Shown one piece after another: positions 1 through 64,000 of a DNA stretch of 64,000 nucleotides. The DNA comes from Cystobacter fuscus (GTDB lineage: Bacteria; Myxococcota; Myxococcia; Myxococcales; Myxococcaceae): positions 1,364,001 through 1,428,000 of the forward strand of contig NZ_CP022098.1 of assembly GCF_002305875.1 (NCBI RefSeq). The letters are read 5' to 3'. Position 1 is the stretch's first letter. Each line of letters opens with the position of its first letter. The notes under the pieces are model-generated. The model was not told the DNA's origin and did not search any database. It saw only the letters and a list, made by a program, of their open reading frames with translations. A program made the translations under genes and the position numbers.

Positions 1-95
1 CAACGCGGCTTCTCCACCCGCCTGGCTCACTGCTCGGGCGGGCCCCCGTCAGCGGCCCTCCTCGCCACCTCCGCTCCAGGCCGCCTCCTCTCAAC

Positions 96-124
96 AGGGC
101 TCCTATCCGTCCTATACTTATACT
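96..124 (+). promoter_or_regulatory. Promoter-like block upstream of the interrupted lipoprotein gene
   Basis: Two overlapping TATACT hexamers (113-118 and 119-124) follow a block that recurs at 7437-7459, upstream of another lipoprotein gene; 20 of 23 bases agree. No convincing -35 hexamer is seen. The block lies about 155 bases before the ATG at 278. A shared promoter or upstream element is an inference from position and similarity only. Bases 1-95 show nothing I can assign. Confidence 0.3.
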
Positions 125-277
125 TTGGCGCTTGCCCTGGCCCGAGCTGCGGCTGCTGCACCCCGGCCCCCTGCCGTGAGCCTGGCGCGCTCGTTCGTGG
201 CTGTTGGGGCGCGCTGTCATGCTCCGAGTGGCCCCGCCAGGACCCTTTGGGTCCTAGCTCCGAGAGAGGACCCGTTC

Positions 278-616
278 ATGCGTCTCCGAGCGTGCATCGC
301 ACTTCTGCTCTATGTCTCCGCCTGCGCGACGTCAGCGCCGAGCCCGGAAATGCCCGTGGACTGGGGCCCGAGGTATGCCAACCTCCAGCGAGCGGCAACG
401 CTGCCTTGGACGGACGGGGGGCGGTGCGCCGTCCGCGAAGCTTCCGAGCCCTGGCCCGTGCTGGCGGAGCGGTGCTATCAGGCCCTCGACCATGACCGGA
501 TCGAGTTTCACGACCTCACGGGAAAATGCTCGGTGGCCTCTGCTGGGGCCGCTGCCGTGGGGCTCGGGGTCTGGGAGCCTGCATTGAAATACCTCTATTC
601 GTTGGAATGGGGGTGA
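278..616 (+). pseudogene. N-terminal half of an interrupted lipoprotein (DUF6310-like, putative toxin)
   Basis: The ATG at 278 starts a lipoprotein signal peptide with hydrophobic core LLLYVSAC, the Cys being the lipidation site. About 80 residues of a myxobacterial surface-protein N-terminus follow. The reading frame is native only to the GTC codon at 569-571, in the middle of a hydrophobic stretch (AAAVGLGV). After that it runs 15 codons into the inserted recombinase element and stops at 614-616. The matching second half, with the rest of the hydrophobic segment and a C-terminal domain, is at 3422-4120. Joining 278-571 to 3422-4120 gives one uninterrupted frame of about 330 codons. The family name is from memory of similar myxobacterial proteins. 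Confidence 0.8.
570..573. repeat. Left 4-bp core (TCTG) of the recombinase element
   Basis: TCTG here and at 3420-3423 are the only bases shared exactly at both junctions if the host gene is to be rejoined in frame (GTC-TGC-GTG). Serine recombinases cross over at a short identical core, so a very short direct repeat is expected. The core is assigned by reading-frame reconstruction, not experiment. Confidence 0.6.
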
Positions 617-2940
617 CTACGGTGGCGTTGTCTGCGAGTTCGTGCGCTCCGTCCTCTGGCGAGAGCCTCCTTGATGCGCCGCTCGTGCGCGTGGGTCAGC
701 CGGAAGCACAAAAACCCCCCTGGCAGATCGCGCTCGGGAGTGAGGATGTGGGCCTTCACCCAGTAACGCACCGTGCTTTCAGAAACCCCGTATTTCTCAA
801 TGAGCCCACGGGTGGTGTAACGGCCATCTGGGAGGCGCGCTGGCAATCGCGGGTTGCCAGAGCGGCCCGGCTGCCTTCCTGGTCTGTAGCCACGACTGCG
901 CGCCATGGCCAGCAGCGATTGCAGTTCGGGCGTCATCTCGAACCAGAAAGCACCCCTCTTTTTGTCGCGCACCGGTGTGATACGCCCTTGCTTCACCCAG
1001 TAGCGGACCATCGGAGCCGATACCCCGTAGCGCGAAATCAGACCCCGCATGGAATAGCGCCCCTGCTCATCTTGCTCGGGCAGGGGACTGGCGGACACCC
1101 CAGGGGGGCGCCCCGCGCGGATTGCGTGTCCTCGGCGAAGCGGCCCCACGGTCGTGCTCGTGAAGGCACGGCCCAGGCTGTTTTTCAGGCCAAGCCGGTT
1201 GAGCTCAGCCGCTATCTGCGGGTCGCTGTACTTCTTGCCGGCCAATTCACGCACGACAGCAATGACTGGCTCGGGCGCCTTGCGGGAATCCGCCGCGGTG
1301 GGCCGGGGTGTCTGCAACTCGCTGATGGCCCCCGTCTTCCAGAGAATGCGGATGCGGACTGCTCGCTCAGGCGCGTCCACTGGCGAAAGCACGACATCCT
1401 GGATGAGGAGCCGAAGCATCCGCTTCTTGTCCACGGTGGTGGTGGTGGGGGCGTTCCACAGCCCTGGCAGGTCTCGCGCCAACGCGAGGATGGCCTTCTT
1501 GTCCTGGGCCGACAGCTCGAGCTTCTGCTTGCCTTTGGCCTCCTCGTACTCTTGCTCCACCTGAGCAAGCTCCTGGAGCTTCTGGTTCCAACGCGCCTCC
1601 AGCGTGCGTGCGACGATTCGGTTTTCCGGCTCGACGGCATTGTACTGGCGCTCGGCGCGTTGGGCCTCGTAGCGCGCCCGCTCCAGACGCAGCTTCCACT
1701 GCCGGGCCAGGCTGTTGGCCTGTCGCTCCACCTCCTTGAGGACGGCGAGCGAGAGGTCCAACTCGGGCGGGGCCATCGCCTCGAGAAAGGTCTCAACTAC
1801 CTTGTCGTCAATGCGGCGAGCGCCGGTGGACCAGCAGCGGCCTTCACCGTATTCAGTCCGGATGCACTCGTAGACTGGGGTACTGGCAACGGGAAAGCTC
1901 GAGTGCATCCTCCGTCCACACCTGCCGCAGAGGACGAGTCCCTGCAGCAACGCCTTGCCACTGCGAGCCGCACCGCGCATGTAGACTCCAGGGATGCGAG
2001 TCGCATTCTCCTCGATGCGCTTCAAGTTTTCCGTGTACTCCTCCCAGGTAATGTACGCCGGGTGGGCGTCTTTCACGAAGGCCTGCCACTGCTCGGGCGC
2101 GGCGAGCTTCTCTTGCTTGCACCGCACCGCTCCATCGATGAGGGCACACCGCTCGCGATTTCGTCCCCACGCGTAGGCACCTGCATAGGTGGGATTGCGC
2201 AGAATGGTCAGCGCGCGGTGGGTGGTGAGCGGGTGCCATTGGATTTCGGCGTGGCCGTCTCGATGGGCATGGTGCGAGGGGAAGAGCAGCCCATGGCGGG
2301 TGAAATAACGTACGGCGCGGGCCACGCTGCCATCCAGGCGGAAGCGCTCGAACAGAAGGCGTATGGCCTTTTGCACCTGTTCGTCTGGGTCGAGGACGAG
2401 AGCGCCGTTGTCGAAGACGTAGCCTGTTGGTGGGGGGAAGGCCAGCTCGCCTTTCTTCGCTTTGTGCAGGATGCCACCCCGCAGCCGCTGGCGCATGAGG
2501 TGAATCTCGGCGTCGCTCATGGTTCCCTTCATGCCGAGCACCAGCCGGTCGTTGAAGTCGCTGGCGTCATAGATGCCCTCTTCGTCGACGATGAGCGTGT
2601 CCGACAGTGCACACAGGTCCATCAGTCGGTGCCAGTCGGCAGAGGAGCGCGCCAGGCGCGACACCTCCAGCGAGAAAATGGCCCCCACCTTCCCAAGACT
2701 GACGTCGGCGGCCAGCCGCTGGAAGCCAGCGCGCTGAGCGGCACTGGTGCCACTCTGGCCGAGGTCCTCATCAATGACCTCTATCCGAGCGGCATCCCAA
2801 CCAAGCTTCTTGGCGAACTCGACCAGGTCGTACTGTCGCTCGGTCGACTGCTGGTGCTCATGGACCTGCATCAGGGTGGATTGGCGGATGTACACCAGCG
2901 CCGGCCTGTCCAGGTGCTTCGGCCGAACCTTTTCGCTCAT
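595..2940 (-). CDS. Large serine recombinase with two C-terminal HTH repeats
   Basis: A 781-residue site-specific recombinase. The N-terminal resolvase catalytic domain has the nucleophile Ser21 in YIRQS and the Arg-containing stretch SLEVSRLARSSADW near residue 90. It continues into a recombinase domain (TILRNPTYAGAYAWGR), a zinc-ribbon domain (LCGRCGRRMHS ... YECIRTEYGEGRC) and a long coiled coil around residues 400-470. Unusually, the C-terminus carries two similar MerR-like helix-turn-helix units, each reading roughly Y-(S/T)-(M/T)-RGLI-(S/E)-(R/K)-YGVS-x3-VRYWVK. These could add DNA-binding specificity. Its ATG overlaps the stop of the upstream DUF5372-like gene (ATGA), so the two are probably translated together. 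The function is to integrate or excise the element it sits in. Confidence 0.92.
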   Translation of the reverse strand: MSEKVRPKHLDRPALVYIRQSTLMQVHEHQQSTERQYDLVEFAKKLGWDAARIEVIDEDLGQSGTSAAQRAGFQRLAADVSLGKVGAIFSLEVSRLARSSADWHRLMDLCALSDTLIVDEEGIYDASDFNDRLVLGMKGTMSDAEIHLMRQRLRGGILHKAKKGELAFPPPTGYVFDNGALVLDPDEQVQKAIRLLFERFRLDGSVARAVRYFTRHGLLFPSHHAHRDGHAEIQWHPLTTHRALTILRNPTYAGAYAWGRNRERCALIDGAVRCKQEKLAAPEQWQAFVKDAHPAYITWEEYTENLKRIEENATRIPGVYMRGAARSGKALLQGLVLCGRCGRRMHSSFPVASTPVYECIRTEYGEGRCWSTGARRIDDKVVETFLEAMAPPELDLSLAVLKEVERQANSLARQWKLRLERARYEAQRAERQYNAVEPENRIVARTLEARWNQKLQELAQVEQEYEEAKGKQKLELSAQDKKAILALARDLPGLWNAPTTTTVDKKRMLRLLIQDVVLSPVDAPERAVRIRILWKTGAISELQTPRPTAADSRKAPEPVIAVVRELAGKKYSDPQIAAELNRLGLKNSLGRAFTSTTVGPLRRGHAIRAGRPPGVSASPLPEQDEQGRYSMRGLISRYGVSAPMVRYWVKQGRITPVRDKKRGAFWFEMTPELQSLLAMARSRGYRPGRQPGRSGNPRLPARLPDGRYTTRGLIEKYGVSESTVRYWVKAHILTPERDLPGGFLCFRLTHAHERRIKEALARGRSARTRRQRHRSHPHSNE

Positions 2941-3371
2941 CGCATGCCTCGCGTCGGGAGTGGGGCCTTGCCAGGGCCTTCAGCAGCACGCTGGCCACGA
3001 CGCCGAGCCACTCGTGCTTCATCGGTTCCGGGAGTGCGGCGTAGAGCGCTCCGGGTGAGCCCGCCCGGGGCGGACTCCCGGTGCCGCTCGTGCGCCGCGC
3101 TGGCCTCTTGGCCTTTCCCATCGGACCTGTTGCTTAGGTCATCGACGAGGGCGCGTAGTTCGCGCAGTGCGCCCGGGTGCAGCTTTGGACACTTCCTACC
3201 GACCTTGAGCGGCGGTGGCCGGGGGCGTAGGTTGGTCCAGTCAACAGGAAGCAACGCCGGATGTCCGTCCGGGAAGAGCACGCGGACACAGGGGCGGCCG
3301 AGCTTGCGCTGGTACCCCAGCAGCGCAAGCTCACGGCCTGCGAATGGATGGAGCGGGTGGGTGATGCTCAC
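2937..3371 (-). CDS. DUF5372-like protein of the recombinase element
   Basis: The recognisable core is N-terminal: VSITHPLHPFAGRELAL, then a region with PCVRVLFPDG and LPVDWTNLRP. This is the pattern of a small family (DUF5372, from memory) usually found directly upstream of large serine recombinases. I chose the GTG at 3371 because the frame's ATG at 3437 would lie outside the predicted element end at 3421. The GTG precedes the conserved core by only a few residues. The C-terminal half is Arg/Ala-rich and low in complexity. It overlaps the recombinase start by four bases. Its role is unknown; a helper or directionality role is only a guess from the constant association. Confidence 0.6.
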   Translation of the reverse strand: MSITHPLHPFAGRELALLGYQRKLGRPCVRVLFPDGHPALLPVDWTNLRPRPPPLKVGRKCPKLHPGALRELRALVDDLSNRSDGKGQEASAAHERHRESAPGGLTRSALRRTPGTDEARVARRRGQRAAEGPGKAPLPTRGMR

Positions 3372-3394
3372 CGAATCTAACGGCGGCTGCGTCC

Positions 3395-4120
3395 ATGACG
3401 GGGTCTTTTGAGATGGGTTTCTGCGTGCTGGCGGCACCTGAGATCATCGTGGGGGCGGTAGTTGTGGCGGGTGTGGTGGTGGTGGGCTTCGCGATCTCAG
3501 AGGCGCTGGAGGCTTACGAGAAGAGGGGCCGTCCCCAGGTTCGGCCGCCGCCTACGCTGCCGGTGCCGGAGACGCGGCCTGTGCCGGAAGCGTGGCCCGT
3601 GCCTGAAACGCGCCCCGTGCCAGAAGTGAAGCCCGTGCCTGTAACGAAGCCCGCCCCGCCGAAGCCCTTGCCCCAAAAAAGGCCCAAGCCGGAGCCAAAA
3701 GGGCCGGATTTCCCTCCCGTGGGGCCAACCGAAGTCACGGAGCGAGAGCGCCGTCGCAGGTGCGAACCCATCCCGGTGCCGCACGAGGGCAAGGATGACG
3801 CGCACAACAAGTGCGCCGATCAGTTTCCGCCCAACCGCTATCCAGGAATGGATGTGCTCGTGGACGGCGTGAGCTTCGATGCACTGCAAGTCGGCGTGCG
3901 TGTTTTGTGGGAAATCAAGACCCATCAATTTGACACGTACCCTGACTTCATCCGGAGGCGGGAGATTGAGAAGGAATTGGAGCAAATGATAAGGGAACGA
4001 ACTGCTGCGGCGGCATGTGGATACGACTTCGTCGTTGGGGTGAGCACCCAAGCGCACAAAGACGCGCTGCTCGAAGCGGATTCCTCGCTTGACGTCGTCG
4101 TCACGGGGTGCAAACGATGA
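3395..4120 (+). pseudogene. C-terminal half of the interrupted lipoprotein (putative nuclease-fold toxin domain)
   Basis: The native part begins at TGC 3422. It contains the rest of the hydrophobic segment (CVLAAPEIIVGAVVVAGVVV), a long Pro-rich linker with PVPETRPVPE-type repeats, and a C-terminal domain of about 110 residues. That domain has a Cys at its start, WEIKTHQFD in the middle and a final Cys (VVTGCKR). The D-V-S-F-D ... W-E-I-K pattern resembles the E-x-K core of PD-(D/E)xK nucleases, so a toxin role is plausible but not shown. The ATG at 3395 lies inside the mobile element, so a short product without its lipoprotein signal could still be made. It overlaps the downstream gene by ATGA, as toxin/immunity pairs often do. 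Confidence 0.75.
3420..3423. repeat. Right 4-bp core (TCTG) of the recombinase element
   Basis: Partner of the TCTG at 570-573. The codon TGC at 3422-3424 continues the frame that ends with GTC at 569-571. The inner flank at 3393-3420 shares a GGGGTCT word with the left flank (567-572 region), which may be part of the recombinase recognition sequence or chance. Confidence 0.55.
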
Positions 4121-4872
4121 CCAAGCGTAAAGCCCTCACCCTCATCGTCTACGCGCCTGCGCTTGTGGGCAACGACCGCCGCGCGCTCGATAGCGTCCAT
4201 GGAATGGAAAAGGCGCTCCCCGGCTTGCGCCTGGAGTGGCGGCTCTCAGACGGCGGGCGCCCCATCGCATTGCCGCAGCGCGATGCGTGGCTCGCGGAAA
4301 GGGTTGAGGACGGGAGATTCCCTCTTCTGTGCAACGGGGACGAGAGTTACCCCGTGACGGTTAACGGGAGGGGAAGACCTGGACTCCTCAGCCCAGGCGG
4401 TCAGCCCCTGTCTGAAGTGCATGCAGAACTGCCACTGGACGAGCCCGTGATCGCGGCAGCGGCGGCTTTGCTTGAGGGCGTGGCGGAGGGGGTGCACTCG
4501 TTCTGGGGGCACGCGTCGCCGTATGGTCACGGCTCGGAAGTCGCACAGCAGTTTCGCCGCTCGCCTCATGGACCAGAGTGTTCACCCCATGGGCTTCCCA
4601 TGCTCTACCTGCCAGAGAAGCTTCCCGCGCCTGAGATTCCCTGGTTCCTTGGGTGGCTGAACTACTGGTCGCCCGCTGCCGCACGCGCCATCGGGTTCCC
4701 GGACCCGGCCCGCGACGCGGAGCTGCTGTCACGTGCACGGCGTACCGCGACGGGCGGGTGGGTCGTGCAGCTCACCGATGCGCCGCTCGACCTGGACAAC
4801 CCCGCCCACCTGGACGCACTTAAACGGGCCTACGAGCGCTTCCCGGAGATCGGCGGGCGCTCCACCCCTTGA
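4117..4872 (+). CDS. DUF5953/Imm52-like protein, putative immunity protein
   Basis: A 251-residue cytoplasmic protein without signal peptide or membrane segment. The ATG at 4117 overlaps the stop of the toxin-like gene (ATGA); the in-frame GTG at 4108 is possible but less likely. The N-terminal MTKRKALTLIVYAPAL and the C-terminal GGWVVQLTDAPLDLDNPAHLDALKRA match my memory of a myxobacterial family (DUF5953) that regularly follows DUF6310-type lipoproteins. The tight coupling suggests it neutralises the upstream product. It remains intact although the upstream gene is interrupted, as expected if loss of immunity would be harmful should the toxin gene be restored. Function is inferred from context. 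Confidence 0.65.
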   Translation: MTKRKALTLIVYAPALVGNDRRALDSVHGMEKALPGLRLEWRLSDGGRPIALPQRDAWLAERVEDGRFPLLCNGDESYPVTVNGRGRPGLLSPGGQPLSEVHAELPLDEPVIAAAAALLEGVAEGVHSFWGHASPYGHGSEVAQQFRRSPHGPECSPHGLPMLYLPEKLPAPEIPWFLGWLNYWSPAAARAIGFPDPARDAELLSRARRTATGGWVVQLTDAPLDLDNPAHLDALKRAYERFPEIGGRSTP

Positions 4873-4900
4873 GGCTCGGCACGGCTCGCAATGGCCGTAC

Positions 4901-5091
4901 TCAGGGTTCCGCCTTCTGGCTCACCGGGAATGTGACGTTCCCGAGGGTGACAGTGCGCGGCCCCCCTGCCTCCCACAGCTTGAGCGTGCAGGGGCAGCCG
5001 GGTTGCGCGGGCTCCCCCTCGGTGCCTACGCAACGGCACCGGCACCATTCGCAGCGATGGGGGGCCTCTTGCCCTCGTAGGGTGTCCTCGT
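4901..5091 (-). pseudogene. C-terminal remnant of a small Cys-rich protein
   Basis: An open minus-strand frame with good GC3 codon use ends at the TGA complement at 4901-4903. It reads HRCEWCRCRC, then PGCPCTLKLWEAGG and TVTLGNVTFPVSQKAEP. The six closely spaced Cys suggest a zinc-binding knuckle. No start codon is visible in frame before it runs into the inverted-repeat element at 5092, so it is probably the tail of a gene whose front has been lost. I do not recognise the family. Confidence 0.35.
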
Positions 5092-5160
5092 AGGGTGTCA
5101 GACGACTCGGATGGACGATTCGGCGAGCGCGAGATGTCGCACCAAGTTCTTTGACACCTT
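5092..5160. repeat. Short inverted-repeat element, copy 1
   Basis: Begins AGGGTGTCAGACGACTCG and ends AGTTCTTTGACACCTT, so the ends are GGTGTCA/TGACACC inverted repeats. A related copy lies at 8683-8737 and a shorter one at 13746-13775. Directly to the left, a 13-bp word (CTCGTAGGGTGTC) is tandemly duplicated at about 5074-5099. The element separates two truncated coding frames, which suggests a non-autonomous mobile repeat. Confidence 0.6.
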
Positions 5161-5647
5161 TTCAGCGATCGCCGCCGAACCCGAGATCCGGTTTCCCTCG
5201 GCGCGAGTGTTCGCGAACACATTGCGCGGCTTCCTCGTGGCGCGAGAGCTCCGCGTGGATCATCTCGACATCGCCCATCTCTTCGGCCGGGTCTTCCCCG
5301 CGCGCCGCTCGTCCATCGAGGAGTGGGTGGGGGCGCGGAGCGATTCCCTGATCGACATCGTTCCGCTGACGTCGGGGAGGCGCTTCCAGATGGAGCCCCC
5401 ACCGGTGCTGTACCCGGTGGAACCGCCTCCGCCTCCGGATGAGGCGCTCGAAGAGGTGCCGGAGGCAGAGATACCCGTGGCGCCCCGCCAGTCGAGGTAC
5501 GAGGAGGACTTGCAGGCGCGGCTGCTCGACGAGGCCCTGGGGCTGATCGGAGGAAGCGCGGAGGTGGCCCCGCTGCTGGTGAGACTCACCGCCTCCGTGT
5601 TCCTTCAACGGGACTCAATCCCCTCACTCGGTCCTCGCAGGAAATGA
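5111..5647 (+). CDS. Hypothetical protein, N-terminus apparently replaced by a repeat element
   Basis: Codon use is convincingly coding from about 5160 on (IAAEPEIRFPSARVFANTLRG), but the only upstream ATG (5111) lies inside the inverted-repeat element. The first 16 residues are therefore repeat sequence. The protein has a helical N-terminal part (ARELRVDHLDIAHLFGRVFPARRSSIEEW), a Pro/Glu-rich linker and a C-terminal helical end. It may be the surviving C-terminal part of a longer protein. An internal start at the ATG at 5390 (MEPPPV) is also possible. I do not recognise the family. Confidence 0.45.
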   Translation: MDDSASARCRTKFFDTFSAIAAEPEIRFPSARVFANTLRGFLVARELRVDHLDIAHLFGRVFPARRSSIEEWVGARSDSLIDIVPLTSGRRFQMEPPPVLYPVEPPPPPDEALEEVPEAEIPVAPRQSRYEEDLQARLLDEALGLIGGSAEVAPLLVRLTASVFLQRDSIPSLGPRRK

Positions 5648-5702
5648 CCCCTCCCCGTGGACGTACGGAGGACGGAGCATTGACTTCGGAGGGCAGGAGC
5701 GC

Positions 5703-6965
5703 ATGGATTGGAAGGTGTTGTTCGTCGCCGGAGTGCTGGGTCTCATGGGGTGCAGGACGCCAGCCAGTTCTGGGAGGGTCACGGACTCAGAAATGCCCAC
5801 CCTGGCGCTCGTTGGCGGCACGGTCTACCCGTCCCCCGAGGCGACTCCCATCGCGGATGGGGTCGTGCTGATCTCATCGGGACGGATTTCCGCGGTGGGG
5901 CCTCGGGCGGAGGTGGAGATTCCAGCGGGGGCGACCGTCCTCGACACCTCGGGCCAGACGCTGTTGGCCGGGTTCTGGAACAGCCATGTCCACTTCACCG
6001 AGCCATGGGGACAGGGCGCGGCGACCCTGCCCGCGTCCGAGCTCGAGCAACACCTACGGGACATGCTGCTGCGCCACGGCTTCGTCCACGTCGTCGATAC
6101 CGGCTCGTTCCCGGAGGCGACGCTGGCCCTGCGGCGGCGCATCGAGGCCGGCGAGCTGATGGGTCCCAGCATCATCACCGCGGGTGTTCCACTGGCCCCG
6201 GTGGATGGCACACCTCGGTACGTTCCGGTGAAGCTGCCGGAGCTCCGGACGCCGGAGCAGGCCAGGGCGATCGTGAAGGAGCAGCTCGGGGGCGGCACGG
6301 ATGCCATCAAGCTCTTCACCGGCTCCCTCACGGCACACCCACCCTATCCGGTGATGCCGCTCGCCATCGTGCAGGCGGTGACCGAGGAAGCTCATGCGCA
6401 CGGCAAGCCCGTTTTCGCGCACCCGACGAACGCGGCGGGACTGAGCGCGGCCGTGGAGGGAGGTGTGGACGTGGTGGTGCACACGGCGCCGATGGCCGGT
6501 CCGCTATCGGACTCACTCCACGAGGCGATGGTGCGCCGGAAGGTGGCGCTGGTGCCGACGCTCGCCCTGTTCGAGTGGGAGCTGAAACGCGCCAACGAGG
6601 ATCCCATCGTGCTCGAGCGCTTCACCCAGGCGGGAGCCGAGCAGGTCCGCAACCACGCCCGGCTCGGAGGCCGCATCCTCTTCGGCACGGACGTAGGCTA
6701 CATGACCGACGACGATCCACGGCGCGAGTACGTGCTGCTGCGGGGAGCGGGGCTCGACCTGCGGGACATCCTGGCGAGCCTGACGACGAACCCCGCGACA
6801 CAGTTTGGCCAGGAAGCGCGGACTGGTCGGCTCGCGCCGGGACTGGATGCGGATGTGGTGGTCATCGACGGAGACCCGTCCCGGGACATCGAGGCGCTCG
6901 CCAACGTGCGCCTGGTGTTGAGGCAGGGGAAGATCGTCTTCCGCCAGGACACGCTCCATCGATGA
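5703..6965 (+). CDS. Secreted lipoprotein amidohydrolase (metal-dependent hydrolase)
   Basis: A 420-residue amidohydrolase-superfamily enzyme. It starts with a lipoprotein signal (VLGLMGC) and so is probably anchored in the envelope. The metal site is complete: H-x-H in NSHVHFTE, a candidate carbamylated Lys in AIKLFTG, His in VFAHPTN and VVVHTAP, and the catalytic Asp in LFGTDVGYM. The C-terminal beta-sandwich strands close with LAPGLDADVVVIDGDP and VLRQGKIVF, as usual for imidazolonepropionase- and prolidase-like members. The substrate cannot be told from sequence. A second member of the superfamily lies at 52132-53517. The ATG at 5703 is the only start that keeps the signal peptide. Confidence 0.85.
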   Translation: MDWKVLFVAGVLGLMGCRTPASSGRVTDSEMPTLALVGGTVYPSPEATPIADGVVLISSGRISAVGPRAEVEIPAGATVLDTSGQTLLAGFWNSHVHFTEPWGQGAATLPASELEQHLRDMLLRHGFVHVVDTGSFPEATLALRRRIEAGELMGPSIITAGVPLAPVDGTPRYVPVKLPELRTPEQARAIVKEQLGGGTDAIKLFTGSLTAHPPYPVMPLAIVQAVTEEAHAHGKPVFAHPTNAAGLSAAVEGGVDVVVHTAPMAGPLSDSLHEAMVRRKVALVPTLALFEWELKRANEDPIVLERFTQAGAEQVRNHARLGGRILFGTDVGYMTDDDPRREYVLLRGAGLDLRDILASLTTNPATQFGQEARTGRLAPGLDADVVVIDGDPSRDIEALANVRLVLRQGKIVFRQDTLHR

Positions 6966-7150
6966 GTACCGATGCATTACGGGCGACGCGTGGGCGATGT
7001 CTCGGCCATGTCCATCTCCTACCCTCCAGGCCTTCGCGAGCTGTTGGAAGAGCTCGAAACATTCGGAGAACACAACGACGCGACCACCACGGACCGTGTG
7101 TCGAGGATGCTCAACATCACACCGGACACGGCGCCTCCCGCCACCGATGG

Positions 7151-7435
7151 CACGGTGTAGTCGAGGATGGAGTCGTCGCACGCCACGCTCGCCGCGCGCG
7201 CCTGCAACTCCAGCAGCGTGGGGGCGTCGGGCACGCGCTCCACCTGGGGCGGGCGGCCCTGTCGCTGGTGAAAGGCGCGCACCATGTCCAACTCCGCCTC
7301 GGGCGGCGGGTCGCCCACGCGCACGCGCATGAGGAAGCGATCCAACTGGGCCTCGGGCAGGGGATAGGTGCCCTCGAACTCCAGCGGGTTCTGCGTGGCG
7401 ACCACGAACGCTCTGCTCCCGTCCGCTACGCCCAA
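7151..7435 (-). pseudogene. Remnant of a MoxR-family AAA+ ATPase
   Basis: The frame reads [21 protein letters not shown], then [11 protein letters not shown] and a following helical part. This is the sensor-1 and [14 protein letters not shown] signature of MoxR ATPases. The upstream part with Walker A and Walker B is absent, and after about 95 residues the frame degenerates into low-complexity Ser-rich sequence. It is therefore an internal fragment, not a gene. Its upstream edge abuts the promoter-like block at 7437. Bases 6966-7150 show nothing else. Confidence 0.8.
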
Positions 7436-7436
7436 G

Positions 7437-7460
7437 AGGGCTCCTGTCCTTCCTATGCTC
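7437..7460 (+). promoter_or_regulatory. Second copy of the promoter-like block
   Basis: AGGGCTCCTGTCCTTCCTAT followed by GCT matches 96-118 at 20 of 23 positions. It lies about 70 bases before the ATG of the lipoprotein gene at 7528. The MoxR remnant ends exactly at its left edge, so this may be an imported upstream region. Function as a promoter is inferred. Confidence 0.3.
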
Positions 7461-7527
7461 GCCTACCCCTGACGCAGTAGTGCTAGAGTCAAGCCCTCAC
7501 CTTCGTGACTTACCTTTGCATACACCC

Positions 7528-8631
7528 ATGAAAAAGACTCTTGCCTCACTTCTTGTTCTTTCTGCCGTTGTCATCTCCTGCAGTGATGAAGGCTCTGGAT
7601 CCACGGACCTGACCTTCAACCTCAAGGGTGCAAAGGCGCTTCTCTATAGCCAGCAGGGCATCAGTTCCGGGCGTTCAAAGGCTGCGGAATCAAACCTTTT
7701 CAAGATTGAAGCGAATGGCGATGTCACTCCCGTACTTGAAGGATCGGAAGTGGTGAGGGTCAATGCAATCTCCTGGGGCATGATAGTCACGACTCGTGCC
7801 ACAGGAACGGATGACCTCCGGACTTTCTATGTAAAGCCTGACAACACCTCCGGCGAACTCCCAGCGGACATCGGGAGATTCATTGGGGAGAACGATAACG
7901 GCGATGTTGTATTTGTCACCAGCACAGTGCTTAGAAAGTCGACCTTGACGTTGGAGCCAATACAAACCACGCTCACCCGTCCGCTCGTGGACGCCATGTC
8001 TGGCAACTTTGTCATTATTAGTGATAGGTCCATTCACCAGATCCTCAACACTGTTGACGGAGTGCGCTACAACGTCATGAGCTGTAACGGACCGCATGTC
8101 ATGGCTTTGGATGCCACCCACGCGGTGATTGATGATTGCCAACCCAAGACAGTGATCGACATGGCTACCGGCGAGCGCACGGAAGGTGGCGTCCGCGCGT
8201 TGAACCATGAGGGCGTACGCAGTGAGAACGGAGCCGTGGTGCTTGCTCAGGGGTTGGGAAGCGACTTCAACCTTTTTTATCTCGGTGAAGTTGACGTTCA
8301 CGGTGGTCTCACACTTGTCAATGAATACGGATTCCAACCCGGCTCCCCGTGCATGAGTTGCAGCTCGAATTCCGTGCTGCATAAGACCGGTGATTATTTC
8401 ATCGTGCGCGAGCTCAGCAAGGTGACTGTCGTTAAGCGAGGTGAACCCAATCCTGTCTTTATCTTGTCAGGCTATAACGTCACTTCTATTTCGACGAGTG
8501 AAAATCGTGTTTACTATCTCGCGGAAGACAGCACGGGTCATCCCATCACCGGTGTTTATGATCTGGTGACCCAGGAGAACAAGGTATTGCAGGACTCAGG
8601 ACGGTTCACTGAGATCCATGCCATGAATTAG
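7528..8631 (+). CDS. Lipoprotein of unknown function, probable beta-propeller-like fold
   Basis: A 367-residue protein with a clear lipoprotein signal: MKKTLASLLVLSAVVISC, then acidic DEGSG. I chose the ATG at 7528 over the earlier in-frame start at 7480 because it gives a proper signal peptide. Repeating strands such as GDVTPVLEGSEVVRVNAISWG and ENRVYYLAEDSTGHPITGVYD suggest a repetitive beta structure, but I see no known motif. Codon use is clearly less GC-rich than in neighbouring genes (many codons ending in A or T), which suggests recent acquisition. It is flanked by gene remnants and a repeat element. No function can be assigned. Confidence 0.75.
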   Translation: MKKTLASLLVLSAVVISCSDEGSGSTDLTFNLKGAKALLYSQQGISSGRSKAAESNLFKIEANGDVTPVLEGSEVVRVNAISWGMIVTTRATGTDDLRTFYVKPDNTSGELPADIGRFIGENDNGDVVFVTSTVLRKSTLTLEPIQTTLTRPLVDAMSGNFVIISDRSIHQILNTVDGVRYNVMSCNGPHVMALDATHAVIDDCQPKTVIDMATGERTEGGVRALNHEGVRSENGAVVLAQGLGSDFNLFYLGEVDVHGGLTLVNEYGFQPGSPCMSCSSNSVLHKTGDYFIVRELSKVTVVKRGEPNPVFILSGYNVTSISTSENRVYYLAEDSTGHPITGVYDLVTQENKVLQDSGRFTEIHAMN

Positions 8632-8682
8632 ATGCGGGGTGCGGCCCCAGGCCCAGCGGGCAGGCGGGGGAGGCCTCCGAAG

Positions 8683-8737
8683 AAGGTGTCAGACGATTCG
8701 TAGGAGGCGAGATGTCGGAACGAGTCCTTTGACACCT
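8683..8737. repeat. Short inverted-repeat element, copy 2
   Basis: This is the cleanest copy. AAGGTGTCA at the left end is the exact inverse of TGACACCTT at the right end, and further matching bases extend each arm to about 20 with a 15-base loop. It shares GGTGTCAGACGA-TTCG and CGAGATGTCG with copy 1. Bases 8740-8855 beyond it contain a minus-strand fragment (AELELQDDRERILNGRTPAN) from an unrecognised gene. Confidence 0.65.
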
Positions 8738-8859
8738 TCGACCGGCCGCGCCTGGAGGTTGGCCGGGGTTCGCCCGTTGAGGATGCGCTCGCGGTCGTCC
8801 TGTAGCTCCAGCTCCGCGCGGGCCTGCCGGTTGGCCGCCGCCCGCTCCGTGTCCAGCCC

Positions 8860-9264
8860 GCCGACGCTCCCTTCTTCACTCCAGGCTCGAGCGGGGCCGC
8901 GATCCATGAGAAGGTGACCCCGGCGGCGGCGGAGCCGGTGGTGCTGAAGCACTTCGTCAACTCCTTCCGCGAAACCGAGCTGAAGACAATCCTCGAGCGC
9001 CACGGGATCGAGGAACTCATCATCTGTGGCGCCATGAGCCACATGTGCATCGATGGCGGGGTGCGGGCGGCGGCCGATCTGGGCTCCCGCTGCACCCTGA
9101 TCCACGATGCCTGCGCCAGCCGCGATCTGGAATTCGGAGGCGTGCGCGTACCCGCCGCTCAGGTTCATGCCGCTTTCATGGCGGCGCTCAGCTTCGCCTA
9201 TGCCAAGACCCAGTCCACCGACGAGTTCCTGGCGGGGACTGGGGGCGTCGTGGACGTCGGGTAA
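8860..9264 (+). pseudogene. 5'-truncated isochorismatase-family cysteine hydrolase
   Basis: The frame reads TLPFFTPGSSGAAIHEKVTP, then EPVVLKHFVNSFRET, ELIICGAMSHMCIDGGVRAA and LIHDACASRDLEFGG. This is the isochorismatase-like fold: the catalytic Cys lies in MSHMC, and the Lys of VLKHFVNSF matches the second catalytic position. The N-terminal part with the catalytic Asp (usually in a VDxQ motif) is missing. Upstream, the frame runs into unrelated sequence around 8855. A product could start at the GTG at 8914, but it would lack the first catalytic residue. I regard it as a pseudogene. Confidence 0.75.
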
Positions 9265-9310
9265 GCCAGTGAAGGGGGCTGCCTCATACCACGACGTTCC
9301 TGTCAGCCGT

Positions 9311-9793
9311 TCATCTTCGACTCGTGAGCAGGGAGACGAGCAGGGCTGGCAGCGTGAGGAGGTCGGTGACATCGAGCGTGTGCGCGACGGGCAGGACCGG
9401 GGGAAGCGGACGGCCCGACAGGAGCGCATGGAGGAGGCGGAAGGGCCACTGCAGCGCGCCCAGCCCCCACTGCCATCCCGCCCCCGCGAGCGGTGAGAGC
9501 TTGATCGCGGAGAAGCACAGTCCCGTTAGCAGCACGCAGCCCACGAGCACGGCGCGAGACGGACGGAAGGACCGCTCACCTCGCGCGCTCACGTGCTCCC
9601 AGAGCGCCTGGAGCAGCAGGGGGAACATGGCGAGCCCGGCCACATCCGAGAGCTTCCCCGTCCACCACGATGGCCAGTGGGCTTTGAGGAGGTGGTCATT
9701 GACGATGAGCACCGTCACCGCTCCGAGCACGAGCGGGTGCAGCATCGCGCTGCCGGGAAAAGGCCTCGACGAGCCCGGAACGGGGGCGGTCAT
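9311..9793 (-). CDS. Integral membrane protein of unknown function
   Basis: A 160-residue protein with about four hydrophobic segments: LVLGAVTVLIVNDHLL, DVAGLAMFPLLLQALW, AVLVGCVLLTGLCFSAI and LLTLPALLVSLL. A polar loop carries WPSWWTGKLSDVAGL, which I remember as a conserved signature in uncharacterised membrane proteins of scattered bacteria. It lies 85 bases downstream of, and in the same direction as, the secreted protein gene at 9879-10475. No function can be assigned. Confidence 0.65.
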   Translation of the reverse strand: MTAPVPGSSRPFPGSAMLHPLVLGAVTVLIVNDHLLKAHWPSWWTGKLSDVAGLAMFPLLLQALWEHVSARGERSFRPSRAVLVGCVLLTGLCFSAIKLSPLAGAGWQWGLGALQWPFRLLHALLSGRPLPPVLPVAHTLDVTDLLTLPALLVSLLTSRR

Positions 9794-9878
9794 GGTTCAG
9801 GGCTCCTGCGGGCGGACCAGGAGGACCTCGATGTCGCTGCCTTGTTTGTCATTGAAGAACAGGCCTGGGGGCGGAGCC

Positions 9879-10475
9879 TCACTGCTCCGAGACGTGCACG
9901 GTGAAGCCCTTGGGCAGTGTGGAGGTGCCCTTGGCGCTCGCCTCGGCCGTCACCTTCCATTCCACATCGACGGAGCCCTCGGCGGCGTTCGGCTGGAGCT
10001 CGAGTTCCATCGGGATGGTCCATTCACAGTCCTGCTCGGGTTTGCACTCGGGGCTCATGTACCTGTAGGTCTGCAGCGTCATGGGTTGCCCGGGTTCTTC
10101 GAGGACGAGCACCTCGGCAACGTCGGCGCCGTAGTGGTCGGGCTGGACGTACAGCCGCATGAGAAACCGGGGTTTCTCCGTGCGGTTGGGGTCCGTTGGC
10201 TTCCAGCGCACGGTGAGCTGGGCCGTCAGGCTCACCTCGGCCAGATTGAAGGAATACTCCTCCGAGGTGAGCCGGACCTTGAGGTGGCGCGTCGTGGTGG
10301 GGGCTTGAGTCGTCAGGTGCAGGGGCGGACCCTCGTACTCCGAGACGACAGCTGGTGAGGCAACTGATGTGGCCACTGAGCCGATGCACGCCACGACAAG
10401 GGCGAGGTGCGCCGCCCAGCGGCGGTAACGGGGGACGGACGGCGTCGAGTGATTCGATGAAGGGGGCTGCATCAT
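9879..10475 (-). CDS. Exported protein of unknown function
   Basis: A 198-residue protein with a Sec-type signal (LALVVACIGSVATSVASPAV) and a mature part made mostly of beta strands, such as VSLTAQLTVRWKP and EGSVDVEWKVTAEASAKG. Two Cys (SPECKPEQDCEW) are placed for a disulphide. It is probably periplasmic or on the cell surface. I do not recognise the family. Confidence 0.7.
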   Translation of the reverse strand: MMQPPSSNHSTPSVPRYRRWAAHLALVVACIGSVATSVASPAVVSEYEGPPLHLTTQAPTTTRHLKVRLTSEEYSFNLAEVSLTAQLTVRWKPTDPNRTEKPRFLMRLYVQPDHYGADVAEVLVLEEPGQPMTLQTYRYMSPECKPEQDCEWTIPMELELQPNAAEGSVDVEWKVTAEASAKGTSTLPKGFTVHVSEQ

Positions 10476-10781
10476 GGGGCTCCTTCCCGGGGGGGAAGAC
10501 TGTCGTCGGGATGCGCGGGTCGCCTTAGCAACCGAGATGCCATCGGGCGCTCAGAGGACGGAGCACGGCGGTGTCGCGGGGAACCGCGACGTTCCTGTCA
10601 GGGTCCTCCCTCGGCGTGATTCCAGTCATTCGCCAGTCACGCTCCTGGGAGGGGGCGGCCAGGCCGGGCACCTTACGAATCCGTATGGAGCGCGGCGGAG
10701 GAGCGGCAAACCGGGGTGTGCATGATTCCATCGTCCGGGCATGGAGCACGGACCGCTTCAGTTCCTCGAAGGAGTCGGATC
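10476..10781. other. Intergenic region with a repeated word and a small hairpin
   Basis: No coding frame here is convincing. It contains CGACGTTCCTGTCAG (10587-10601), which also occurs at 9292-9306, preceded here by GGAAC so that GGAAC/GTTCC can pair around CGCGAC. The right part must hold the promoter and ribosome-binding site (GGAG, about 10771) of the PepSY gene. Confidence 0.5.
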
Positions 10782-11081
10782 ATGCGGATGAACAACCTTC
10801 TTGTCGTGTGCTTGCTGGGAGTGGGTCTCGTGGCGGACGTGGTCGTCGCTTCCCCTGCGAGCGAGCTCAGGATGCTCGCGCAGACGAAGATCAGCCTGCA
10901 GCAGGCCATTGACGCCGCCCAGCGGCATCAGGGCGGGCAGGCGCTCGAGGCGTCGATCGATGATGAGAGCTTCAAGCCTGTCTACGAGGTCAGCATCGTC
11001 AAGGACAACCGTGTCTTCGACGTCTGGGTAGATGGCGTGGATGGTAAGGTGCTCGGTGTCCGCGAGGACGTGAAGGATTAG
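10782..11081 (+). CDS. Exported PepSY-domain protein
   Basis: A 99-residue protein with signal peptide (LLVVCLLGVGLVADVVVAS) and one PepSY-type domain: ISLQQAIDAAQRHQGGQALEA, then FKPVYEVSIVKDNRVFDVWVDGVDGKVLG. PepSY proteins next to an OmpR/kinase pair are common and are thought to act in the periplasm, sometimes modulating the sensor or binding metal. It ends 23 bases before the response regulator gene, so it is probably the first gene of that operon. Confidence 0.8.
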   Translation: MRMNNLLVVCLLGVGLVADVVVASPASELRMLAQTKISLQQAIDAAQRHQGGQALEASIDDESFKPVYEVSIVKDNRVFDVWVDGVDGKVLGVREDVKD

Positions 11082-11104
11082 ACCTCGCGGGTGGGAGATT
11101 CCCG

Positions 11105-11782
11105 GTGCGCGTGCTGCTGATCGAGGATGACACGGAGACTGCGGAGTACATCCGCCGTGGCCTGGGCGAGCTCGGCCACGGGGTCGATCATGCGAAGGAT
11201 GGCCACGAGGGCCTGATGATGGCGACGAGTAGCGGCTACGACGTGCTCGTCATCGACCGGATGCTGCCCAAGCTCGATGGCATCTCCCTGCTCAAGGTGT
11301 TGCGCGAGGGCGGCACCCGGACGCCGGTGCTCTTCCTCACCGCCATGGGGAGCATCGAGGATCGGGTGAAGGGGCTGGAGTCGGGGGGTGATGACTACCT
11401 GGTGAAGCCCTTCGCGTTCTCCGAACTCCACGCCCGCCTCGTCTCGCTGTGCCGCCGTCCGCCCCTGCAGGAGGTGCGCACCATCCTCACGCTCGCCGAC
11501 CTGGAGATGGACCTTCTCAAGCGCACGGTGGTGCGGGCGGGCAAGGTGATCGAGCTGCAACCCACGGAGTTCCGGCTGCTGGAGTACCTGCTGCGCCATG
11601 CTGGCCGCGTCGTCACGCGCACGATGCTGCTGGAGCACGTCTGGAACTTCAACTTCGACCCGAAGACGAGCGTCGTCGAGACGCACATCAGCCGCCTGCG
11701 CGCCAAGCTGGACCGGGGGTTCGGCTCGGAGCTGCTCCACACGGTGCGAGGCGCGGGATACAAGCTCGATGTGGCGTCCTAG
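11105..11782 (+). CDS. OmpR/PhoB-type response regulator
   Basis: A 225-residue two-component regulator starting at GTG 11105. The receiver domain has the acidic pair in LLIEDDTE, the phospho-acceptor Asp51 in LVIDRMLPKLDG, Thr in FLTAMG and Lys in YLVKPFAFSEL. The C-terminal winged helix (EFRLLEYLLRHAGRVVTRTMLL ... VVETHISRLRAKLD ... TVRGAGYKL) binds DNA as in PhoB. It sits between a PepSY gene and its cognate kinase, whose start codon lies inside this gene. It probably controls envelope or metal-response genes, as PepSY-linked systems do; this is inferred. Confidence 0.93.
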   Translation: MRVLLIEDDTETAEYIRRGLGELGHGVDHAKDGHEGLMMATSSGYDVLVIDRMLPKLDGISLLKVLREGGTRTPVLFLTAMGSIEDRVKGLESGGDDYLVKPFAFSELHARLVSLCRRPPLQEVRTILTLADLEMDLLKRTVVRAGKVIELQPTEFRLLEYLLRHAGRVVTRTMLLEHVWNFNFDPKTSVVETHISRLRAKLDRGFGSELLHTVRGAGYKLDVAS

Positions 11783-13145
11783 GGTCCTCCGGACGGCGAA
11801 CTTCCGCCTCGCCCTGAGCTACGCGGCGGTCTTCGGCCTGTCCGTCTTCCTCCTGGGGATGATCGTCTTCTTCGGCGTGCGCGCTTCCCTCGAGCAGCAG
11901 TTGCGCGGCGAGATCGACGCGGAGATCGGCCAGATCCTGATGGACTACCGGGACGACGGGCTGGAAGAGCTCAGCCATGACATCCGGGAGCGGATCGATG
12001 CCAACCCCGCCCGGCGGCTGCACTACTACATGCAGAGCCCGGACGGCCGAGTGGTCTTCGATCCGTTGCGCGCCATTCCCACTCCCGATGGCTGGCACAC
12101 CGTGCGGGTGAGGGTCGAGGGAGGGAAGGGCGCCAAGACGTCGGTGTTGCTCCGGGCGCTCACGTTGGACGGGGGATACAAGCTGGCGGTGGCCGCCGAC
12201 CTCTCACTGCTTCACGAGGCCGAGCGGGCGATACGTCAGGCATTTGGTTGGGCCTTCCTGTTCACCCTGGTGGCGGGGGCCGTGGGGGGGCTGTGGATCG
12301 GCCAGCGCTTCCTGGCCCAGGTGGATGAGATCACCCGGGCCGCGGACCGGATTGGCAAGGGGGATGTGACGGGGCGGCTTCCCTCCCTGGGGACGGGGGA
12401 TGACCTGGACCAGCTCGCCGCCGTCATCAACCGCATGTTGGACCGCATCCATCAACTCCTGGAGAGCGTGCGGCAGGTGGGCACCAGCATCGCCCATGAT
12501 CTGCGCACGCCGCTCGGGCACCTGCGGCAGAAGCTGGAGGCGATGCGCGAGGACTCCGTGACCCCCGAGCGGCGGAAGGTGCTGCTTGACGAGGCCTCGC
12601 GGCAACTGGATGCCATCCTCGAGACCTTCTCCTCCCTGCTGCGCATCGCCGAGGTGGAGTCCGGCTCACGCCGCGCTGGCTTCGAGACCGTGTGCCTCTC
12701 CGACATCCTGGAGAGCCTCGTGGAGGTCTACCAGCCCGTTGCCGAGGACAACGGGCAGCGCCTCTCGGCGAACATCCATCCCGCGCTCCAGATGCGGGGC
12801 GATCGCGGCTTGTTGACGCAGCTCTTCGCCAATCTGGTGGAGAATGCCCTGCGTCACTCGGGGCCGGGCAGCGCCATCCACCTGGGCCTGGACGTCTCGG
12901 ACGGGGGCTTCGCGGCGACCGTGTCCGACACGGGCCCGGGGATCGACGCGGCCGAGTACGAGAATGTCTTCAAGCCCTTCTACCGATTGGATGCGAGCCG
13001 CACCCGCCAGGGCAGTGGACTGGGGATGAGTCTGGTGGCGGCCATCGCCTCCCTGCACGGTCTCTCGCTGTCGCTCGGAGACAACCGGCCCGGTTTGAAG
13101 GTGACGGTCACCGGGGAGCGGCTCGCATCCCGTCCTTGCCACTGA
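11769..13145 (+). CDS. Membrane sensor histidine kinase
   Basis: A 458-residue kinase, partner of the response regulator. The first membrane helix is LALSYAAVFGLSVFLLGMIVFF. A periplasmic sensor of about 120 residues follows, then the second helix (WAFLFTLVAGAVGGLWIG) and a HAMP linker (RIGKGDVTGRLPSLGTGDDL). His243 in SIAHDLRTPLGHL is the phosphorylation site. The catalytic domain has NLVENALRHSG, DTGPGID and GSGLGMSLVAAI. The ATG at 11769 overlaps the regulator gene by 14 bases, so translation is coupled. The signal is unknown. Confidence 0.93.
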   Translation: MWRPRVLRTANFRLALSYAAVFGLSVFLLGMIVFFGVRASLEQQLRGEIDAEIGQILMDYRDDGLEELSHDIRERIDANPARRLHYYMQSPDGRVVFDPLRAIPTPDGWHTVRVRVEGGKGAKTSVLLRALTLDGGYKLAVAADLSLLHEAERAIRQAFGWAFLFTLVAGAVGGLWIGQRFLAQVDEITRAADRIGKGDVTGRLPSLGTGDDLDQLAAVINRMLDRIHQLLESVRQVGTSIAHDLRTPLGHLRQKLEAMREDSVTPERRKVLLDEASRQLDAILETFSSLLRIAEVESGSRRAGFETVCLSDILESLVEVYQPVAEDNGQRLSANIHPALQMRGDRGLLTQLFANLVENALRHSGPGSAIHLGLDVSDGGFAATVSDTGPGIDAAEYENVFKPFYRLDASRTRQGSGLGMSLVAAIASLHGLSLSLGDNRPGLKVTVTGERLASRPCH

Positions 13146-13197
13146 AGAACTCCGGCGGGATCCTGGCGCTCTTTCCCGCCTGCTTTGGAGGCCGAAG

Positions 13198-13740
13198 GTG
13201 ATTGCCCCTGGACCTACGCTCGAAACCGCGCGCCTCATCCTGCGTCCCATCGCGCTGGAAGACCTGGATGGCTTCGCAGCCCTCAGTGGAGATCCGGAGT
13301 CCGCGCGCTTCCTGGGTGGCGTGCAGCCGCGCTCGGTGGCCTGGCGGGTCATGAGCACCATGGCGGGCGCGTGGGCGCTGCAGGGATTCTCCATGTTCTC
13401 CGTGCTGGAGAAGACGACGGGCCGCTGGGTGGGACGGGTGGGTCCGTGGATGCCCGAGGGGTGGCCGGGGCCGGAGGTCGGCTGGGGTCTGCTGCGCGAG
13501 TTCTGGGGGCGCGGCTACGCCACCGAGGCGGCGGCGGCGTCCATGGACTGGGCGTTCGATCACCTCGGCTGGACGCGGGTGATTCACTCCATCGCTCCGG
13601 ACAACAAACCCTCGCAAGAGGTTGCCCGTCGCCTGGGCTCGCCCCTGCTGGGACCTGGGAAGCTGCCGCCGCCCCATGAGAATTCTCCGATAGAACTCTG
13701 GGGGCAGAGCCGTGAGGACTGGCGGGCCAGGAAGAAGTAG
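13198..13740 (+). CDS. GNAT acetyltransferase, RimJ/RimL type
   Basis: A 180-residue N-acetyltransferase starting at GTG 13198. It has the N-terminal TPRLILRPIALEDLDGFAAL-like strand and helix, WVGRVGPWMPEGWPGPEVGWGL, and the acetyl-CoA loop EFWGRGYATEAAAASMDWAF. The end pattern VIHSIAPDNKPSQEVARRLG is typical of enzymes acetylating small molecules or ribosomal protein N-termini. The substrate is unknown. It stands alone between the two-component operon and a convergent gene. Confidence 0.88.
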   Translation: MIAPGPTLETARLILRPIALEDLDGFAALSGDPESARFLGGVQPRSVAWRVMSTMAGAWALQGFSMFSVLEKTTGRWVGRVGPWMPEGWPGPEVGWGLLREFWGRGYATEAAAASMDWAFDHLGWTRVIHSIAPDNKPSQEVARRLGSPLLGPGKLPPPHENSPIELWGQSREDWRARKK

Positions 13741-13745
13741 CCGAT

Positions 13746-13775
13746 AGGGTGTCAAAGAATTCGCGCGACAGACAC
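13746..13775. repeat. Short inverted-repeat element, partial copy 3
   Basis: AGGGTGTCAAAGAATTCGCG followed by CGACAGACAC. Read on the minus strand it gives TGTCGCG-GAATTCTTTGACACC, which matches the right halves of the copies at 5092 and 8683. The other half is missing. It lies between two convergent genes. Confidence 0.45.
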
Positions 13776-13787
13776 GGTAGCCGACGC

Positions 13788-14606
13788 TCAGGCGGAGCCG
13801 GGCTCGTCTTCCTCGGGAGGTGGCACCGGCGCTCCCCCCGGGGCCGGACGCTTGCGCGCGCGGGGTGACAGCTCCGCGCCCACGCCCAGGACGAAGGTGT
13901 TGCCGGGCGTGGTGCTCGCGCCACCGAGCGTCTGCAGCATGCGCAGGTCGAGCAGCGAGGGATGCTGCTCCACCAGCCTCGCCGCGTTGGCCAGGTTGCG
14001 CAGGGCCGCCGACTCGCCCCGCGCTTTCTCCAGCATGGCCTGTGCCTCCTTCTTCACCTTGAGCAACTCGGAGAAGGCGCGGCGCAGATCCGCTGGCAGC
14101 ATCACGTCCTTCACCTCCACCGCCCCCACCGAGAGGCCGAACGTGCGCACCTCGCCGGCCACCCGCTCGCGCAGCCGCTGGCCCAGGTCGACGCGGCCCG
14201 CCGCCAGCTCCTCCAGGGGATGACGGCCCACTTCCTCGCGCAGCGCGAGCTGCACGACCAGGTAGAGCGCCTCCGTGAAATCCTGCACGCGGTGCAGGGC
14301 TGGCTCGGGCTCGGTCACCGCGAAGCGCACGGCGATGCTCACCTTGAGGCCCACCTGCTCCTGGCTGAGCACCTCCTGGCCGGGCACGGTGAGGTTGCGC
14401 TGACGCATGTCCACCCGCTGCGTGTCGTGGCCCCAGCGCGGCATCCAATGGGCTCCTGGGTTCAGCACGCGCACGAAACGGCCCTGGCGGTAGAGCAGGG
14501 CGGTGAAGCCCTCGGGGACGACCACCTTGAGCACGAGCAGCCAGTAGGCCAACGCCCCCAGCACGAATGCCAGCATCAACAGCGGGAAGATTCGAAAGAT
14601 GTCCAC
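13788..14606 (-). CDS. SPFH/band 7 (slipin-like) membrane protein
   Basis: A 272-residue protein with one N-terminal membrane helix (IFPLLMLAFVLGALAYWLLVLK) and an SPFH domain: VVPEGFTALLYRQGRF, NPGAHWMPRWGHDTQRVDMRQ, QEVLSQEQVGLKVSIAVRFAV, LREEVGRHPLEEL. A helical C-terminal part (LLKVKKEAQAMLEKARGESA ALRNLANAARL) follows, then an acidic Pro-rich end. The GTG at 14606 has a GAGGTGG ribosome-binding site five to ten bases before it. Such proteins form membrane scaffolds. There is no adjacent NfeD gene, the usual partner of many slipins. Confidence 0.85.
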   Translation of the reverse strand: MDIFRIFPLLMLAFVLGALAYWLLVLKVVVPEGFTALLYRQGRFVRVLNPGAHWMPRWGHDTQRVDMRQRNLTVPGQEVLSQEQVGLKVSIAVRFAVTEPEPALHRVQDFTEALYLVVQLALREEVGRHPLEELAAGRVDLGQRLRERVAGEVRTFGLSVGAVEVKDVMLPADLRRAFSELLKVKKEAQAMLEKARGESAALRNLANAARLVEQHPSLLDLRMLQTLGGASTTPGNTFVLGVGAELSPRARKRPAPGGAPVPPPEEDEPGSA

Positions 14607-15001
14607 CGGTCCCACCTCGTTCAGCCAAAGACGACGGCTCCGGGAGCCCCGGCGGCGCGGCGGGGGCTGTTCACCCGCATGGCCGTTCCGCACGGTGCGC
14701 CTCGAAAGGCGCTGGCTCCCGGAGCTTTCGTTGGGGATTTGAACCCCAGCCCTTTGGAGCTTCCTGGAAGGGGAGGCCCCGAGCCCAGGACACCCCCGGA
14801 CCGATGTCCACGGGCGCTGGAGAGGACTCCCCGCCGCGCGTGGACGCACCTGACCCGGCGGCCCTGACACGGGCATGCCGGGTTCCACCTCGAAGAGGCC
14901 AGTGCATCTCGTCGATGACGAGATGCCGCGGCTCGTCGCGGGTATCCTGACGGCGTCAGCCACCTGGAACACGGGCTCCCGACCCGACAAGAGGACAACG
15001 A
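14607..15001. other. Intergenic region, 395 bases
   Basis: No convincing gene. The segment 14732-14748 forms a perfect TGGGG-loop-CCCCA hairpin that looks like a tRNA T arm on the minus strand, but the rest of a tRNA is absent. A short minus-strand frame around 14890-14945 reads DEPRHLVIDEMHWPLRG and could be a gene fragment. The promoter of the DUF1330 gene should lie at the right end. Confidence 0.4.
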
Positions 15002-15319
15002 ATGCCTGCTTATTTGATGATCGACATTACCGTGAAGGACGCGGAGACCTTCGAGCGGTACAAGCAGCTCGCGCCGCCAGCGGTCGCCGCCTACGGAGGC
15101 CGATACCTGGTGCGTGGGGGCGCGACGGAGACGCTCGAGGGTACGTGGAGCCCGACGCGGATCGTCCTCCTCGAGTTCCCCACCGTGGAACGGGCCCGGG
15201 AGTGGTGGAACTCTCCCGAGTACGCTCCCGCCAAGGCGATGCGTCAGGCGAGCAGCCACACGCACCTGCTGCTCGTGGAGGGATTGCCTCTGGGGATGCC
15301 TCCCGCCAGCAAGAATTAG
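15002..15319 (+). CDS. DUF1330 family protein
   Basis: A 105-residue ferredoxin-like-fold (dimeric alpha-beta barrel) protein: MPAYLMIDITVKDAETFERYK at the start, AYGGRYLVRGGATETLEG in the middle and FPTVERAREWWNSPEYAPAKAMR near the end. This is the standard DUF1330 pattern at its usual length. Its biochemical role is not known in general. The ATG at 15002 is preceded by GAGGA. It lies 113 bases before the antiporter operon but shows no functional link to it. Confidence 0.9.
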   Translation: MPAYLMIDITVKDAETFERYKQLAPPAVAAYGGRYLVRGGATETLEGTWSPTRIVLLEFPTVERAREWWNSPEYAPAKAMRQASSHTHLLLVEGLPLGMPPASKN

Positions 15320-15432
15320 GCACGTGTCGCGGCGCTGGGACACCTTCCATCTGCCAAGTACCCAACGCCATACGGCTGTCGCCTTTCTTTCTCTGGTGGA
15401 AACCAACAGGCTGGGGCGATGGTTGGCTCCTG

Positions 15433-18324
15433 ATGCCGCTCCTTGCTCTCCTGGTCATTCCCTGGGTCTCCGGTGTCATCGCGGCACTGCTGCCCACGAG
15501 TGCCCGGAACCGCGCGGCGGGGCTCTCGGGCCTCACTGCACTGGTGGGCCTGGTGGGCGTGGCGCTCCACTTCCCGAGCGTCCAGGGCGGAGGCTCGCGG
15601 GTCGAGCACTTCGCGTGGGTGCCCTCGCTCGGGCTCGACCTCGTGCTGCGGCTCGACGGCCTGTCCTGGACATTCTGCGTGCTCGTCCTGGGCATCGGCG
15701 CGCTGGTGATGCTGTATGCGCGCTACTACCTCTCGCCGTCGGATCCCGTGCCGAGGTTCTTCGCGTTCCTCCTGGCCTTCATGGGGGCGATGCTGGGCGT
15801 GGTCCTCTCGGGAAACCTGCTGCAGATGGCTTTCTTCTGGGAGCTGACCTCCCTCTTCTCGTTCCTGCTCATTGGCTACTGGAACCAGCGGAAGGACGCA
15901 CAGCGTGGGGCCCGGATGGCGCTCACGGTCACTGGCATGGGTGGCCTGTGCCTCCTGGCGGGGCTGCTGGTGCTCGGTCAGGTGGCCGGCAGCTACGAGC
16001 TGGAGGCTCTCCTCGGGAGCGCGCAGCGAGTCAAGGCCCACCCGCTCTACCCCGTGGCGCTCGGCCTCCTCCTCCTCGGCGCGTTCACCAAGAGCGCCCA
16101 GTTTCCCTTCCACTTCTGGCTCCCGAACGCGATGGCGGCCCCGACGCCGGTATCGGCGTATCTGCACTCGGCGACCATGGTGAAGCTGGGCGTGTTCCTG
16201 CTGGCACGGCTGTGGCCGGTGCTCTCGGGGACGGAGACCTGGTTCTGGCTCACCGGCTCCGCGGGGCTCGTCACGCTGCTGCTCGGCGCGTGGGCGGCGT
16301 TGTTCCAGAGCGACCTGAAGGGACTGCTCGCCTACTCCACCATCTCGCACCTCGGGCTGGTGGTGTTGCTGCTGGGGCTCAACAGCCCGCTCGCGGCGGT
16401 GGCGGCGGTGTTCCACCTCATGAACCACGCGGCCTTCAAGGCGTCGCTGTTCATGGCGGTGGGGATCATCGATCATGAGACGGGGACGCGGGACATCCGG
16501 CGGCTGTCGGGGCTCTTCCGCTTCATGCCCATCACCGGCACGCTCGCGCTCGTCGCCACGGCGGCGATGGCGGGAGTCCCGCTGCTCAATGGCTTCTTGT
16601 CGAAGGAGATGTTCTTCGCCGAGACCGTCTTCATCGACGCCATCCCCGCCGTCCAGTGGGGCCTGCCGGTCGCGGCGACCCTGGCCGGCATGGGGAGCGT
16701 CGCCTACTCGCTCCGGTTCGCGGTGAAGGTGTTCTTCGGGCCCGTCAGCGCGCTGAACACCCCACGTGCCCCGGAGGAACCACCCAACTGGCTGCGCGTC
16801 CCCGTCGAGGTGCTGGTCCTCCTGTGCCTGGTGGTGGGGGTGGCGCCAGCGGTGTCGATCGGGCCGATCCTCGATGCCGCGTCCCGGTCGGTCGTGGGTG
16901 GTCAGATCCCGCCGTACAGCCTCAAGCTCTGGCATGGGTTCACGCCCCCGCTCCTCATGAGCGCACTGGCGCTCGGCGGTGGCGCGGTGTTGTACCTGCT
17001 GGTCCAGCGACTGGAGGCGGGGCGGGTGCGCCTCGGAGGCCGCTTCGCGGAGCGGTTCGATGGCGCGAGGCTCTTCACGTCATTGGTGGCATGGCTCACC
17101 GCGTTGAGCAGATGGCTCCGCCGTTGGCTGCTCACCACGGGGCTCCAACGGCAGCTGTTGGCGATGGTGCTGGTCACGCTGCTGGTGGGCGTCGTGGCGC
17201 TCTGGGGGGGTATTGGCAAGGGGGATCGTCCGCTGGTGCCTCTCTCGCCGGTGTTCATCGCGCTCTGGGTGGTGGGCGGCGTCGCGGCGCTGGGGGCGGC
17301 ATGGCAGGCGAAGTTCCACCGGCTCGCCGCGTTGATGCTCTCGGGGACCGCGGGCGCGGTGAGCTGCGTCACCTTCATCTGGTTCTCCGCTCCGGATCTG
17401 GCGCTCACCCAGCTCATCGTCGAGGTGGTGACGACGCTGCTCATCCTGCTCGGGCTCAGGTGGCTCCCTCCGCGAGAGCCGACTCGCGGCGTGTACGACG
17501 CGCACACCCGGCGGGTGGCCAGGGGCCGGCGAACCCGCGACTTCATCATCTCGGTGAGCGCCGGCTGCGCCATGGCGCTCCTCGCCTACGCGGTGATGAC
17601 GCGCGAGCTCCCCGAGCGCACCTCCTTCTTCCTCGAGAACGCGCTGAGCGGCGGAGGCGGACGGAACGTGGTGAACGTGATGCTGGTGGACTTCCGCGGG
17701 TTCGACACCTTCGGGGAAGGGGTGGTGCTGTCACTCGTCGCGCTCACGGTCTACGCGCTCCTGCGGCGCTTCCGGCCGGCACGCGAGGTGATGGCGCTTC
17801 CGCCACAGCAGCAGGCGCTGCCGGAGGACCTGCGGACAGACCTGGTGAACCCACGCCTGGCGCAGGACACGGCGGTGGGGTACCTGATGGTCCCGGCGGT
17901 GCTGGTCCGCTTGCTCCTGCCCGTATCGGGAGTCGTGGCGACGTTCTTCTTCCTGCGTGGGCACAACGCGCCAGGAGGTGGATTCGTGGCGGGGCTGGTG
18001 ATGTCGGTGGGCTTCCTGCTCCAGTACATCGTCTCCGGGACCGAGTGGGTCGAGCAGCGGCTGAACCTCGCGCCGCGCGTGCTGATCGGCGCTGGTCTCC
18101 TGTTGGTCCTCGGCACGGCGGCGGGCTCGTTCGTGGCCGGTTATCCGCTCCTCACCTCGCACACCTTCCATCTGAGCGTGCCGGTGCTGGGCGAGCTGCA
18201 CATCGGAAGCGCGATGTTCTTCGATCTGGGCGTGTTCTGTCTGGTGTTGGGCTCCACGTTGCTCATCCTCGTGGCGATCGCGCACCAGTCGATTCGCGCT
18301 CACCGGTCCTCGGGAGGTGATTGA
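15433..18324 (+). CDS. mrpA: Mrp-type Na+(K+)/H+ antiporter, fused A-B subunit
   Basis: A 963-residue polytopic membrane protein. The N-terminal two thirds are the proton-conducting NuoL-like domain with many helices and the conserved FPFHFWLPNAMAAPTPVSAYLHSATMVK region in two parts (FPFHFWLPNAM, then PTPVSAYLHSATMVK). HLMNHAAFKASLFM and NGFLSKEMFFAE follow. The C-terminal third contains the MnhB-like segment (NVVNVMLVDFRGFDTFGE, RGHNAPGGGFVAGLVMS), which is a separate gene in Bacillus. So A and B are fused, as in the Pha/Mrp group 2 operons of proteobacteria. I chose the ATG at 15433 because upstream in-frame sequence is not membrane-like. Mrp complexes expel Na+ or K+ in exchange for protons and support growth at high pH or salt. 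Confidence 0.93.
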   Translation: MPLLALLVIPWVSGVIAALLPTSARNRAAGLSGLTALVGLVGVALHFPSVQGGGSRVEHFAWVPSLGLDLVLRLDGLSWTFCVLVLGIGALVMLYARYYLSPSDPVPRFFAFLLAFMGAMLGVVLSGNLLQMAFFWELTSLFSFLLIGYWNQRKDAQRGARMALTVTGMGGLCLLAGLLVLGQVAGSYELEALLGSAQRVKAHPLYPVALGLLLLGAFTKSAQFPFHFWLPNAMAAPTPVSAYLHSATMVKLGVFLLARLWPVLSGTETWFWLTGSAGLVTLLLGAWAALFQSDLKGLLAYSTISHLGLVVLLLGLNSPLAAVAAVFHLMNHAAFKASLFMAVGIIDHETGTRDIRRLSGLFRFMPITGTLALVATAAMAGVPLLNGFLSKEMFFAETVFIDAIPAVQWGLPVAATLAGMGSVAYSLRFAVKVFFGPVSALNTPRAPEEPPNWLRVPVEVLVLLCLVVGVAPAVSIGPILDAASRSVVGGQIPPYSLKLWHGFTPPLLMSALALGGGAVLYLLVQRLEAGRVRLGGRFAERFDGARLFTSLVAWLTALSRWLRRWLLTTGLQRQLLAMVLVTLLVGVVALWGGIGKGDRPLVPLSPVFIALWVVGGVAALGAAWQAKFHRLAALMLSGTAGAVSCVTFIWFSAPDLALTQLIVEVVTTLLILLGLRWLPPREPTRGVYDAHTRRVARGRRTRDFIISVSAGCAMALLAYAVMTRELPERTSFFLENALSGGGGRNVVNVMLVDFRGFDTFGEGVVLSLVALTVYALLRRFRPAREVMALPPQQQALPEDLRTDLVNPRLAQDTAVGYLMVPAVLVRLLLPVSGVVATFFFLRGHNAPGGGFVAGLVMSVGFLLQYIVSGTEWVEQRLNLAPRVLIGAGLLLVLGTAAGSFVAGYPLLTSHTFHLSVPVLGELHIGSAMFFDLGVFCLVLGSTLLILVAIAHQSIRAHRSSGGD

Positions 18325-18662
18325 TGGAGGTGGTGCTCGCGATCGCTATCGGCATCTTGACCGGCTCGGGTGTCTGGCTCCTTCTACGGCCCCGCACGTT
18401 TCAGCTGGTCGTTGGCCTGTCGCTCCTCTCCTACGCGGTCAACCTCTTCATCTTCAGCATCGGCGGCCTGGCCATCGACAAGGAGCCCATCCTCGTGGAC
18501 GGCGTCCCTCGAGACCTCGCCCACTACACGGATCCAGTACCCCAGGCGCTCGTGCTGACAGCCATCGTCATCAGCTTCGCGATGACGGCCCTCCTCCTGG
18601 TCATCACCCTGGCCTCGCGCGGGATGACCGGGACGGATCACGTGGATGGCACCGAAGCATGA
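18324..18662 (+). CDS. mrpC: Mrp antiporter subunit C (NuoK-like)
   Basis: A 112-residue protein with three membrane helices and the NuoK/MnhC pattern: LVVGLSLLSYAVNLFIFSIGG, then DPVPQALVLTAIVISFAMTAL (each within its helix). The ATG at 18324 shares bases with the stop of mrpA (TGATG) and is preceded by GGGAGGTG. It is part of the ion-translocating complex. Confidence 0.93.
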   Translation: MEVVLAIAIGILTGSGVWLLLRPRTFQLVVGLSLLSYAVNLFIFSIGGLAIDKEPILVDGVPRDLAHYTDPVPQALVLTAIVISFAMTALLLVITLASRGMTGTDHVDGTEA

Positions 18663-20299
18663 GCGCGCTCGTTCACGGCTTGATGCCGCACTTGATGGTG
18701 GTTCCCATCCTCCTGCCCATGTCGAGCGCGGCGGTGATGCTCCTCCTGGGCGAGGGGAAGCGCCCCGCCAAGCTGGTGCTGGGGATGAGCTCCGCGCTCC
18801 TGGGGCTCGCGGTCTCGGTGGCGCTCCTGGCGTGGGTGGACGAATACGGCGTCGTGGCCTACCTCCCCGGCAACTGGCCCGCGCCGTTCGGGATTACCCT
18901 CGCGGTGGATCGGCTGTCGGCGGGGATGTTGGTGCTGACCTGGAGCCTGGGCACCTGCGCGCTCTCCTTCGCCTTCACGCGCTGGCACCGCGCGGGTGTT
19001 CACTTCCACTCCATCTTCCAGTTGCAGCTCATGGGTCTCTCCGGCGCGTTCCTGACGGCGGACGTCTTCAATCTCTTCGTCTTCTTCGAGATCCTGCTCG
19101 CCGCCTCGTACGGCCTGCTGCTGCATGGCTCTGGAAGGCCGCGGGTCCGCGCGGGCCTGCACTACGTGGCGGTGAACCTCGCCGCCTCGTCCCTCTTCCT
19201 CATCGGCGTGTCGATGATCTACGGCGTCACGGGGACACTCAACATGGCGGAGCTCTCCGCGCGCCTGTCCGAGGGGAATGTGGCCAACCGGCACCTCATC
19301 GACGCGGGAGCGACCATCCTCGCGGTGGCGTTCCTGGCCAAGGCGGGGATCTGGCCGCTCAACTTCTGGCTCGTTCCCGCCTATGCGTCGGCGACTCCGC
19401 CCGTGGCGGGGATGTTCGCAGTGCTCACGAAGGTCGGCGTCTACGCCCTGGTGCGGCTCTGGACGCTGATGTTCGCCGGGGGGCCGCTGGCGGGGTTTGG
19501 CGCGGACGGTCTGCTCGTGTTCGGAGTGGTCTCCGCGGTGCTCGCGGCTCTGGGGATGCTCGCCTCGCAGAGGCTCGCGGTCCAGGCCGCGGCGGGAGTG
19601 ATGGTCTCCTCCGGGACGCTCCTGGCCGCGCTGGGGCTGGGCGAGGAAGCCGTCCTCGGCTCCGCGATGTTCTACCTGGTGGGCTCCACGCTGGCCTCCG
19701 GCGTGTTCTTCCTGCTCGTCGACCTCGTCGAGCGTTGGCGCGCGGGCGCGACCATCGTGGACGAGGCGCCCTTCTTGAGCGCGACGCTCGAAACGCAGGA
19801 GGTCAACCTCGACGACGCGGAGGAGCCGCTCGTCGCCCTGCCGTTCCCCGCCTCCACCGCGTTGCTGGGCATGGCCTTCATCGCGTGCGCGCTGCTCACC
19901 TCCGGCTTGCCTCCCCTGCCCACCTTCATCGGCAAGCTCGGCATGTTGTCGGCGGCGCTCGGGTCGCGTGAAGGGAGCGGGCCTTTCTCCGCCCGTGCAT
20001 GGCTGTTCACCAGCGTGCTCCTGGGCTGCGGCCTGCTCACCCTCGTCGCGCTCACGCGAACGGGAATCCGGACCTTCTGGTCGGAGATGCAGCGCGAGCC
20101 ACCTCGGGTCCGGGCGCCGGAGGGGTTGCCCGTGGTGGCGCTCCTCACCGCGTGCGGAGTGCTGACGCTCATGGCGGGACCCGCGATGGAGTTCGCGCGC
20201 GCAACGGCCCAGTCCCTCTATGACCGCCGCGGGTACATTGACGCGGTCCTCGGAGCCGAGGTGCGGCCGCCAGCCACGGCGCCGGAGGCAAGGCGATGA
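18659..20299 (+). CDS. mrpD: Mrp antiporter subunit D
   Basis: A 546-residue NuoM/N-like subunit with about fourteen helices. Recognisable parts are FNLFVFFEILLAASYGLLL (with the buried Glu of the proton path), AKAGIWPLNFWLVPAYASATPPVAGMF read in two pieces, and TKVGVYALVRLWT. A polar loop near residue 370 (LETQEVNLDDAEEPLVALPFP) is longer than usual. It overlaps mrpC by ATGA and mrpE by four bases, so the operon is translationally coupled. Confidence 0.93.
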   Translation: MSALVHGLMPHLMVVPILLPMSSAAVMLLLGEGKRPAKLVLGMSSALLGLAVSVALLAWVDEYGVVAYLPGNWPAPFGITLAVDRLSAGMLVLTWSLGTCALSFAFTRWHRAGVHFHSIFQLQLMGLSGAFLTADVFNLFVFFEILLAASYGLLLHGSGRPRVRAGLHYVAVNLAASSLFLIGVSMIYGVTGTLNMAELSARLSEGNVANRHLIDAGATILAVAFLAKAGIWPLNFWLVPAYASATPPVAGMFAVLTKVGVYALVRLWTLMFAGGPLAGFGADGLLVFGVVSAVLAALGMLASQRLAVQAAAGVMVSSGTLLAALGLGEEAVLGSAMFYLVGSTLASGVFFLLVDLVERWRAGATIVDEAPFLSATLETQEVNLDDAEEPLVALPFPASTALLGMAFIACALLTSGLPPLPTFIGKLGMLSAALGSREGSGPFSARAWLFTSVLLGCGLLTLVALTRTGIRTFWSEMQREPPRVRAPEGLPVVALLTACGVLTLMAGPAMEFARATAQSLYDRRGYIDAVLGAEVRPPATAPEARR

Positions 20300-20784
20300 G
20301 GAGGCTCCTGCCTTCCCCCGCGCTCTCGGTGGCGCTGCTCCTGCTCTGGATCCTGCTCATGCAGTCGTTGAGCGCGGGGACGCTGGTGCTGGGCGCCGCC
20401 CTGGCGCTGTTCTGGCCCGCGGTGACGCTCAAGCTCAGGCCAACCCCGGTGCGGTTGCGCGGGCCCCTCCTCATGGCACGCCTGTTCTGCCGGGTGGTGC
20501 TCGAGATGCTGCGGTCGAACGCCGAGGTGGCGTGGGTGATTCTCACCCGGCGCTCGCGCGACATCCACTCCGGCTTCGTCCTCATTCCGCTCGAGCTGAG
20601 GGATCCGAACGGATTGGCCGTGCTGGCGATGATCGTCACGTTCACGCCGGGCACCGCCTGGGCGCAGTTGTCGGCGGACAATCGCGTCCTGCTCCTGCAC
20701 GTGCTCGCCATTCAGAGCGAGGCGGACCTGGTGGCTTTGATCAAGCAGCACTACGAGCGTCCGCTCCGGGAGATTTTCGAATGA
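20296..20784 (+). CDS. mrpE: Mrp antiporter subunit E
   Basis: A 162-residue MnhE-type membrane protein with two N-terminal helices and a conserved cytoplasmic part: VLEMLRSNAEVAWVILTR, then SGFVLIPLELRDPNGLAVLA, FTPGTAWAQLSADNRVLLLHVL. It is required for assembly or activity of Mrp complexes. Overlaps mrpD by ATGA and mrpF by four bases. Confidence 0.93.
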   Translation: MRRLLPSPALSVALLLLWILLMQSLSAGTLVLGAALALFWPAVTLKLRPTPVRLRGPLLMARLFCRVVLEMLRSNAEVAWVILTRRSRDIHSGFVLIPLELRDPNGLAVLAMIVTFTPGTAWAQLSADNRVLLLHVLAIQSEADLVALIKQHYERPLREIFE

Positions 20785-21059
20785 GCCCTCTGCTCTCCTG
20801 GGCGCTGGTCTTCGCCCTCGGCTGTCTTGCCCTCGCGATGATGCTGGCGCTGGCACGGATGATTATTGGGCCCCGAGCGGAGGATCGCGTGTTGGCGTTC
20901 GACTGCCTGTACCAGAACACGATGCTGGTCATCCTCGCGCTCGGGCTCGTCTATCGCAGCAGCTCCTACTTCGAGGCGGCGCTCTTGATCGCCCTCTTCG
21001 GGTTCGTGGGCTCCACGGCGATGTCCAAGTTCCTCCTGCGCGGGGAGATCATCGAATGA
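20781..21059 (+). CDS. mrpF: Mrp antiporter subunit F
   Basis: A 92-residue protein with three membrane helices and the MnhF signature RMIIGPRAEDRVLAFDCLY. ATG 20781 overlaps the mrpE stop. Length and motif are typical. Confidence 0.93.
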   Translation: MSPLLSWALVFALGCLALAMMLALARMIIGPRAEDRVLAFDCLYQNTMLVILALGLVYRSSSYFEAALLIALFGFVGSTAMSKFLLRGEIIE

Positions 21060-21412
21060 ACACGTGGGCTCCCGCGTGGGTGGATGCGCTGACCGCGTTG
21101 CTCGTGGGGGGGGGCGCGCTGGCGGCACTGATTGGTTCGTTCGGGGTGCTGCGACTCAAGAGCTTCTTCCAGCGCGTCCACGCGCCCACCCTGGGCGCGA
21201 CGCTGGGAACCTGGGGCTTCACGCTCGCGACGGCGGTGCAGGTCTCCTTCGAACGTGGCCAGCTCTACCTTCATGCGCTGCTCATCGCGGTGTTCATCGC
21301 GCTCACCGTGCCGGTCACCACCATCTTCCTGATGCGGGCCGCGGTGTTCCGGGCACGCCTTCGGGGCGAGGAGATTCCGGTGCCTGGCGCGGACGAACCA
21401 CCCCGGGACTGA
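21056..21412 (+). CDS. mrpG: Mrp antiporter subunit G
   Basis: A 118-residue MnhG-type protein: a first helix (ALIGSFGVLRLKSFFQRVHAP), then TLGATLGTWGFTLATAVQVSF, and HALLIAVFIALTVPVTTIFL. ATG overlaps the mrpF stop. It is the last gene of the antiporter operon. The next gene is convergent, about 40 bases away, and no strong terminator hairpin is visible between them. Confidence 0.93.
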   Translation: MNTWAPAWVDALTALLVGGGALAALIGSFGVLRLKSFFQRVHAPTLGATLGTWGFTLATAVQVSFERGQLYLHALLIAVFIALTVPVTTIFLMRAAVFRARLRGEEIPVPGADEPPRD

Positions 21413-21452
21413 TGCCTCCTCGGGTCCGCGCCAATGAGTGAGCGGCAGGTGT

Positions 21453-21953
21453 CTAGCGGAAGTCGTCCACGATGAAGACGAACGCGCTGGAGGAATCCAG
21501 GAGGGCTGTTCCAGGCTTGGACTCGGGCCGCTTCCGGAGCTGCTCGAAGCCGAGCCGTGCCACCGCGCAGATGGGGATTTTGGCTCCACCCTTCATCGGC
21601 TGCGCCTCGTAGTAGCGGAGGGTGGCTTGGGGCCCGCTGGTCCAGACCCAGCCGTAGAGCCGGGCCGGTGATTCGAGCAGCCCGATGTTTTCATCCAGCA
21701 CGCTCTCGATGGGGCCGTCGTAGAGGGTGATGGTCCGAGCGCTCGACTGGTTCGCATCGATCTGCACCCAGCCCCCTTCCCCCACGAACATGCGGAGATA
21801 GCTCATCGCCTTCTTGGATTCTTCCGGGCACTTCTCGGGTCCCGGCGTGCCGTCAGGACGAAGGGCCACGCCCCCCGTGGCGGTTCCAGGACAGCCGGAG
21901 GACATGACGAGGAGGAGAGCGCAGCCCAGGAGTGCGAACTTGTTGGGAACCAT
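21453..21953 (-). CDS. Lipoprotein of unknown function
   Basis: A 166-residue lipoprotein with signal ALLGCALLLVMSSGC. The mature part contains GWVQIDANQSSARTITLYDGPI and ESVLDENIGLL and ends in a hydrophobic FVFIVDDFR. It starts 11 bases after the DUF2381 gene on the same strand and is probably co-transcribed with it. In myxobacteria DUF2381 genes commonly travel with small lipoproteins or Ser/Thr kinases. Function unknown. Confidence 0.75.
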   Translation of the reverse strand: MVPNKFALLGCALLLVMSSGCPGTATGGVALRPDGTPGPEKCPEESKKAMSYLRMFVGEGGWVQIDANQSSARTITLYDGPIESVLDENIGLLESPARLYGWVWTSGPQATLRYYEAQPMKGGAKIPICAVARLGFEQLRKRPESKPGTALLDSSSAFVFIVDDFR

Positions 21954-21964
21954 GTTCTCCGCTC

Positions 21965-22888
21965 CTATCTCGCAATGAGTCGGTGATCCAGCGCGACGTA
22001 TACTTGTCGTTGGCCGTCCTGGCGGTAGACCTCGAGAGAGAGGTCTTTCAAGACACCTTCGTCCATGAACGCGCTTCCGTCAGCGACAATCGCGACCACT
22101 CCAGCGCCTCCGGGTGGGATCTCTCGGATGGAGGAGCGGACAGCCACGGACCGCTCCTTGCCCTCAGGCAGGGTGGAAAGCTGGACCCGCTGCACGCTCC
22201 ACGGGTTCTCCGCGTGGAGGTTCTTGATCTGGAAGATGACGGCGACTTTGTCTTTGCCACGAAACACTGTCGCTCGGACGTCTGAGTCCTCGTCCTTGCC
22301 CGAGAACGTTTCCTTGGCTGTGAACGGCGTCTGCTTGATCGCGCCCGAGGCCAGCAGAGCGGCAAGGGCGTGGTCCTCGGAGGTTTCTTCCTTTCGGAAA
22401 CGCTCGTTTTCGCTGCTCAGCGTCGCGTTCTTCTCGAGCGCGTCGAGCAGGGCCGCGTGCATGGCCGCATGGCTTTCGCGATTCTTGAACACGTCCACCT
22501 GCTGGTCCGTCCAGCCCCAATCCTTATAACGCGGCGGCCTCAGGAGAAACGGCACTTCTGTTCCATCCATCAACGTCACGACCATGGGAATGGCTTCGTC
22601 GTCGTTGAGGTCATGCAGGGGCTCCAGGATGACTTTGTTCCGAACGACCGCCAAGGGTTCGAGCCGGCCTTCCCAGCCGATCATCTTTGTCTTGTCCGGG
22701 TCGACGAGCGTTTCGAACCGGAGTGTCGTGATGACCTGTCCCTTCACGTAGATGCGGTGGGTGTCGCGCTCGGGGTGCTCCGAGAGCAGGACGGTGCGGA
22801 GCGCGCGCTTCTCACGTTCGTCAGCCTGGGCGGTTGCGGCCACGAGGACAACAAACAGTACAGACCGGAAAGGTAGGAGCAGGCCCAT
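21965..22888 (-). CDS. DUF2381 family exported protein
   Basis: A 307-residue exported protein with signal LLPFRSVLFVVLVAATAQA. Features typical of this myxobacterial paralogous family are IYVKGQVITTLRFE, FLLRPPRYKDWGWTDQQVDVF in two pieces, and a C-terminal beta domain (VIFQIKNLHAENPWSVQRVQL, FMDEGVLKDLSLEVYRQDGQR). A charged helical segment of about 60 residues lies between them. It is likely periplasmic. The biochemical role of the family is not known. It is the first gene of a two-gene operon with the lipoprotein downstream. Confidence 0.85.
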   Translation of the reverse strand: MGLLLPFRSVLFVVLVAATAQADEREKRALRTVLLSEHPERDTHRIYVKGQVITTLRFETLVDPDKTKMIGWEGRLEPLAVVRNKVILEPLHDLNDDEAIPMVVTLMDGTEVPFLLRPPRYKDWGWTDQQVDVFKNRESHAAMHAALLDALEKNATLSSENERFRKEETSEDHALAALLASGAIKQTPFTAKETFSGKDEDSDVRATVFRGKDKVAVIFQIKNLHAENPWSVQRVQLSTLPEGKERSVAVRSSIREIPPGGAGVVAIVADGSAFMDEGVLKDLSLEVYRQDGQRQVYVALDHRLIAR

Positions 22889-23013
22889 GGTCCGGTCAAC
22901 TTATCAAGGCGGGTGGAGAGCCGCCAGCGCGTTCGGGCCTGGTGACGTCCGGTCTCTTGACGAGGATGTTGGCGGAGCCGAGCATCACGAAGATGCGCTT
23001 CGAGGAGTCCTGA

Positions 23014-23424
23014 TTGAAAGACCCCGTTCATCCGTTCGCGATGCACCGTGAGGACGGTGCCACCCGCCTCAACCAGGTGGGATTCTTGCTGCTGTTCCTA
23101 CCCGCAGTATTCGGAGCCCAGGAAGTGGCGGGCTTCGGTGGAGACCCGGATGTGGACCGATGGTTCGTCCTTGGGGTCTGCACGCTCGGCGGTGCGCTTG
23201 GGGGAATGCTCTTCGGCCTGGGCCGGGCCCCGGCGTACGCGGGTCTGCTCGGCGGTGCACTGGCCAGCGTGGGCGGGATGCTACTCACCCACTTCTGGAT
23301 CGCCGGGCGGGAGCGCTTCTTCTTCATCGAGGCCGTTGGCTGCTGGATGGTGGGCTGCATGCCCGGAGCGCTCGCCTACCAGGCGTTGATTGATCGCGCG
23401 GCGCGGTCACGGCGAGCCCGATGA
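23014..23424 (+). CDS. Small integral membrane protein
   Basis: A 136-residue protein with four hydrophobic segments (VGFLLLFLPAVFGAQ, WFVLGVCTLGGALGGMLFG, YAGLLGGALASVGGMLL, AVGCWMVGCMPGALAYQAL). TTG 23014 is preceded by GAGGAG at a good distance; ATG 23041 is the alternative start. I do not recognise the family. The 190 bases after it, up to the ATPase gene, contain no gene I can support. Confidence 0.6.
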   Translation: MKDPVHPFAMHREDGATRLNQVGFLLLFLPAVFGAQEVAGFGGDPDVDRWFVLGVCTLGGALGGMLFGLGRAPAYAGLLGGALASVGGMLLTHFWIAGRERFFFIEAVGCWMVGCMPGALAYQALIDRAARSRRAR

Positions 23425-23615
23425 GGGTGCCCTTGGTCACCCCTTGGGGTGCTGAGTGAGGAGGTCCAGCGCCACGAGCGTGGCTCGTTCGCTCGGTCGG
23501 GTGGGGCGGCGGGAATCGAGGTTACCGGGCATTTGGGCCTCTGGAGGCGGGCCTGAGCGTGCTTGCGGCTTGCATGGACCCGCCACTGAGGTTTTAAGCG
23601 GCAGTGGAGGGCGCC

Positions 23616-25895
23616 ATGTACGTCCGTTCGCTGACCATCCAGAACCTTCGCAGCTTCGAGTCGGTGGAACTGCCGCTGTGTCATCCGGGTGATGGGGCCC
23701 CACCCGCCCCCACGGGCGTGCCGTACCTGGACAACGTCACGTTGCTGCTCGGCAGCAACGGGTCGGGCAAGACGAGCGTGCTCCGGGCCGTGGCGCTGAG
23801 CACCCTCGCGCCCGTCCTCGCCATGGGATCGGGCTACGTCCCCTATGCGCTGGTCCGGAGGGTCAAGGGTCGTCCCTCCGAAGCGAGGGTGAAGGCCCAC
23901 GTCGTCCTGCATGACCAGGATGGGCTGGGGGAGGGGAAGGAGGAGGAGATCGCGGCCACCCTCGTGGCTCCGCCCCGTGGCTACACGGATCGTTTCCTGA
24001 TCGAGAGCAAGCCGCCGTCATGGCACATCCGTCTCTGGGACGAAGAGTCTCCTGCCTTCCTGGTGCTGGGCTATGGCGCGACGCGCCGGGTGGAGACGGG
24101 GGCGGGCAGCGTGGAGGGCCGCGCCAAGGAGCGCATCCTTCGCTACCGCAGGGTGGCGGGGCTCTTCGAGGAGCACATGACGCTCATGCCCCTGGCGGCC
24201 TGGTTGCCGCAGGTGGCGCGCAAGGACAAGAAGCGGCACCAGGAGATCGTGAACTTGATGAATGAGCTCCTCCCCGAGGGCACGAAGATGCTCGGGAAGT
24301 GGGAGGATCGCGAGGATCCGGAGAGCCTGTTTCAGCGGGGCGGTTCCGTGTTGCCCTTCCCCGCGCTCTCCGATGGCTACCGGGCGTTCCTTTGCTGGGT
24401 TGGGGATGTGTTGTACCACCTTCATCTGATTTGCAAGAAAGGTCAGCGGCTGGTGGATATGCGGGGGGTTGTGCTCGTGGATGAGGTGGATCTGCACCTT
24501 CATCCAGAGTGGCAGCGCCACCTGGTTCCCAGTCTGTCGCGTGCGTTTCCTCGGCTCCAGTTCGTCCTGACCTCGCACAGTCCGCTCGTCGTGAGCACAC
24601 TCTCCTCCCAGAACGTGCTCCTGCTGGAGGAGCGTGAACGGGCAGGTGGTGTGACGGCCACGGAGGTGCTGCGACCCGGCGAGGAACTCTACGGCTTGAG
24701 CGCGGATCAGATCCTCACGAGCCAGTCTTTCGGGCTCGAGTCCTCACGGGACGAGCGCTTCTTCGAGCGGCTCAAGGATGTGGCGGACAAAGCCCGTGAG
24801 GGCGGTGCAGAGGATGCACTGCGTTTCATGCGGATGGTTGCGGGAGGGGCTGTGGCGGGAGATGCTCCGGTGTCTGAACTCCCAGGTCGCGAACTTCTGA
24901 TTCTTCGAGGCCATAAAGCCAGGGTAGCTGAGGTGGCGTGGGACCCAACAGGCCGCAGGGTGGCCAGTGCATCCTGGGACGAGACGGTGCGAGTGTGGGA
25001 CGGGGAGACGGGCCGGGAGTTGTCGGTCCTGCAAGGTCATGAAGAAGCGGTGGTTGGCGTGGCGTGGGACCCAACAGGCCGCAGGGTAGCCAGTGCCTCC
25101 TGGGACAAGACGGTGCGGGTGTGGAACGGGGAAACGGGCCGGGAGTTGTCGGTCCTGCAAGGTCATGAAGAAGCGGTGGTTGGCGTGGCGTGGGACCCAA
25201 CAGGCCGCAGGGTGGCCAGTGCCTCTGGGGACAAGACGGTGCGGGTGTGGGACGGGGAAACGGGCCGGGAGTTGTCGGTCCTGCGGGGCCATGAGGACAA
25301 AGTGATTGGTGTGGCGTGGGACCCAGCAGGCCGCAGGGTGGCCAGTGCCTCCGTGGACAAGACGGTGCGGGTGTGGGACGGGGAAACGGGCCGGGAGTTG
25401 TCGGTCCTGCAAGGTCATGAAGAAGCGGTGGTTGGCGTGGCGTGGGACCCAACAGGCCGCAGGGTGGCCAGTGCCTCCTGGGACAAGACGGTGCGGGTGT
25501 GGGACGGGGAAACGGGCCGGGAGTTGTCGGTCCTGCGAGGCCATGAGAACAGAGTGATTGGTGTGGCGTGGGACCCAGCAGGCCGCAGGGTGGCCAGTGC
25601 CTCCGTGGACAAGACGGTGCGGGTGTGGGACGGGGAGACGGGCCGGGAGTTGTCGGTCCTGCGAGGCCATGAGGACGCGGTGGTTGGCATGGCGTGGGAT
25701 CCAACAAGTCTCAGGGTGGCCAGAGCCTCCAGCGACGAGACGGTACGAGTATGGGAGAGCAACTCGAAACCAGGAGTTCTCAAGCCACAAAAGCAATCTG
25801 CAAAAAAATCGTCCGTGAGAAAGCCTGCCTCAAGAACGTCGACGAAGAACGCGAAAGCCCAACGCAAGGCTTCCCATCGACCGGGCCGGAAGTGA
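23616..25895 (+). CDS. ABC-type ATPase fused to a seven-blade WD40 propeller (Septu PtuA-like)
   Basis: A 759-residue protein. The N-terminal ATPase has Walker A at residues 46-53 (GSNGSGKT), a signature-like LSDGYR at 251-256, Walker B with catalytic acid at 285-297 (VVLVDEVDLHLHP) and a switch His in TSHSP at 319-323. This is the arrangement of overcoming-lysogenisation/PtuA-type and other defence ATPases. Residues 427-720 are seven WD40 repeats of exactly 42 residues, most nearly identical, enough for one closed propeller. A Lys/Arg/Ser-rich tail of about 40 residues follows and could touch nucleic acid. ATG 23616 has GGAGG five bases upstream. The next gene, an HNH nuclease, starts three bases after the stop. 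ATPase plus HNH is the Septu layout; a WD40 fusion is not part of the PtuA I know. The propeller may sense a phage protein or act as an assembly scaffold (inference). Confidence 0.85.
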   Translation: MYVRSLTIQNLRSFESVELPLCHPGDGAPPAPTGVPYLDNVTLLLGSNGSGKTSVLRAVALSTLAPVLAMGSGYVPYALVRRVKGRPSEARVKAHVVLHDQDGLGEGKEEEIAATLVAPPRGYTDRFLIESKPPSWHIRLWDEESPAFLVLGYGATRRVETGAGSVEGRAKERILRYRRVAGLFEEHMTLMPLAAWLPQVARKDKKRHQEIVNLMNELLPEGTKMLGKWEDREDPESLFQRGGSVLPFPALSDGYRAFLCWVGDVLYHLHLICKKGQRLVDMRGVVLVDEVDLHLHPEWQRHLVPSLSRAFPRLQFVLTSHSPLVVSTLSSQNVLLLEERERAGGVTATEVLRPGEELYGLSADQILTSQSFGLESSRDERFFERLKDVADKAREGGAEDALRFMRMVAGGAVAGDAPVSELPGRELLILRGHKARVAEVAWDPTGRRVASASWDETVRVWDGETGRELSVLQGHEEAVVGVAWDPTGRRVASASWDKTVRVWNGETGRELSVLQGHEEAVVGVAWDPTGRRVASASGDKTVRVWDGETGRELSVLRGHEDKVIGVAWDPAGRRVASASVDKTVRVWDGETGRELSVLQGHEEAVVGVAWDPTGRRVASASWDKTVRVWDGETGRELSVLRGHENRVIGVAWDPAGRRVASASVDKTVRVWDGETGRELSVLRGHEDAVVGMAWDPTSLRVARASSDETVRVWESNSKPGVLKPQKQSAKKSSVRKPASRTSTKNAKAQRKASHRPGRK
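24894..25775 (+). repeat. Seven tandem 126-bp coding repeats (WD40 blades)
   Basis: Seven units of 126 bp encode blades beginning L(S/L)(V/I)L(R/Q)GH and ending VRVWDGETGRE. Units 2, 3 and 5 are almost identical in DNA, including synonymous sites; so are units 4 and 6. Units 1 and 7 are the most diverged. Variation between units falls mainly after GH (EEAVVG, EDKVIG, ENRVIG, EDAVVG) and at the A-S-x-D position (W, G, V or S). Such identity implies recent duplication or ongoing gene conversion. Confidence 0.92.
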
Positions 25896-25898
25896 CCG

Positions 25899-26804
25899 AT
25901 GATCCGAATTCCTGTTACTCCCCTGGAACTGGTCCGTCTCATCGATCAGGAAGTTCCGGGCTGGGGTGAGCGCGCAGCGAAGCAAACGCAGCAAGTACGA
26001 AAGCAGAAGCGTTTCTCTGGTGAAGGCATCTGGAGTGAGGTGAAAGGCATCTACATGGCGCTGCAGCATCACAAATGCGCCTACTGCGAGCGCCCCATGG
26101 CCGAGGGTGAGCATGCGAACATTGAGTACGATGTCGAGCACTTCCGGCCGAAGAGTCGTGTCATGCCCTGGCCCGATGAGAAGACCGCCAAGGAACTTCG
26201 TATCCGGTACAAGGTTCGCAGCGGAAAACCCAAGGGCTATCCACTGCTCGCGCATGACCCGCATAACTACGTTGTCACCTGTAAGGTTTGCAATTCGCCT
26301 CTCAAGGCCGACCACTTCCCCATCGACGGCGAGCCCTCGGATGCGGGCAGTGACATCGCGAAGCTGAATGCGGAGGAAAAGCCACTGCTCATCTTCCCGC
26401 TCGGCATGGAGGATCCCTCTCCCGATGAACTCATCACCTTCGAGGGCATCCTCCCCGTGCCGACGAAGCGCGGAGGCCATGACCGGAAACGAGCGCAGGT
26501 GACCATCGACTTCTTCCGGCTGCATCTTCGGACCGAGCTGCGAGATGCGCGGGCCCATCTCTTGGTGATGCTGTGGGAGAAGCTCGAGCGAGCGAAGAGC
26601 GGGACACCGGAGCAGCGCCAGCGTGCCAGGGAAGTGCTCGCGGCGGCGCGCGGGAGCCACTTCCCTCACTCCAGATGCGCTCGTGCCTTCCTCGACCTGT
26701 ACGAGCGCGATCCCGCGAAAGCAAAGGACTACTACCTGGCGGCTCATGAGTTGGTGGTTCGCAAGGAACCTGGTTTGTACGGCCGCGGTACACCCCGTTC
26801 CTGA
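25899..26804 (+). CDS. HNH endonuclease, PtuB/TIGR02646-like
   Basis: A 301-residue protein. The core is KCAYCERPM (first CxxC), a beta-hairpin, then YDVEHFRPKS (HNH catalytic His with its preceding acid), and NYVVTCKVCNSPLKADHFP with the second CxxC and the Asn. This spacing matches the HNH nucleases of Septu systems and of retron-associated effectors as I know them. The C-terminal half is helical (DFFRLHLRTELRDARAHLLV). ATG 25899 lies three bases after the ATPase stop, so the two genes form one operon. The likely role is nicking or cutting nucleic acid when released or activated by the ATPase during phage infection. That is inference from the family and the context. Confidence 0.85.
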   Translation: MIRIPVTPLELVRLIDQEVPGWGERAAKQTQQVRKQKRFSGEGIWSEVKGIYMALQHHKCAYCERPMAEGEHANIEYDVEHFRPKSRVMPWPDEKTAKELRIRYKVRSGKPKGYPLLAHDPHNYVVTCKVCNSPLKADHFPIDGEPSDAGSDIAKLNAEEKPLLIFPLGMEDPSPDELITFEGILPVPTKRGGHDRKRAQVTIDFFRLHLRTELRDARAHLLVMLWEKLERAKSGTPEQRQRAREVLAAARGSHFPHSRCARAFLDLYERDPAKAKDYYLAAHELVVRKEPGLYGRGTPRS

Positions 26805-26881
26805 TGCGTTCTCTCCATGGGAACCCTCCGACAGCAAACTCCCATACAGAGCAGCACAGACCAGGAACTCAATCATACGTC

Positions 26882-27685
26882 CTACTGCACCTCGAGTTCA
26901 TGATCCCAGTTGGTCAACAGCCAGATGAGATCTCCGGGCCGTGCGGCGGAGACCCGCTCGAAGAACCATGAGTCGAGTGTGGTGAGGCGCTCGCGCTGGA
27001 AGTCAGGATCGGCCACCCGTTTCCAGTGCTTCAACTTGTCGGCATGCGCGAGGGCTCGCGGCATTTCCCGGAAGATGGCTTCGATGCAATCCTCTCGTGT
27101 GGCCCGTTCCATGCGCTCCGCGGCCATGGCCAGGCGCTCGTGCACGGAAGCGTCTCCCTCCGGGCACCAGGCATCCATGGCCCAGTCGTAGGCGGCCACC
27201 ATCAGTTCTTCCAGCGTGTGTGCCATTCCCACTTTCTTGAAGAGATAGCGCGCGCACTGAAGCGGTTCCCAGAAGCGCAGCACCGCTTGGAGGCGCTTCG
27301 CCGTTCGCGTCGCACTCACCGGGCCCATCTGGGCCAGCGCGAAGTAGAGCGCACCCCAGGCTGTCTCCAGGAAGAAGGCCTCACAGGCATCTCTCGTGGG
27401 TAACGTGTTCTGCTGATCCACGGTATCGAGCAGCGCGTCCATGACATTCGACACCATGTGCAGCCGCCAGGCTGGGCGCTCGTGCTGGATGTCCACCACA
27501 TCGTGCGCCACCAACACCTCGCCTGGAGGGACTTCCACCATCTGCCGAGGAGCGGGGACGGTTCCCTCCACTCGGTACTGCTCACCACACCGCAGACCCT
27601 CTCTCCTCGCCTTCTGCTGTACCGAGCGAAAGGTGCCGTGCAGGAATGACGGCAGTTGCAGCGCAGCGGTCTGTTCATGCCTCAT
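26882..27685 (-). CDS. Hypothetical protein, helix-rich
   Basis: A 267-residue protein with no signal peptide or membrane segment. The N-terminal part has FRSVQQKARREGLRCGEQYRV and VAHDVVDIQHERPAWRLHMV; the rest is mainly helical (LAMAAERMERATREDCIEAIF, ALAHADKLKHWKRVADPDFQ). The ATG at 27685 is the first start after a downstream-facing gap from the membrane gene at 27702. It converges on the nuclease gene, with 77 bases between them. I do not recognise the family. A part in the neighbouring defence module is possible but nothing in the sequence shows it. Confidence 0.6.
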   Translation of the reverse strand: MRHEQTAALQLPSFLHGTFRSVQQKARREGLRCGEQYRVEGTVPAPRQMVEVPPGEVLVAHDVVDIQHERPAWRLHMVSNVMDALLDTVDQQNTLPTRDACEAFFLETAWGALYFALAQMGPVSATRTAKRLQAVLRFWEPLQCARYLFKKVGMAHTLEELMVAAYDWAMDAWCPEGDASVHERLAMAAERMERATREDCIEAIFREMPRALAHADKLKHWKRVADPDFQRERLTTLDSWFFERVSAARPGDLIWLLTNWDHELEVQ

Positions 27686-27701
27686 GGAGCGCGCAGGGAC
27701 T

Positions 27702-28115
27702 TCAGTCCGGAGGCAGCATCGGCGGATCCCGCGGTTCCGGAGGTGGCGTGGTCCAGGCCCAGTAGAGCAGGGTGCCGAGCACGCCCGCCCAGGGCACATA
27801 GGGCACTCCCGCGAGCACTCCCTCCATGCACAGGTGGATGCGGCACTCGGGCCGGTCGAGCGTGGAGCACGCGCCCAGCAGCAGCGGCGCATGGCTCGTG
27901 ATGAACCCCATGCCGAGCCCGCGCACCACATCCCCGCGCACCCACCGACGTGTGAGCACCCGCCACAAGCTGGGCAGCAGCACGAGCGTTGCGAGCGCGG
28001 CCAACACTCCCCGTTCATGACGCGCCGCGGTGGCCATCAACAACACGCCCAGTGCGAGCAGCATGGGCGTCCACGGTGGGGTCCGATCTTCCTGGGGGCT
28101 GTCGGGAGCGGACAT
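27702..28115 (-). CDS. Small membrane protein of unknown function
   Basis: A 137-residue protein with about four hydrophobic segments (MLLALGVLLMATAARH, VLAALATLVLLPSLW, LGMGFITSHAPLLLGACS, VPWAGVLGTLLYWAW). ATG 28115 is chosen over the longer frame because it removes a basic, non-conserved leader. It lies 16 bases upstream of the gene at 26882-27685 and is probably in one transcription unit with it. Confidence 0.6.
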   Translation of the reverse strand: MSAPDSPQEDRTPPWTPMLLALGVLLMATAARHERGVLAALATLVLLPSLWRVLTRRWVRGDVVRGLGMGFITSHAPLLLGACSTLDRPECRIHLCMEGVLAGVPYVPWAGVLGTLLYWAWTTPPPEPRDPPMLPPD

Positions 28116-28391
28116 GGTGGGCGGCTCAACAATCACAGGTGGATGTGCGTGACGCGGGTTGTCACGTCCTCGACGGCTTCCCACTCCAGGTGAGGACCCC
28201 CGGTTGTTGCTCGCGCGGAGGATGGGCTAGCTTCATCGTACTCGAAAGGTGGGTTGCTGGCGGGACGGGCTCGCTCCGTTCCGGCCTCAATGGGCAGGCT
28301 CCGGTGCTCGCTCCTCGGAGGAGTGCCGGTGGATGCAGGCGAGTGTTCATGAGGTAACATTCGCCAGGTCTGGGGGGGAGGGAGATCGCGG

Positions 28392-28994
28392 ATGATGGTG
28401 GATGCGCAACAAGCGGAGCCCCCCAAGGTCGCGGCCATCATGTTCACGGACATGGTGGAGCTGAGCACCGAGGCTCGTCGGGACGAGTCGCTCAACAACG
28501 AATTGCGCGAGGAGCATGGACGGCTCGTGCGCAGCCTGCTGTCTGGTCATGGTGGGCGGGAGATCAAGCGGCTGGAGGATGGTTTTCTCGTCGAGTTCGA
28601 TGAGGCGCTTCCGGCGGTGGCCTGCGCGCTGGAGTTGCAGTCGGCGCTGAACGCTCGCAATGAGTGCGTGCCGGACGAGCGTCGGGTGCAGCTGCGCATC
28701 GGCATCCACCTGGGCTCGGTGGTGCACCAGGATGGAGACGTGTTCGGCGAGGGCGTCAACCTGGCCGCCCGCCTGGAGTCGCTCGCGCGGCCCGGGACGC
28801 TCTATGTCAGTGAGCCGGTGGCGCGGCAGATGCGTGGCCTCCAGGTCGAGGCCTCCATGGTGCGCCTGGGCCGGAGCGACTTGAAGAAGATCCGCCTGCC
28901 GGTGCCCGTCTATCGGATTGATCCGCCCGTGCGCCGCTCGCGCTCGTGGGTGGAGCGTCTGCGCGGGCTGTTGCCCAGCCGCGCCCGAAGCTGA
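28392..28994 (+). CDS. Class III adenylate/guanylate cyclase domain protein
   Basis: A 200-residue stand-alone cyclase domain. It has the first metal Asp in IMFTDMVE, the second in KRLEDGFLVEF, and the substrate and transition-state region IGIHLGSVVHQDGDVFGEGVN followed by LAARLESLARPG. The usual G-D-G of the second metal loop is E-D-G here, but the Asp remains. The C-terminus is basic (RRSRSWVERLRGLLPSRAR). It probably makes cAMP or cGMP as a homodimer; specificity is not clear from sequence. Start ATG 28392 (or 28395) follows GGGAGGGAG. The 276 bases upstream show no gene. Confidence 0.85.
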   Translation: MMVDAQQAEPPKVAAIMFTDMVELSTEARRDESLNNELREEHGRLVRSLLSGHGGREIKRLEDGFLVEFDEALPAVACALELQSALNARNECVPDERRVQLRIGIHLGSVVHQDGDVFGEGVNLAARLESLARPGTLYVSEPVARQMRGLQVEASMVRLGRSDLKKIRLPVPVYRIDPPVRRSRSWVERLRGLLPSRARS

Positions 28995-29033
28995 GCCCTC
29001 GCGCGGGCGGACGGGGCGCTAAGGTGCGCCCCC

Positions 29034-29684
29034 ATGACCGCTCTCACCCTCGTCGTCGGCTCGAAGAACTACTCCTCCTGGTCGTTGAGGCCCTATCTCG
29101 CGCTCGCCCACACCGGGCAGCCCTTCCGCGAGGTGCTGATCCCCCTGGACCAGCCGAACACGGCCAGCGACATCATGAAGTACTCGCCCAGTGGGCGGGT
29201 GCCGGCGCTCCAGCATGGCGAGCTGGTGATCTGGGATTCGCTGGCCATCTGCGAGTACCTCGCGGAGCAGTTCCCGGAGGCGAGGCTGTGGCCCCAGGCG
29301 CGCGAGGTGCGGGCCGTGGCGCGGGCCGTCACCGCGGAGATGCACTCGGGGTTCGCCACGCTGCGCACCCACATGAACATGGACATGAGCGCTCGCAAGC
29401 CGGGACAGGGGCGCGCCCCGGGAGTCGCCGAGGACATCGCGCGCATCACCTCCCTGTGGAAGGACTGCCGCTCGCGCTTCGGACAGGGCGGGCCGTTCCT
29501 CTTCGGGGCCTTCAGCATCGCGGACGCCTTCTACGCGCCCGTCGTCTCGCGCTTCGTCACCTATGACGTGGAGCTGGACGCGGTGGGCGCCGCCTACCGG
29601 GACGCGGTGCTCGCCCTGCCGGCGATGAAGGCCTGGACGGAGGCCGCCCGTCACGAGCCGCCCCTGGCGCGCTACGCGAAGTAG
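29034..29684 (+). CDS. Glutathione S-transferase family protein
   Basis: A 216-residue GST. The N-terminal thioredoxin-like domain has GSKNYSSWSLRPYLALA, which supplies the active-site Ser/Tyr region, the cis-Pro in GRVPALQ, and DSLAICEYLAEQFP for glutathione contact. The C-terminal helical domain ends with GAFSIADAFYAPVVSRFVTY. This resembles the bacterial group with an SNYS motif. It converges on the HAD gene, only six bases away. Confidence 0.9.
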   Translation: MTALTLVVGSKNYSSWSLRPYLALAHTGQPFREVLIPLDQPNTASDIMKYSPSGRVPALQHGELVIWDSLAICEYLAEQFPEARLWPQAREVRAVARAVTAEMHSGFATLRTHMNMDMSARKPGQGRAPGVAEDIARITSLWKDCRSRFGQGGPFLFGAFSIADAFYAPVVSRFVTYDVELDAVGAAYRDAVLALPAMKAWTEAARHEPPLARYAK

Positions 29685-29690
29685 TGCCCG

Positions 29691-30293
29691 CTACAGCCCG
29701 AGCGCCCGCAGCTGCGCGTCGAAGGCGGCGGCGGTGGTGAAGACGTGGCCCCTGAGGCCCACGGCGTTCGCCGCCTCGACATACGCGGGCACGTCGTCGA
29801 AGAAGGCGGCCTCGTGGGGCGCGCAACCCGCGTGCCGCAGGGCCTCCTGGTAGATGGAGGGCTCGGGCTTCACGAGCCCCACCTCGCAGCTGAGCACCAG
29901 GTGGTCGAACCGCTCGAGGATGGGCAGCCGGGGCCGAAGCCACTCCACGTGCAGCACGTTGGTGTTGGACAGCAGCACCAGCTTCACCCGCCCCACGAGT
30001 CCCTCCACCCGGGGCAGCACCGCCTCGTGAATCGTGAAGTGGCAGTTCCACAGGGCGTTGAACTCGTCCAGGGGCAGGTCCACCCCGAGCGCCCCGCACA
30101 CGTCGCTCCGGATGCCCTCGGCGTCGAGCTGTCCCCGGTTGGCCGCCGTCCAGCCCGCGCCGGACAGCCGGCGCTCGGCCTCCTGGGCATTCAGCCCCGC
30201 GCGCTCTCCCAGACGTCGGAAGAGCAGGGCGTTGTCGTGGAAGGCGAGGACGTTGCCGAGATCCAGGATGACCGCGTGGAGGCGTGGGGACAT
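29691..30293 (-). CDS. HAD-superfamily phosphatase, YihX-like
   Basis: A 200-residue haloacid-dehalogenase-fold hydrolase. Motif I is VILDLGNVL with nucleophile Asp, motif II Ser in LLSNTN, motif III Lys in GLVKPEPSIY and motif IV Asp pair in FFDDVPAYVEAA. The helical cap after motif I fits the subfamily that dephosphorylates sugar phosphates such as glucose 1-phosphate. The substrate is not certain. ATG 30293 is the first start; it lies 25 bases downstream of the chemoreceptor stop on the same strand. Confidence 0.88.
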   Translation of the reverse strand: MSPRLHAVILDLGNVLAFHDNALLFRRLGERAGLNAQEAERRLSGAGWTAANRGQLDAEGIRSDVCGALGVDLPLDEFNALWNCHFTIHEAVLPRVEGLVGRVKLVLLSNTNVLHVEWLRPRLPILERFDHLVLSCEVGLVKPEPSIYQEALRHAGCAPHEAAFFDDVPAYVEAANAVGLRGHVFTTAAAFDAQLRALGL

Positions 30294-30318
30294 GGCCCGC
30301 CTCGTACCATCGCGGCGG

Positions 30319-32220
30319 CTACACGCGGTAGCTGCTCGCCACCTTCTCCATCTGCTGGGCCACGTCACGCAGCTCGCCCGTGACGCGCTGGGTGGCCTGG
30401 AGTCCCAACATGGTCTCGTGCATCAGGCTGGACATGTCCGTGAGCGCGTTGAAGATCTCCTGGATGCCCGCGTTCTGCTGATTCACGGCGTTGGCGATCT
30501 GCCGCACGGCCATCATGTTGTCCTGCACGATGCCGCTGAGGGCCTGGATGCTGTCGCCACTGCTGCGCACCTGGGCGAGGCCGCTGTCCATGCGCTTCTG
30601 GCCCTGCTCGCTCAGCTCCACCGTCTTGAGGATGGACTGGGTGATGTCCTCCAGGAGCGAGCCCACCTGATCGGTGGAGTGGATGGACTGGTTGGCGAGC
30701 GTGCGGATCTCCTTGGCCACGATGCCAAAGCCCTTGCCGTGCTCGCCGGAGCGCACCGCCTCGATGGCCGCGTTGAGCGCGAGCATGTTGGAGCGGTCCG
30801 CGAGCCCCTTGACCGTCAGGGTGATGCCGCCGATGCGCTGGGCGCGCTCGTTGAGCTGGCCGATCTGCACCGACATCTCGTCGACCTGCTCGCGCAGGGT
30901 CTGAAAGCCGCTCATGCTCTCGGTGAGGGCGCGCACGCCGCCCCTGCCCAGCTCCTCGGCGCGCGTGGCCACCTGGAGCACCGCCCCGGCCCGCTCCGCG
31001 GCCAGGAGCGACGTCTGCTTGATTTCCTGGGCCGTCACCTGCGTCTGCTGCAGCGCCGCCGCCTGGCGGGTGATGTTGCTCTCCTCCTGTTCGGCGGCGC
31101 GCGTCAGCTCGGCCACGGTGTCGGTGAGCACGCGCGTGCCCCGCTGGAGGCTGTCCGTCGTCTCGCGCAGCTTCTCCACCAGTTGCAGGAAGGACTCGGC
31201 CAGCTCGCCCACCTCGTCACGCGAGTGCACCTCGGGCTTCTGGGCGAGGTCTCCCGTGCGCACGATGTGGCGCACCACCTGGTGGAGCTGGACGATGGGC
31301 CGGGTGATGGTGCGTCCGAGCACCAGGGCGCACATGCTCACGAGCGCGCCGACGACGAGCAGGTTCAACAGGAAGGCCAGGCGCATCTGGGTGACGGGGG
31401 CATAGACCTCCGCGGGATCCGCCATCGCCACGAAGTGCCAGCCGTCCCCCACGTCCCGGAGCCAATCGTCATCGATGGCCTCGGCGGTGACCGCATCCGG
31501 CACGTTCCAGGCCTCCTGGCCTCGCGAGTTGAACAGCACGGTGCCCGAGGCGGAGCGCACCTCCAGGGCGAAGCTGTTGTTCTTGCGAGCGCGGGCGCGC
31601 GCCAGCGCCGCCTTCACCACCTCGCCCACCTGTCCCCAGTCATACGCCGCGAGCAGCACGCCCAGCCGACGTCCGTTGCTGGGGTCCAGCACGGGCGCCG
31701 CCAGGTGCAGCACCGGCATGTTGAAGATGGGATCCTCGCGCGTGAGCGTCGCGCTGGTGAACTGGCCCTGCTGGGCGGCCCTGAACCAGACGGACCCGCG
31801 CACGGTCTCGCCCTGGTCCTGGAACGAATTGAGCAGCTCCGGCGTGCTCGCGGACACCGCGCGGCCCTCGTCGGTGAAGAGCACCAGTCCCGCGAAGGTG
31901 TTGTAGTGCGATTGCAGACGGATGAGCACCTCGTCGCCCTGCTCGGGCCTGCCCGTGCGCAGCGCCTCGCGCAGCAGCGCGTCCTCGGCCCAGCTGCGCA
32001 CGCTCGCCTCTCGCTCCACCAGGGTCGCCTCGACCAGATCCTTCAGCCCCTCGGCCTCGATGCGCAGCATCTCGTGCACCTGCGCCTTCATCACCCACTG
32101 GGTGGAAAGCACCCCCCCCAGGGACGTCACGCCGAGTGGAATGAGGGCCAGCAGGGTGACGTATAAGGTCAGCCGACCGCGCAGCTTGAGGTTGAGGGAG
32201 TCGATCAGGGGAACTCGCAT
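30319..32220 (-). CDS. Methyl-accepting chemotaxis protein
   Basis: A 633-residue transmembrane receptor. It has a first helix (LTLYVTLLALIPLGVTSLGG), a periplasmic dCache-like ligand domain of about 230 residues, a second helix (LAFLLNLLVVGALVSMCAL) and a HAMP domain (TITRPIVQLHQVVRHIVRTGD). The cytoplasmic coiled coil has the hairpin tip LADRSNMLALNAAIEAVRSG then GFGIVAKEIRTLANQS, which binds CheA and CheW. No che genes are nearby. The ligand is unknown. It stands alone on the minus strand, with 210 gene-free bases upstream of it. Confidence 0.93.
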   Translation of the reverse strand: MRVPLIDSLNLKLRGRLTLYVTLLALIPLGVTSLGGVLSTQWVMKAQVHEMLRIEAEGLKDLVEATLVEREASVRSWAEDALLREALRTGRPEQGDEVLIRLQSHYNTFAGLVLFTDEGRAVSASTPELLNSFQDQGETVRGSVWFRAAQQGQFTSATLTREDPIFNMPVLHLAAPVLDPSNGRRLGVLLAAYDWGQVGEVVKAALARARARKNNSFALEVRSASGTVLFNSRGQEAWNVPDAVTAEAIDDDWLRDVGDGWHFVAMADPAEVYAPVTQMRLAFLLNLLVVGALVSMCALVLGRTITRPIVQLHQVVRHIVRTGDLAQKPEVHSRDEVGELAESFLQLVEKLRETTDSLQRGTRVLTDTVAELTRAAEQEESNITRQAAALQQTQVTAQEIKQTSLLAAERAGAVLQVATRAEELGRGGVRALTESMSGFQTLREQVDEMSVQIGQLNERAQRIGGITLTVKGLADRSNMLALNAAIEAVRSGEHGKGFGIVAKEIRTLANQSIHSTDQVGSLLEDITQSILKTVELSEQGQKRMDSGLAQVRSSGDSIQALSGIVQDNMMAVRQIANAVNQQNAGIQEIFNALTDMSSLMHETMLGLQATQRVTGELRDVAQQMEKVASSYRV

Positions 32221-32430
32221 GAATCTCGGAACCTTCGTGCGGGGAAGGGGCCGGTGCTTCCGGCCTCAAAGGAACACCCCACTCCCCGTGTACCACGGAG
32301 TCCGCTCCGCCTTCCCAACCAGTTGCCCCCCTGGTTGCCTGGGAGGGGGGGCTGAAGCCGCGACAGCTCCGAAAACCCCTCGTCCCCCCGGGCCCCTGTC
32401 CCGGCATGTGCCGCTCGGTTGCCTCCCCTG

Positions 32431-32865
32431 CTAGGTGAGGGGAATGCGTTCGGGCAGATCCTTGACGGGCACGTGCGTGTAGTCCGCCCGCATGTCGAGC
32501 ATCAGCCGCTGCTGGACGCGGGGGCTGATGGCCTTGCGCAGCATGCCCAGGAACTCCGGCGGCGCGGCGATCACCACCCGGTCGAAGGCCCGGTCGTTGA
32601 TGCCGCGCTCGAGCCGCTCGGAGAGTTGTCTGGCGAAGCGCTGGTGCTCCAACTGCTGGCGCGCATCGGGTTGGTTCTCGGACTGGGGCTTGCTCAGGTG
32701 GCCCGCGTTGGGGTTGTCGGGCTGCTCGAGCAGCTCGCTGGAGCGTTGACGGCTTTCCTCGTGAAAGAACTCCTCACGCAGGTCCCACTTCTCGGCCCGC
32801 TCGTCCGTCGAGAAGAGCCTGGCCCGGCTTGCATTGGCCACCAGAATCCACAGCGCGTCCGCCAT
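32431..32865 (-). CDS. Host attachment protein family (PF10116)
   Basis: A 144-residue protein: ALWILVANASRARLFSTD at the start, FARQLSERLERGINDRAFDR, VVIAAPPEFLGMLRKAISP and MLDMRADYTHVPVKDLPERI at the end. This is the standard pattern of the family named from an Agrobacterium attachment gene, and it resembles the eRF1 central fold. Its real role in soil bacteria is not established. ATG 32865 has GGAGGAA upstream. Confidence 0.9.
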   Translation of the reverse strand: MADALWILVANASRARLFSTDERAEKWDLREEFFHEESRQRSSELLEQPDNPNAGHLSKPQSENQPDARQQLEHQRFARQLSERLERGINDRAFDRVVIAAPPEFLGMLRKAISPRVQQRLMLDMRADYTHVPVKDLPERIPLT

Positions 32866-33071
32866 TGTGCTTCCTCCTGTGCTTGAGGTGCGAAGCATCC
32901 GGGTTCCCGGCAAGCACCCCCAGACCGGAGGGAAGGCGCGCGCCGGGAGGCCCGCCAGGCGGACGGGGAGGAGCGGGGAGCTCGAGCGTCGTTCAGGTGA
33001 CCGGGACGTGAGGGGGTGCTGGCGTGGGAGCGTCCCGGGAGGGATGTTCCCGGGGCAGAGGAGGTGCGGTG

Positions 33072-34235
33072 ATGCACGAGGGTGGTCAAGCAGCGGCGGA
33101 CTGGCTGGTGGGCAGACTGGGCGAGATGGAGGAGGCGCTCGCCGCCCTGGTCGAGGTGAATTCCTGGACGGAGAATCCGGAGGGCGGGCGCCGGGTGGGC
33201 GCCCTGCTGCGCGAGCAGCTCGCCATCCCCGGACTGGTGGCGGAGGTGGTGCCCAGCCAGCGCTACGCGGATCATCTCGTCTTCCGCTCCGAGGGACGGC
33301 CGGGAGCCCGGCCGCTGGCGCTCGTGGGACACCTGGACACGGTCTTTCCCCCCGGCAGGTTCGAGGGCTACCGGCGCGAGGGCTCCTTGCGGCGCGGCCC
33401 GGGCGTGCTGGACATGAAGGGAGGGCTCGTCGTCATCGCCTGGGCGCTCAAGGCGCTCGCGGCGACGGGGGGCCTGGCGCGGCTGCCCCCGTTGCGCCTG
33501 GTGGTGGTGTCGGACGAGGAGGTGGGCTCTCCCGAGGGGGTCGGCGTCATCCGGAAGGCCATCGCCGGGGCCGAGGCCTGTCTCGTCTTCGAGTCCGGCC
33601 GGGCCGGGGACGCCATCATCACCCGGCGCAAGGGCACGGGCATGGCGGTGGCGACGGCGCGTGGCAAGGCGGCCCACGCGGGCAACGCCCACCACGAGGG
33701 CGCCAATGCCCTCTGGGCCATCGCCCGCTTCGTGGATCGGGTGCAGCAGCTCACCGACTACCCGCGCGGCCTCACCGTCAACGTGGGCAAGGTGGCGGGG
33801 GGACAGGGCAAGAACACCGTGCCGGACCAGGCGGTGGCGGAGGTGGACCTGCGCTTCTGCACCCGCGCGGACGGCGAGGAGCTGGTGCGGCGCTTCCACC
33901 AGGCGGCCGAGGAAGCGGCGGCGGGAGTGCCTGGTACCCGCATCGAGGTGGAAGGGGGCGTGTCGCGCGAGCCCCTGGAGCGCACCGAGGCCTCGGTGGC
34001 GCTGATGGAGGCGTACGGGGCGTGTGCCCATTCCTCGGGGCTGGGCCGGGGTGAGTCCCCCCTGGTGGGAGGTGGCTCGGACGCCAGCACCTCGTCCTCC
34101 ATGGGCATCCCCTCCATCGATGGGCTCGGCCCCCGGGGCAAGGGTTTCCATACGGTGGAGGAATTCATCGAGGTGGAAACTTTGGTGCCCAAGGCACAGG
34201 CCCTCGCGCGCTATCTGGCCTCGCGCGGGGCGTGA
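33072..34235 (+). CDS. M20-family metallopeptidase (carboxypeptidase G2-like)
   Basis: A 387-residue two-zinc peptidase without signal peptide. Catalytic motifs are all present: VGHLDTVFPPG, GVLDMKGGL, VSDEEVGSPEG with the general base Glu, LVFESGRAGD and GGSDASTSSSMG. The dimerisation domain lies between about residues 190 and 300. The family removes C-terminal or acyl groups from amino-acid conjugates such as folate or acylated amino acids. The exact substrate is open. ATG 33072 is preceded by GAGGAGGTG. Confidence 0.92.
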   Translation: MHEGGQAAADWLVGRLGEMEEALAALVEVNSWTENPEGGRRVGALLREQLAIPGLVAEVVPSQRYADHLVFRSEGRPGARPLALVGHLDTVFPPGRFEGYRREGSLRRGPGVLDMKGGLVVIAWALKALAATGGLARLPPLRLVVVSDEEVGSPEGVGVIRKAIAGAEACLVFESGRAGDAIITRRKGTGMAVATARGKAAHAGNAHHEGANALWAIARFVDRVQQLTDYPRGLTVNVGKVAGGQGKNTVPDQAVAEVDLRFCTRADGEELVRRFHQAAEEAAAGVPGTRIEVEGGVSREPLERTEASVALMEAYGACAHSSGLGRGESPLVGGGSDASTSSSMGIPSIDGLGPRGKGFHTVEEFIEVETLVPKAQALARYLASRGA

Positions 34236-34283
34236 CGCGTGGAGTGCTCCGCAACGGGCTCTGTTCAGGGTAGAACGGAGCCC

Positions 34284-35534
34284 ATGCGTAACCCTTTCGT
34301 CGTCGCCGCCGTCCTGCTCGCGCTGGCCTCCGGCCCGGCCAGCGCCCAGGGTGGTTTCGGGTTGGATCTCTCCTCGGAGCCCAATGCCCAGCAGTCCAAT
34401 GAGCAGACCGAGGAGTCCTCCGAGGAAGCATCTCCGGATTCCGGCGCCATGGGGCTGGATCTCAGCTCGGGTCCCGGGGCGGATCTCATGCCGCGCTTCG
34501 GGCTCGTGGGCCTGGACACGCCCGAGCGCGCCGGTGCCGCGGCCGCCAAGAGGTGGGTGGGGTGGCTGCAGGGCGTGGCGTTCCGCACCGGCAAGGTGGT
34601 GCGCGCGGCGACTCCGGCCGAGGCCCGCCAGAATCTCGGGAATGACTACGCGACCACGCTGCGCTGCTCGGAGGCCTCGTGCCTGAGCGGCGCGGCGGAC
34701 ACGCTGGACGCGGACCTGCTCACCACCGCGCGCCTGTCGCTGGAGGACGAGGGCTGGACGCTGCGGTTGTGGACGTTCGACCGGGACAAGGGCGTGGTGG
34801 AGACGGACGTGGTGACGGGCCGCAAGCCGACGGACAGCACCTTCATCCGCGAGGCGGGCGAGACGCTGGCCAGGCGGGTGACGACCCTGGCCAGGCCCCG
34901 CGCGATGCTCAAGGTGGCGAGCAACGTGTCGCGCGCGGTGGTGCGCGTGGGCTCGCGCGTGCTGGGCGTGGGCAACGTGGAGGCGAAGCTGCCGCCCGGG
35001 GACAACCAGCTCGTGGTGGAGGCGGACGACTACAACACCTATACGAAGACGGTGACGCTCGCCCCGGGTGAGACGAAGGAGCTGTCCGTGCGGCTGGAGT
35101 TCGGCGGCGCCGCGCCGGAGAGCCCGCTGGCGGAGCTGGACGAGCGCACGCCGGCGAAGAAGAAGAAGTCGGGCTCCTCGAATCCCACCATCTTCAGCCG
35201 TCCCGCCCTCTACACCACGGTGCTGGGACTGGCGGCGGTGGGCGCGGGCGTGGCGATGGGTCTGCCCCTGCAGCAGAGGACGCTGAAGATAGACCGCCAG
35301 GGCGTGGTGGACATCCACCGGGGCGAGTACGCGTCCATGCGGCAGCAAGCGCTGATCTCCACGGCCCTCATGGCGGGCGGAGGCGCGGTGGCCGCCGGCA
35401 GCCTGGCCTGGCTCATCATCGTGCCGCAGCGCTCCGCGCCGGCGTCTTCCTCCGTGGCTCCGGTGGCCGGTGGGACGGGCGGCTCGGGGCGCGGTGACAT
35501 GGCCCTTCATCTCGTGTTTGGTGGGAGCTTCTGA
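34284..35534 (+). CDS. Exported PEGA-domain protein
   Basis: A 416-residue exported protein with signal NPFVVAAVLLALASGPASAQ. An acidic Gln/Ser/Glu-rich stretch follows, then a globular part with two Cys (LRCSEASCLSG), a PEGA-like beta domain around residues 210-270 (VRVGSRVLGVGNVEAKLPPG, NTYTKTVTLAPGETKELSVR) and two C-terminal hydrophobic segments. PEGA domains are common in myxobacterial surface proteins beside Ser/Thr kinases, as here. The next gene starts two bases after the stop. Function unknown; a cell-surface or signalling role is inferred. Confidence 0.8.
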   Translation: MRNPFVVAAVLLALASGPASAQGGFGLDLSSEPNAQQSNEQTEESSEEASPDSGAMGLDLSSGPGADLMPRFGLVGLDTPERAGAAAAKRWVGWLQGVAFRTGKVVRAATPAEARQNLGNDYATTLRCSEASCLSGAADTLDADLLTTARLSLEDEGWTLRLWTFDRDKGVVETDVVTGRKPTDSTFIREAGETLARRVTTLARPRAMLKVASNVSRAVVRVGSRVLGVGNVEAKLPPGDNQLVVEADDYNTYTKTVTLAPGETKELSVRLEFGGAAPESPLAELDERTPAKKKKSGSSNPTIFSRPALYTTVLGLAAVGAGVAMGLPLQQRTLKIDRQGVVDIHRGEYASMRQQALISTALMAGGGAVAAGSLAWLIIVPQRSAPASSSVAPVAGGTGGSGRGDMALHLVFGGSF

Positions 35535-35536
35535 CC

Positions 35537-36676
35537 ATGAAGTCGATTTCTTCTCTGGTGTGTGCGCTCGGGTGCGGCCTGGTGATGGCCGTGGCGGCCT
35601 CGGCGTGTTGGGTGCCGGAGCTTCCGGACGGCACCGTCTTCAGCTGTGACTCGAATGAGGACTGCACCCTGGCCGGGGAGAAGTGTGTGCCCCGGGCGGG
35701 CCTGAGTGGCTACTGTTGCGCGCCCTCCGCCAACCCCACCGAGGTGTGCAATGGCGTCGATGACGACTGCAATGGCCAGAAGGACGACCTGGCCGCGACG
35801 ACCTGCTACGGCGGCCCCGCGGGCACCGCGGGCAAGGGGATCTGCAAGGCCGGCACGCCCAAGTGCGGCGCCAACAACGAGCAGCTGTGCGAGGGCGAGG
35901 TCCTGCCCACCGCCGAGCTGTGCAACCGCATCGACGACAACTGCGATGGCGTGACGGACGAGGGCTTCGACCTGCAGCAGGACGTCAAGAACTGCGGCGC
36001 GTGCGGCACCGCCTGCGCGGCGAGTCAGACGTGCGTCGCGGGCAAGTGCATGGGCCGCGTGCAGCAGGTGTGCACCGATGGCTCGGACGACGACGAGGAT
36101 GGGCTCGTGGGGTGCGCGGACCCCGATTGCACCCAGAAGTCGTGCGGGACCAACCGCGTCTGCTACGGCGGCAAGTGCGGCGACATCGAGCTGGTGTGCT
36201 CCGACAACGTGGACAACGACCAGGATGGCAACACGGACTGCAAGGACTCCGATTGCGACCAGAAGGCCTGCGGCACCGGCTGTGTCTGCAAGGCCTTGGC
36301 GAAGGCGGAGACCGCGTGTCTGGACAAGCTGGACAACGACGGGGATGGCAAGATCGACTGCGCGGACTCGGACTGCCCGACCGACTGTGGCACCGGCTGC
36401 GTCTGCAACTCGAACGTCGCCACCGAGACCCTCTGCGGCGACGGTGTCGACAACGACAAGGATGGCAAGACCGACTGCGCGGACTCGGATTGTGCCAATC
36501 TGTCGTGTGGGACGGGCTGCACCTGCAAGTCGAACGTCGCCGCCGAGACCACCTGCAACGATGGTGTCGACAACGACAAGGACAACAAGACCGACTGCGC
36601 GGACACCGCCGACTGCCCCACGGGGACGACCTGCGGAAGCGGGAAGACCTGCAGGAGCAACGGCACGTGTAGTTGA
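35537..36676 (+). CDS. Cys-rich lipoprotein with MopE-type metal-binding repeats
   Basis: A 379-residue lipoprotein (signal ending VAASAC). It contains two CNGVDDDCNG/CNRIDDNCDG motifs and then five repeats of about 40 residues built on C-x-D-x-(V/L)-D-N-D-x-D-G-x-x-D-C, with regularly spaced Cys. The first two match the putative metal-binding motif of MopE-type proteins. The D-N-D-x-D-G-x-x-D parts look like calcium loops. It is probably outside the cell or on the outer membrane, with disulphides. It lies in the same operon as the upstream PEGA protein and ends before a strong terminator at 36701. Confidence 0.82.
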   Translation: MKSISSLVCALGCGLVMAVAASACWVPELPDGTVFSCDSNEDCTLAGEKCVPRAGLSGYCCAPSANPTEVCNGVDDDCNGQKDDLAATTCYGGPAGTAGKGICKAGTPKCGANNEQLCEGEVLPTAELCNRIDDNCDGVTDEGFDLQQDVKNCGACGTACAASQTCVAGKCMGRVQQVCTDGSDDDEDGLVGCADPDCTQKSCGTNRVCYGGKCGDIELVCSDNVDNDQDGNTDCKDSDCDQKACGTGCVCKALAKAETACLDKLDNDGDGKIDCADSDCPTDCGTGCVCNSNVATETLCGDGVDNDKDGKTDCADSDCANLSCGTGCTCKSNVAAETTCNDGVDNDKDNKTDCADTADCPTGTTCGSGKTCRSNGTCS

Positions 36677-36700
36677 TCCACCCAGGTGATGCGGTATCCC

Positions 36701-36732
36701 AAGCCCTTCTTCTTCCGGGAAGAAGGGCTTTT
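36701..36732 (+). terminator. Rho-independent terminator after the Cys-rich lipoprotein gene
   Basis: A perfect 12-bp stem, AAGCCCTTCTTC (36701-36712) with GAAGAAGGGCTT (36719-36730), closes a TTCCGG loop and is followed by TT. It lies 24 bases after the stop at 36676 and should end the two-gene operon beginning at 34284. Confidence 0.85.
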
Positions 36733-36769
36733 CACACTCCGGGCCAACCCGGTGCCCCACGAGGGCAGG

Positions 36770-36796
36770 TCAGGTGGGCAAAAGTCGCCCACCTGA
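36770..36796. promoter_or_regulatory. Perfect inverted repeat upstream of the kinase gene
   Basis: TCAGGTGGGC and GCCCACCTGA pair exactly around AAAAGTC. It lies 59 bases before the chosen kinase ATG (36855) and after the terminator at 36701. It could be an operator or a second hairpin. No T tract follows, which argues against a terminator. Confidence 0.45.
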
Positions 36797-36854
36797 CGGC
36801 GCTGTTCACGTATGGGTTGCCGGGAACAGATTCCGTGGCGAGTTTGGTCCTCTC

Positions 36855-38342
36855 ATGGGCGGCGACGACCTCATCCCAGGTACTGTACTCTCCACTGGCT
36901 CGCGCAACGCCGGACCCGGCGGTTCCTCGATTCAGGAGACGCAGTTGCAGGTAGGCGACATCCTGGGCAGCTATCAACTGGAGCGGCTCCTGGGTGAGGG
37001 CTCCATGGGGCAGGTCTTCCAGGCGCGCCATGTGCGGCTGGGACGCCAGGTGGCCCTCAAGGTCCTGCGCTCCACCTACGCCCATGACGGCAACTTCGTG
37101 CGGCGCTTCTTCCAGGAGGCGCACGCCGTCAATCAGATCAACCACGAGCACATCGTGGAGATCTTCGACTTCGTCGAGGACCCGGCGGCCGGCCACGTCT
37201 ACTGCGTGATGGAGCTGCTGCGCGGGCAGAGCCTGTCGGAGCTGCTGCGCGAGGAGCGGCTGAGCCTCGCGCGCATCCGCCGCCTCATGGTGCAGGTGTG
37301 CGCGGCGCTCAGCGCGGCGCATCAGCTCGGGGTGGTGCACCGCGACATCAAGCCGGACAACCTCTTCATCGCCCACAAGAGCGGACAGACGGACTTCGTG
37401 AAGGTGCTCGACTTCGGCGTGGCCAAGCTGCTCACCGCCGAGGGCGTCAACGGGACGTTGGACGGCACCATCATCGGTACGCCCACGTACATGTCGCCCG
37501 AGCAGGCGGCGGGGCTGCCGGTGGACGCGCGCGCGGACATCTACGCCGTGGGCACCGTCCTCTATGAGCTGCTCGCCGGACAGCCGCCCTTCGTGGCGCC
37601 CAACTTCGGCCAGCTCATGGTGAAGGTCCTCACCGAGTCGCCCCCGGAGCTGCCCACGCATACGCCCGCGGGCGATGCGATTCCGCCGGAGCTGGCGCGC
37701 ATCACCCTGCGCTGTCTGTCCAAGGAGCCCGAGGGGCGGCCCGCGCAGCTCGCCGAGGTCATCACCGCGCTGCTGATGGACTCGGACGCGGCCACCCTGG
37801 CCGTCGTGCCTCCCGAGGATCGTCCCACCCGGCCCATGCCGATGCCCTTCGCGCTCCGGATGCCGCGGCGCGCGGGCTGGGTGGCCATGGCGGGTGTGCT
37901 GGCCATGGCGGGCGTGGGACTCGTGCTGACGCGAGGTGGCGAGCCCGCTGTCTCCCCGCCTGTCTCCGGGGTGGCCGAGCCGCGGGTGGCCGAGGCCTCC
38001 AAGCCCCAGCCGGTGCCCGTCTCCCTCACCGTGAACTCCGTGCCCGCGGGCGCTCGGGTGGTTCGCGCCGACACGGGCGAGACGCTCGGGGTGACGCCGT
38101 GGGTGGCCCAGATGCCCTCCTCGGCCGGCTCCCTGGGCGTGCGCGTGGAACTGGCGGGCTACGTGCCGAGCGAGCACCAGTTGCGGCTCGATACCTCCTC
38201 CTCGCTCGAGGTGCCCCTGGTGCGCGCGGGGACGAAGCCCGCGCGTGCGACGCCCTCGCGTTCTTCCCTCCCGCGCTCGTCCCTCTCGCGCAAATCATCC
38301 ATGGGAAACCGTGATGCCGTCATTGATCCGTTCGCTCCTTGA
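36855..38342 (+). CDS. Membrane Ser/Thr protein kinase with C-terminal PEGA domain
   Basis: A 495-residue kinase. The kinase domain spans about residues 35-300: Gly loop LLGEGSMGQVF, Lys in VALKVL, catalytic HRDIKPDNLF, DFG in VLDFGVAKLL, and GTPTYMSPEQ. After a linker there is one membrane helix (GWVAMAGVLAMAGVGLVL) and an extracytoplasmic PEGA-like domain (LTVNSVPAGARVVRADTGE). I chose ATG 36855 because the longer frame begins inside the perfect inverted repeat at 36770. It overlaps the downstream TPR gene by 29 bases. The kinase probably senses a cell-wall or surface state through its outer domain. Confidence 0.9.
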   Translation: MGGDDLIPGTVLSTGSRNAGPGGSSIQETQLQVGDILGSYQLERLLGEGSMGQVFQARHVRLGRQVALKVLRSTYAHDGNFVRRFFQEAHAVNQINHEHIVEIFDFVEDPAAGHVYCVMELLRGQSLSELLREERLSLARIRRLMVQVCAALSAAHQLGVVHRDIKPDNLFIAHKSGQTDFVKVLDFGVAKLLTAEGVNGTLDGTIIGTPTYMSPEQAAGLPVDARADIYAVGTVLYELLAGQPPFVAPNFGQLMVKVLTESPPELPTHTPAGDAIPPELARITLRCLSKEPEGRPAQLAEVITALLMDSDAATLAVVPPEDRPTRPMPMPFALRMPRRAGWVAMAGVLAMAGVGLVLTRGGEPAVSPPVSGVAEPRVAEASKPQPVPVSLTVNSVPAGARVVRADTGETLGVTPWVAQMPSSAGSLGVRVELAGYVPSEHQLRLDTSSSLEVPLVRAGTKPARATPSRSSLPRSSLSRKSSMGNRDAVIDPFAP

Positions 38343-38955
38343 GCGCTCCGGGTGGTGGGTGGCCGTGGTCGTGGGGCTGCTCGCCCTCGCGCCCCTGTCC
38401 GCGCGCGCCCAGGGGGGCGAGGCGCGTGCGCAGGCCCAGGCCCGCGCGAAGTTCCTCGAGGGCAATGCCGCCTACGAGCAGGCGCAGTTCCAGAAGGCCC
38501 TGGACGCCTATGTCGAGGCGTACCGGCTGCTGCCGCTGCCCGGCTTCCTCTTCAACATCGCCCAGTGCTACCGGCAGTTGGGTCAGCCCGAGCAGGCCGC
38601 CACCTTCTACCGCCGCTACCTGGCCCAATCGAAACAACCGCCGGCCAATGCTCCGCTCGTGCGCGAGTTGATCGCCGAGATGGACGCGGCGGTGGGCAAG
38701 CCGCAGCAGAAGGACTCCTCCCTGCGCAAGCAGACGGCGGAGGTGGCCGAGCGGCGCGCGCGTCAGGACAGCGAGCGCTCGCGCACCGTGGCGTCCAGGT
38801 CCACGCCGGCGCAGACCGAGGTCCAGGGCGAGAGTCTGGCGAAGAAGTGGTGGGTGTGGGCGGGCGCGGGCGCCGTGGCGATCGCGGCCGGCGGCATCAT
38901 CTACGCCGCCACCGCGCCCCAGCCGCGTCCCACCACCCTGGGCACCATCCGCTAG
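38314..38955 (+). CDS. Exported TPR protein with C-terminal membrane helix
   Basis: A 213-residue protein. The signal segment is WWVAVVVGLLALAPLSARAQG. Tetratricopeptide-like helices follow (AKFLEGNAAYEQAQFQKALD, AYVEAYRLLPLPGFLFNIAQC, YRQLGQPEQAATFYRRYLAQ). A charged linker and a C-terminal membrane helix (WWVWAGAGAVAIAAGGIIYAA) complete it. This layout recurs directly after PEGA kinases in myxobacteria. The ATG at 38314 lies inside the kinase gene, so the two products are made together and may form a complex (inference). Confidence 0.85.
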   Translation: MPSLIRSLLERSGWWVAVVVGLLALAPLSARAQGGEARAQAQARAKFLEGNAAYEQAQFQKALDAYVEAYRLLPLPGFLFNIAQCYRQLGQPEQAATFYRRYLAQSKQPPANAPLVRELIAEMDAAVGKPQQKDSSLRKQTAEVAERRARQDSERSRTVASRSTPAQTEVQGESLAKKWWVWAGAGAVAIAAGGIIYAATAPQPRPTTLGTIR

Positions 38956-38980
38956 CCACGCTCCTCTCGGGAGCCGGGGC

Positions 38981-39523
38981 TCAGGCCGGGCTGTTCGGCG
39001 AGCCGCGCATCTGGGCCATCACCAGCGCGGCCGCGTGGCCCATGCGCTGGTGGAAGCTCTCGGCGTCGTGGAAGGTGAGCCGCACATCGCCCAACTGCAG
39101 GTGCATGCCGCTCTCCAGCGGCCGTGGTTGTCCGGGCGGCAGCAACTCGCCGCCGAGCATCACCGGTCCGCCCTGGCTCAGCGCTTCCACCGTCCAGCCT
39201 CCGTCCGGCCGCGCGCGCAGCAGCAGGTGCTCGCGTGACACCGTCGCGTCGTTGATGACGAAGGCGTTGTGCGAGGCCCGGCCGATCATCAGCTCGTCGC
39301 GGCCCGGGGTGAGCTCGAAGCACATCGCGTCGCCCGGCGGCAGACAGTCCCGGAGATCCGAGGTCGGCAACCGCGTCGCACCGTGGTTCTGCTCGCTGCT
39401 CTCCGGCACGTTCCACACCCCCGCCTCCCAGACCAACCAACTGTGGGGATAGCGGGCGCGGAACTTCTCCTTGAGGGCCAGGTGCTGGCGCACGAGTAGG
39501 GACATCAACAGGGATCGTGCCAT
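38981..39523 (-). CDS. FHA-domain protein
   Basis: A 180-residue protein. The FHA core is DELMIGRASHNAFVINDATV with SREHLLLRARPDGG, giving the Gly-Arg and Ser-x-x-His residues that bind phosphothreonine. The start MARSLLMSLLVRQHLALKEKF is chosen because it matches the beginning of related proteins as I remember them and drops an Arg-rich leader. FHA proteins read Ser/Thr kinase output, and a kinase lies just upstream in convergent orientation. A functional link is plausible but unproven. Confidence 0.88.
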   Translation of the reverse strand: MARSLLMSLLVRQHLALKEKFRARYPHSWLVWEAGVWNVPESSEQNHGATRLPTSDLRDCLPPGDAMCFELTPGRDELMIGRASHNAFVINDATVSREHLLLRARPDGGWTVEALSQGGPVMLGGELLPPGQPRPLESGMHLQLGDVRLTFHDAESFHQRMGHAAALVMAQMRGSPNSPA

Positions 39524-39633
39524 GGCTCCGAGACAATCATCTTCACGCGGGGATCTCCACCTCGACGCTTCCCGGGAACGCCTGGCTGTCCAGGAGTGCG
39601 CCTTTACGTGGCGTGAAATCCGGGCGGGTGTCC

Positions 39634-40836
39634 TCACGCGAGCAGCGTCACCTTCACGATCTCCGGCGGCGCGGCCACCCGCACCGGAGGACCCCAGAAG
39701 CCCGTGCCCCGGCTCACGTAGAGCGAGTGATCGCCCTCGCGGAACAAGCCGGCGTCGTGCTCCCAGATGGCGGACACCGCCAGGGTGAAGGGGAACATCT
39801 GCCCACCGTGCGTGTGTCCGGACAACTGCAGCCCCATGCCCGCCTTCTGCGCTTGATCGCGCCAGCCCGCTGGCTGATGCGCCAGCAGCACCGACGCCCG
39901 GGTGGGATCCCTCCCCGCGATGGCCGCCGACAAGTCGTAGCCGCGCTCCGGGTAGCCCGAGCGCGCGGCCGCCCAGTCATCCACGCCCACCAGATCGAAC
40001 GAGGCGCCCGCGTCGCCCACGCGCACGTGGCGGTTGCGCAGCACCGTGACGCCCATGCGCGTGAGGGCCTCGGTCCACTCCTCGTCGCCCGAGTAGTACT
40101 CGTGATTGCCCGTGCAGAAGTACGTGCCGAAGCGCGAGCGCAGCTCCCCGAGCGCCGCGGCCGCATGGCCCAACCGCTCCACGCTGCCGTCCACCAGATC
40201 GCCGGTGATGCACACCAGGTCGCCCTTCAGGGCGTTGGTGCGCGCCACCAGCTCGTCCATGAAGCGGCGCTGGATGAGCGGGCCCACGTGGATGTCGCTG
40301 AGCTGCACGATCGTGATTCCATCCAGGGCCTTGGGCAGCCCCGGCAGCTTCACCGTCACCTCGTTCACCACCGGGGGGTGGAAGGCGCGCCACGTGCCAT
40401 AGGTGGTGATGCCTCCCGTGGCCACCAGCGCCACGCCCGCGCCCGCGCGCGCGAGGAACTCCCGCCGCTCCTCGGACACCAGCGCGGCGTTGCCCGCTGG
40501 AGCCGCCGGGGCCGGGCGTCGGCGTCCGATCCACCCGGCCAGGGTTCGTGCGCCACCCACCGCCAGCATCGTGAGCAGCAGATAGGCGGCCACGCCCATC
40601 CAGTACCAACTACCTTGCGCGAAGGCGGACGCGGCCGCCGAGGGCGCGAGCGCCATGAGCGGCCGGGACACGAGCAGGCTCGCGCCGAGCACGCCCATCA
40701 GGACCACGCCCATGCGCCGCCAGTGGGGATGCCTGCCCGTGTCCCGGAAGAGACGCCGGTACAGGTACAGGTGACCTCCCACGACGGTGATGGACAGGAG
40801 GGCGAAGAAGACGAGGAGCCGCGTCGGAATGGCCAT
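39634..40836 (-). CDS. Membrane-bound metallophosphoesterase
   Basis: A 400-residue protein. Four N-terminal membrane helices (from LVFFALLSITVVGGHLYLY on) are followed by a short loop with RREFLARAGAGVALVATGG, which resembles a twin-arginine signal but lies near residue 140. The calcineurin-like domain has QLSDIHVGPLI, ITGDLVDG, TGNHEYYSG and SGHTHGGQMFPF, a complete two-metal site. Relatives (YaeI/YkuE-like) hydrolyse phosphodiesters in the envelope. ATG 40836 is chosen at the first hydrophobic segment. Confidence 0.9.
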   Translation of the reverse strand: MAIPTRLLVFFALLSITVVGGHLYLYRRLFRDTGRHPHWRRMGVVLMGVLGASLLVSRPLMALAPSAAASAFAQGSWYWMGVAAYLLLTMLAVGGARTLAGWIGRRRPAPAAPAGNAALVSEERREFLARAGAGVALVATGGITTYGTWRAFHPPVVNEVTVKLPGLPKALDGITIVQLSDIHVGPLIQRRFMDELVARTNALKGDLVCITGDLVDGSVERLGHAAAALGELRSRFGTYFCTGNHEYYSGDEEWTEALTRMGVTVLRNRHVRVGDAGASFDLVGVDDWAAARSGYPERGYDLSAAIAGRDPTRASVLLAHQPAGWRDQAQKAGMGLQLSGHTHGGQMFPFTLAVSAIWEHDAGLFREGDHSLYVSRGTGFWGPPVRVAAPPEIVKVTLLA

Positions 40837-40913
40837 GTGCCCTCGCATACTCACGGGCACCCTGGATCGTCGCAACCCTTCCGTTCATGAAGAAGCGTGA
40901 AGCGGGCGCGCAT

Positions 40914-41819
40914 TCAACCAAGCAGGGAGCGCAGCGCCTCGGACAGCTCGGGGTGGCGGAAGACATAGCCCGTCTCCCGGGCCCGCTCGGGCAGCACACG
41001 CTGGCCGCCGAGCGCCGTGACGGACATCTCCCCCAGCGCGAGCTTCAGCGCGAAGGCGGGCACCGGCACCAGGGCCGGCCGTCCCAGCGCCGCGCCCAAT
41101 GCCTGGGCGAACCGCGCGTTCGTCACCGGCTCGGGAGCCGTCACGTTCATGGGCCCTCGCAGGTCCTCCCGCTCCAGCGCGTGGTGCAGGAGCCCCACGG
41201 CGTCCTCGAGGTGCACCCAGCTCAGGTACTGCCGCCCCGAGCCCATGCGCCCCCCCACGCCCAGCCGGAACAAGGGGAGCATCGTCTCGAGCGCGCCGCC
41301 CGAGGGGTGCAGCACCACGCCGATGCGCGCCACCACCGTGCGGATGCCCGCGCGCTCGGCCTCCAGCGCTTCGGTCTCCCAGCCCTGGCACACCCGCGCG
41401 AGGAAGTCGCCTCCGGGTGCTCCCATCTCCGTCAGGGGCTCCTCGCCACGGTCCGCCCCGTAGTAGCCAATGGCCGAGGCGGAGACGAAGCCGCGCACCG
41501 TGCCCGCCGTACGCATCGCCTCCACCAGCAGTCGCGTGCCCACCACCCGGCTGTCCTGGATGCGCTGGCGCGCGGCGGCCGTCCAGCGCTGCGCCACGGG
41601 CTCGCCCGCCAGGTGCACCACGGCCTCCGCTCCCGCCAGGGCCTCGGGCGACAGGGGCGTGGTGGCGTCGAAGAAGGAGCCCGTCACCCCCGGCGGCAGC
41701 CGCCCGAGCGCGCGCTTCACGTCCCGCGCCAGCACGTGCACCGCGTGGCCCGCGTCCATCAGCCTCTGCACCAGGGGCGGGCCCAACAGCCCGCTCGCGC
41801 CACTGATGGCTACCTTCAT
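40914..41819 (-). CDS. TIGR01777-family NAD(P)-dependent epimerase-like protein
   Basis: A 301-residue extended short-chain dehydrogenase. The dinucleotide motif is ISGASGLLGPPLVQRL at the start. VVHLAGEPVAQRW, VSASAIGYYGADRGEEPLTE (with the Tyr of the active site) and SWVHLEDAVGLLHHAL follow, and the end reads GQRVLPERARETGYVFRHPE. This is the SulA/YfcH-like family whose substrate is unknown. It lies 10 bases upstream of no partner; the next gene (41830) is on the same strand and its stop is 10 bases before this ATG, so they may be co-transcribed. Confidence 0.92.
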   Translation of the reverse strand: MKVAISGASGLLGPPLVQRLMDAGHAVHVLARDVKRALGRLPPGVTGSFFDATTPLSPEALAGAEAVVHLAGEPVAQRWTAAARQRIQDSRVVGTRLLVEAMRTAGTVRGFVSASAIGYYGADRGEEPLTEMGAPGGDFLARVCQGWETEALEAERAGIRTVVARIGVVLHPSGGALETMLPLFRLGVGGRMGSGRQYLSWVHLEDAVGLLHHALEREDLRGPMNVTAPEPVTNARFAQALGAALGRPALVPVPAFALKLALGEMSVTALGGQRVLPERARETGYVFRHPELSEALRSLLG

Positions 41820-41829
41820 GGGGCCTCCT

Positions 41830-42417
41830 TCATGGATGGGCGTCTCGCGGCGCGCCTGTCATGTCCCGGCCGAGCAGCGTGCCCAGGTGCCCGAAGAACA
41901 CCTCCATGTCCTCTTGATCCATGCGGCCCGAGTAGCTGTAGACGACCCGGCCGTCCGCGCTCAGCAGCATCACCGAGGACGTCTTCTTCGGCAGCTTCCA
42001 GGGCGCATCGCCCAACACGCCCTTCAGGTCCACGAGGATGGGCACGCCCCACTTCTTCTCCTCGCCGCGCACGTGCGACAGCGCGATGTCCCGCGCGGGA
42101 AAGAAGTTGAAGGACTCCAGGTTGGCCACCGCCACCACCCACGCCGCCTGCAACAGCCCCATCTCCCGTCCCCGGTTGAACAGCGCGTCCTTCAACGAGG
42201 CGTTGAGTGTCGTCGAGTGACGATCCTCATAGAACAGAATGACGGGTTTTCCCCGCCACCGGGACAAGTCCACTTCCTTTCCATGTGAATCCCACAAGGT
42301 TGCATTCATCGGGACTGCCTCCAGTGGTGCGGCGAGGACGGAGCCGGTGGTCAGGACCGCGGCCATCAGGGCTCCCGCGAACCATCTCTTCAGGGGGGAC
42401 GGTGCTGGACAGGGCAT
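41830..42417 (-). CDS. YtfJ-like exported thioredoxin-fold protein
   Basis: A 195-residue protein with signal KRWFAGALMAAVLTTGSVLAAP. The thioredoxin-like fold is seen in GKPVILFYEDRHSTTLNASLK, then AARDIALSH-like helices and TSSVMLLSADGRVVYSYSGRM. There is no C-x-x-C, so it is not a disulphide enzyme; YtfJ-type proteins share this lack. ATG 42417 lies two bases from the repeat array of the carotenoid promoter, and an in-frame ATG at 42471 would start inside it. Divergent expression with the carotenoid operon, perhaps under the same repressor, is therefore possible. Confidence 0.75.
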   Translation of the reverse strand: MPCPAPSPLKRWFAGALMAAVLTTGSVLAAPLEAVPMNATLWDSHGKEVDLSRWRGKPVILFYEDRHSTTLNASLKDALFNRGREMGLLQAAWVVAVANLESFNFFPARDIALSHVRGEEKKWGVPILVDLKGVLGDAPWKLPKKTSSVMLLSADGRVVYSYSGRMDQEDMEVFFGHLGTLLGRDMTGAPRDAHP

Positions 42418-42418
42418 G

Positions 42419-42470
42419 TACAAACCTTGAACATAGCCTTGACAAACCTTGAACGCAAAGGTTACCTGCA
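42419..42470 (+). promoter_or_regulatory. Carotenoid operon promoter with 11-bp-phased repeats (CarH-type operator)
   Basis: Four 11-base units follow each other: tACAAACCTTG (42419), aACATAGCCTT (42430), gACAAACCTTG (42441) and aACGCAAAGGT (42452). Units 1 and 3 share 13 identical bases (ACAAACCTTGAAC), spaced 22 bases apart. ACA recurs every 11 bases in the first three units. CarH of Thermus is known to bind 11-bp direct repeats as an AdoCbl tetramer. TTGACA (42439-42444) overlaps unit 3 and fits a -35 box. At 17 bases spacing the -10 position reads TTACCT, a poor match. The crtE-like ATG is 63 bases after TTGACA. Repression in the dark by the regulator at 51168 is the natural reading. Confidence 0.7.
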
Positions 42471-42506
42471 CATCCGAAGGTAGCCACGCGTCTGGAGGAG
42501 TGCCGT

Positions 42507-43577
42507 ATGGGGCCCACGCCGTTCATCGCCGCTGCGCCCAGGTTGGCTCCCTCCGTGGAGCGGACGTGGTTGGCGTTGGTGCGGGCCCAGGTGGAGGGCG
42601 TCCTGGACGAGCTGTTGGTGCTTCCGGACGAGGCACGGTTGGACGAAGGGTGGGCAAGGGCTCTTGGCCAGACGAGGGCGCAGCTGTCGCGCTCTCCCCA
42701 GCAGATGCGCCCGGCGCTGCTGCTGGCGGGCTACTGCCTCGCACGAGGCTCCACGGTGGTGCCCGCGGGCCTGTGGCGCTTCGTCGCGGGCCTCGAATTG
42801 CTGCATGCCTCGCGGGCCCTTCACTCCGATGTCCTGGCGTTCTCGCGGCCGCGTCCGGAGGGAGCGCCGCTGCACGCGCGGCTCGCGCCGGGACCCGCGG
42901 GGGGACACCTGGCGGTGGTCGTGGGTGATCACCTCTTCGCCCGCGCGCTGGAAGTGATGATGGAGGCGGACGTGCCGGGCGCCGTGCAGGCGAGCCAGTA
43001 CTGTCTGCGGATGGATCGCTCCACGGTGCCGGGCCTCTTCCGCCGGGAGCAGGGCGGGTTGCTGGCGGAGCAGGGTGGCGTGCGTCAGGCATTGAGGCTC
43101 GCCCGCTTGCGGATGGTGCGCGAGGGGCTCGCCACCTCCCTGGTGTGTGGCGCGATGCTGGCGGGCGCGGAGGAGTCACTGCGGCTGCGCCTGGCGGGCG
43201 TGGGGTGCGGCCTGGGGCTCGCCACCCTGCTACGTCAGGAGTCCGCGAGCCTGCTCGAGGTGCCTTGGGGCGGCCCTGGCGACTTCGTGCTGGGGCGATG
43301 CACCTTCCCGTTGATGGCCGCCTGGTCGCGCTCGCGACCCGAGGCGCGCGCGGAACTCGAGGCCCTGTGGAACCTGCCCCGCGAGCAGAAGGACGCCGCC
43401 GTGTTGTCCCGGGTGCGCGTCCTGGTGGACGAGGCCGGGGGCCGCTCGGCCACCGAGCGGATCGCCGCGCGGGCGGCGCACGGCGCGGTGCGGGCGCTCT
43501 CCACCTTGCCCAATCCCCAGGGCCTGCGCGACCTGATGCGAGCGCTCGTGGGTCCGTCGTCCCAGCCGATGGTTTGA
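42507..43577 (+). CDS. crtE: CrtE-like polyprenyl synthase homologue lacking the Asp-rich motifs
   Basis: A 356-residue member of the all-alpha prenyl synthase fold in the crtE position of the operon. QQMRPALLLAGYCLARG matches the basic substrate-binding region, and VVVGDHLFARALEVM matches the helix after the first Asp motif. However, the first D-D-x-x-D is replaced by HASRALHSDVLAFS, and the second by LATLLRQESASLL. The conserved Lys of the KTA region is also absent. Catalysis as known needs these Asp for Mg2+. The protein may be an inactive partner that helps another GGPP synthase, or have another role. Start ATG 42507 follows GGAGGAG. First gene of the operon. Confidence 0.75.
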   Translation: MGPTPFIAAAPRLAPSVERTWLALVRAQVEGVLDELLVLPDEARLDEGWARALGQTRAQLSRSPQQMRPALLLAGYCLARGSTVVPAGLWRFVAGLELLHASRALHSDVLAFSRPRPEGAPLHARLAPGPAGGHLAVVVGDHLFARALEVMMEADVPGAVQASQYCLRMDRSTVPGLFRREQGGLLAEQGGVRQALRLARLRMVREGLATSLVCGAMLAGAEESLRLRLAGVGCGLGLATLLRQESASLLEVPWGGPGDFVLGRCTFPLMAAWSRSRPEARAELEALWNLPREQKDAAVLSRVRVLVDEAGGRSATERIAARAAHGAVRALSTLPNPQGLRDLMRALVGPSSQPMV

Positions 43578-43590
43578 GAGGAGATGCACC

Positions 43591-45135
43591 GTGGAGCGTG
43601 GCAAGCGACAAGCGGTGGTGGTGGGCGCGGGCGTGGGTGGGCTCGCGGCGGCGGCGCGGCTGGCCCACGCGGGCTTCAGCGTGCACCTGTTCGAGAAGAC
43701 GGACGGCCCCGGCGGGCGCTGCAATCAGCTCAAGGTGGACGGGTTCACCTGGGACCTGGGCCCCACCATCGTGCTCATGCCCGAGGTGTTCGAGGAGACA
43801 TTCACCGCGCTCGGCCGGCGCATGGAGGACTACCTCACGCTGCACCGGTGCGATCCCAACTACCGCATCCACTACCGTGACGGCTCGGCCATCACCTTCA
43901 CCTCCGAGCTGTGTGCCATGGGGCGCGAGCTGGAGCGGGTGGAGCCCGGCAGCTACCAGCGCTACCTGTCCTTCCTCGCCCTCGGCCGCACCCAGTACCG
44001 CACGGGGTTGGATCACCTCGTGGGCCGCAACTACGAGGGCCTGTCCGACTACTTCGTGCCCTCGGTGTTCAAGCGCATCCTCGAGGTGCGTGCCCACCGG
44101 CGCATGTACTCGGAGGTCGGCCGCTTCTTCAAGGACGAGCGGCTGCGCGCGGGGATGACCTTCCAGTCCATGTACCTGGGCGTGTCTCCCTATGCCGCGC
44201 CGGGCGTGTTCGCGCTGCTGCCCTTCACCGAGCTGGGCGTGGGCGTCTGGTTTCCCCAGGGGGGCCTGTATGCCATTCCCCTGGCGCTGGAGAAGCTGGC
44301 GCGCGAGGAGGGCGTGCACCTGCACTACGGCACGCCCGTGCGACGCATCCTCACCGAGGGCAAGCGCACCACGGGCGTGGAGCTGGAGGGCGGCGAGGTG
44401 GTACGGGCCGACGTCGTGGTGTGTAACGCGGATCTGCCCTACGCGTACGAGAAGCTGCTCGACAAGAACGTCACGCGGCTCAAGCGCGCGGACAAGCTCC
44501 GCTACACCTCCAGCGGCTACATGCTCTACCTGGGCATGCGCCGACGCTACGACGAATTCCTCCACCACAACGTCTACTTCGGCAACGACTACAAGGGCTC
44601 GTTCGACTCCATCTTCGAGCACTTCCGCGTCCCCGAGGATCCGAGCTTCTACGTGAATGCCCCCGCCCACACGGATCCGAGCCTCGCGCCACCGGGCAAG
44701 GACGCGCTCTACATCCTGGTGCCCGTGCCCCATCAGCACGAGGGACTGGATTGGAAGACGGAGGGCCCGCGCGTGCGCGCCAAGGTGTTCCAACGACTGG
44801 CGGAGCTGGGCCACACGGAGCTGGAGCGCGACATCGAGGTGGAGCGCGTGCTCACCCCGGACGACTGGGCGTCCACGTTCAACCTGGCGCGGGGCAGCGC
44901 CTTCGGGCTCGCGCAGAACTTCTTCCAGATTGGCCCCTTCCGTCCGTCCAATCAGGATCCGCGTGTGAAGAACCTCTTCTTCGTGGGAGCCTCCACGCAG
45001 CCTGGAACGGGACTGCCCACGGTGCTCATCTCCGCGCGTCTGGCGGTGGAGCGCATCCTGACGTGGGCGGGAGTGGACAACGTGGTGCGCGCGCCTGGGG
45101 GGACCGGGCCCGGTTCAATGGAGGAAGCGGCATGA
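43591..45135 (+). CDS. crtI: Phytoene desaturase (CrtI family)
   Basis: A 514-residue FAD enzyme starting at GTG 43591 after GAGAGGAG. The N-terminal nucleotide site is AVVVGAGVGGLAAAARLA with EKTDGPGGRCNQ after it. FAD contacts at the C-terminus are NLFFVGASTQPGTGLPTVL. The full CrtI middle region is present (DLGPTIVLMPEVF, FPQGGLYAIPLALEKLA). It introduces double bonds into phytoene, probably toward lycopene, alone or together with the second desaturase at 46192; in Myxococcus two such proteins act together. It overlaps crtB by ATGA. Confidence 0.93.
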   Translation: MERGKRQAVVVGAGVGGLAAAARLAHAGFSVHLFEKTDGPGGRCNQLKVDGFTWDLGPTIVLMPEVFEETFTALGRRMEDYLTLHRCDPNYRIHYRDGSAITFTSELCAMGRELERVEPGSYQRYLSFLALGRTQYRTGLDHLVGRNYEGLSDYFVPSVFKRILEVRAHRRMYSEVGRFFKDERLRAGMTFQSMYLGVSPYAAPGVFALLPFTELGVGVWFPQGGLYAIPLALEKLAREEGVHLHYGTPVRRILTEGKRTTGVELEGGEVVRADVVVCNADLPYAYEKLLDKNVTRLKRADKLRYTSSGYMLYLGMRRRYDEFLHHNVYFGNDYKGSFDSIFEHFRVPEDPSFYVNAPAHTDPSLAPPGKDALYILVPVPHQHEGLDWKTEGPRVRAKVFQRLAELGHTELERDIEVERVLTPDDWASTFNLARGSAFGLAQNFFQIGPFRPSNQDPRVKNLFFVGASTQPGTGLPTVLISARLAVERILTWAGVDNVVRAPGGTGPGSMEEAA

Positions 45136-46166
45136 AGTCGCGGGACGAGAACCTGGTTGCGAAGGGTTACCGGATGGCGGAGCAGGTGACCCGGCACCAT
45201 GCCAAGAGTTTCTTCTTCGCTTCGTTCATGTTGTTCGGCATGAGGCGCAAGGCGGCCTTCGCCCTCTACGCCTTCTGCCGACGGCTGGACGACATGGTGG
45301 ACGTGGCGGACGGGGCGGACAAGGGCGCGGTGCCCACGGACCTGGCCGAGCGGCTGACCCGCGCGCGGCGCGCCGTGGCCGAGCTCTTCCTGGACACGCC
45401 CGAACTGGCGGACCCCCGCCTGCCTCCGCCCGCCACGCGCGCCAGCGGGGGCGAGGGGCCGTGGCATCCCGCGGAGCTGGCCGCGCTCGTGGACTGCATC
45501 CAGCGCTTCCGCGTGCCCGAGTACCCCATGCAGGAGCTCATCTCCGGCATGGAGATGGACCTGACGATCCGCCGCTACGACACCTGGTCGCAGTTGGATC
45601 TGTACTGCTACCGGGTGGCCGGCGTGGTGGGGCTGATGATGGCGGCGATGCTCGGGTGCTCCGAGGAGTGGGCGCTCGGGCCCGCGGCGGACCTGGGCCG
45701 GGGCATGCAGCTCACCAACATCCTCCGGGACGTGGGCGAGGACCTGGAGCGCGACCGCGTCTATCTGCCCCTGGAGGAGCTGGCGGCCTTCGGGCTGTCG
45801 CTGGAGGACCTGCGCCGGGGCGTGGTGGATGACCGCTGGCGCGACTTCATGCGCTGGCAGATCTCCCGGGCGCGCGCCTACTACGAGCGGGCCGCGGCGG
45901 GCATCCCCGCGCTGTCGGGCTTCGGCTCGCAGCGCATGGTGATGCTCATGGGCTCCATCTACGGAGACATCCTGCGCGTCATCGAGGAGCGCGACTTCGA
46001 CGTCTTCTCGGGCCGCTCGGCCGTTTCCAAGTCGCGCAAGTTCGCGCTGGCCACCCACGCGCTCGTGCGGCCCGCGACGGTGCCCCTCATGCACGTGCGC
46101 GCGCCGGGAGGATCGGTGCCGCTGCTGCCGCCCGCGCGCGCCGTCACGACGGGATCCATGCCATGA
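45132..46166 (+). CDS. crtB: Phytoene synthase
   Basis: A 344-residue trans-isoprenyl diphosphate synthase of the squalene/phytoene type. It joins two GGPP molecules head to head. Both Mg2+ motifs are intact: DDMVD at residues 53-57 and D-V-G-E-D at 200-204 within LTNILRDVGEDLERDR. YCYRVAGVVGLMM and YLPLEEL-type motifs are also present. The C-terminal 40 residues are a Pro/Ala extension. Translationally coupled to crtI. Confidence 0.95.
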   Translation: MKSRDENLVAKGYRMAEQVTRHHAKSFFFASFMLFGMRRKAAFALYAFCRRLDDMVDVADGADKGAVPTDLAERLTRARRAVAELFLDTPELADPRLPPPATRASGGEGPWHPAELAALVDCIQRFRVPEYPMQELISGMEMDLTIRRYDTWSQLDLYCYRVAGVVGLMMAAMLGCSEEWALGPAADLGRGMQLTNILRDVGEDLERDRVYLPLEELAAFGLSLEDLRRGVVDDRWRDFMRWQISRARAYYERAAAGIPALSGFGSQRMVMLMGSIYGDILRVIEERDFDVFSGRSAVSKSRKFALATHALVRPATVPLMHVRAPGGSVPLLPPARAVTTGSMP

Positions 46167-46191
46167 CGCGCGAGCGTCCGGGAGTCGGAAG

Positions 46192-47649
46192 ATGAAGTCC
46201 ATGCGTGTCGCGGTGGTGGGTGGTGGAATCGGAGGACTGACGGCCGCCGGACTGCTGGCCAGGGAGGGTCATGACGTCACCCTCTTCGAGGGGGGTCCCC
46301 ACCTCGGTGGCAAGGCGCAGTCCGTGCAGGTGGGCGGACTGCGGCTGGACACCGGGCCCACGCTGCTCACGCTCCCGGACGTCGTGCGCGGTCTGTTCGA
46401 TTCGCTGGGCGCGGCGGACCTGCTGCCGCCCTTCCTCGAGCTGGAGGCGCAGTGCACCTACCACTTCGCGGACGGGTGCGGCTTCGTGGCCTCCAAGGAC
46501 CTCGAGCGCACCGCGCACAGCGCCGCGCAACTGCGTCCGAGCGAGGGGAAAGGCGTGCACGGCTTCTACGCGGAGGCCGAGCACATCTGGCGCGCCGCGG
46601 GCGAGCCCTACCTGGAGGCCCCCTTCGAGGGCATGGCGGGCTTCATGTCCCGGGTGCTGCGTCGGGGCATGGTGGCCGTGGCCCGGGGCATGAAGCTGTC
46701 CACCCTGGACGACCTGGCGCGGGCGCATTTCAAGACGGAGTACATGTGGCAATTCGTGGGTCGCTTCGCCACGTACGCGGGGGCTTCGCCCTATGCGGCG
46801 AGCGCGGCCTATGCCCTGGTGCCCCACATCGAGCGCGCGTACGGCGTGCACCACGTGCGAGGTGGAATTGGCGCGCTGGTGGACGCGCTCGGGGCGGCGG
46901 TGGCTCGCCTGGGCGTGAAGGTGCACCTGAACACGCGCGTGCACTACCAGCGCGAGGGCCACGGCTACCGGGTGGGTCCGTCCGGCGGCGAGGAGCGTTT
47001 CGACTCGGTGGTGGTGAACGCGGACCCGCTGGACAAGCTGGGACGCGGGAGCGAGCCGCTGTCGCTGTCGGGCCATGTGCTGCTGCTGGAGGTGGATGGC
47101 CGTCCCGCCCTGCCGCACCACGCCGTGCTCTTCAGCCGGGACTACCGGCGCGAGTTCGACGAGCTGTTCGCGGGCCAGCTCGCGGCGGATCCCACCGTGT
47201 ACTTCTGCAACCCCTCGGCGACGGACGACACGGTGGCGCCGCCGGACAAGACGGGCCTGTTCGTCATGGTGAATGCCCCGGCGCTGCCGCGCGAGCCCGG
47301 TGCCGCCGAGCGCGCCGCGGCGGAGTGGGAGCTGCACGGCGAGCGGGTGAAGGCGCAGATGTTCGACAAGCTGCTCACCCACTACCCGGAGCTGAAGGGG
47401 CGCATGCGCGTGGTGGCCCAGCGCACGCCGGTGGACCTGGCCGCGTTGGGCGCGCCCGGAGGTTCCATCTACGGCTTCCTACCGCACGGCCGCTTCGGTC
47501 CCTTCCGCCGTCCGCGCATCCGGGGAGGCACTCCTGGACTCTTCTTCGCGGGAGGAGGCACGCATCCGGGCGGAGGGGTTCCCCTGGTGATGCTCTCGGG
47601 CCAGTTCGCGGCCCGCATGGCGTCCGCGCATCTGAGGAGCGGCGAATGA
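46192..47649 (+). CDS. Second CrtI/CrtD-type carotenoid desaturase
   Basis: A 485-residue FAD enzyme of the CrtI superfamily: VAVVGGGIGGLTAAGLLARE at the N-terminus, DTGPTLLTLPDVV, and the C-terminal FAD loop LFFAGGGTHPGGGVPLVMLSG. It is shorter and more divergent than the first desaturase. In Myxococcus the corresponding gene cooperates in phytoene desaturation. Some features (early VGGLRLDTGPT, TYAGASPYAA) recall CrtD-type 3,4-desaturases acting on hydroxylated carotenoids. I cannot decide between these. Its ATG lies 25 bases after crtB, and its stop overlaps crtC by ATGA. Confidence 0.88.
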   Translation: MKSMRVAVVGGGIGGLTAAGLLAREGHDVTLFEGGPHLGGKAQSVQVGGLRLDTGPTLLTLPDVVRGLFDSLGAADLLPPFLELEAQCTYHFADGCGFVASKDLERTAHSAAQLRPSEGKGVHGFYAEAEHIWRAAGEPYLEAPFEGMAGFMSRVLRRGMVAVARGMKLSTLDDLARAHFKTEYMWQFVGRFATYAGASPYAASAAYALVPHIERAYGVHHVRGGIGALVDALGAAVARLGVKVHLNTRVHYQREGHGYRVGPSGGEERFDSVVVNADPLDKLGRGSEPLSLSGHVLLLEVDGRPALPHHAVLFSRDYRREFDELFAGQLAADPTVYFCNPSATDDTVAPPDKTGLFVMVNAPALPREPGAAERAAAEWELHGERVKAQMFDKLLTHYPELKGRMRVVAQRTPVDLAALGAPGGSIYGFLPHGRFGPFRRPRIRGGTPGLFFAGGGTHPGGGVPLVMLSGQFAARMASAHLRSGE

Positions 47650-48617
47650 GGCGCCTGGATTTGCTGTCGCCGCGCGCCCTCCGGGGCGAGTCGTGGCTGG
47701 ACGCGCTGCCGGCGCTGCCGGATACGGCCGGGGCCTATCGCTGGTTCTACGCCGACGTGACGGCGGGCGAGTACAGCGCCGTCTTCATCTTCATGCTCGG
47801 CTCGCTCTTCTCGCCGCGCTACTCGGTGGGGGCGCCGCGGGGCGCGTTGCCGCTGCAACACAGCGCGGTGAACTTCGCGCTCTACCACCGTGGCCGAGGG
47901 GTGCGCTGGGTGCTCAGCGAGTATCCCCAGGCGTTGGTGTGCCAGGGAGGCCGGGAGCTGCTCATCGGCCGCTCGCGCCTGGAGTACACGCGGGATGGCC
48001 GGGTGTGCCTGGAGGTGGACGAGCAGTGCGCGCCTTTTGGCGGAGCGGTGCACGCGCGGCTGGAGCTCCAGCCCGAGTCCTTCTCGACCGAGGAGGTGCA
48101 ACTGGTGCCGGGCGTGCCGCACTACTGGCGGGCGCTGGCACCTCGGGCGAGGGCGTGGTTGTCGGTGGACTCCGAGGACGTGCGCGCCGAGGGCCACGGC
48201 TATCACGACACCAACCATGGCGCGGAACTGCTGGGCGCGCGGCTGCCGGGCTGGTACTGGGCACGGCTGCACGGGCCGGAGGAGACGGTGGTGGAGTACC
48301 ACCTGCCGGGCGGAGTGGCTCCCCTGCGCGTGACGGCGAGTGCCCGGGGCACGTCGTGTGAGCGGTGGCCGGTGCGCGCGGAGCCGCTGGGCACGCGCAT
48401 GACGGGATGGGGCCTGCGCGTGCCGGAGCGGCTGGTGTCGAGCCCCGGGGGGGCGACCGAGCCCCGGTTGCTGGAGTCCTCTCCCTTCTATGCCCGGCTG
48501 GAGGCACGCCAGGGTGGACTGGACGTGATGGGGGAGGTGGCGGACTTCCGGCGCTTCCACTCGCCCTTCATCCGCTGGATGGCGCACTTCCGCACGCGCG
48601 TGGAGCGCCAGACATGA
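47646..48617 (+). CDS. crtC: Carotenoid 1,2-hydratase (hydroxyneurosporene synthase)
   Basis: A 323-residue protein in the CrtC family: AYRWFYADVTAGEYSAVFIF near the start, GALPLQHSAVNFALYHRG, and HGYHDTNHGAELLGARLPGW with the conserved Tyr-His-Asp-x-Asn-x-Gly pattern. It ends FIRWMAHFRTRVERQ. It adds water to the 1,2 double bond of an acyclic carotenoid end, giving the hydroxyl that the next enzymes glycosylate and acylate. Overlaps both neighbours by four bases. Confidence 0.92.
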   Translation: MRRLDLLSPRALRGESWLDALPALPDTAGAYRWFYADVTAGEYSAVFIFMLGSLFSPRYSVGAPRGALPLQHSAVNFALYHRGRGVRWVLSEYPQALVCQGGRELLIGRSRLEYTRDGRVCLEVDEQCAPFGGAVHARLELQPESFSTEEVQLVPGVPHYWRALAPRARAWLSVDSEDVRAEGHGYHDTNHGAELLGARLPGWYWARLHGPEETVVEYHLPGGVAPLRVTASARGTSCERWPVRAEPLGTRMTGWGLRVPERLVSSPGGATEPRLLESSPFYARLEARQGGLDVMGEVADFRRFHSPFIRWMAHFRTRVERQT

Positions 48618-49750
48618 CTACGTGGGCGGCCCTGGCAATGGCCTGGGGAGGACTGGCCGGGGGCTTCAGCGCGGTGGCGCTGGCGCGCCTCATGCGGCGG
48701 CGTCCGGCGGCTGCCTCCACGCGGGTGCCGGTGCTGTTGCTGCGTCCGGTGGATGCGCCCACGCCCCGCGAGGTGGAGAACCTGGCCACGCCCATCGACT
48801 ACCCGGGTCCGTTGGAGCACGTGGTGCTCGCCCCCGAGCGGCCACCCCTGCCCGAGCACGTGCGGTGGGTGCCGAGCGATCCCTCGACGCCCAACCGCAA
48901 GGTGGGGCACCTGCTGCATGCGCTGAGGGTGCTGCCCCGGGAGGGCCGGGTGGTGCTGGTGGTGGACGCGGACGTGGTGGTGACGGGCGCGCTGGTGGCG
49001 GGCCTGGCGGCGCCGGTGGCGGCGGGCGCGGCGCTGAGCACGGCGGTGCCCACGCCGGTGGACGCGCGGGGACTGGCCGGGCGGGCCGTGGCCGCGCTGC
49101 TGCGCCGCACGCACCACAGCTTCCGGGCGCTGCACGTGATGAGCGCCGGGGCCGCGGCGGTGTGTGGCAAGGCGCTCGGGTTGAGTGGCCGGGCGGTGGA
49201 GGAACTGCCGGAGCTGGCGGACCACATCGGCGAGGACCTGGAGTTGTCCAAGCGGCTGCACGCGCGCGGCCTCGGCGTGGCGTTGTGCGAGGTGCCGGCG
49301 GTGGTGCCCCTGGCCGCGGGAGACTGGGACGCGGCCCTGGCCCGCTTCACGCGCTGGATGCAGGTGTTGCGCAGCCACCGGCCCGGGCTCTACCCGACGG
49401 TGCCCCTGCTGTTCACGCCCACGTGGCCGCTGCTGGTGCTCGGCATGGCGGCGGGCTCGTCGGGCCTGTGGGGGTGCGTGGCGGCGCTGGTGGCCGTGCG
49501 CACCCTGTTGTCCTGGCGGCTCGCGCGGCTCAGCGCTCCCGGAGCCCACCCGGGAGCAGGGAGTTCCGAGGGCGGAGCGTACAGCTTCGCGCTGGATTGG
49601 TTGTTGGGCGAGGCCCTGTTGCTCGCCGCCTTCGTCCGCTCCCTCGCGCACCCCCCGCGGGTGACCTGGCGGGGGCGCGTCTATGCGTTGCACCCAGGAG
49701 GCCGGATGTCACCCGGATGGACGGAATTGAAGCAGGAGGGCGGGGTATGA
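48614..49750 (+). CDS. GT2-type membrane glycosyltransferase (ceramide glucosyltransferase-like)
   Basis: A 378-residue glycosyltransferase with an N-terminal helix and C-terminal membrane segments (WPLLVLGMAAGSSGLWGCVAA). Catalytic residues fit the GT21-like group: VLVVDADVVVTG, HIGEDLELSKRL and the R-x-x-R-W in ARFTRWMQVLR. Position directly after crtC in the operon, as in Myxococcus, suggests that it transfers a sugar to the 1'-hydroxyl of the carotenoid. The activity is inferred from context. Confidence 0.85.
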   Translation: MTTWAALAMAWGGLAGGFSAVALARLMRRRPAAASTRVPVLLLRPVDAPTPREVENLATPIDYPGPLEHVVLAPERPPLPEHVRWVPSDPSTPNRKVGHLLHALRVLPREGRVVLVVDADVVVTGALVAGLAAPVAAGAALSTAVPTPVDARGLAGRAVAALLRRTHHSFRALHVMSAGAAAVCGKALGLSGRAVEELPELADHIGEDLELSKRLHARGLGVALCEVPAVVPLAAGDWDAALARFTRWMQVLRSHRPGLYPTVPLLFTPTWPLLVLGMAAGSSGLWGCVAALVAVRTLLSWRLARLSAPGAHPGAGSSEGGAYSFALDWLLGEALLLAAFVRSLAHPPRVTWRGRVYALHPGGRMSPGWTELKQEGGV

Positions 49751-50160
49751 CCTACGCACGTTTCCTGGGCCTGTTCGTCGTGCTGCCCATCGTCTTGCTG
49801 GCGGTGCGCTACCGGCGCGTGCTCACCGGGCGAGCCCTGCTGCCCCTGGTGCCCCTGTTGGCCATCGTCTACGTGGCCACGTGCCCCTGGGACAACCTGG
49901 CGGTGAAGTGGGGGCTGTGGCGCTTCAAGCCGGAGCTCATCTGGGGCATCGTCGTGGGCTACCTGCCCCTGGAGGAGTACCTCTTCTTCGGCTTGCAGAC
50001 GCTGCTGGTGGGGGTGTGGGTGCTCGCGCGGCTGCGTCGGGTGTCCCTGGCACCCGCCGCCCGGAAGTCCCCCGCGAGCCCCCCGGTGCCCGCGGGCCAG
50101 CACCGGCTGGACTCCAAGCTGGGCTCCAACAAGCTGGGCTCCAAGGAGGTGGTGTCATGA
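49747..50160 (+). CDS. crtYc: Lycopene cyclase subunit CrtYc
   Basis: A 137-residue protein with three membrane helices and the heterodimeric lycopene beta-cyclase motif GYLPLEEYLFFGLQTLLVG. The C-terminal tail is polar and contains a short repeat (SKLGSNKLGSKE). It works with CrtYd (next gene) to close one or both ends of lycopene. Overlaps both neighbours by ATGA. Confidence 0.92.
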   Translation: MTYARFLGLFVVLPIVLLAVRYRRVLTGRALLPLVPLLAIVYVATCPWDNLAVKWGLWRFKPELIWGIVVGYLPLEEYLFFGLQTLLVGVWVLARLRRVSLAPAARKSPASPPVPAGQHRLDSKLGSNKLGSKEVVS

Positions 50161-50504
50161 TGGAGTCGCGCTGGGCGTACCTCATCCATCTCATGGCGTG
50201 GGCGGGCCCCTTCATCGCGCTGCAACTCGGGGTGCTGGTGTTCTACTTCCGCGAGCGCTCCTGGACGGTGCTGCGCGCGGCGCTCGTGCCGGCGGGCGTC
50301 ATGGGCGTCTACCTGTCGGTGGCGGATCACCTGGCCATCCGCGAGGGCATCTGGAGCTTCGGGGAGGGCAAGCACCTGGGCATCTACATCGGCGCGGTGC
50401 CGCTCGAGGAGCTGCTCTTCTTCCTGCTCACCAGCGTCATGGTGGCGCTGGGCCTGACCCTCTTCGCCGCCCTGCTGGCCCGGCGCGAGGCGCGCGTGCC
50501 GTGA
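50157..50504 (+). CDS. crtYd: Lycopene cyclase subunit CrtYd
   Basis: A 115-residue membrane protein with AVPLEELLFFLLTSVMVALG, the second half of the heterodimeric cyclase, and KHLGIYIGAVPLEE at the entry to that helix. Its start overlaps the CrtYc stop. Together the pair should give one beta-ionone ring, leaving the other end for hydration and glycosylation. Confidence 0.92.
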   Translation: MMESRWAYLIHLMAWAGPFIALQLGVLVFYFRERSWTVLRAALVPAGVMGVYLSVADHLAIREGIWSFGEGKHLGIYIGAVPLEELLFFLLTSVMVALGLTLFAALLARREARVP

Positions 50505-51175
50505 TACACGCGGCCAAGGGCGGGTTTCCGGGATGGATGGTCGACACCTATGTGGGCTGGAAGTTCCGCTCGTCCTTCCGGGGCTTGTGGGTGCGCGGAG
50601 CGCTGGAGGACAGCGTGGCCGGGCGCCTCGTCTATGCGAACCACTCCAACTGGTGGGATGGCTTCGTGCTGCATCAACTTGGCCGGGCGGCGGGTTGGGA
50701 CACATACTGCGTCATGGAGGAGAAGAACCTGGCGCGCTATCGCTTCCTGTCGCGCATCGGTGCCTTCAGCATCCGGCGGGGTGAGGCGGCCTCGTCCCTG
50801 GAGACACTGCGCTACGCGAGCTCGCTGCTCGCGCGGCCCCGGGCCGCGGTGTGTATCTTCCCGGAGGGTGAGCTGCGGCCCCATGGCGTGCGCTCGCTGA
50901 AGCTGGAGCGCGGGGTGGAGCTGCTCGCGCGGGTGAGCGGGGCGCGCTGCGTTCCGCTCTGCATCCGCTACGCCTTCTTCGAGCACGAGCGGCCGGACGT
51001 GCTGGTGGAGGTGGGCGGGTCGCACGCGGCGGCTCCCCTGGAGCGCTACCGCGAGGAGCTGGAGGCGGCGGCACGGCGGCTGGAGGCGGCGACGAGTCTG
51101 GAGGGCTTCACCCAGGTGGTGTCCGGTGCCCGGGGCGTGGCCGAACGTTGGGACGCGGTGCGCGGCCATGGCTGA
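50501..51175 (+). CDS. PlsC-like acyltransferase of the carotenoid operon
   Basis: A 224-residue acyltransferase starting at GTG 50501 in overlap with crtYd (GTGA). The catalytic H-x4-D is in NHSNWWDGF, followed by AFSIRRGEAASSLETLRYA and the substrate motif IFPEGELRPHG. In the equivalent Myxococcus position an acyltransferase esterifies the carotenoid glycoside with a fatty acid; the same role is inferred here. It overlaps the regulator gene by eight bases. Confidence 0.88.
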   Translation: MIHAAKGGFPGWMVDTYVGWKFRSSFRGLWVRGALEDSVAGRLVYANHSNWWDGFVLHQLGRAAGWDTYCVMEEKNLARYRFLSRIGAFSIRRGEAASSLETLRYASSLLARPRAAVCIFPEGELRPHGVRSLKLERGVELLARVSGARCVPLCIRYAFFEHERPDVLVEVGGSHAAAPLERYREELEAAARRLEAATSLEGFTQVVSGARGVAERWDAVRGHG

Positions 51176-52070
51176 GCGTACCTACCGCATTCACATCGCC
51201 GCCGAGTTCTCCGGCGTGAAGGTGGAGCTCATCCGCGCCTGGGAGCGGCGCTATGGGGTGCTCTCGCCCCAGCGCACCCCCTCGGGCTACCGGGTGTACA
51301 CGGACCGGGACGTGGCGCTGCTGCGGCGGCTCAAGCAGCTCACCGAGGAGGGCGTGTCCATCAGCGAGGCGGCGAAGATGCTGCCGCAGCTCCTGGCGGA
51401 GATCGACGCGGCGCAGCCCTCCCAGTCCCCGCCTCCGGAGCCGAGCGACGGCAGCGTGGCCTCCTGGCGCGAGGAGGTGCTGGAGGCCGTCAGGGTGTTG
51501 GATCAACGTCGGGTGTCGGAGACGCTGGACGAGGTGCTCGCGGCGCTCTCTCCCTTGAAGGCCTACGAGGACGTGCTGGTGCCCCTGCAGCAGGAGGTGG
51601 GAGAGCTGTGGCACCAGGGCGTCTTCACGGTGGGGCAGGAGCACCTGGTGACGCAGGAGATCCGCGCGCGGCTCATCAGCCTGCTGTACTCCGCGCCCAA
51701 CAAGGGACCGCGGCACGCGCTCCTGGCCTGCTTCCCGGAGGAGCAACACGAGCTGGGCCTCTTGGGCATGGCGCTGCGGCTGCGGCACTCCGGGATGACG
51801 GTGACGCTGCTGGGCCAGCGCACGCCCACCGACGAGGTGGTCCGCATAGCGCGGGCGCTCGAGGTGGACCTCGTGGGCCTGTCGGCGGTGGTGGACCCCG
51901 GTGCCCGGGAGTTCGAGGAGATCCTCACCCGGGTCACGCGCGGCCTCACTCCGGGCATGGACGTCTGGGTGGGAGGACGGGCGGCGCTCCAGCACCGGGC
52001 GCTGTGCGAGCGCCTGGGCGTGCGTGTCTTCGAGCACGCCGCCGACTGGCCACGGCTCCTGGGCGGATAG
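51168..52070 (+). CDS. carH: CarH-like B12-dependent photoreceptor/repressor (MerR family)
   Basis: A 300-residue regulator. The N-terminal MerR-type DNA-binding domain has GVKVELIRAWERRYGVLSP then RTPSGYRVYTDRDVALLRRL. A helical bundle follows with Trp148, nine residues, then Glu158-His159 (W-x9-EH), the light-sensing cap over the upper face of adenosylcobalamin. The cobalamin-binding domain has E-x-H-x-x-G at 192-197 with His194 as lower ligand, and GLLGQRTP-like loops. All residues needed for an AdoCbl photoreceptor are present. In Myxococcus two such genes (carA, carH) stand in tandem; here there is one. It should repress the operon promoter at 42419 in the dark and release it in light. 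It overlaps the acyltransferase gene, so it is made from the operon it controls. Confidence 0.9.
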   Translation: MAERTYRIHIAAEFSGVKVELIRAWERRYGVLSPQRTPSGYRVYTDRDVALLRRLKQLTEEGVSISEAAKMLPQLLAEIDAAQPSQSPPPEPSDGSVASWREEVLEAVRVLDQRRVSETLDEVLAALSPLKAYEDVLVPLQQEVGELWHQGVFTVGQEHLVTQEIRARLISLLYSAPNKGPRHALLACFPEEQHELGLLGMALRLRHSGMTVTLLGQRTPTDEVVRIARALEVDLVGLSAVVDPGAREFEEILTRVTRGLTPGMDVWVGGRAALQHRALCERLGVRVFEHAADWPRLLGG

Positions 52071-52114
52071 GGGAGCGCCGGGCGAGGGCGGCTCCCGGCG
52101 TGAGCGCGCTCCTC

Positions 52115-52120
52115 TATACT
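52115..52120 (+). promoter_or_regulatory. Possible -10 box before the second amidohydrolase gene
   Basis: TATACT lies 12 bases before the ATG at 52132, in the same CT-TATACT setting as at 113-118. A GC-rich hairpin with stem CGCCGGG/CCCGGCG (about 52076-52099) precedes it and may end the carotenoid transcript. No -35 box is clear. Confidence 0.3.
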
Positions 52121-52131
52121 CCGCGCCGGCC

Positions 52132-53517
52132 ATGCCACTCGTGAAAAGACCTGTCCTGAAGACCCCGAGCGCCGGGATGCTCCTGGGTGTCTGCTTCCTG
52201 TTCCTCTGCCTCGCGGTGCCCCTGCCGGGGTGCGTGCACGACTCCGGGTCCGGGCCCGCCAGGTCGGACGAGGCGGTGGCCTTCATCGGGGTGAATGTCG
52301 TCCCCATGGATTCCGAGCGCGTGCTGCCGGATCAGACGGTCATCGTCCGCGATGGGCTCATCTCGGCGATGGGCCCCTCCACGGCCATCACCGTGCCGGC
52401 GGGCGCCCGGCGCATCGAGGCGAAGGACCGCTATCTGATGCCCGGCCTGTCGGACTTCCACATCCACCTGCACTCGGACGAGCAGCTCCTGTCGTACCTG
52501 GCCCATGGCGTCACCACCGTCTTCGAGCTGAACGGCACCCCGCGCCACCTGAAGCTGCGCGAGCAGATCGCCAGGCGTCAGGTGCTCGGCCCCCGGCTCT
52601 ACACGAGCAGTCCGCTCATGGATGGAGGCCCCGAGGGGGGCAGCGTGGTGTCGGTGAACTCGCCCGAGCAGGCGCGCCAGGCGGTGGTGCGCCAGAAGCG
52701 CGAGGGCTATGACGCCATCAAGGTCTACGACAACGTCCCGCCGGGGGTGTACGAGCAGTTGGTGGCCACGGCGCGTGAGCAGAAGCTGCCGGTGATGGGG
52801 CATGTGCCGCGCAGGGTGGGCGTGGACGCGGTGCTGCGCGCGCGCCAGGCGTTCATCTCCCACGGCATCGAGTACTTCCTCGCCGGCTCGCGCGACGAGT
52901 CACGCATCCCTGGCTTCGCGCTCGGCACGAAGGCGGCGGGGACGACGGTGGTGCCGGACCTGTCGCACGTGCACACGTCCTTGAAGATGATGGAGGACCT
53001 GGAGGGCGTCTTCTCGGATCCCGAGGCGCGCTACCTGTCCCCGAAGGTGATGAGCGACTGGCGCTACTCCAACCCGACGCGCCGGGTGGACGTGCGGCAG
53101 TTCTCCGAGCGGCAGCGGGCGGCCTACCCCTTCGTGCAGCACCTCACCCTGTCGCTGCAGAAGGCCGGCGTGCGGCTGGTGCTGGGGACGAACGCGTCGG
53201 ACGCGGGGCTCTTTCCCGGCAAGACGGTGCACCTGGAGCTGGCGGAGCTGGTGCGGGCGGGCCTGTCGCCCTACGAGGCCCTGGTGACGAGCACGCGCAA
53301 CCCCGCGGCCTTCATCGAGGAGCACGTGGACCCGGCGGCGCGCTTCGGCACGGTGGCGGTGGGCCAGCACGCGGATCTGCTGCTCCTGCCGGGCAATCCC
53401 CTGGAGGATGTCGGGCAGGCGGGGCAGGCGCTCGGGGTGATGGTGCGTGGCCAGTGGCTGACGCGCGAGCACCTGCAGCGCCTGCGCGACAAGGTGGCCG
53501 AGTCCTTCAACCGGTGA
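52132..53517 (+). CDS. Lipoprotein amidohydrolase (second copy of the superfamily)
   Basis: A 461-residue metal-dependent hydrolase with a lipoprotein-like signal ending LPLPGC. Metal residues: LSDFHIHLHSD (H-x-H), AIKVYDN (candidate carbamylated Lys), VMGHVPRR, and DLSHVHTS. The final acidic position reads LGTNASDAG rather than the usual GTD, so the catalytic Asp is displaced or supplied by the nearby Asp. It follows the regulator by 61 bases on the same strand, past a GC-rich hairpin. In Myxococcus I know no such gene in the pathway, so a link with carotenoids is doubtful. Confidence 0.85.
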   Translation: MPLVKRPVLKTPSAGMLLGVCFLFLCLAVPLPGCVHDSGSGPARSDEAVAFIGVNVVPMDSERVLPDQTVIVRDGLISAMGPSTAITVPAGARRIEAKDRYLMPGLSDFHIHLHSDEQLLSYLAHGVTTVFELNGTPRHLKLREQIARRQVLGPRLYTSSPLMDGGPEGGSVVSVNSPEQARQAVVRQKREGYDAIKVYDNVPPGVYEQLVATAREQKLPVMGHVPRRVGVDAVLRARQAFISHGIEYFLAGSRDESRIPGFALGTKAAGTTVVPDLSHVHTSLKMMEDLEGVFSDPEARYLSPKVMSDWRYSNPTRRVDVRQFSERQRAAYPFVQHLTLSLQKAGVRLVLGTNASDAGLFPGKTVHLELAELVRAGLSPYEALVTSTRNPAAFIEEHVDPAARFGTVAVGQHADLLLLPGNPLEDVGQAGQALGVMVRGQWLTREHLQRLRDKVAESFNR

Positions 53518-53533
53518 GCCCGGGCGGACGTGG

Positions 53534-53554
53534 GGCCCCCTCCGAGAGGGGGCC
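53534..53554. terminator. Bidirectional terminator hairpin between convergent genes
   Basis: GGCCCCCTC (53534-53542) and GAGGGGGCC (53546-53554) form a perfect nine-pair stem with a CGA loop, between the stops of the amidohydrolase and the SnoaL-like gene. There is no T tract, so it may act with Rho or only protect RNA ends. Confidence 0.6.
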
Positions 53555-53592
53555 TGCTGGCGCCGGGGGGCGTCTCCGACTTCAGCGTCCGA

Positions 53593-54003
53593 TCAGGCCG
53601 CGCTCAACTGGCGCTGCAGCGACTGGGTGTCCACGTTGCTCCAGTACTCGACGATCTTCCCGTTCTCGAGCCGGTAGCGCAGGTTGTCCACGACCTCCGC
53701 CGTGCGGCCGGTGGCCGGGATGCCCATGAAGGTGCCGATGTGCTTGGCCTTCATGACGAGCTGACACGAGAAGGTCTCTCCCTCCTGGGAGAAGCCGTCG
53801 ACGCGGAAGCTGATGTCGGAGAAGGTGTCCAGGAAGGCGCGAGTCATCTGCTCGAAGCCCTGGATGCCGGGGGTCTGCCCCGGATAGACGGGGTGGGAGA
53901 CGATGTTCGCGGCGATGAAGTCGCCCAGTCGCCCCACATTGCGCTGGATGTAGAGCGTGTTCAGGAAATCCTCGTAGAACTGACGGGCCTTCGCGGCGTC
54001 CAT
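53593..54003 (-). CDS. SnoaL-like NTF2-fold protein
   Basis: A 136-residue protein: ARQFYEDFLNTLYIQRNVGR at the start, FIAANIVSHPVYPGQTPGIQG, FLDTFSDISFRVDGFSQEG and GIPATGRTAEVVDNLRYRLE near the end. This is the SnoaL/polyketide-cyclase-like pattern of small NTF2-fold proteins, which serve as enzymes or binding proteins. The substrate is unknown. ATG 54003 fits the normal family start. Confidence 0.85.
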   Translation of the reverse strand: MDAAKARQFYEDFLNTLYIQRNVGRLGDFIAANIVSHPVYPGQTPGIQGFEQMTRAFLDTFSDISFRVDGFSQEGETFSCQLVMKAKHIGTFMGIPATGRTAEVVDNLRYRLENGKIVEYWSNVDTQSLQRQLSAA

Positions 54004-54225
54004 GGTGGGTCCTTCCGGGGTAATCGGGGAACGGGATGATAGCGGGTGCCGTGATAAAGACAACGACTCCCGCCACGTGCGTCTGCGATTGGTAGGGTGG
54101 CCCATTGCCCTGATGGTGTGGAGTGAATTCTTCAGCCGCGGTGGATGTGCGCTGGACGCGTGTGTATTCAACCTCACGGGGCGTCCAGCCCGGGACGCGC
54201 TCGCCTGTTCGATTTGCGTAAAAGC

Positions 54226-54779
54226 AATAGCACTTCGAGCCGGGTCGTGGGGGCCACCAACTCCAATGGCACTCCCAACCTGCGGAACCAGGTGGAGAAG
54301 TGGGGCCTGGAGCTGGCGTCGGAAGGCCTCGTCGCCCTGGCGGTCGACAGCTTCACCCGGCGCAGGCCCTCCACGGTCCCCGACTCGGAAATCTCCCTGT
54401 GGCAGGACCCGTGCTCGGGCAAGAAGTACGGAGGGCGGGTCGATCCCTATACCACCCGCGTGCTGGATGCCCAGGCGGCTCGGGCCTGGCTGGCGACGGA
54501 CAGCCGTATCAACGCGACGCGCATTGGCATCCTGGGCGGGTTCCAGGGCGCGCAGGCGGCCATGGTGGAGACCGCGCGACCACGGCCTGGTCCACCTACG
54601 GCTCCACGCCGGGCAGTGGGCACGAGTTGGTGTTCAGCTCATACACAGACGCCGAGCACGGCTTCGATGGCGAGTCGCAGACCTGGCCTACGTCCACGAC
54701 GACCTGCTCGACGCCGGATACGTGCGCCATGAGGGACGCGGACCTCGACTCCCTGGCCTTCTTGCTGTCACACCTCTAG
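54226..54779 (+). pseudogene. Frameshifted dienelactone-hydrolase-like gene
   Basis: One frame gives VEKWGLELASEGLVALAVDS and FTRRRPSTV, then RVLDAQAARAWLATDSRINA and IGILGGFQGAQAAM, the dienelactone hydrolase pattern. Around 54580 the similarity jumps to another frame, reading TAWSTYGSTPGSGHELVFSS and YTDAEHGFDGES, which holds the catalytic His. The nucleophile elbow, normally G-x-(C/S)-x-G, is GGFQGA here, so the nucleophile is lost. The N-terminus is missing too. It overlaps the stop of the DUF4265 gene by four bases. Confidence 0.75.
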
Positions 54780-55207
54780 TTGAAGCCGAGACACGCCTCT
54801 TGGTATTCGAACTGCCCCGCCTGCTCACCCTGCTCGAGTAAAGCTTTGATGTTCGCGTAGGGCACGTGGGGAGGAACATCCACCGCCACCAGGCGGGGCA
54901 GGTCGCTGAGTTCCGAGGCACATCCCCGCTGGCGGAGGGCCTCGCGCACGGACTCGACATCCTCCTGGCGCGAGAACCAGAGCTGAAGGGTGCTGTGTCC
55001 GCTGGGACGCACCAGCTCGGAATACCAGAGGACTCCACCGGCGTCTGGTTGGGCCGCGACCACGTCCCCGAGTGAGACTTCCTTCGCGTAGAACGGGATG
55101 TTATCGATTTCGTATCCATCCTCCCGCTTGATGACCCACAGGGTCTCTGCCTCCTCTTCTCCCTCCGCATTCTCGAATGGGAAACGGAGTTTCAGGCGCT
55201 CATTCAT
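54776..55207 (-). CDS. DUF4265 protein, putative immunity protein
   Basis: A 143-residue acidic cytoplasmic protein: ETLWVIKREDGYEIDNIPFY, AKEVSLGDVVAAQPDAGGVL and a second alpha-beta part with STLQLWFSRQEDVESVREALR. This is the DUF4265 pattern. The ATG at 55207 overlaps the stop of the secreted HNH nuclease gene (ATGA). DUF4265 proteins are often next to toxin genes, so it probably protects against that nuclease (inference). The chosen start removes a few leader residues belonging to the overlap. Confidence 0.8.
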   Translation of the reverse strand: MNERLKLRFPFENAEGEEEAETLWVIKREDGYEIDNIPFYAKEVSLGDVVAAQPDAGGVLWYSELVRPSGHSTLQLWFSRQEDVESVREALRQRGCASELSDLPRLVAVDVPPHVPYANIKALLEQGEQAGQFEYQEACLGFN

Positions 55208-55707
55208 GGAGACTTGTCCCCTTTCTCTTGATTGCACTCTCGGCAGAGGACCTGCCCATTGGAAGGCGACCCATCACCTCCCTTGCTTTTCGGGATGATG
55301 TGGTCACGCTCGCGCTGATTGACGGGTGGCGACACGCCTCGCTCGTTTTTCTTCGCGGGCACGACGTCCTCCCCGCAGTTCTCGCACTTGTTGCTGCCGT
55401 TGTTCTTCGCGGCGTTCGCCGCATCGATCTCCCTCTTCCCCGCGGGCGTGAAGGCTTTGCCTGAGCGGGCTCCCCCGGAACTGCCCCTCATAGCCTTACC
55501 GGCCACGATGTTGAGCTGGCTTGAAGAACTCCTGAGCGCCGACTGCTTTTCGACCGCCACGAATGTGAGTGGGGCTACGAGGGACGAGGCCGGTTCCGGA
55601 TGGATGCGGGTATTTGTGGCCTGGACAGAGAAGGGCACGGCCAGCGCCAGGACCGTAGCGGCGAAGAACAAGTGGACCTTCGGGACGAGGCTGCGAGGCG
55701 TGAACAT
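55204..55707 (-). CDS. Secreted HNH endonuclease, putative antibacterial toxin
   Basis: A 167-residue protein with a Sec signal (VHLFFAATVLALAVPFSVQA) and a C-terminal HNH domain: CENCGEDVVPAKKN (first CxxC), RERDHIIPKSKGGDGSPSN (catalytic His) and VLCRECNQEKGD (second CxxC with Asn). A Ser/Gly-rich linker joins them. An HNH nuclease with a signal peptide, followed in overlap by a DUF4265 gene, looks like a toxin/immunity pair. ATG 55707 is chosen because it begins the signal peptide; GGAAGG precedes it. Nuclease activity and target are inferred. Confidence 0.82.
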   Translation of the reverse strand: MFTPRSLVPKVHLFFAATVLALAVPFSVQATNTRIHPEPASSLVAPLTFVAVEKQSALRSSSSQLNIVAGKAMRGSSGGARSGKAFTPAGKREIDAANAAKNNGSNKCENCGEDVVPAKKNERGVSPPVNQRERDHIIPKSKGGDGSPSNGQVLCRECNQEKGDKSP

Positions 55708-56032
55708 GGTGACCTTCCAAGAAGAGGTGCTCGGATCGAGTTCAAAAAAAACTTTACCACCGTGACTTCCTGGATGGGACGGGGAGCGAGCACTCCAGAC
55801 GAATCCGTCCTGCAGCCGTAAGGCGGGAGTGGCGCCGCGTGAGTCACGCCCATCCCGGTGGGCTGTGTGTCCACAAGTTGTTGGATGCATGTCCCCGCTG
55901 CCTGCCCCAGTGATGTGGCTCCCCTGCGCTGACCTTCGACCAGTTCTTGCGCATCGCGCACCACGCGGTTGCGCCTGGGTGTTTCCGCCCAGGAAGTTTA
56001 GCTACACTCGCGGCGAGTTCGCAGGAGGCCCC
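55708..56032. other. Divergent intergenic region between two accessory genes
   Basis: About 325 bases with no convincing gene. An AT-rich patch at about 55741-55756 (with a run of A) should carry the promoter of the HNH gene on the minus strand. The right part contains the upstream region of the CoiA-like gene and its GCAGGAGG ribosome-binding site. Confidence 0.4.
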
Positions 56033-57571
56033 ATGCTCACTATCGCCCTGCGCAAGGCCGGCGGGCACATCCAGGTACTGGAAGCAATCGCCTTCAAGGG
56101 ACAGCCCGAGGGCGATGCCTTCTGCCCCAGCGAAGACTGCGGGCAGCCCTTGGTGCCCGTCTCCGCCTTCGTGCGAGTGGGCAATATCCCCGTGCGTGCC
56201 TTTTTTCGGCATAGGCGGGGCACCGCTGCGAAGCGCCCGTGTTGGGGCGCGAAAGGGGAGGGGGGCTTGCACTTCGCCGCGAAGCTCCATCTCCGCGTGC
56301 GCCTTCAGGAACTCTGCGAGAAGGGTGGAGCGCTGGTTGTGGAACAACCCTGCCTGCGGTGTGCGGTGGGCCTGAGCCACGAAGTATTGCGCACAAAGCC
56401 GAGCGACGTGGTGCGCATCGAGCACTGGTTGGACCCGCGCCGCACCCTGCGGCCGGACGTGGTGCTCCTCCGGGCGGGCGTTCCTCTTCTCTCCTTTGAG
56501 GTGCGGGCTTCCCACCCCTGCTCGCCCAAGAAAATTGCCGCCCTCACTGTGGCTGGGGCACAGATGGTGGAGGTGGAGGCTTGGGTGCTGTTGGGGACGG
56601 AGACCACGTTGACTTGGTACCCGTCCGTGCCGCTTCCGCTGAAGCGGGCGGTGCTGCCGGTAGCACGGCAGCTATGCCCCGATTGCCAGACGGCGCAGGA
56701 TTTCGAGGCCGCCTGTGAGCGGGCGGCGGAGGAGCGTCGCCAACGCGAGCGCGAGGAGCAGCAGCGGTGCGACGCGCAGCGTGCCCGCGAAAGGGAAGAG
56801 CAACAGCGGCGTGATGAACTGTGCGCTCGTGAGCGCCAGACTGAGTGGGCATGTGATGCGCAGCGAGCCCATGAGATGGAGGTGCAGCGCGAGGATGCTC
56901 GTCCGGTGTTGCGTGTGCAGGAGGAGGTTGCGCGTGCGAAGATTGCAGCGACCCCGCGTTTGGGTACTCTGCCGCTCAATCCTCGTCTCCATGCGGCAGC
57001 TCCTAATGTGGAAGTGCTCGCCCACTGCTTCGTGGACGTATGCCGTCCGGACGGAGTACGCGATGAACTGGAGCTTGTCTTGGAGCGCGCAGTCGGAGGC
57101 CCCCTGAAGGCTCAGTTGGTGGAGCGTAGAGCGAAAAACCCCAAGCAAGTGCAATTGCATGCACAGAGTGATCGACGGCTGTTGATGGAGTGGTGGGGAA
57201 CTGCGGTGACGGACACGGATTCCCTCCTCCAGAAGGCGCGTGCAGCTGCCTCCGCCGAGTACAAGGTTGAGCGTGATGCGGGCTGCATCGTGGATCCCCA
57301 TGGGGGCTTCCGGCTCGGTGCCGCGGACGTGAGCGCGTGGCCTCACCCCAACCACTGGTGGGAGGAGAGGGCCCAGCGGTGGGTCCGGGCGCGGCTGCGG
57401 CACATGCTCGCGGACGAGCTGAAGGTGTCGGAGAACGCCGTGGATGAGAGGCTCCCAGCCAGGTACTTCCATCGCATACTCGTGCGGTTCAAGCGCAACA
57501 AGCGGGACTTTGCAGCTTACGAGGCGGTAGGCAATGCCACATTCGACGACTGGCTGCGTGGAGGGACATGA
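56033..57571 (+). CDS. CoiA-like protein with predicted zinc knuckle and nuclease core
   Basis: A 512-residue protein. The N-terminal part has FCPSEDCGQPLVPVSAFVRV, a zinc-knuckle-like start, FRHRRGTAAKRPCWGAKGEG and GLHFAAKLHLRVRL, which recalls competence protein CoiA. RRTLRPDVVLLRAGVPLLSF then EVRASH fits a D-(x)n-E-x-R/K nuclease core. Residues about 220-310 form a highly charged helix with Arg-Glu-Gln repeats (EREEQQRCDAQRAREREEQQ). The C-terminal part is helical, ending FKRNKRDFAAYEAVGNATFD. ATG 56033 follows GCAGGAGG. Whether it acts in DNA uptake, defence or elsewhere cannot be told. Confidence 0.65.
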   Translation: MLTIALRKAGGHIQVLEAIAFKGQPEGDAFCPSEDCGQPLVPVSAFVRVGNIPVRAFFRHRRGTAAKRPCWGAKGEGGLHFAAKLHLRVRLQELCEKGGALVVEQPCLRCAVGLSHEVLRTKPSDVVRIEHWLDPRRTLRPDVVLLRAGVPLLSFEVRASHPCSPKKIAALTVAGAQMVEVEAWVLLGTETTLTWYPSVPLPLKRAVLPVARQLCPDCQTAQDFEAACERAAEERRQREREEQQRCDAQRAREREEQQRRDELCARERQTEWACDAQRAHEMEVQREDARPVLRVQEEVARAKIAATPRLGTLPLNPRLHAAAPNVEVLAHCFVDVCRPDGVRDELELVLERAVGGPLKAQLVERRAKNPKQVQLHAQSDRRLLMEWWGTAVTDTDSLLQKARAAASAEYKVERDAGCIVDPHGGFRLGAADVSAWPHPNHWWEERAQRWVRARLRHMLADELKVSENAVDERLPARYFHRILVRFKRNKRDFAAYEAVGNATFDDWLRGGT

Positions 57572-57673
57572 GTGCTTCTGTCTCTGTCTTGCCTGGAAAG
57601 CCAAAACTCTTATCAGGTATGAAGATTGAGTGGACGTGGATGTCCGGGCTTGTGTGGAGTATCATGCCTCGCC

Positions 57674-58247
57674 ATGGCGAGAGCTTCATGCCTGGCGAGG
57701 ACGGGCAACTCATTGTTGTTGGGGGCGCAGCTCATTCTGGCGGGGTGCACGGGCTGGCCGCGAGGCGAGCCAGCCGGAGAGTTCCACTCCAGCCCTGATG
57801 CGTGTCAAATGCCTCATCACGACGCGAGGGACCAGCGCTCGCTGCCATGTCCTCCAAACCGTTCCGGAAGTCGAGGCCAGGATCGTGACGGCGCTGTCCA
57901 TGCATCAGCGTGAGGCCATCCTTCATCGGGGAAGGCCTGCCTGGATTGACTATACCTTCAACATCCAGGTCCAGCCGTCGGATTTCAACGCCATCCCCAA
58001 GAGTCTGTATGCCACATGGGCGAAGAAGACGTCCGGGGAAACAGAGGCACAGACGACGGACGCGGAGTTGCTCCAGCTGGCCTCCTTTCTGTGTCGGCAT
58101 CAACCGCTCGATTTCCCCGCGACTTCGCGGCTTCCCGCTGGAGTGGATCCCTCCCTGCTCATCCGTCGGGAGGATCTTCTCTTCAACGTTGGGCCGAGTT
58201 GCACCCCGCCCGCAGTGAGCCGTCCGTCCATTCCCTCTCGTTCGTGA
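57674..58247 (+). pseudogene. Decayed lipoprotein with TonB-like C-terminal domain
   Basis: From ATG 57674 one frame gives a lipoprotein signal (LLLGAQLILAGC) followed by TGWPRGEPAGEFHSS. The similarity continues in another frame from about 57793: LMRVKCLITTRGTSARCHVL, then RGRPAWIDYTFNIQV, which is the TonB C-terminal type domain (with the V-x-Y-T-F-N pattern). The part between signal and domain is missing, so a deletion or frameshift has destroyed the gene. A further frame near 58210-58312 (FVKSPEGWFADYQLPEKAHP) may be the tail of yet another gene. Confidence 0.65.
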
Positions 58248-58325
58248 AATCGCCCGAAGGCTGGTTCGCCGACTACCAGCTTCCGGAGAAGGCGCACCCG
58301 GCCGCTCCGTAGTCGGACATGCGCC

Positions 58326-59852
<1,527 letters not shown>

Positions 59853-60059
59853 GGCGAACTCCAAGGGGGAACGGCTGGCGTACGTCCTGCCGACCCCTCA
59901 CTCTATCGCTTGGACTTTTCCAGGGCCATTGGATGCACTCGCGTTCGCGCGCGGAGGCTCACGAACCTTCGGAGGCGCGAGCGTTCACGCTAGAGTCGCC
60001 CCGCCCACGGGCCAGAAGAACCTGGTGCGTGGTCCCCTTCGACGAGACGAGACACGGAG

Positions 60060-60488
60060 ATGCCTGTCCCCCAGAACGTGGCCACGGACTATGGTTTCCG
60101 CTCGACCGCCCCCGGGTACATCATTCCCGCGGAAGCGCGTCTGTGGTTCGAGGATCTCAAGGCCCGGGTGCTTCGCCTCGAGGGACGGCCCTTCGGGTTG
60201 CTGGTGGATTCACGCACCCAGAAGTCCAATCCCCCCGAGAGCCAGGAGATCATCCGCGATGCGATGGTGTGGTTGCGCGACCATGGCATGCAGCGCTCGG
60301 TGGTGGTGTTGGACAGCACCGTGGCGTTGATCCAGATCCTCCGCATCGCCAAGTCCACGGGCGTCTACTCCTACGAGCGCTACCTGGATGCGTTGAAGGA
60401 GCCGCAGTGGGAGCGCAAGGCGGTGGATTGGCTCGCCCACGGCATCGACCCGGACCTGCCGCCCCCTTCCCCCTCGCGGGAGGGTTGA
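60060..60488 (+). CDS. STAS-like/SpoIIAA-fold hypothetical protein
   Basis: A 142-residue soluble protein: FEDLKARVLRLEGRPFGLLV, then DSRTQKSNPPESQEIIRDAM, WLRDHGMQRSVVVLDSTVAL. The alternation of strand and helix fits the SpoIIAA/STAS-like fold of small bacterial proteins with no known enzyme activity. The 207 bases upstream are free of genes. It lies 11 bases before the DUF2071 gene and may be transcribed with it. Confidence 0.6.
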   Translation: MPVPQNVATDYGFRSTAPGYIIPAEARLWFEDLKARVLRLEGRPFGLLVDSRTQKSNPPESQEIIRDAMVWLRDHGMQRSVVVLDSTVALIQILRIAKSTGVYSYERYLDALKEPQWERKAVDWLAHGIDPDLPPPSPSREG

Positions 60489-60499
60489 GGTTGCGGCCC

Positions 60500-61252
60500 A
60501 TGTCTTCGCCGGACATCGATCGCCTCGCGCCCACGCGCCGCCCGGACGAGCGGCCGGTGATGTACCAGAGCTGGCGCCACCTGCTCTTCCTGCACTGGTC
60601 GCTGCCCGTGGAACAGGTGGCCCCGCTGCTGCCCGAGGGCCTCACGCTCGACACCTTCGAGGGCCGGGCCTGGGTGGGGCTCGTGCCCTTCACCATGCGC
60701 GGGGTGCGGCCCCGGGGCCTGCCCGCGGTGGGCTTCCTGTCGGACTTCCACGAGACGAACGTGCGCACCTACGTGCACTTCCAGGGGCGCGACCCGGGCG
60801 TCTGGTTCTTCAGCCTCGAGGCCGCCAACGCCATCGCGGTCCGGCTGGCGAGGGCATGGTTCAAGCTGCCCTACCATTATGCGGGCATGGAGCTGACGGC
60901 GGCGCCCGGGGGGACTTCCTACGCCTACCGCTCCGAGCGCCGCTGGCCCCCGCCCACGCCCGCCACCTGCGCGGTGCGGTGCAGGCCGAAGGGGAGCGCG
61001 TCCACGTCCACGCCGGGCACGCTCCAGCACTTCCTCGTCGAGCGCTACTTCCTCTACTCCCAGGCTCGCGGCGAGCTCTACCGCGGGCAGGTGCACCACG
61101 CGCCCTACGAGGTGAGGGGCGCGGACGTGGAGGGCCTGGAGGAAACGCTCCTGGCGGCCGCGGGCCTGTCCCGCCCGTCCGAGGCGCCCCTGGCCCACTT
61201 CTCCGAGGGCGTGGACGTGGACGTGTTCCGCTTGCGGCGCGTGGTGCGCTGA
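60500..61252 (+). CDS. DUF2071 (YqjF-like) protein
   Basis: A 250-residue protein: MYQSWRHLLFLHWSLPVEQV, APLLPEGLTLDTFEGRAWVG, LVPFTMRGVRPRGLPAVGFL, SDFHETNVRTYVHFQG, and HFLVERYFLYSQARGELYRG. All are typical of DUF2071, an acetoacetate-decarboxylase-like fold of unknown activity. It starts at ATG 60500, 11 bases after the previous stop. It converges on the lipoprotein gene at 61260, with seven bases between the stops. Confidence 0.9.
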   Translation: MSSPDIDRLAPTRRPDERPVMYQSWRHLLFLHWSLPVEQVAPLLPEGLTLDTFEGRAWVGLVPFTMRGVRPRGLPAVGFLSDFHETNVRTYVHFQGRDPGVWFFSLEAANAIAVRLARAWFKLPYHYAGMELTAAPGGTSYAYRSERRWPPPTPATCAVRCRPKGSASTSTPGTLQHFLVERYFLYSQARGELYRGQVHHAPYEVRGADVEGLEETLLAAAGLSRPSEAPLAHFSEGVDVDVFRLRRVVR

Positions 61253-61259
61253 CGCGCGC

Positions 61260-62201
61260 TCAGCTTCCGCAGTCGGCGGAGCAGTAGGCGGGCAGGCCGC
61301 TCTTCTCCGTCTGCTCGCACACGCCGTTGCCGCAGGTGGCGATGTCCGATGGCTTCATCCTCGTGGAGACGGGCCGGTAGGTGATGCCGTTGTAGACGCA
61401 GGAGGTGTAGTAGCTCTGGCTGCTGTCGAGGGTGCAGTACTGCGAGCAGCTCCCCACGTACACCATGGGCGAGCACTGCGACGAGGAGGACGCGCCCGGC
61501 AGGCCGCACAGGCGGGGGCTGCTCTGCTGGGCCGCGAGCGACAGGCCGTCATTGCCGCCGAACACGCCGGTGCTCCCATCGAAGAGGTTGCCGAAGAAGC
61601 ACGCCTCGCGCAGCGTGTGGCTGGTGAGCTCCTGCGAGGTGGTGGCGATCACATTGTTGGCTCCGTCCAGGCCCCGCAGGGAGACGGTGACGTGCAGGCC
61701 GTACTTGTTGGCGTGCGCCGCCAGGCACGCGGACACCACCTGGAGCTCCGCCGTCGTGGCCGCCAGCCCGCTGCTCCAACTGGGGGCCAGTCCCAACACG
61801 CCGGTCCACACATAGGTCGTCCCGGTGCTGGGGGCCGTGTACGTGCGCGTCGAGCCCGCCGGCACCGCGCACTCCACCAGGTACCTCATCACCTCGGCGC
61901 GCAGCGCCGCGTTCACCTGGAACCAGTTGTGGAAGGTCGTCGTGGAGAGGCCGTTGAGGCTCAGCCCGTTGAGGCTCAGGCCGTTGAGGCTCAGCCCGTT
62001 GAGGCTCAGCCCGTTGAGGCTCAGCCCGTTGCTCAGCAGGAGTTCCTGTCGCGCTTCCTCGGGAGTCTCCGCTTCCGGGAACGTGTCCTCTCCGGGTCCA
62101 CACCCGATGGTGAATACCAGCAGGATACCTGCCCACCACTGCCATCCCGTCGGGCCACTGCTTTCATGATTGCTCCGAGCCTCGAAGGTCTTCATCAGCA
62201 T
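61260..62201 (-). CDS. Lipoprotein with NGLSL pentapeptide repeats
   Basis: A 313-residue lipoprotein (signal ending LVFTIGC). After an acidic stretch it has six NGLS-type repeats, encoded by a 15-bp tandem repeat, then a globular domain of about 200 residues with eight or more Cys (CAVPAGS, ACFFGNLF, RLCGLPG, CSQYCTLD, TSCVYNG) and a Cys-rich end (CGNGVCEQTEKSGLPAYCSA). The NGLSL block recurs in many secreted proteins of fruiting myxobacteria, where it appears to mark surface-bound or matrix proteins. Start ATG 62201 follows GGGGGAGG. Its function is unknown. Confidence 0.82.
   Translation of the reverse strand: MLMKTFEARSNHESSGPTGWQWWAGILLVFTIGCGPGEDTFPEAETPEEARQELLLSNGLSLNGLSLNGLSLNGLSLNGLSLNGLSTTTFHNWFQVNAALRAEVMRYLVECAVPAGSTRTYTAPSTGTTYVWTGVLGLAPSWSSGLAATTAELQVVSACLAAHANKYGLHVTVSLRGLDGANNVIATTSQELTSHTLREACFFGNLFDGSTGVFGGNDGLSLAAQQSSPRLCGLPGASSSSQCSPMVYVGSCSQYCTLDSSQSYYTSCVYNGITYRPVSTRMKPSDIATCGNGVCEQTEKSGLPAYCSADCGS
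61951..62034 (-). repeat. 15-bp tandem repeat coding for NGLSL
   Basis: Five full 15-bp units of CCGTTGAGGCTCAGC (one with a final G) run from 61951 to 62025, with a shortened sixth that lacks GAGG. It encodes N-G-L-S-L on the minus strand. The units are almost perfect in DNA, so the copy number can change by slippage. Confidence 0.95.
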
Positions 62202-62535
62202 GGACTTCCTCCCCCCCAAAACGGATGTGGATGTTCGGTGAAGCGACTCCTCCTGTGTGGGAACTCTCGGAAAAACCCCGACAACCCGTTCTCCACGCCT
62301 TTACTGTGACAAAAGATAAAGCCGTGTAGAAGAGAAACTTCATGTAGTCGATTATTTCTAGTTTAGTCGAAAACACCTGGACCGCGGGGCATACCCGAAT
62401 GACGGGGAGTCATCATTTCGCGGGGTTGTGTCTCGTACCGGGTACGAGGCGCGGGCGGACACACGGGGGGCCCACGAGGGCCACACCCCGTTGTTCAACG
62501 CACGCGTGGGAGGTGATGGAGGGAAAGCGGGGACG
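62202..62535. other. AT-rich intergenic region between lipoprotein and kinase genes
   Basis: About 330 bases. The stretch 62280-62390 is the most AT-rich in this part of the window and probably holds the promoter of the NGLSL lipoprotein, reading left. It includes TTGTCACAG on the minus strand near 62310 and a loose TCGA-TCGA inverted repeat near 62350-62370. Bases 62400-62535 show nothing I can assign. Confidence 0.4.
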
Positions 62536-63909
62536 TCAGGCGCGCGCGGCCGCGGGGGTGATGCCCAACCCGTTCGTGTCGCGCACCACCCAGCCGGCGA
62601 TGTCCGCCAGGGGACCGCCGGTGATGTCGATGCCCTCGGGGCCGCGCCGGGCATCCACCTGGCCCACGTGGACGCAGGCGCGCACGCTCACGCGGGTGCC
62701 TCGGGCGCGGGCCTGGGCCCGCTCGTGGAGCTGGTGCGCCGTCTCCAGCAACTCGCGCGCGCCCGTGCGCGGCGGCTCGTCGAGCGGACGCACCCCCAGC
62801 AGCGCCATGCCGGTCTGCACGGCGAGCACGAAGCCCGCGGCGCGCAGGTCCTGCTCGAGCCCGTCGAGCACCTCGGAGACGGTGGTGTAGGCGGCGTCGT
62901 CCTCGGCGCCCTCTTCGATCACCACCTCGGCATGCAGGGCGAAGGCGCGCACGCTGCGGCTGATGGCGGTGAGCCGGGTGGTGGACGCGGGCAACACCGC
63001 CTCGCGCAGCGCGGTGCGGAAGGAGTCCACGTCCGGGTAGCGGTGCTCGGCCTCCTTCTCCAGGCAGCGCAACACCACCGCGTCCACCGCGGGCGGCACG
63101 GGCGCCTCGGTGCTCGGCCGTGGCGGGGGAGCCTCCAGGTGCATGCGCTCCACCTCCAGCCGGTCATCGGACTGGAAGGGGTAGTGGCCGGTGAGCATCT
63201 GGTAGAGCAGCACGCCCAGCGCGTACACGTCCGTGGTGGGGCCGATGCTGCCGCTGCGGAACTGCTCGGGCGCCATGGCCTGCGAGGTGCCCAGGCGCTG
63301 GCCGGCGATCGTCAGCCCCTCCTGGCCCGGCTCGGGGTGGATGAACTTGGCGATGCCGAAGTCGAGCAGCTTCACCACCGGGGGCTCGCCCTCGGACACC
63401 ACGGCCACGTTGCTCGCCTTGAGATCCCGATGCACCACGCCCGCGCGATGGGCCGCTTCCAACGCCTCGCACACCGGCTCGAGGAAGGCGAGTGCCCGCT
63501 CCGGCGACAGGCGTCCCCGCTCGTGCAGCAGCTGGCTGAGCGTGCGGCCTGGCAGCAGCTCCATGACATAATAAGGACTGCCATCCGGCAGCATGCCGAA
63601 GTCGTACACGTCGACGATATGCGGGTGGCGGATCTGATTGACGACCCGCGCCTCGCGCACGAAGCGTTGCAACATCTCGCCTTGATCCGTCAGGTGCGGA
63701 TGCAACACCTTCACCGCGGCGCGCCGGCCGAGGATGCGGTGTTCCGCCTCGTACACGGCCCCGTGCCCTCCGGAAGCCAGTACCGCCTTGAGGACGTATT
63801 CCCCCGCGAGCACTCCAGGAGAGACCTGTACTCGGGCAGGTACATCCCGAGACGGTGTATGCTCTTTGTGGGGAAGGATGTGGAAGGTGCTATCCAGGTC
63901 CGCCATCAT
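62536..63909 (-). CDS. Ser/Thr protein kinase with degenerate cyclase-like C-terminal domain
   Basis: A 457-residue protein without membrane helix. The kinase domain is complete: Gly loop VLASGGHGAVYEAEHR, Lys in AAVKVLHP, HRDLKASNVAV, LLDFGIAKFI and GTSQAMAPEQF. The C-terminal 150 residues (RAFALHAEVVIEEGAEDDAA, VSVRACVHVGQVDARRGPEG, IDITGGPLADIAGWV) have the outline of a nucleotide-cyclase domain, but lack the metal-binding Asp pair. It is therefore a sensor or regulatory domain, not an active cyclase. Related kinases occur in many copies in myxobacteria. The ATG at 63909 or 63906 begins the frame. Confidence 0.88.
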   Translation of the reverse strand: MMADLDSTFHILPHKEHTPSRDVPARVQVSPGVLAGEYVLKAVLASGGHGAVYEAEHRILGRRAAVKVLHPHLTDQGEMLQRFVREARVVNQIRHPHIVDVYDFGMLPDGSPYYVMELLPGRTLSQLLHERGRLSPERALAFLEPVCEALEAAHRAGVVHRDLKASNVAVVSEGEPPVVKLLDFGIAKFIHPEPGQEGLTIAGQRLGTSQAMAPEQFRSGSIGPTTDVYALGVLLYQMLTGHYPFQSDDRLEVERMHLEAPPPRPSTEAPVPPAVDAVVLRCLEKEAEHRYPDVDSFRTALREAVLPASTTRLTAISRSVRAFALHAEVVIEEGAEDDAAYTTVSEVLDGLEQDLRAAGFVLAVQTGMALLGVRPLDEPPRTGARELLETAHQLHERAQARARGTRVSVRACVHVGQVDARRGPEGIDITGGPLADIAGWVVRDTNGLGITPAAARA

Positions 63910-64000
63910 TCAAGATTAGCACTTTGGATGGAGTGTTCTCACGGGGGGGGGTCCCCCCTCTGTCGAGCGGAGGGCACTTGAGCTAACCTGAGGAGGCGGG
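63910..64000. other. Upstream region of the kinase gene, cut by the window end
   Basis: It contains a run of G facing a run of C (GGGGGGGGG-T-CCCCCC, about 63941-63957), which can form a hairpin, and no coding frame that can be judged. Confidence 0.3.

Follow-up and report, generated by a model that had tools for sequence, protein, structure and literature searches.

The window, as we call the whole 64-kb stretch of DNA analyzed here, carries a row of carotenoid genes in a Cystobacter-type myxobacterium, and a set of short direct repeats lies immediately before the first of them. This raises three questions: (i) which regulator reads the repeats, (ii) in what oligomeric form it binds, and (iii) whether the site serves the carotenoid genes only. 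The kind of operator and its mechanism are already published for close relatives within Cystobacter (PMC9304148). What is new here amounts to small additions, namely that DR1 is complete in this strain and that the operator is shared by a conserved divergent gene and promoter-like element.

Direct repeats at the crtE promoter

The array occupies positions 42402-42456 and consists of five 11-bp repeats of the form nnnnTnnACAn, the CarH motif, four of them full and one degenerate (Table 1). Much of it had been recognized in an earlier sequence-only reading: ACA recurs at 42420, 42431, and 42442, with ACG at 42453; positions 42420-42432 are identical to 42442-42454 over 13 bases (ACAAACCTTGAAC); and TTGACA is embedded in the repeats. 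That reading described four 11-bp-phased repeats. The phasing stands but the number does not, since five units are found once DR1 is included; the left edge then drawn, at 42419, overlooks an in-phase ACA at 42409 and excludes DR1 and part of DR2. The five-unit TnnACA score of the array, 19 of 20 motif positions, is the highest on either strand of the window, where the next-best five-unit score without overlap with the array is 14.

Across the genome (12,349,744 bases), three exact in-phase TnnACA units occur at the array only, as two overlapping forward matches; there is no match to this exact pattern on the reverse strand genome-wide, and the reversed control also gave none. With one mismatch allowed, a single place outside the locus was found (G000:C1:11270881) versus 13 matches of the reversed control. 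Because of this control we treated the place as noise and rejected it as a second operator; no carotenoid or light gene was seen among the open frames around it. The suggestion that the same array, sought elsewhere in the genome, could lead to further light-regulated genes was not borne out: exact and one-mismatch three-unit patterns give no convincing second array, and further targets with a three-unit array therefore find no support. The conserved divergent gene on the shared operator is a better candidate for a further target than other arrays.

A simple promoter scan gave no sigma-70 consensus match above threshold. The -10 element that we place downstream of the array agrees in position with the M. 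xanthus operator, which spans -70 to -19 (PMC8156234).

Table 1. Positions of the repeats, promoter elements, and genes in the window
Feature	Position	Strand	Sequence or basis
Divergent YtfJ/redoxin-like gene	41830-42417	-	195 aa; start codon in DR2; N-terminus resembles a signal peptide (by eye)
DR1	42402-42412	+	GTGCTGGACAG; full TnnACA; absent from the sequence-only reading
DR2	42413-42423	+	GGCATGTACAA; full TnnACA; includes the ATG of the divergent gene
DR3	42424-42434	+	ACCTTGAACAT; full TnnACA
Putative divergent -10	42430-42435	-	TATGTT; 17-bp spacer; TA in 28/30 loci
DR4	42435-42445	+	AGCCTTGACAA; full TnnACA; contains the -35 element
-35 of Pcrt (predicted promoter)	42439-42444	+	TTGACA within DR4; crtE ATG 63 bases downstream
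dr5	42446-42456	+	ACCTTGAACGC; degenerate unit
Putative divergent -35	42453-42458	-	TTGCGT; TTG in 27/30 loci
Likely -10 of Pcrt	42463-42468	+	TACCTG; 18-bp spacer
Predicted crtE ribosome-binding site	42494-42500	+	GGAGGAG
crtE-type polyprenyl (geranylgeranyl diphosphate) synthase	42507-43577	+	first operon gene; below curated cut-offs
crtI-type phytoene desaturase	43591-45135	+	TIGR02734, E 7.9e-149
crtB-type squalene/phytoene synthase	45132-46166	+	PF00494, E 2e-71
Second CrtI/CrtD-family desaturase	46192-47649	+	family search
crtC-like gene	47646-48617	+	by synteny; no Pfam family match
Glycosyltransferase (orf6-like)	48614-49750	+	family search
Lycopene cyclase subunit, crtYc-like	49747-50160	+	PF18916, just below cut-off
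Lycopene cyclase subunit, crtYd-like	50157-50504	+	PF18916
Acyltransferase (orf9-like)	50501-51175	+	family search
carH	51168-52070	+	MerR DNA-binding domain and two B12 domains

The carotenoid operon and its regulator

Ten genes running from crtE to carH follow the array. Given the family search results in Table 1, the names of the crtE and crtC-like genes rest on synteny with the operon described in PMC9304148. With gene starts picked from in-frame candidates, the nine junctions comprise six 4-base overlaps, one 8-base overlap (into carH), and gaps of 13 and 25 bases. The regulator gene had been proposed as the last gene of the same operon, and carH is indeed its apparent end: it closes the tightly packed row and is followed by a strong hairpin (-30.7 kcal/mol, 52066-52132) that lacks a T run and then by an amidohydrolase gene at 52132. 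An amidohydrolase is found in the flank after carH at 5 of 29 relatives' loci.

Several features identify the regulator. The motif RxWERRY is present as RAWERRY at residue 23, within the MerR winged-helix DNA-binding domain, and Wx9EH is intact (residue 148; W, then His), which is the criterion used to separate CarH from CarA (PMC9304148). The B12-binding motif D/ExHx2G/Px41SxT/Vx22-27GG is complete (residue 192), and the Thermus CarH structure 5c8d is among the best PDB matches of the protein. The CarH equivalog NF052513 is the top NCBIfam match, scoring 133 bits where the cut-off is 400 bits. The protein does not earn the NCBIfam label and is predicted to be a CarH from its motifs, following PMC9304148.

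We found one full-length CarH/A match when the genome was searched with this CarH. No CarA match was identified in the genome, and no carA lies directly upstream of carH, where the overlapping acyltransferase gene is located. The second match of the CarH query, outside the window, covers residues 112-286 only and falls in a 493-codon open frame on the minus strand (L076, 1432-2895) that has no MerR match. The C-terminal part of this open frame resembles the CarH B12 domain, with Wx9EH (WQQGEIGIAQEH) and ExHxxP kept.

At 25 of the 40 relatives' loci, a second gene of the CarH/A type lies no more than 2.5 kb from carH, where carA is expected. The 15 without a second copy are the three genus-mates, one locus of another genus (L048), and 11 more distant loci with carH identities of 47-52%. 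In L048 (G014, genus g5, which is not that of the window), crtE and the operator are present, as is carH (62% identity), with no second CarH/A-like gene beside carH. Absence of CarA does not single out Cystobacter, as no second copy is seen in L048 or at the more distant loci either. Among the Cystobacterineae covered in PMC9304148, CarH without CarA is described only for Cystobacter and Melittangium.

CarF is present, with one PF10520 match in the genome (E 2.1e-62). A search for carQRS via NrsF (PF06532) gave one match, beside an ECF sigma gene (L077, G000:C1:3246964-3250506). No CarS was recognized beside these ECF sigma and NrsF-type anti-sigma genes.

Conservation of the operator among relatives

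Searching 96 family genomes for CarH gave matches in 94, from which 40 loci were picked by hand. Of these, 36 contain crtE, and with the window added, a TTGACA lies no more than 250 bases upstream of it in 31 of 37. One of them (L067), being in a different register, was removed, which left an aligned set of 30 loci including the window. Loci with crtE but no TTGACA (L063-L066, L071, and L073) were excluded, several of which still have DR-like units. L063-L066 and L071 belong to a more distant genus (g26), in which DR-like units stand before crtE without the TTGACA-centered register. A scan of the genome collection with CrtE gave a single match, a remote one.

Because the TTGACA of DR4 served to align the 30 loci, identity of the hexamer and a full DR4 (30/30) follow by construction. 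A full TnnACA is found in unit 3 at 29 of 30 loci, in unit 1 at 21, in unit 2 at 9, and in unit 5 at 3. Writing D for a full and d for a degenerate unit, the arrangements are DdDDd (15 loci), ddDDd (5), dDDDd (4), DDDDD (2), DDDDd (2, the window and L061), DdDDD (1), and DDdDd (1). PMC9304148 lists DR1-dr2-DR3-DR4-dr5, dr1-DR2-DR3-DR4-dr5, and dr1-dr2-DR3-DR4-dr5. All five units are full in L041 (G004) and L042 (G007), an arrangement that is not one of these three.

In 27 of 30 loci the dr5 triplet ends in G, and in 23 it is exactly ACG. Columns 34-41 after the DR4 start carry only 0.08-0.61 bit. DR1, full in the window, is degenerate (TGGACG) in its two closest genus-mates (G032 and G033). 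Identity of carH to that of the three genus-mates is 96, 95, and 80%.

How the switch would work, and what reads the array

Addressing the first question, we are highly confident that the array is the operator through which CarH acts on the carotenoid-operon promoter, Pcrt, in a host of the Cystobacter type that gave no CarA match. The proposal of a CarH-type direct-repeat operator over the -35 of this operon, rather than a palindromic MerR site, is well supported. In C. fuscus and C. ferrugineus, CarH binds in the dark in an AdoCbl-dependent manner and binding is lost in light (PMC9304148). At the C. fuscus Pcrt, this AdoCbl- and light-dependent binding protects part of dr1 as well as DR2-dr5 from DNase I, with four evenly spaced hydroxyl-radical tracts, and CarS also releases CarH (PMC9304148). 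By analogy, we infer that the CarH and operator of the window behave as in that published system. In the dark, AdoCbl-CarH on the array would cover the -35 TTGACA and exclude RNA polymerase. Green, blue, or UV light would cleave AdoCbl, upon which CarH would fall apart to monomers and leave the DNA, and the operon, carH itself included, would then be transcribed. The site is very probably the operator of a B12-based light sensor that keeps the carotenoid genes off in the dark.

The array closely resembles the Pcrt of C. fuscus and C. ferrugineus, where the site also lies before crtE with five 11-bp repeats, the -35 TTGACA in the fourth, and a degenerate fifth unit, and where carH is likewise in the operon and CarA is absent (PMC9304148). 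The difference lies in unit 1, degenerate (dr1) there and a full TnnACA in the window. The Myxococcus xanthus Pcrt (PB) is of similar size, about 55 bp, with an equal repeat register over the same -35, but has the arrangement DR1-dr2-DR3-DR4-dr5, is also read by CarA, and has been described with inverted repeats. The CarH operators of Thermus thermophilus and Bacillus megaterium likewise consist of tandem 11-bp nnnnTnnACAn units overlapping promoter elements, but have three or four repeats and are read by a tetramer.

This last comparison bears on the second question. The sequence-only reading had assigned the repeats to the four DNA-binding heads of a CarH tetramer, and a preformed tetramer with one head per repeat, as in B. 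megaterium and Thermus (PMC9304148), would suit four full repeats plus one. We consider this unlikely in the window. Between the window and its two nearest genus-mates, CarH identity is 95-96%. Further, one of the two positions that we take to be the dimer-dimer glycines of Thermus CarH is aligned with Pro here. Replacement of this glycine is frequent in myxobacterial CarH (PMC9304148), so that the difference is weak evidence. The purified CarH proteins of C. fuscus and C. ferrugineus are dimers by size exclusion, and two AdoCbl-CarH dimers bind dr1-DR4 or DR2-dr5 in a stepwise and cooperative manner, such that four of the five repeats are filled (PMC9304148). Because Cystobacter CarH is a dimer, with two dimers on four of five repeats, the tetramer is probably wrong here. 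Given that unit 1 is degenerate in the published sites and full in the window, occupancy could be shifted.

Two readings that dispense with CarH as the main ligand fare worse than the tetramer. In the first, the site would serve mainly CarA-type, B12-independent control through inverted repeats, the initial proposal for M. xanthus, whose operator was originally described with such repeats (PMC9304148); in the window, AACCTT and AAGGTT happen to flank dr5. We hold this to be very improbable. The genome lacks a CarA match, the AACCTT/AAGGTT pair is missing by eye from most aligned rows, and M. xanthus CarA binds the C. fuscus Pcrt, which has no palindrome, from which the authors infer that direct repeats are read (PMC9304148). 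Lower still we place a chance or purely promoter-linked pattern without repressor binding. The -35 box alone does supply one unit, but none of 5,000 Markov-1 simulations based on the local 117 bases reached a score of 17, and the array is unique in the genome and conserved across the 30 loci. Moreover, the operator has been footprinted in a close relative (PMC9304148). CarH, probably bound as dimers, remains our preferred reading.

A divergent gene and a minus-strand promoter-like pair

Potentially addressing the third question, a gene for a YtfJ/redoxin-like protein diverges from the array and begins within it. A homologue of the protein was identified at 35 of the 37 loci including the window (missing in L066 and L073), and the open frame is present in all 29 relatives with an aligned array, with a length of 182-233 codons and a start 18-58 bases upstream of DR4. 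In 24 of these 29 the ATG stands 40-46 bases before DR4, the ATG in each relative being the one nearest -42, as chosen by script. A candidate ribosome-binding site (GGAG, GAGG, or AGGA) occurs within 16 bases before the ATG in 20 of 30 loci, mostly at the left edge of DR1, and none of these three sequences is found within that distance in the window and the three genus-mates. YtfJ_HI0045 matches were obtained for 15 of 16 members of the divergent family (E up to 1; best 1.7e-7). The protein of the window matches at E 0.0032, below the cut-off, and its PDB matches, to thioredoxin-family proteins, are weak (best E 0.018).

We scanned the 30 loci for TTGnnn-TA pairs on both strands over 80 positions with five spacers, reporting those in at least 15 loci. 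The scan yields two pairs: that of Pcrt (plus-strand TTG-18-TA, kept in 26 of 30 aligned loci) and one on the minus strand whose spacer is 17 bases long (26 of 30). The latter count is to be read with the knowledge that this pair had been noticed by eye before the scan, that the loci are related, and that TTG is frequent on the minus strand because of the repeats themselves. The hexamers of the second pair are TTGCGT in 20 of 30 loci and TATGTC or TATGTT in 26 of 30. It runs from DR3 to two bases past dr5 and takes in the dr5 triplet G (27/30) as well as the T and A where DR3 meets DR4 (29/30 each), bases that the CarH motif does not require. The pair is broken in L034 (G032), L040, L059, and L060.

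From the sequence comparison, there is about an even chance that the CarH/CarA operator of the Cystobacterineae works as a light switch in both directions, with dark repression of both carotenoid synthesis and a putative exported redox protein. Dark repression may extend to the divergent gene through the same occupancy, which would block the putative divergent promoter. The Cystobacterineae region has been described as a single promoter region (PMC9304148). The main text of that paper contains neither "thioredoxin" nor "redoxin"; the gene may appear in its figures or supplements. Similarly, the main text of an M. macrosporus light/dark RNA-seq paper (PMC11832031) contains neither "thioredoxin" nor "crtE", and YtfJ is not named in the literature found on CarH, divergent genes, and myxobacteria. 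One CarH site for two divergent promoters, as proposed here, has also been proposed in Sorangium cellulosum (crtI-carH and crtE-crtD); there, both divergent genes belong to the carotenoid/carH set, whereas that of the window is YtfJ/redoxin-like.

Implications

The published B12-dependent light switch is confirmed here from raw sequence, with the size of the array and the probable stoichiometry of binding corrected relative to the sequence-only reading. If the operator is a two-way switch, the conserved G of dr5 would be part of the divergent -35 element and not the sign of a poor repressor site. A true divergent promoter would explain why the fifth repeat stays degenerate, and would bring a likely exported thioredoxin-fold protein into the light response of the whole bacterial group.
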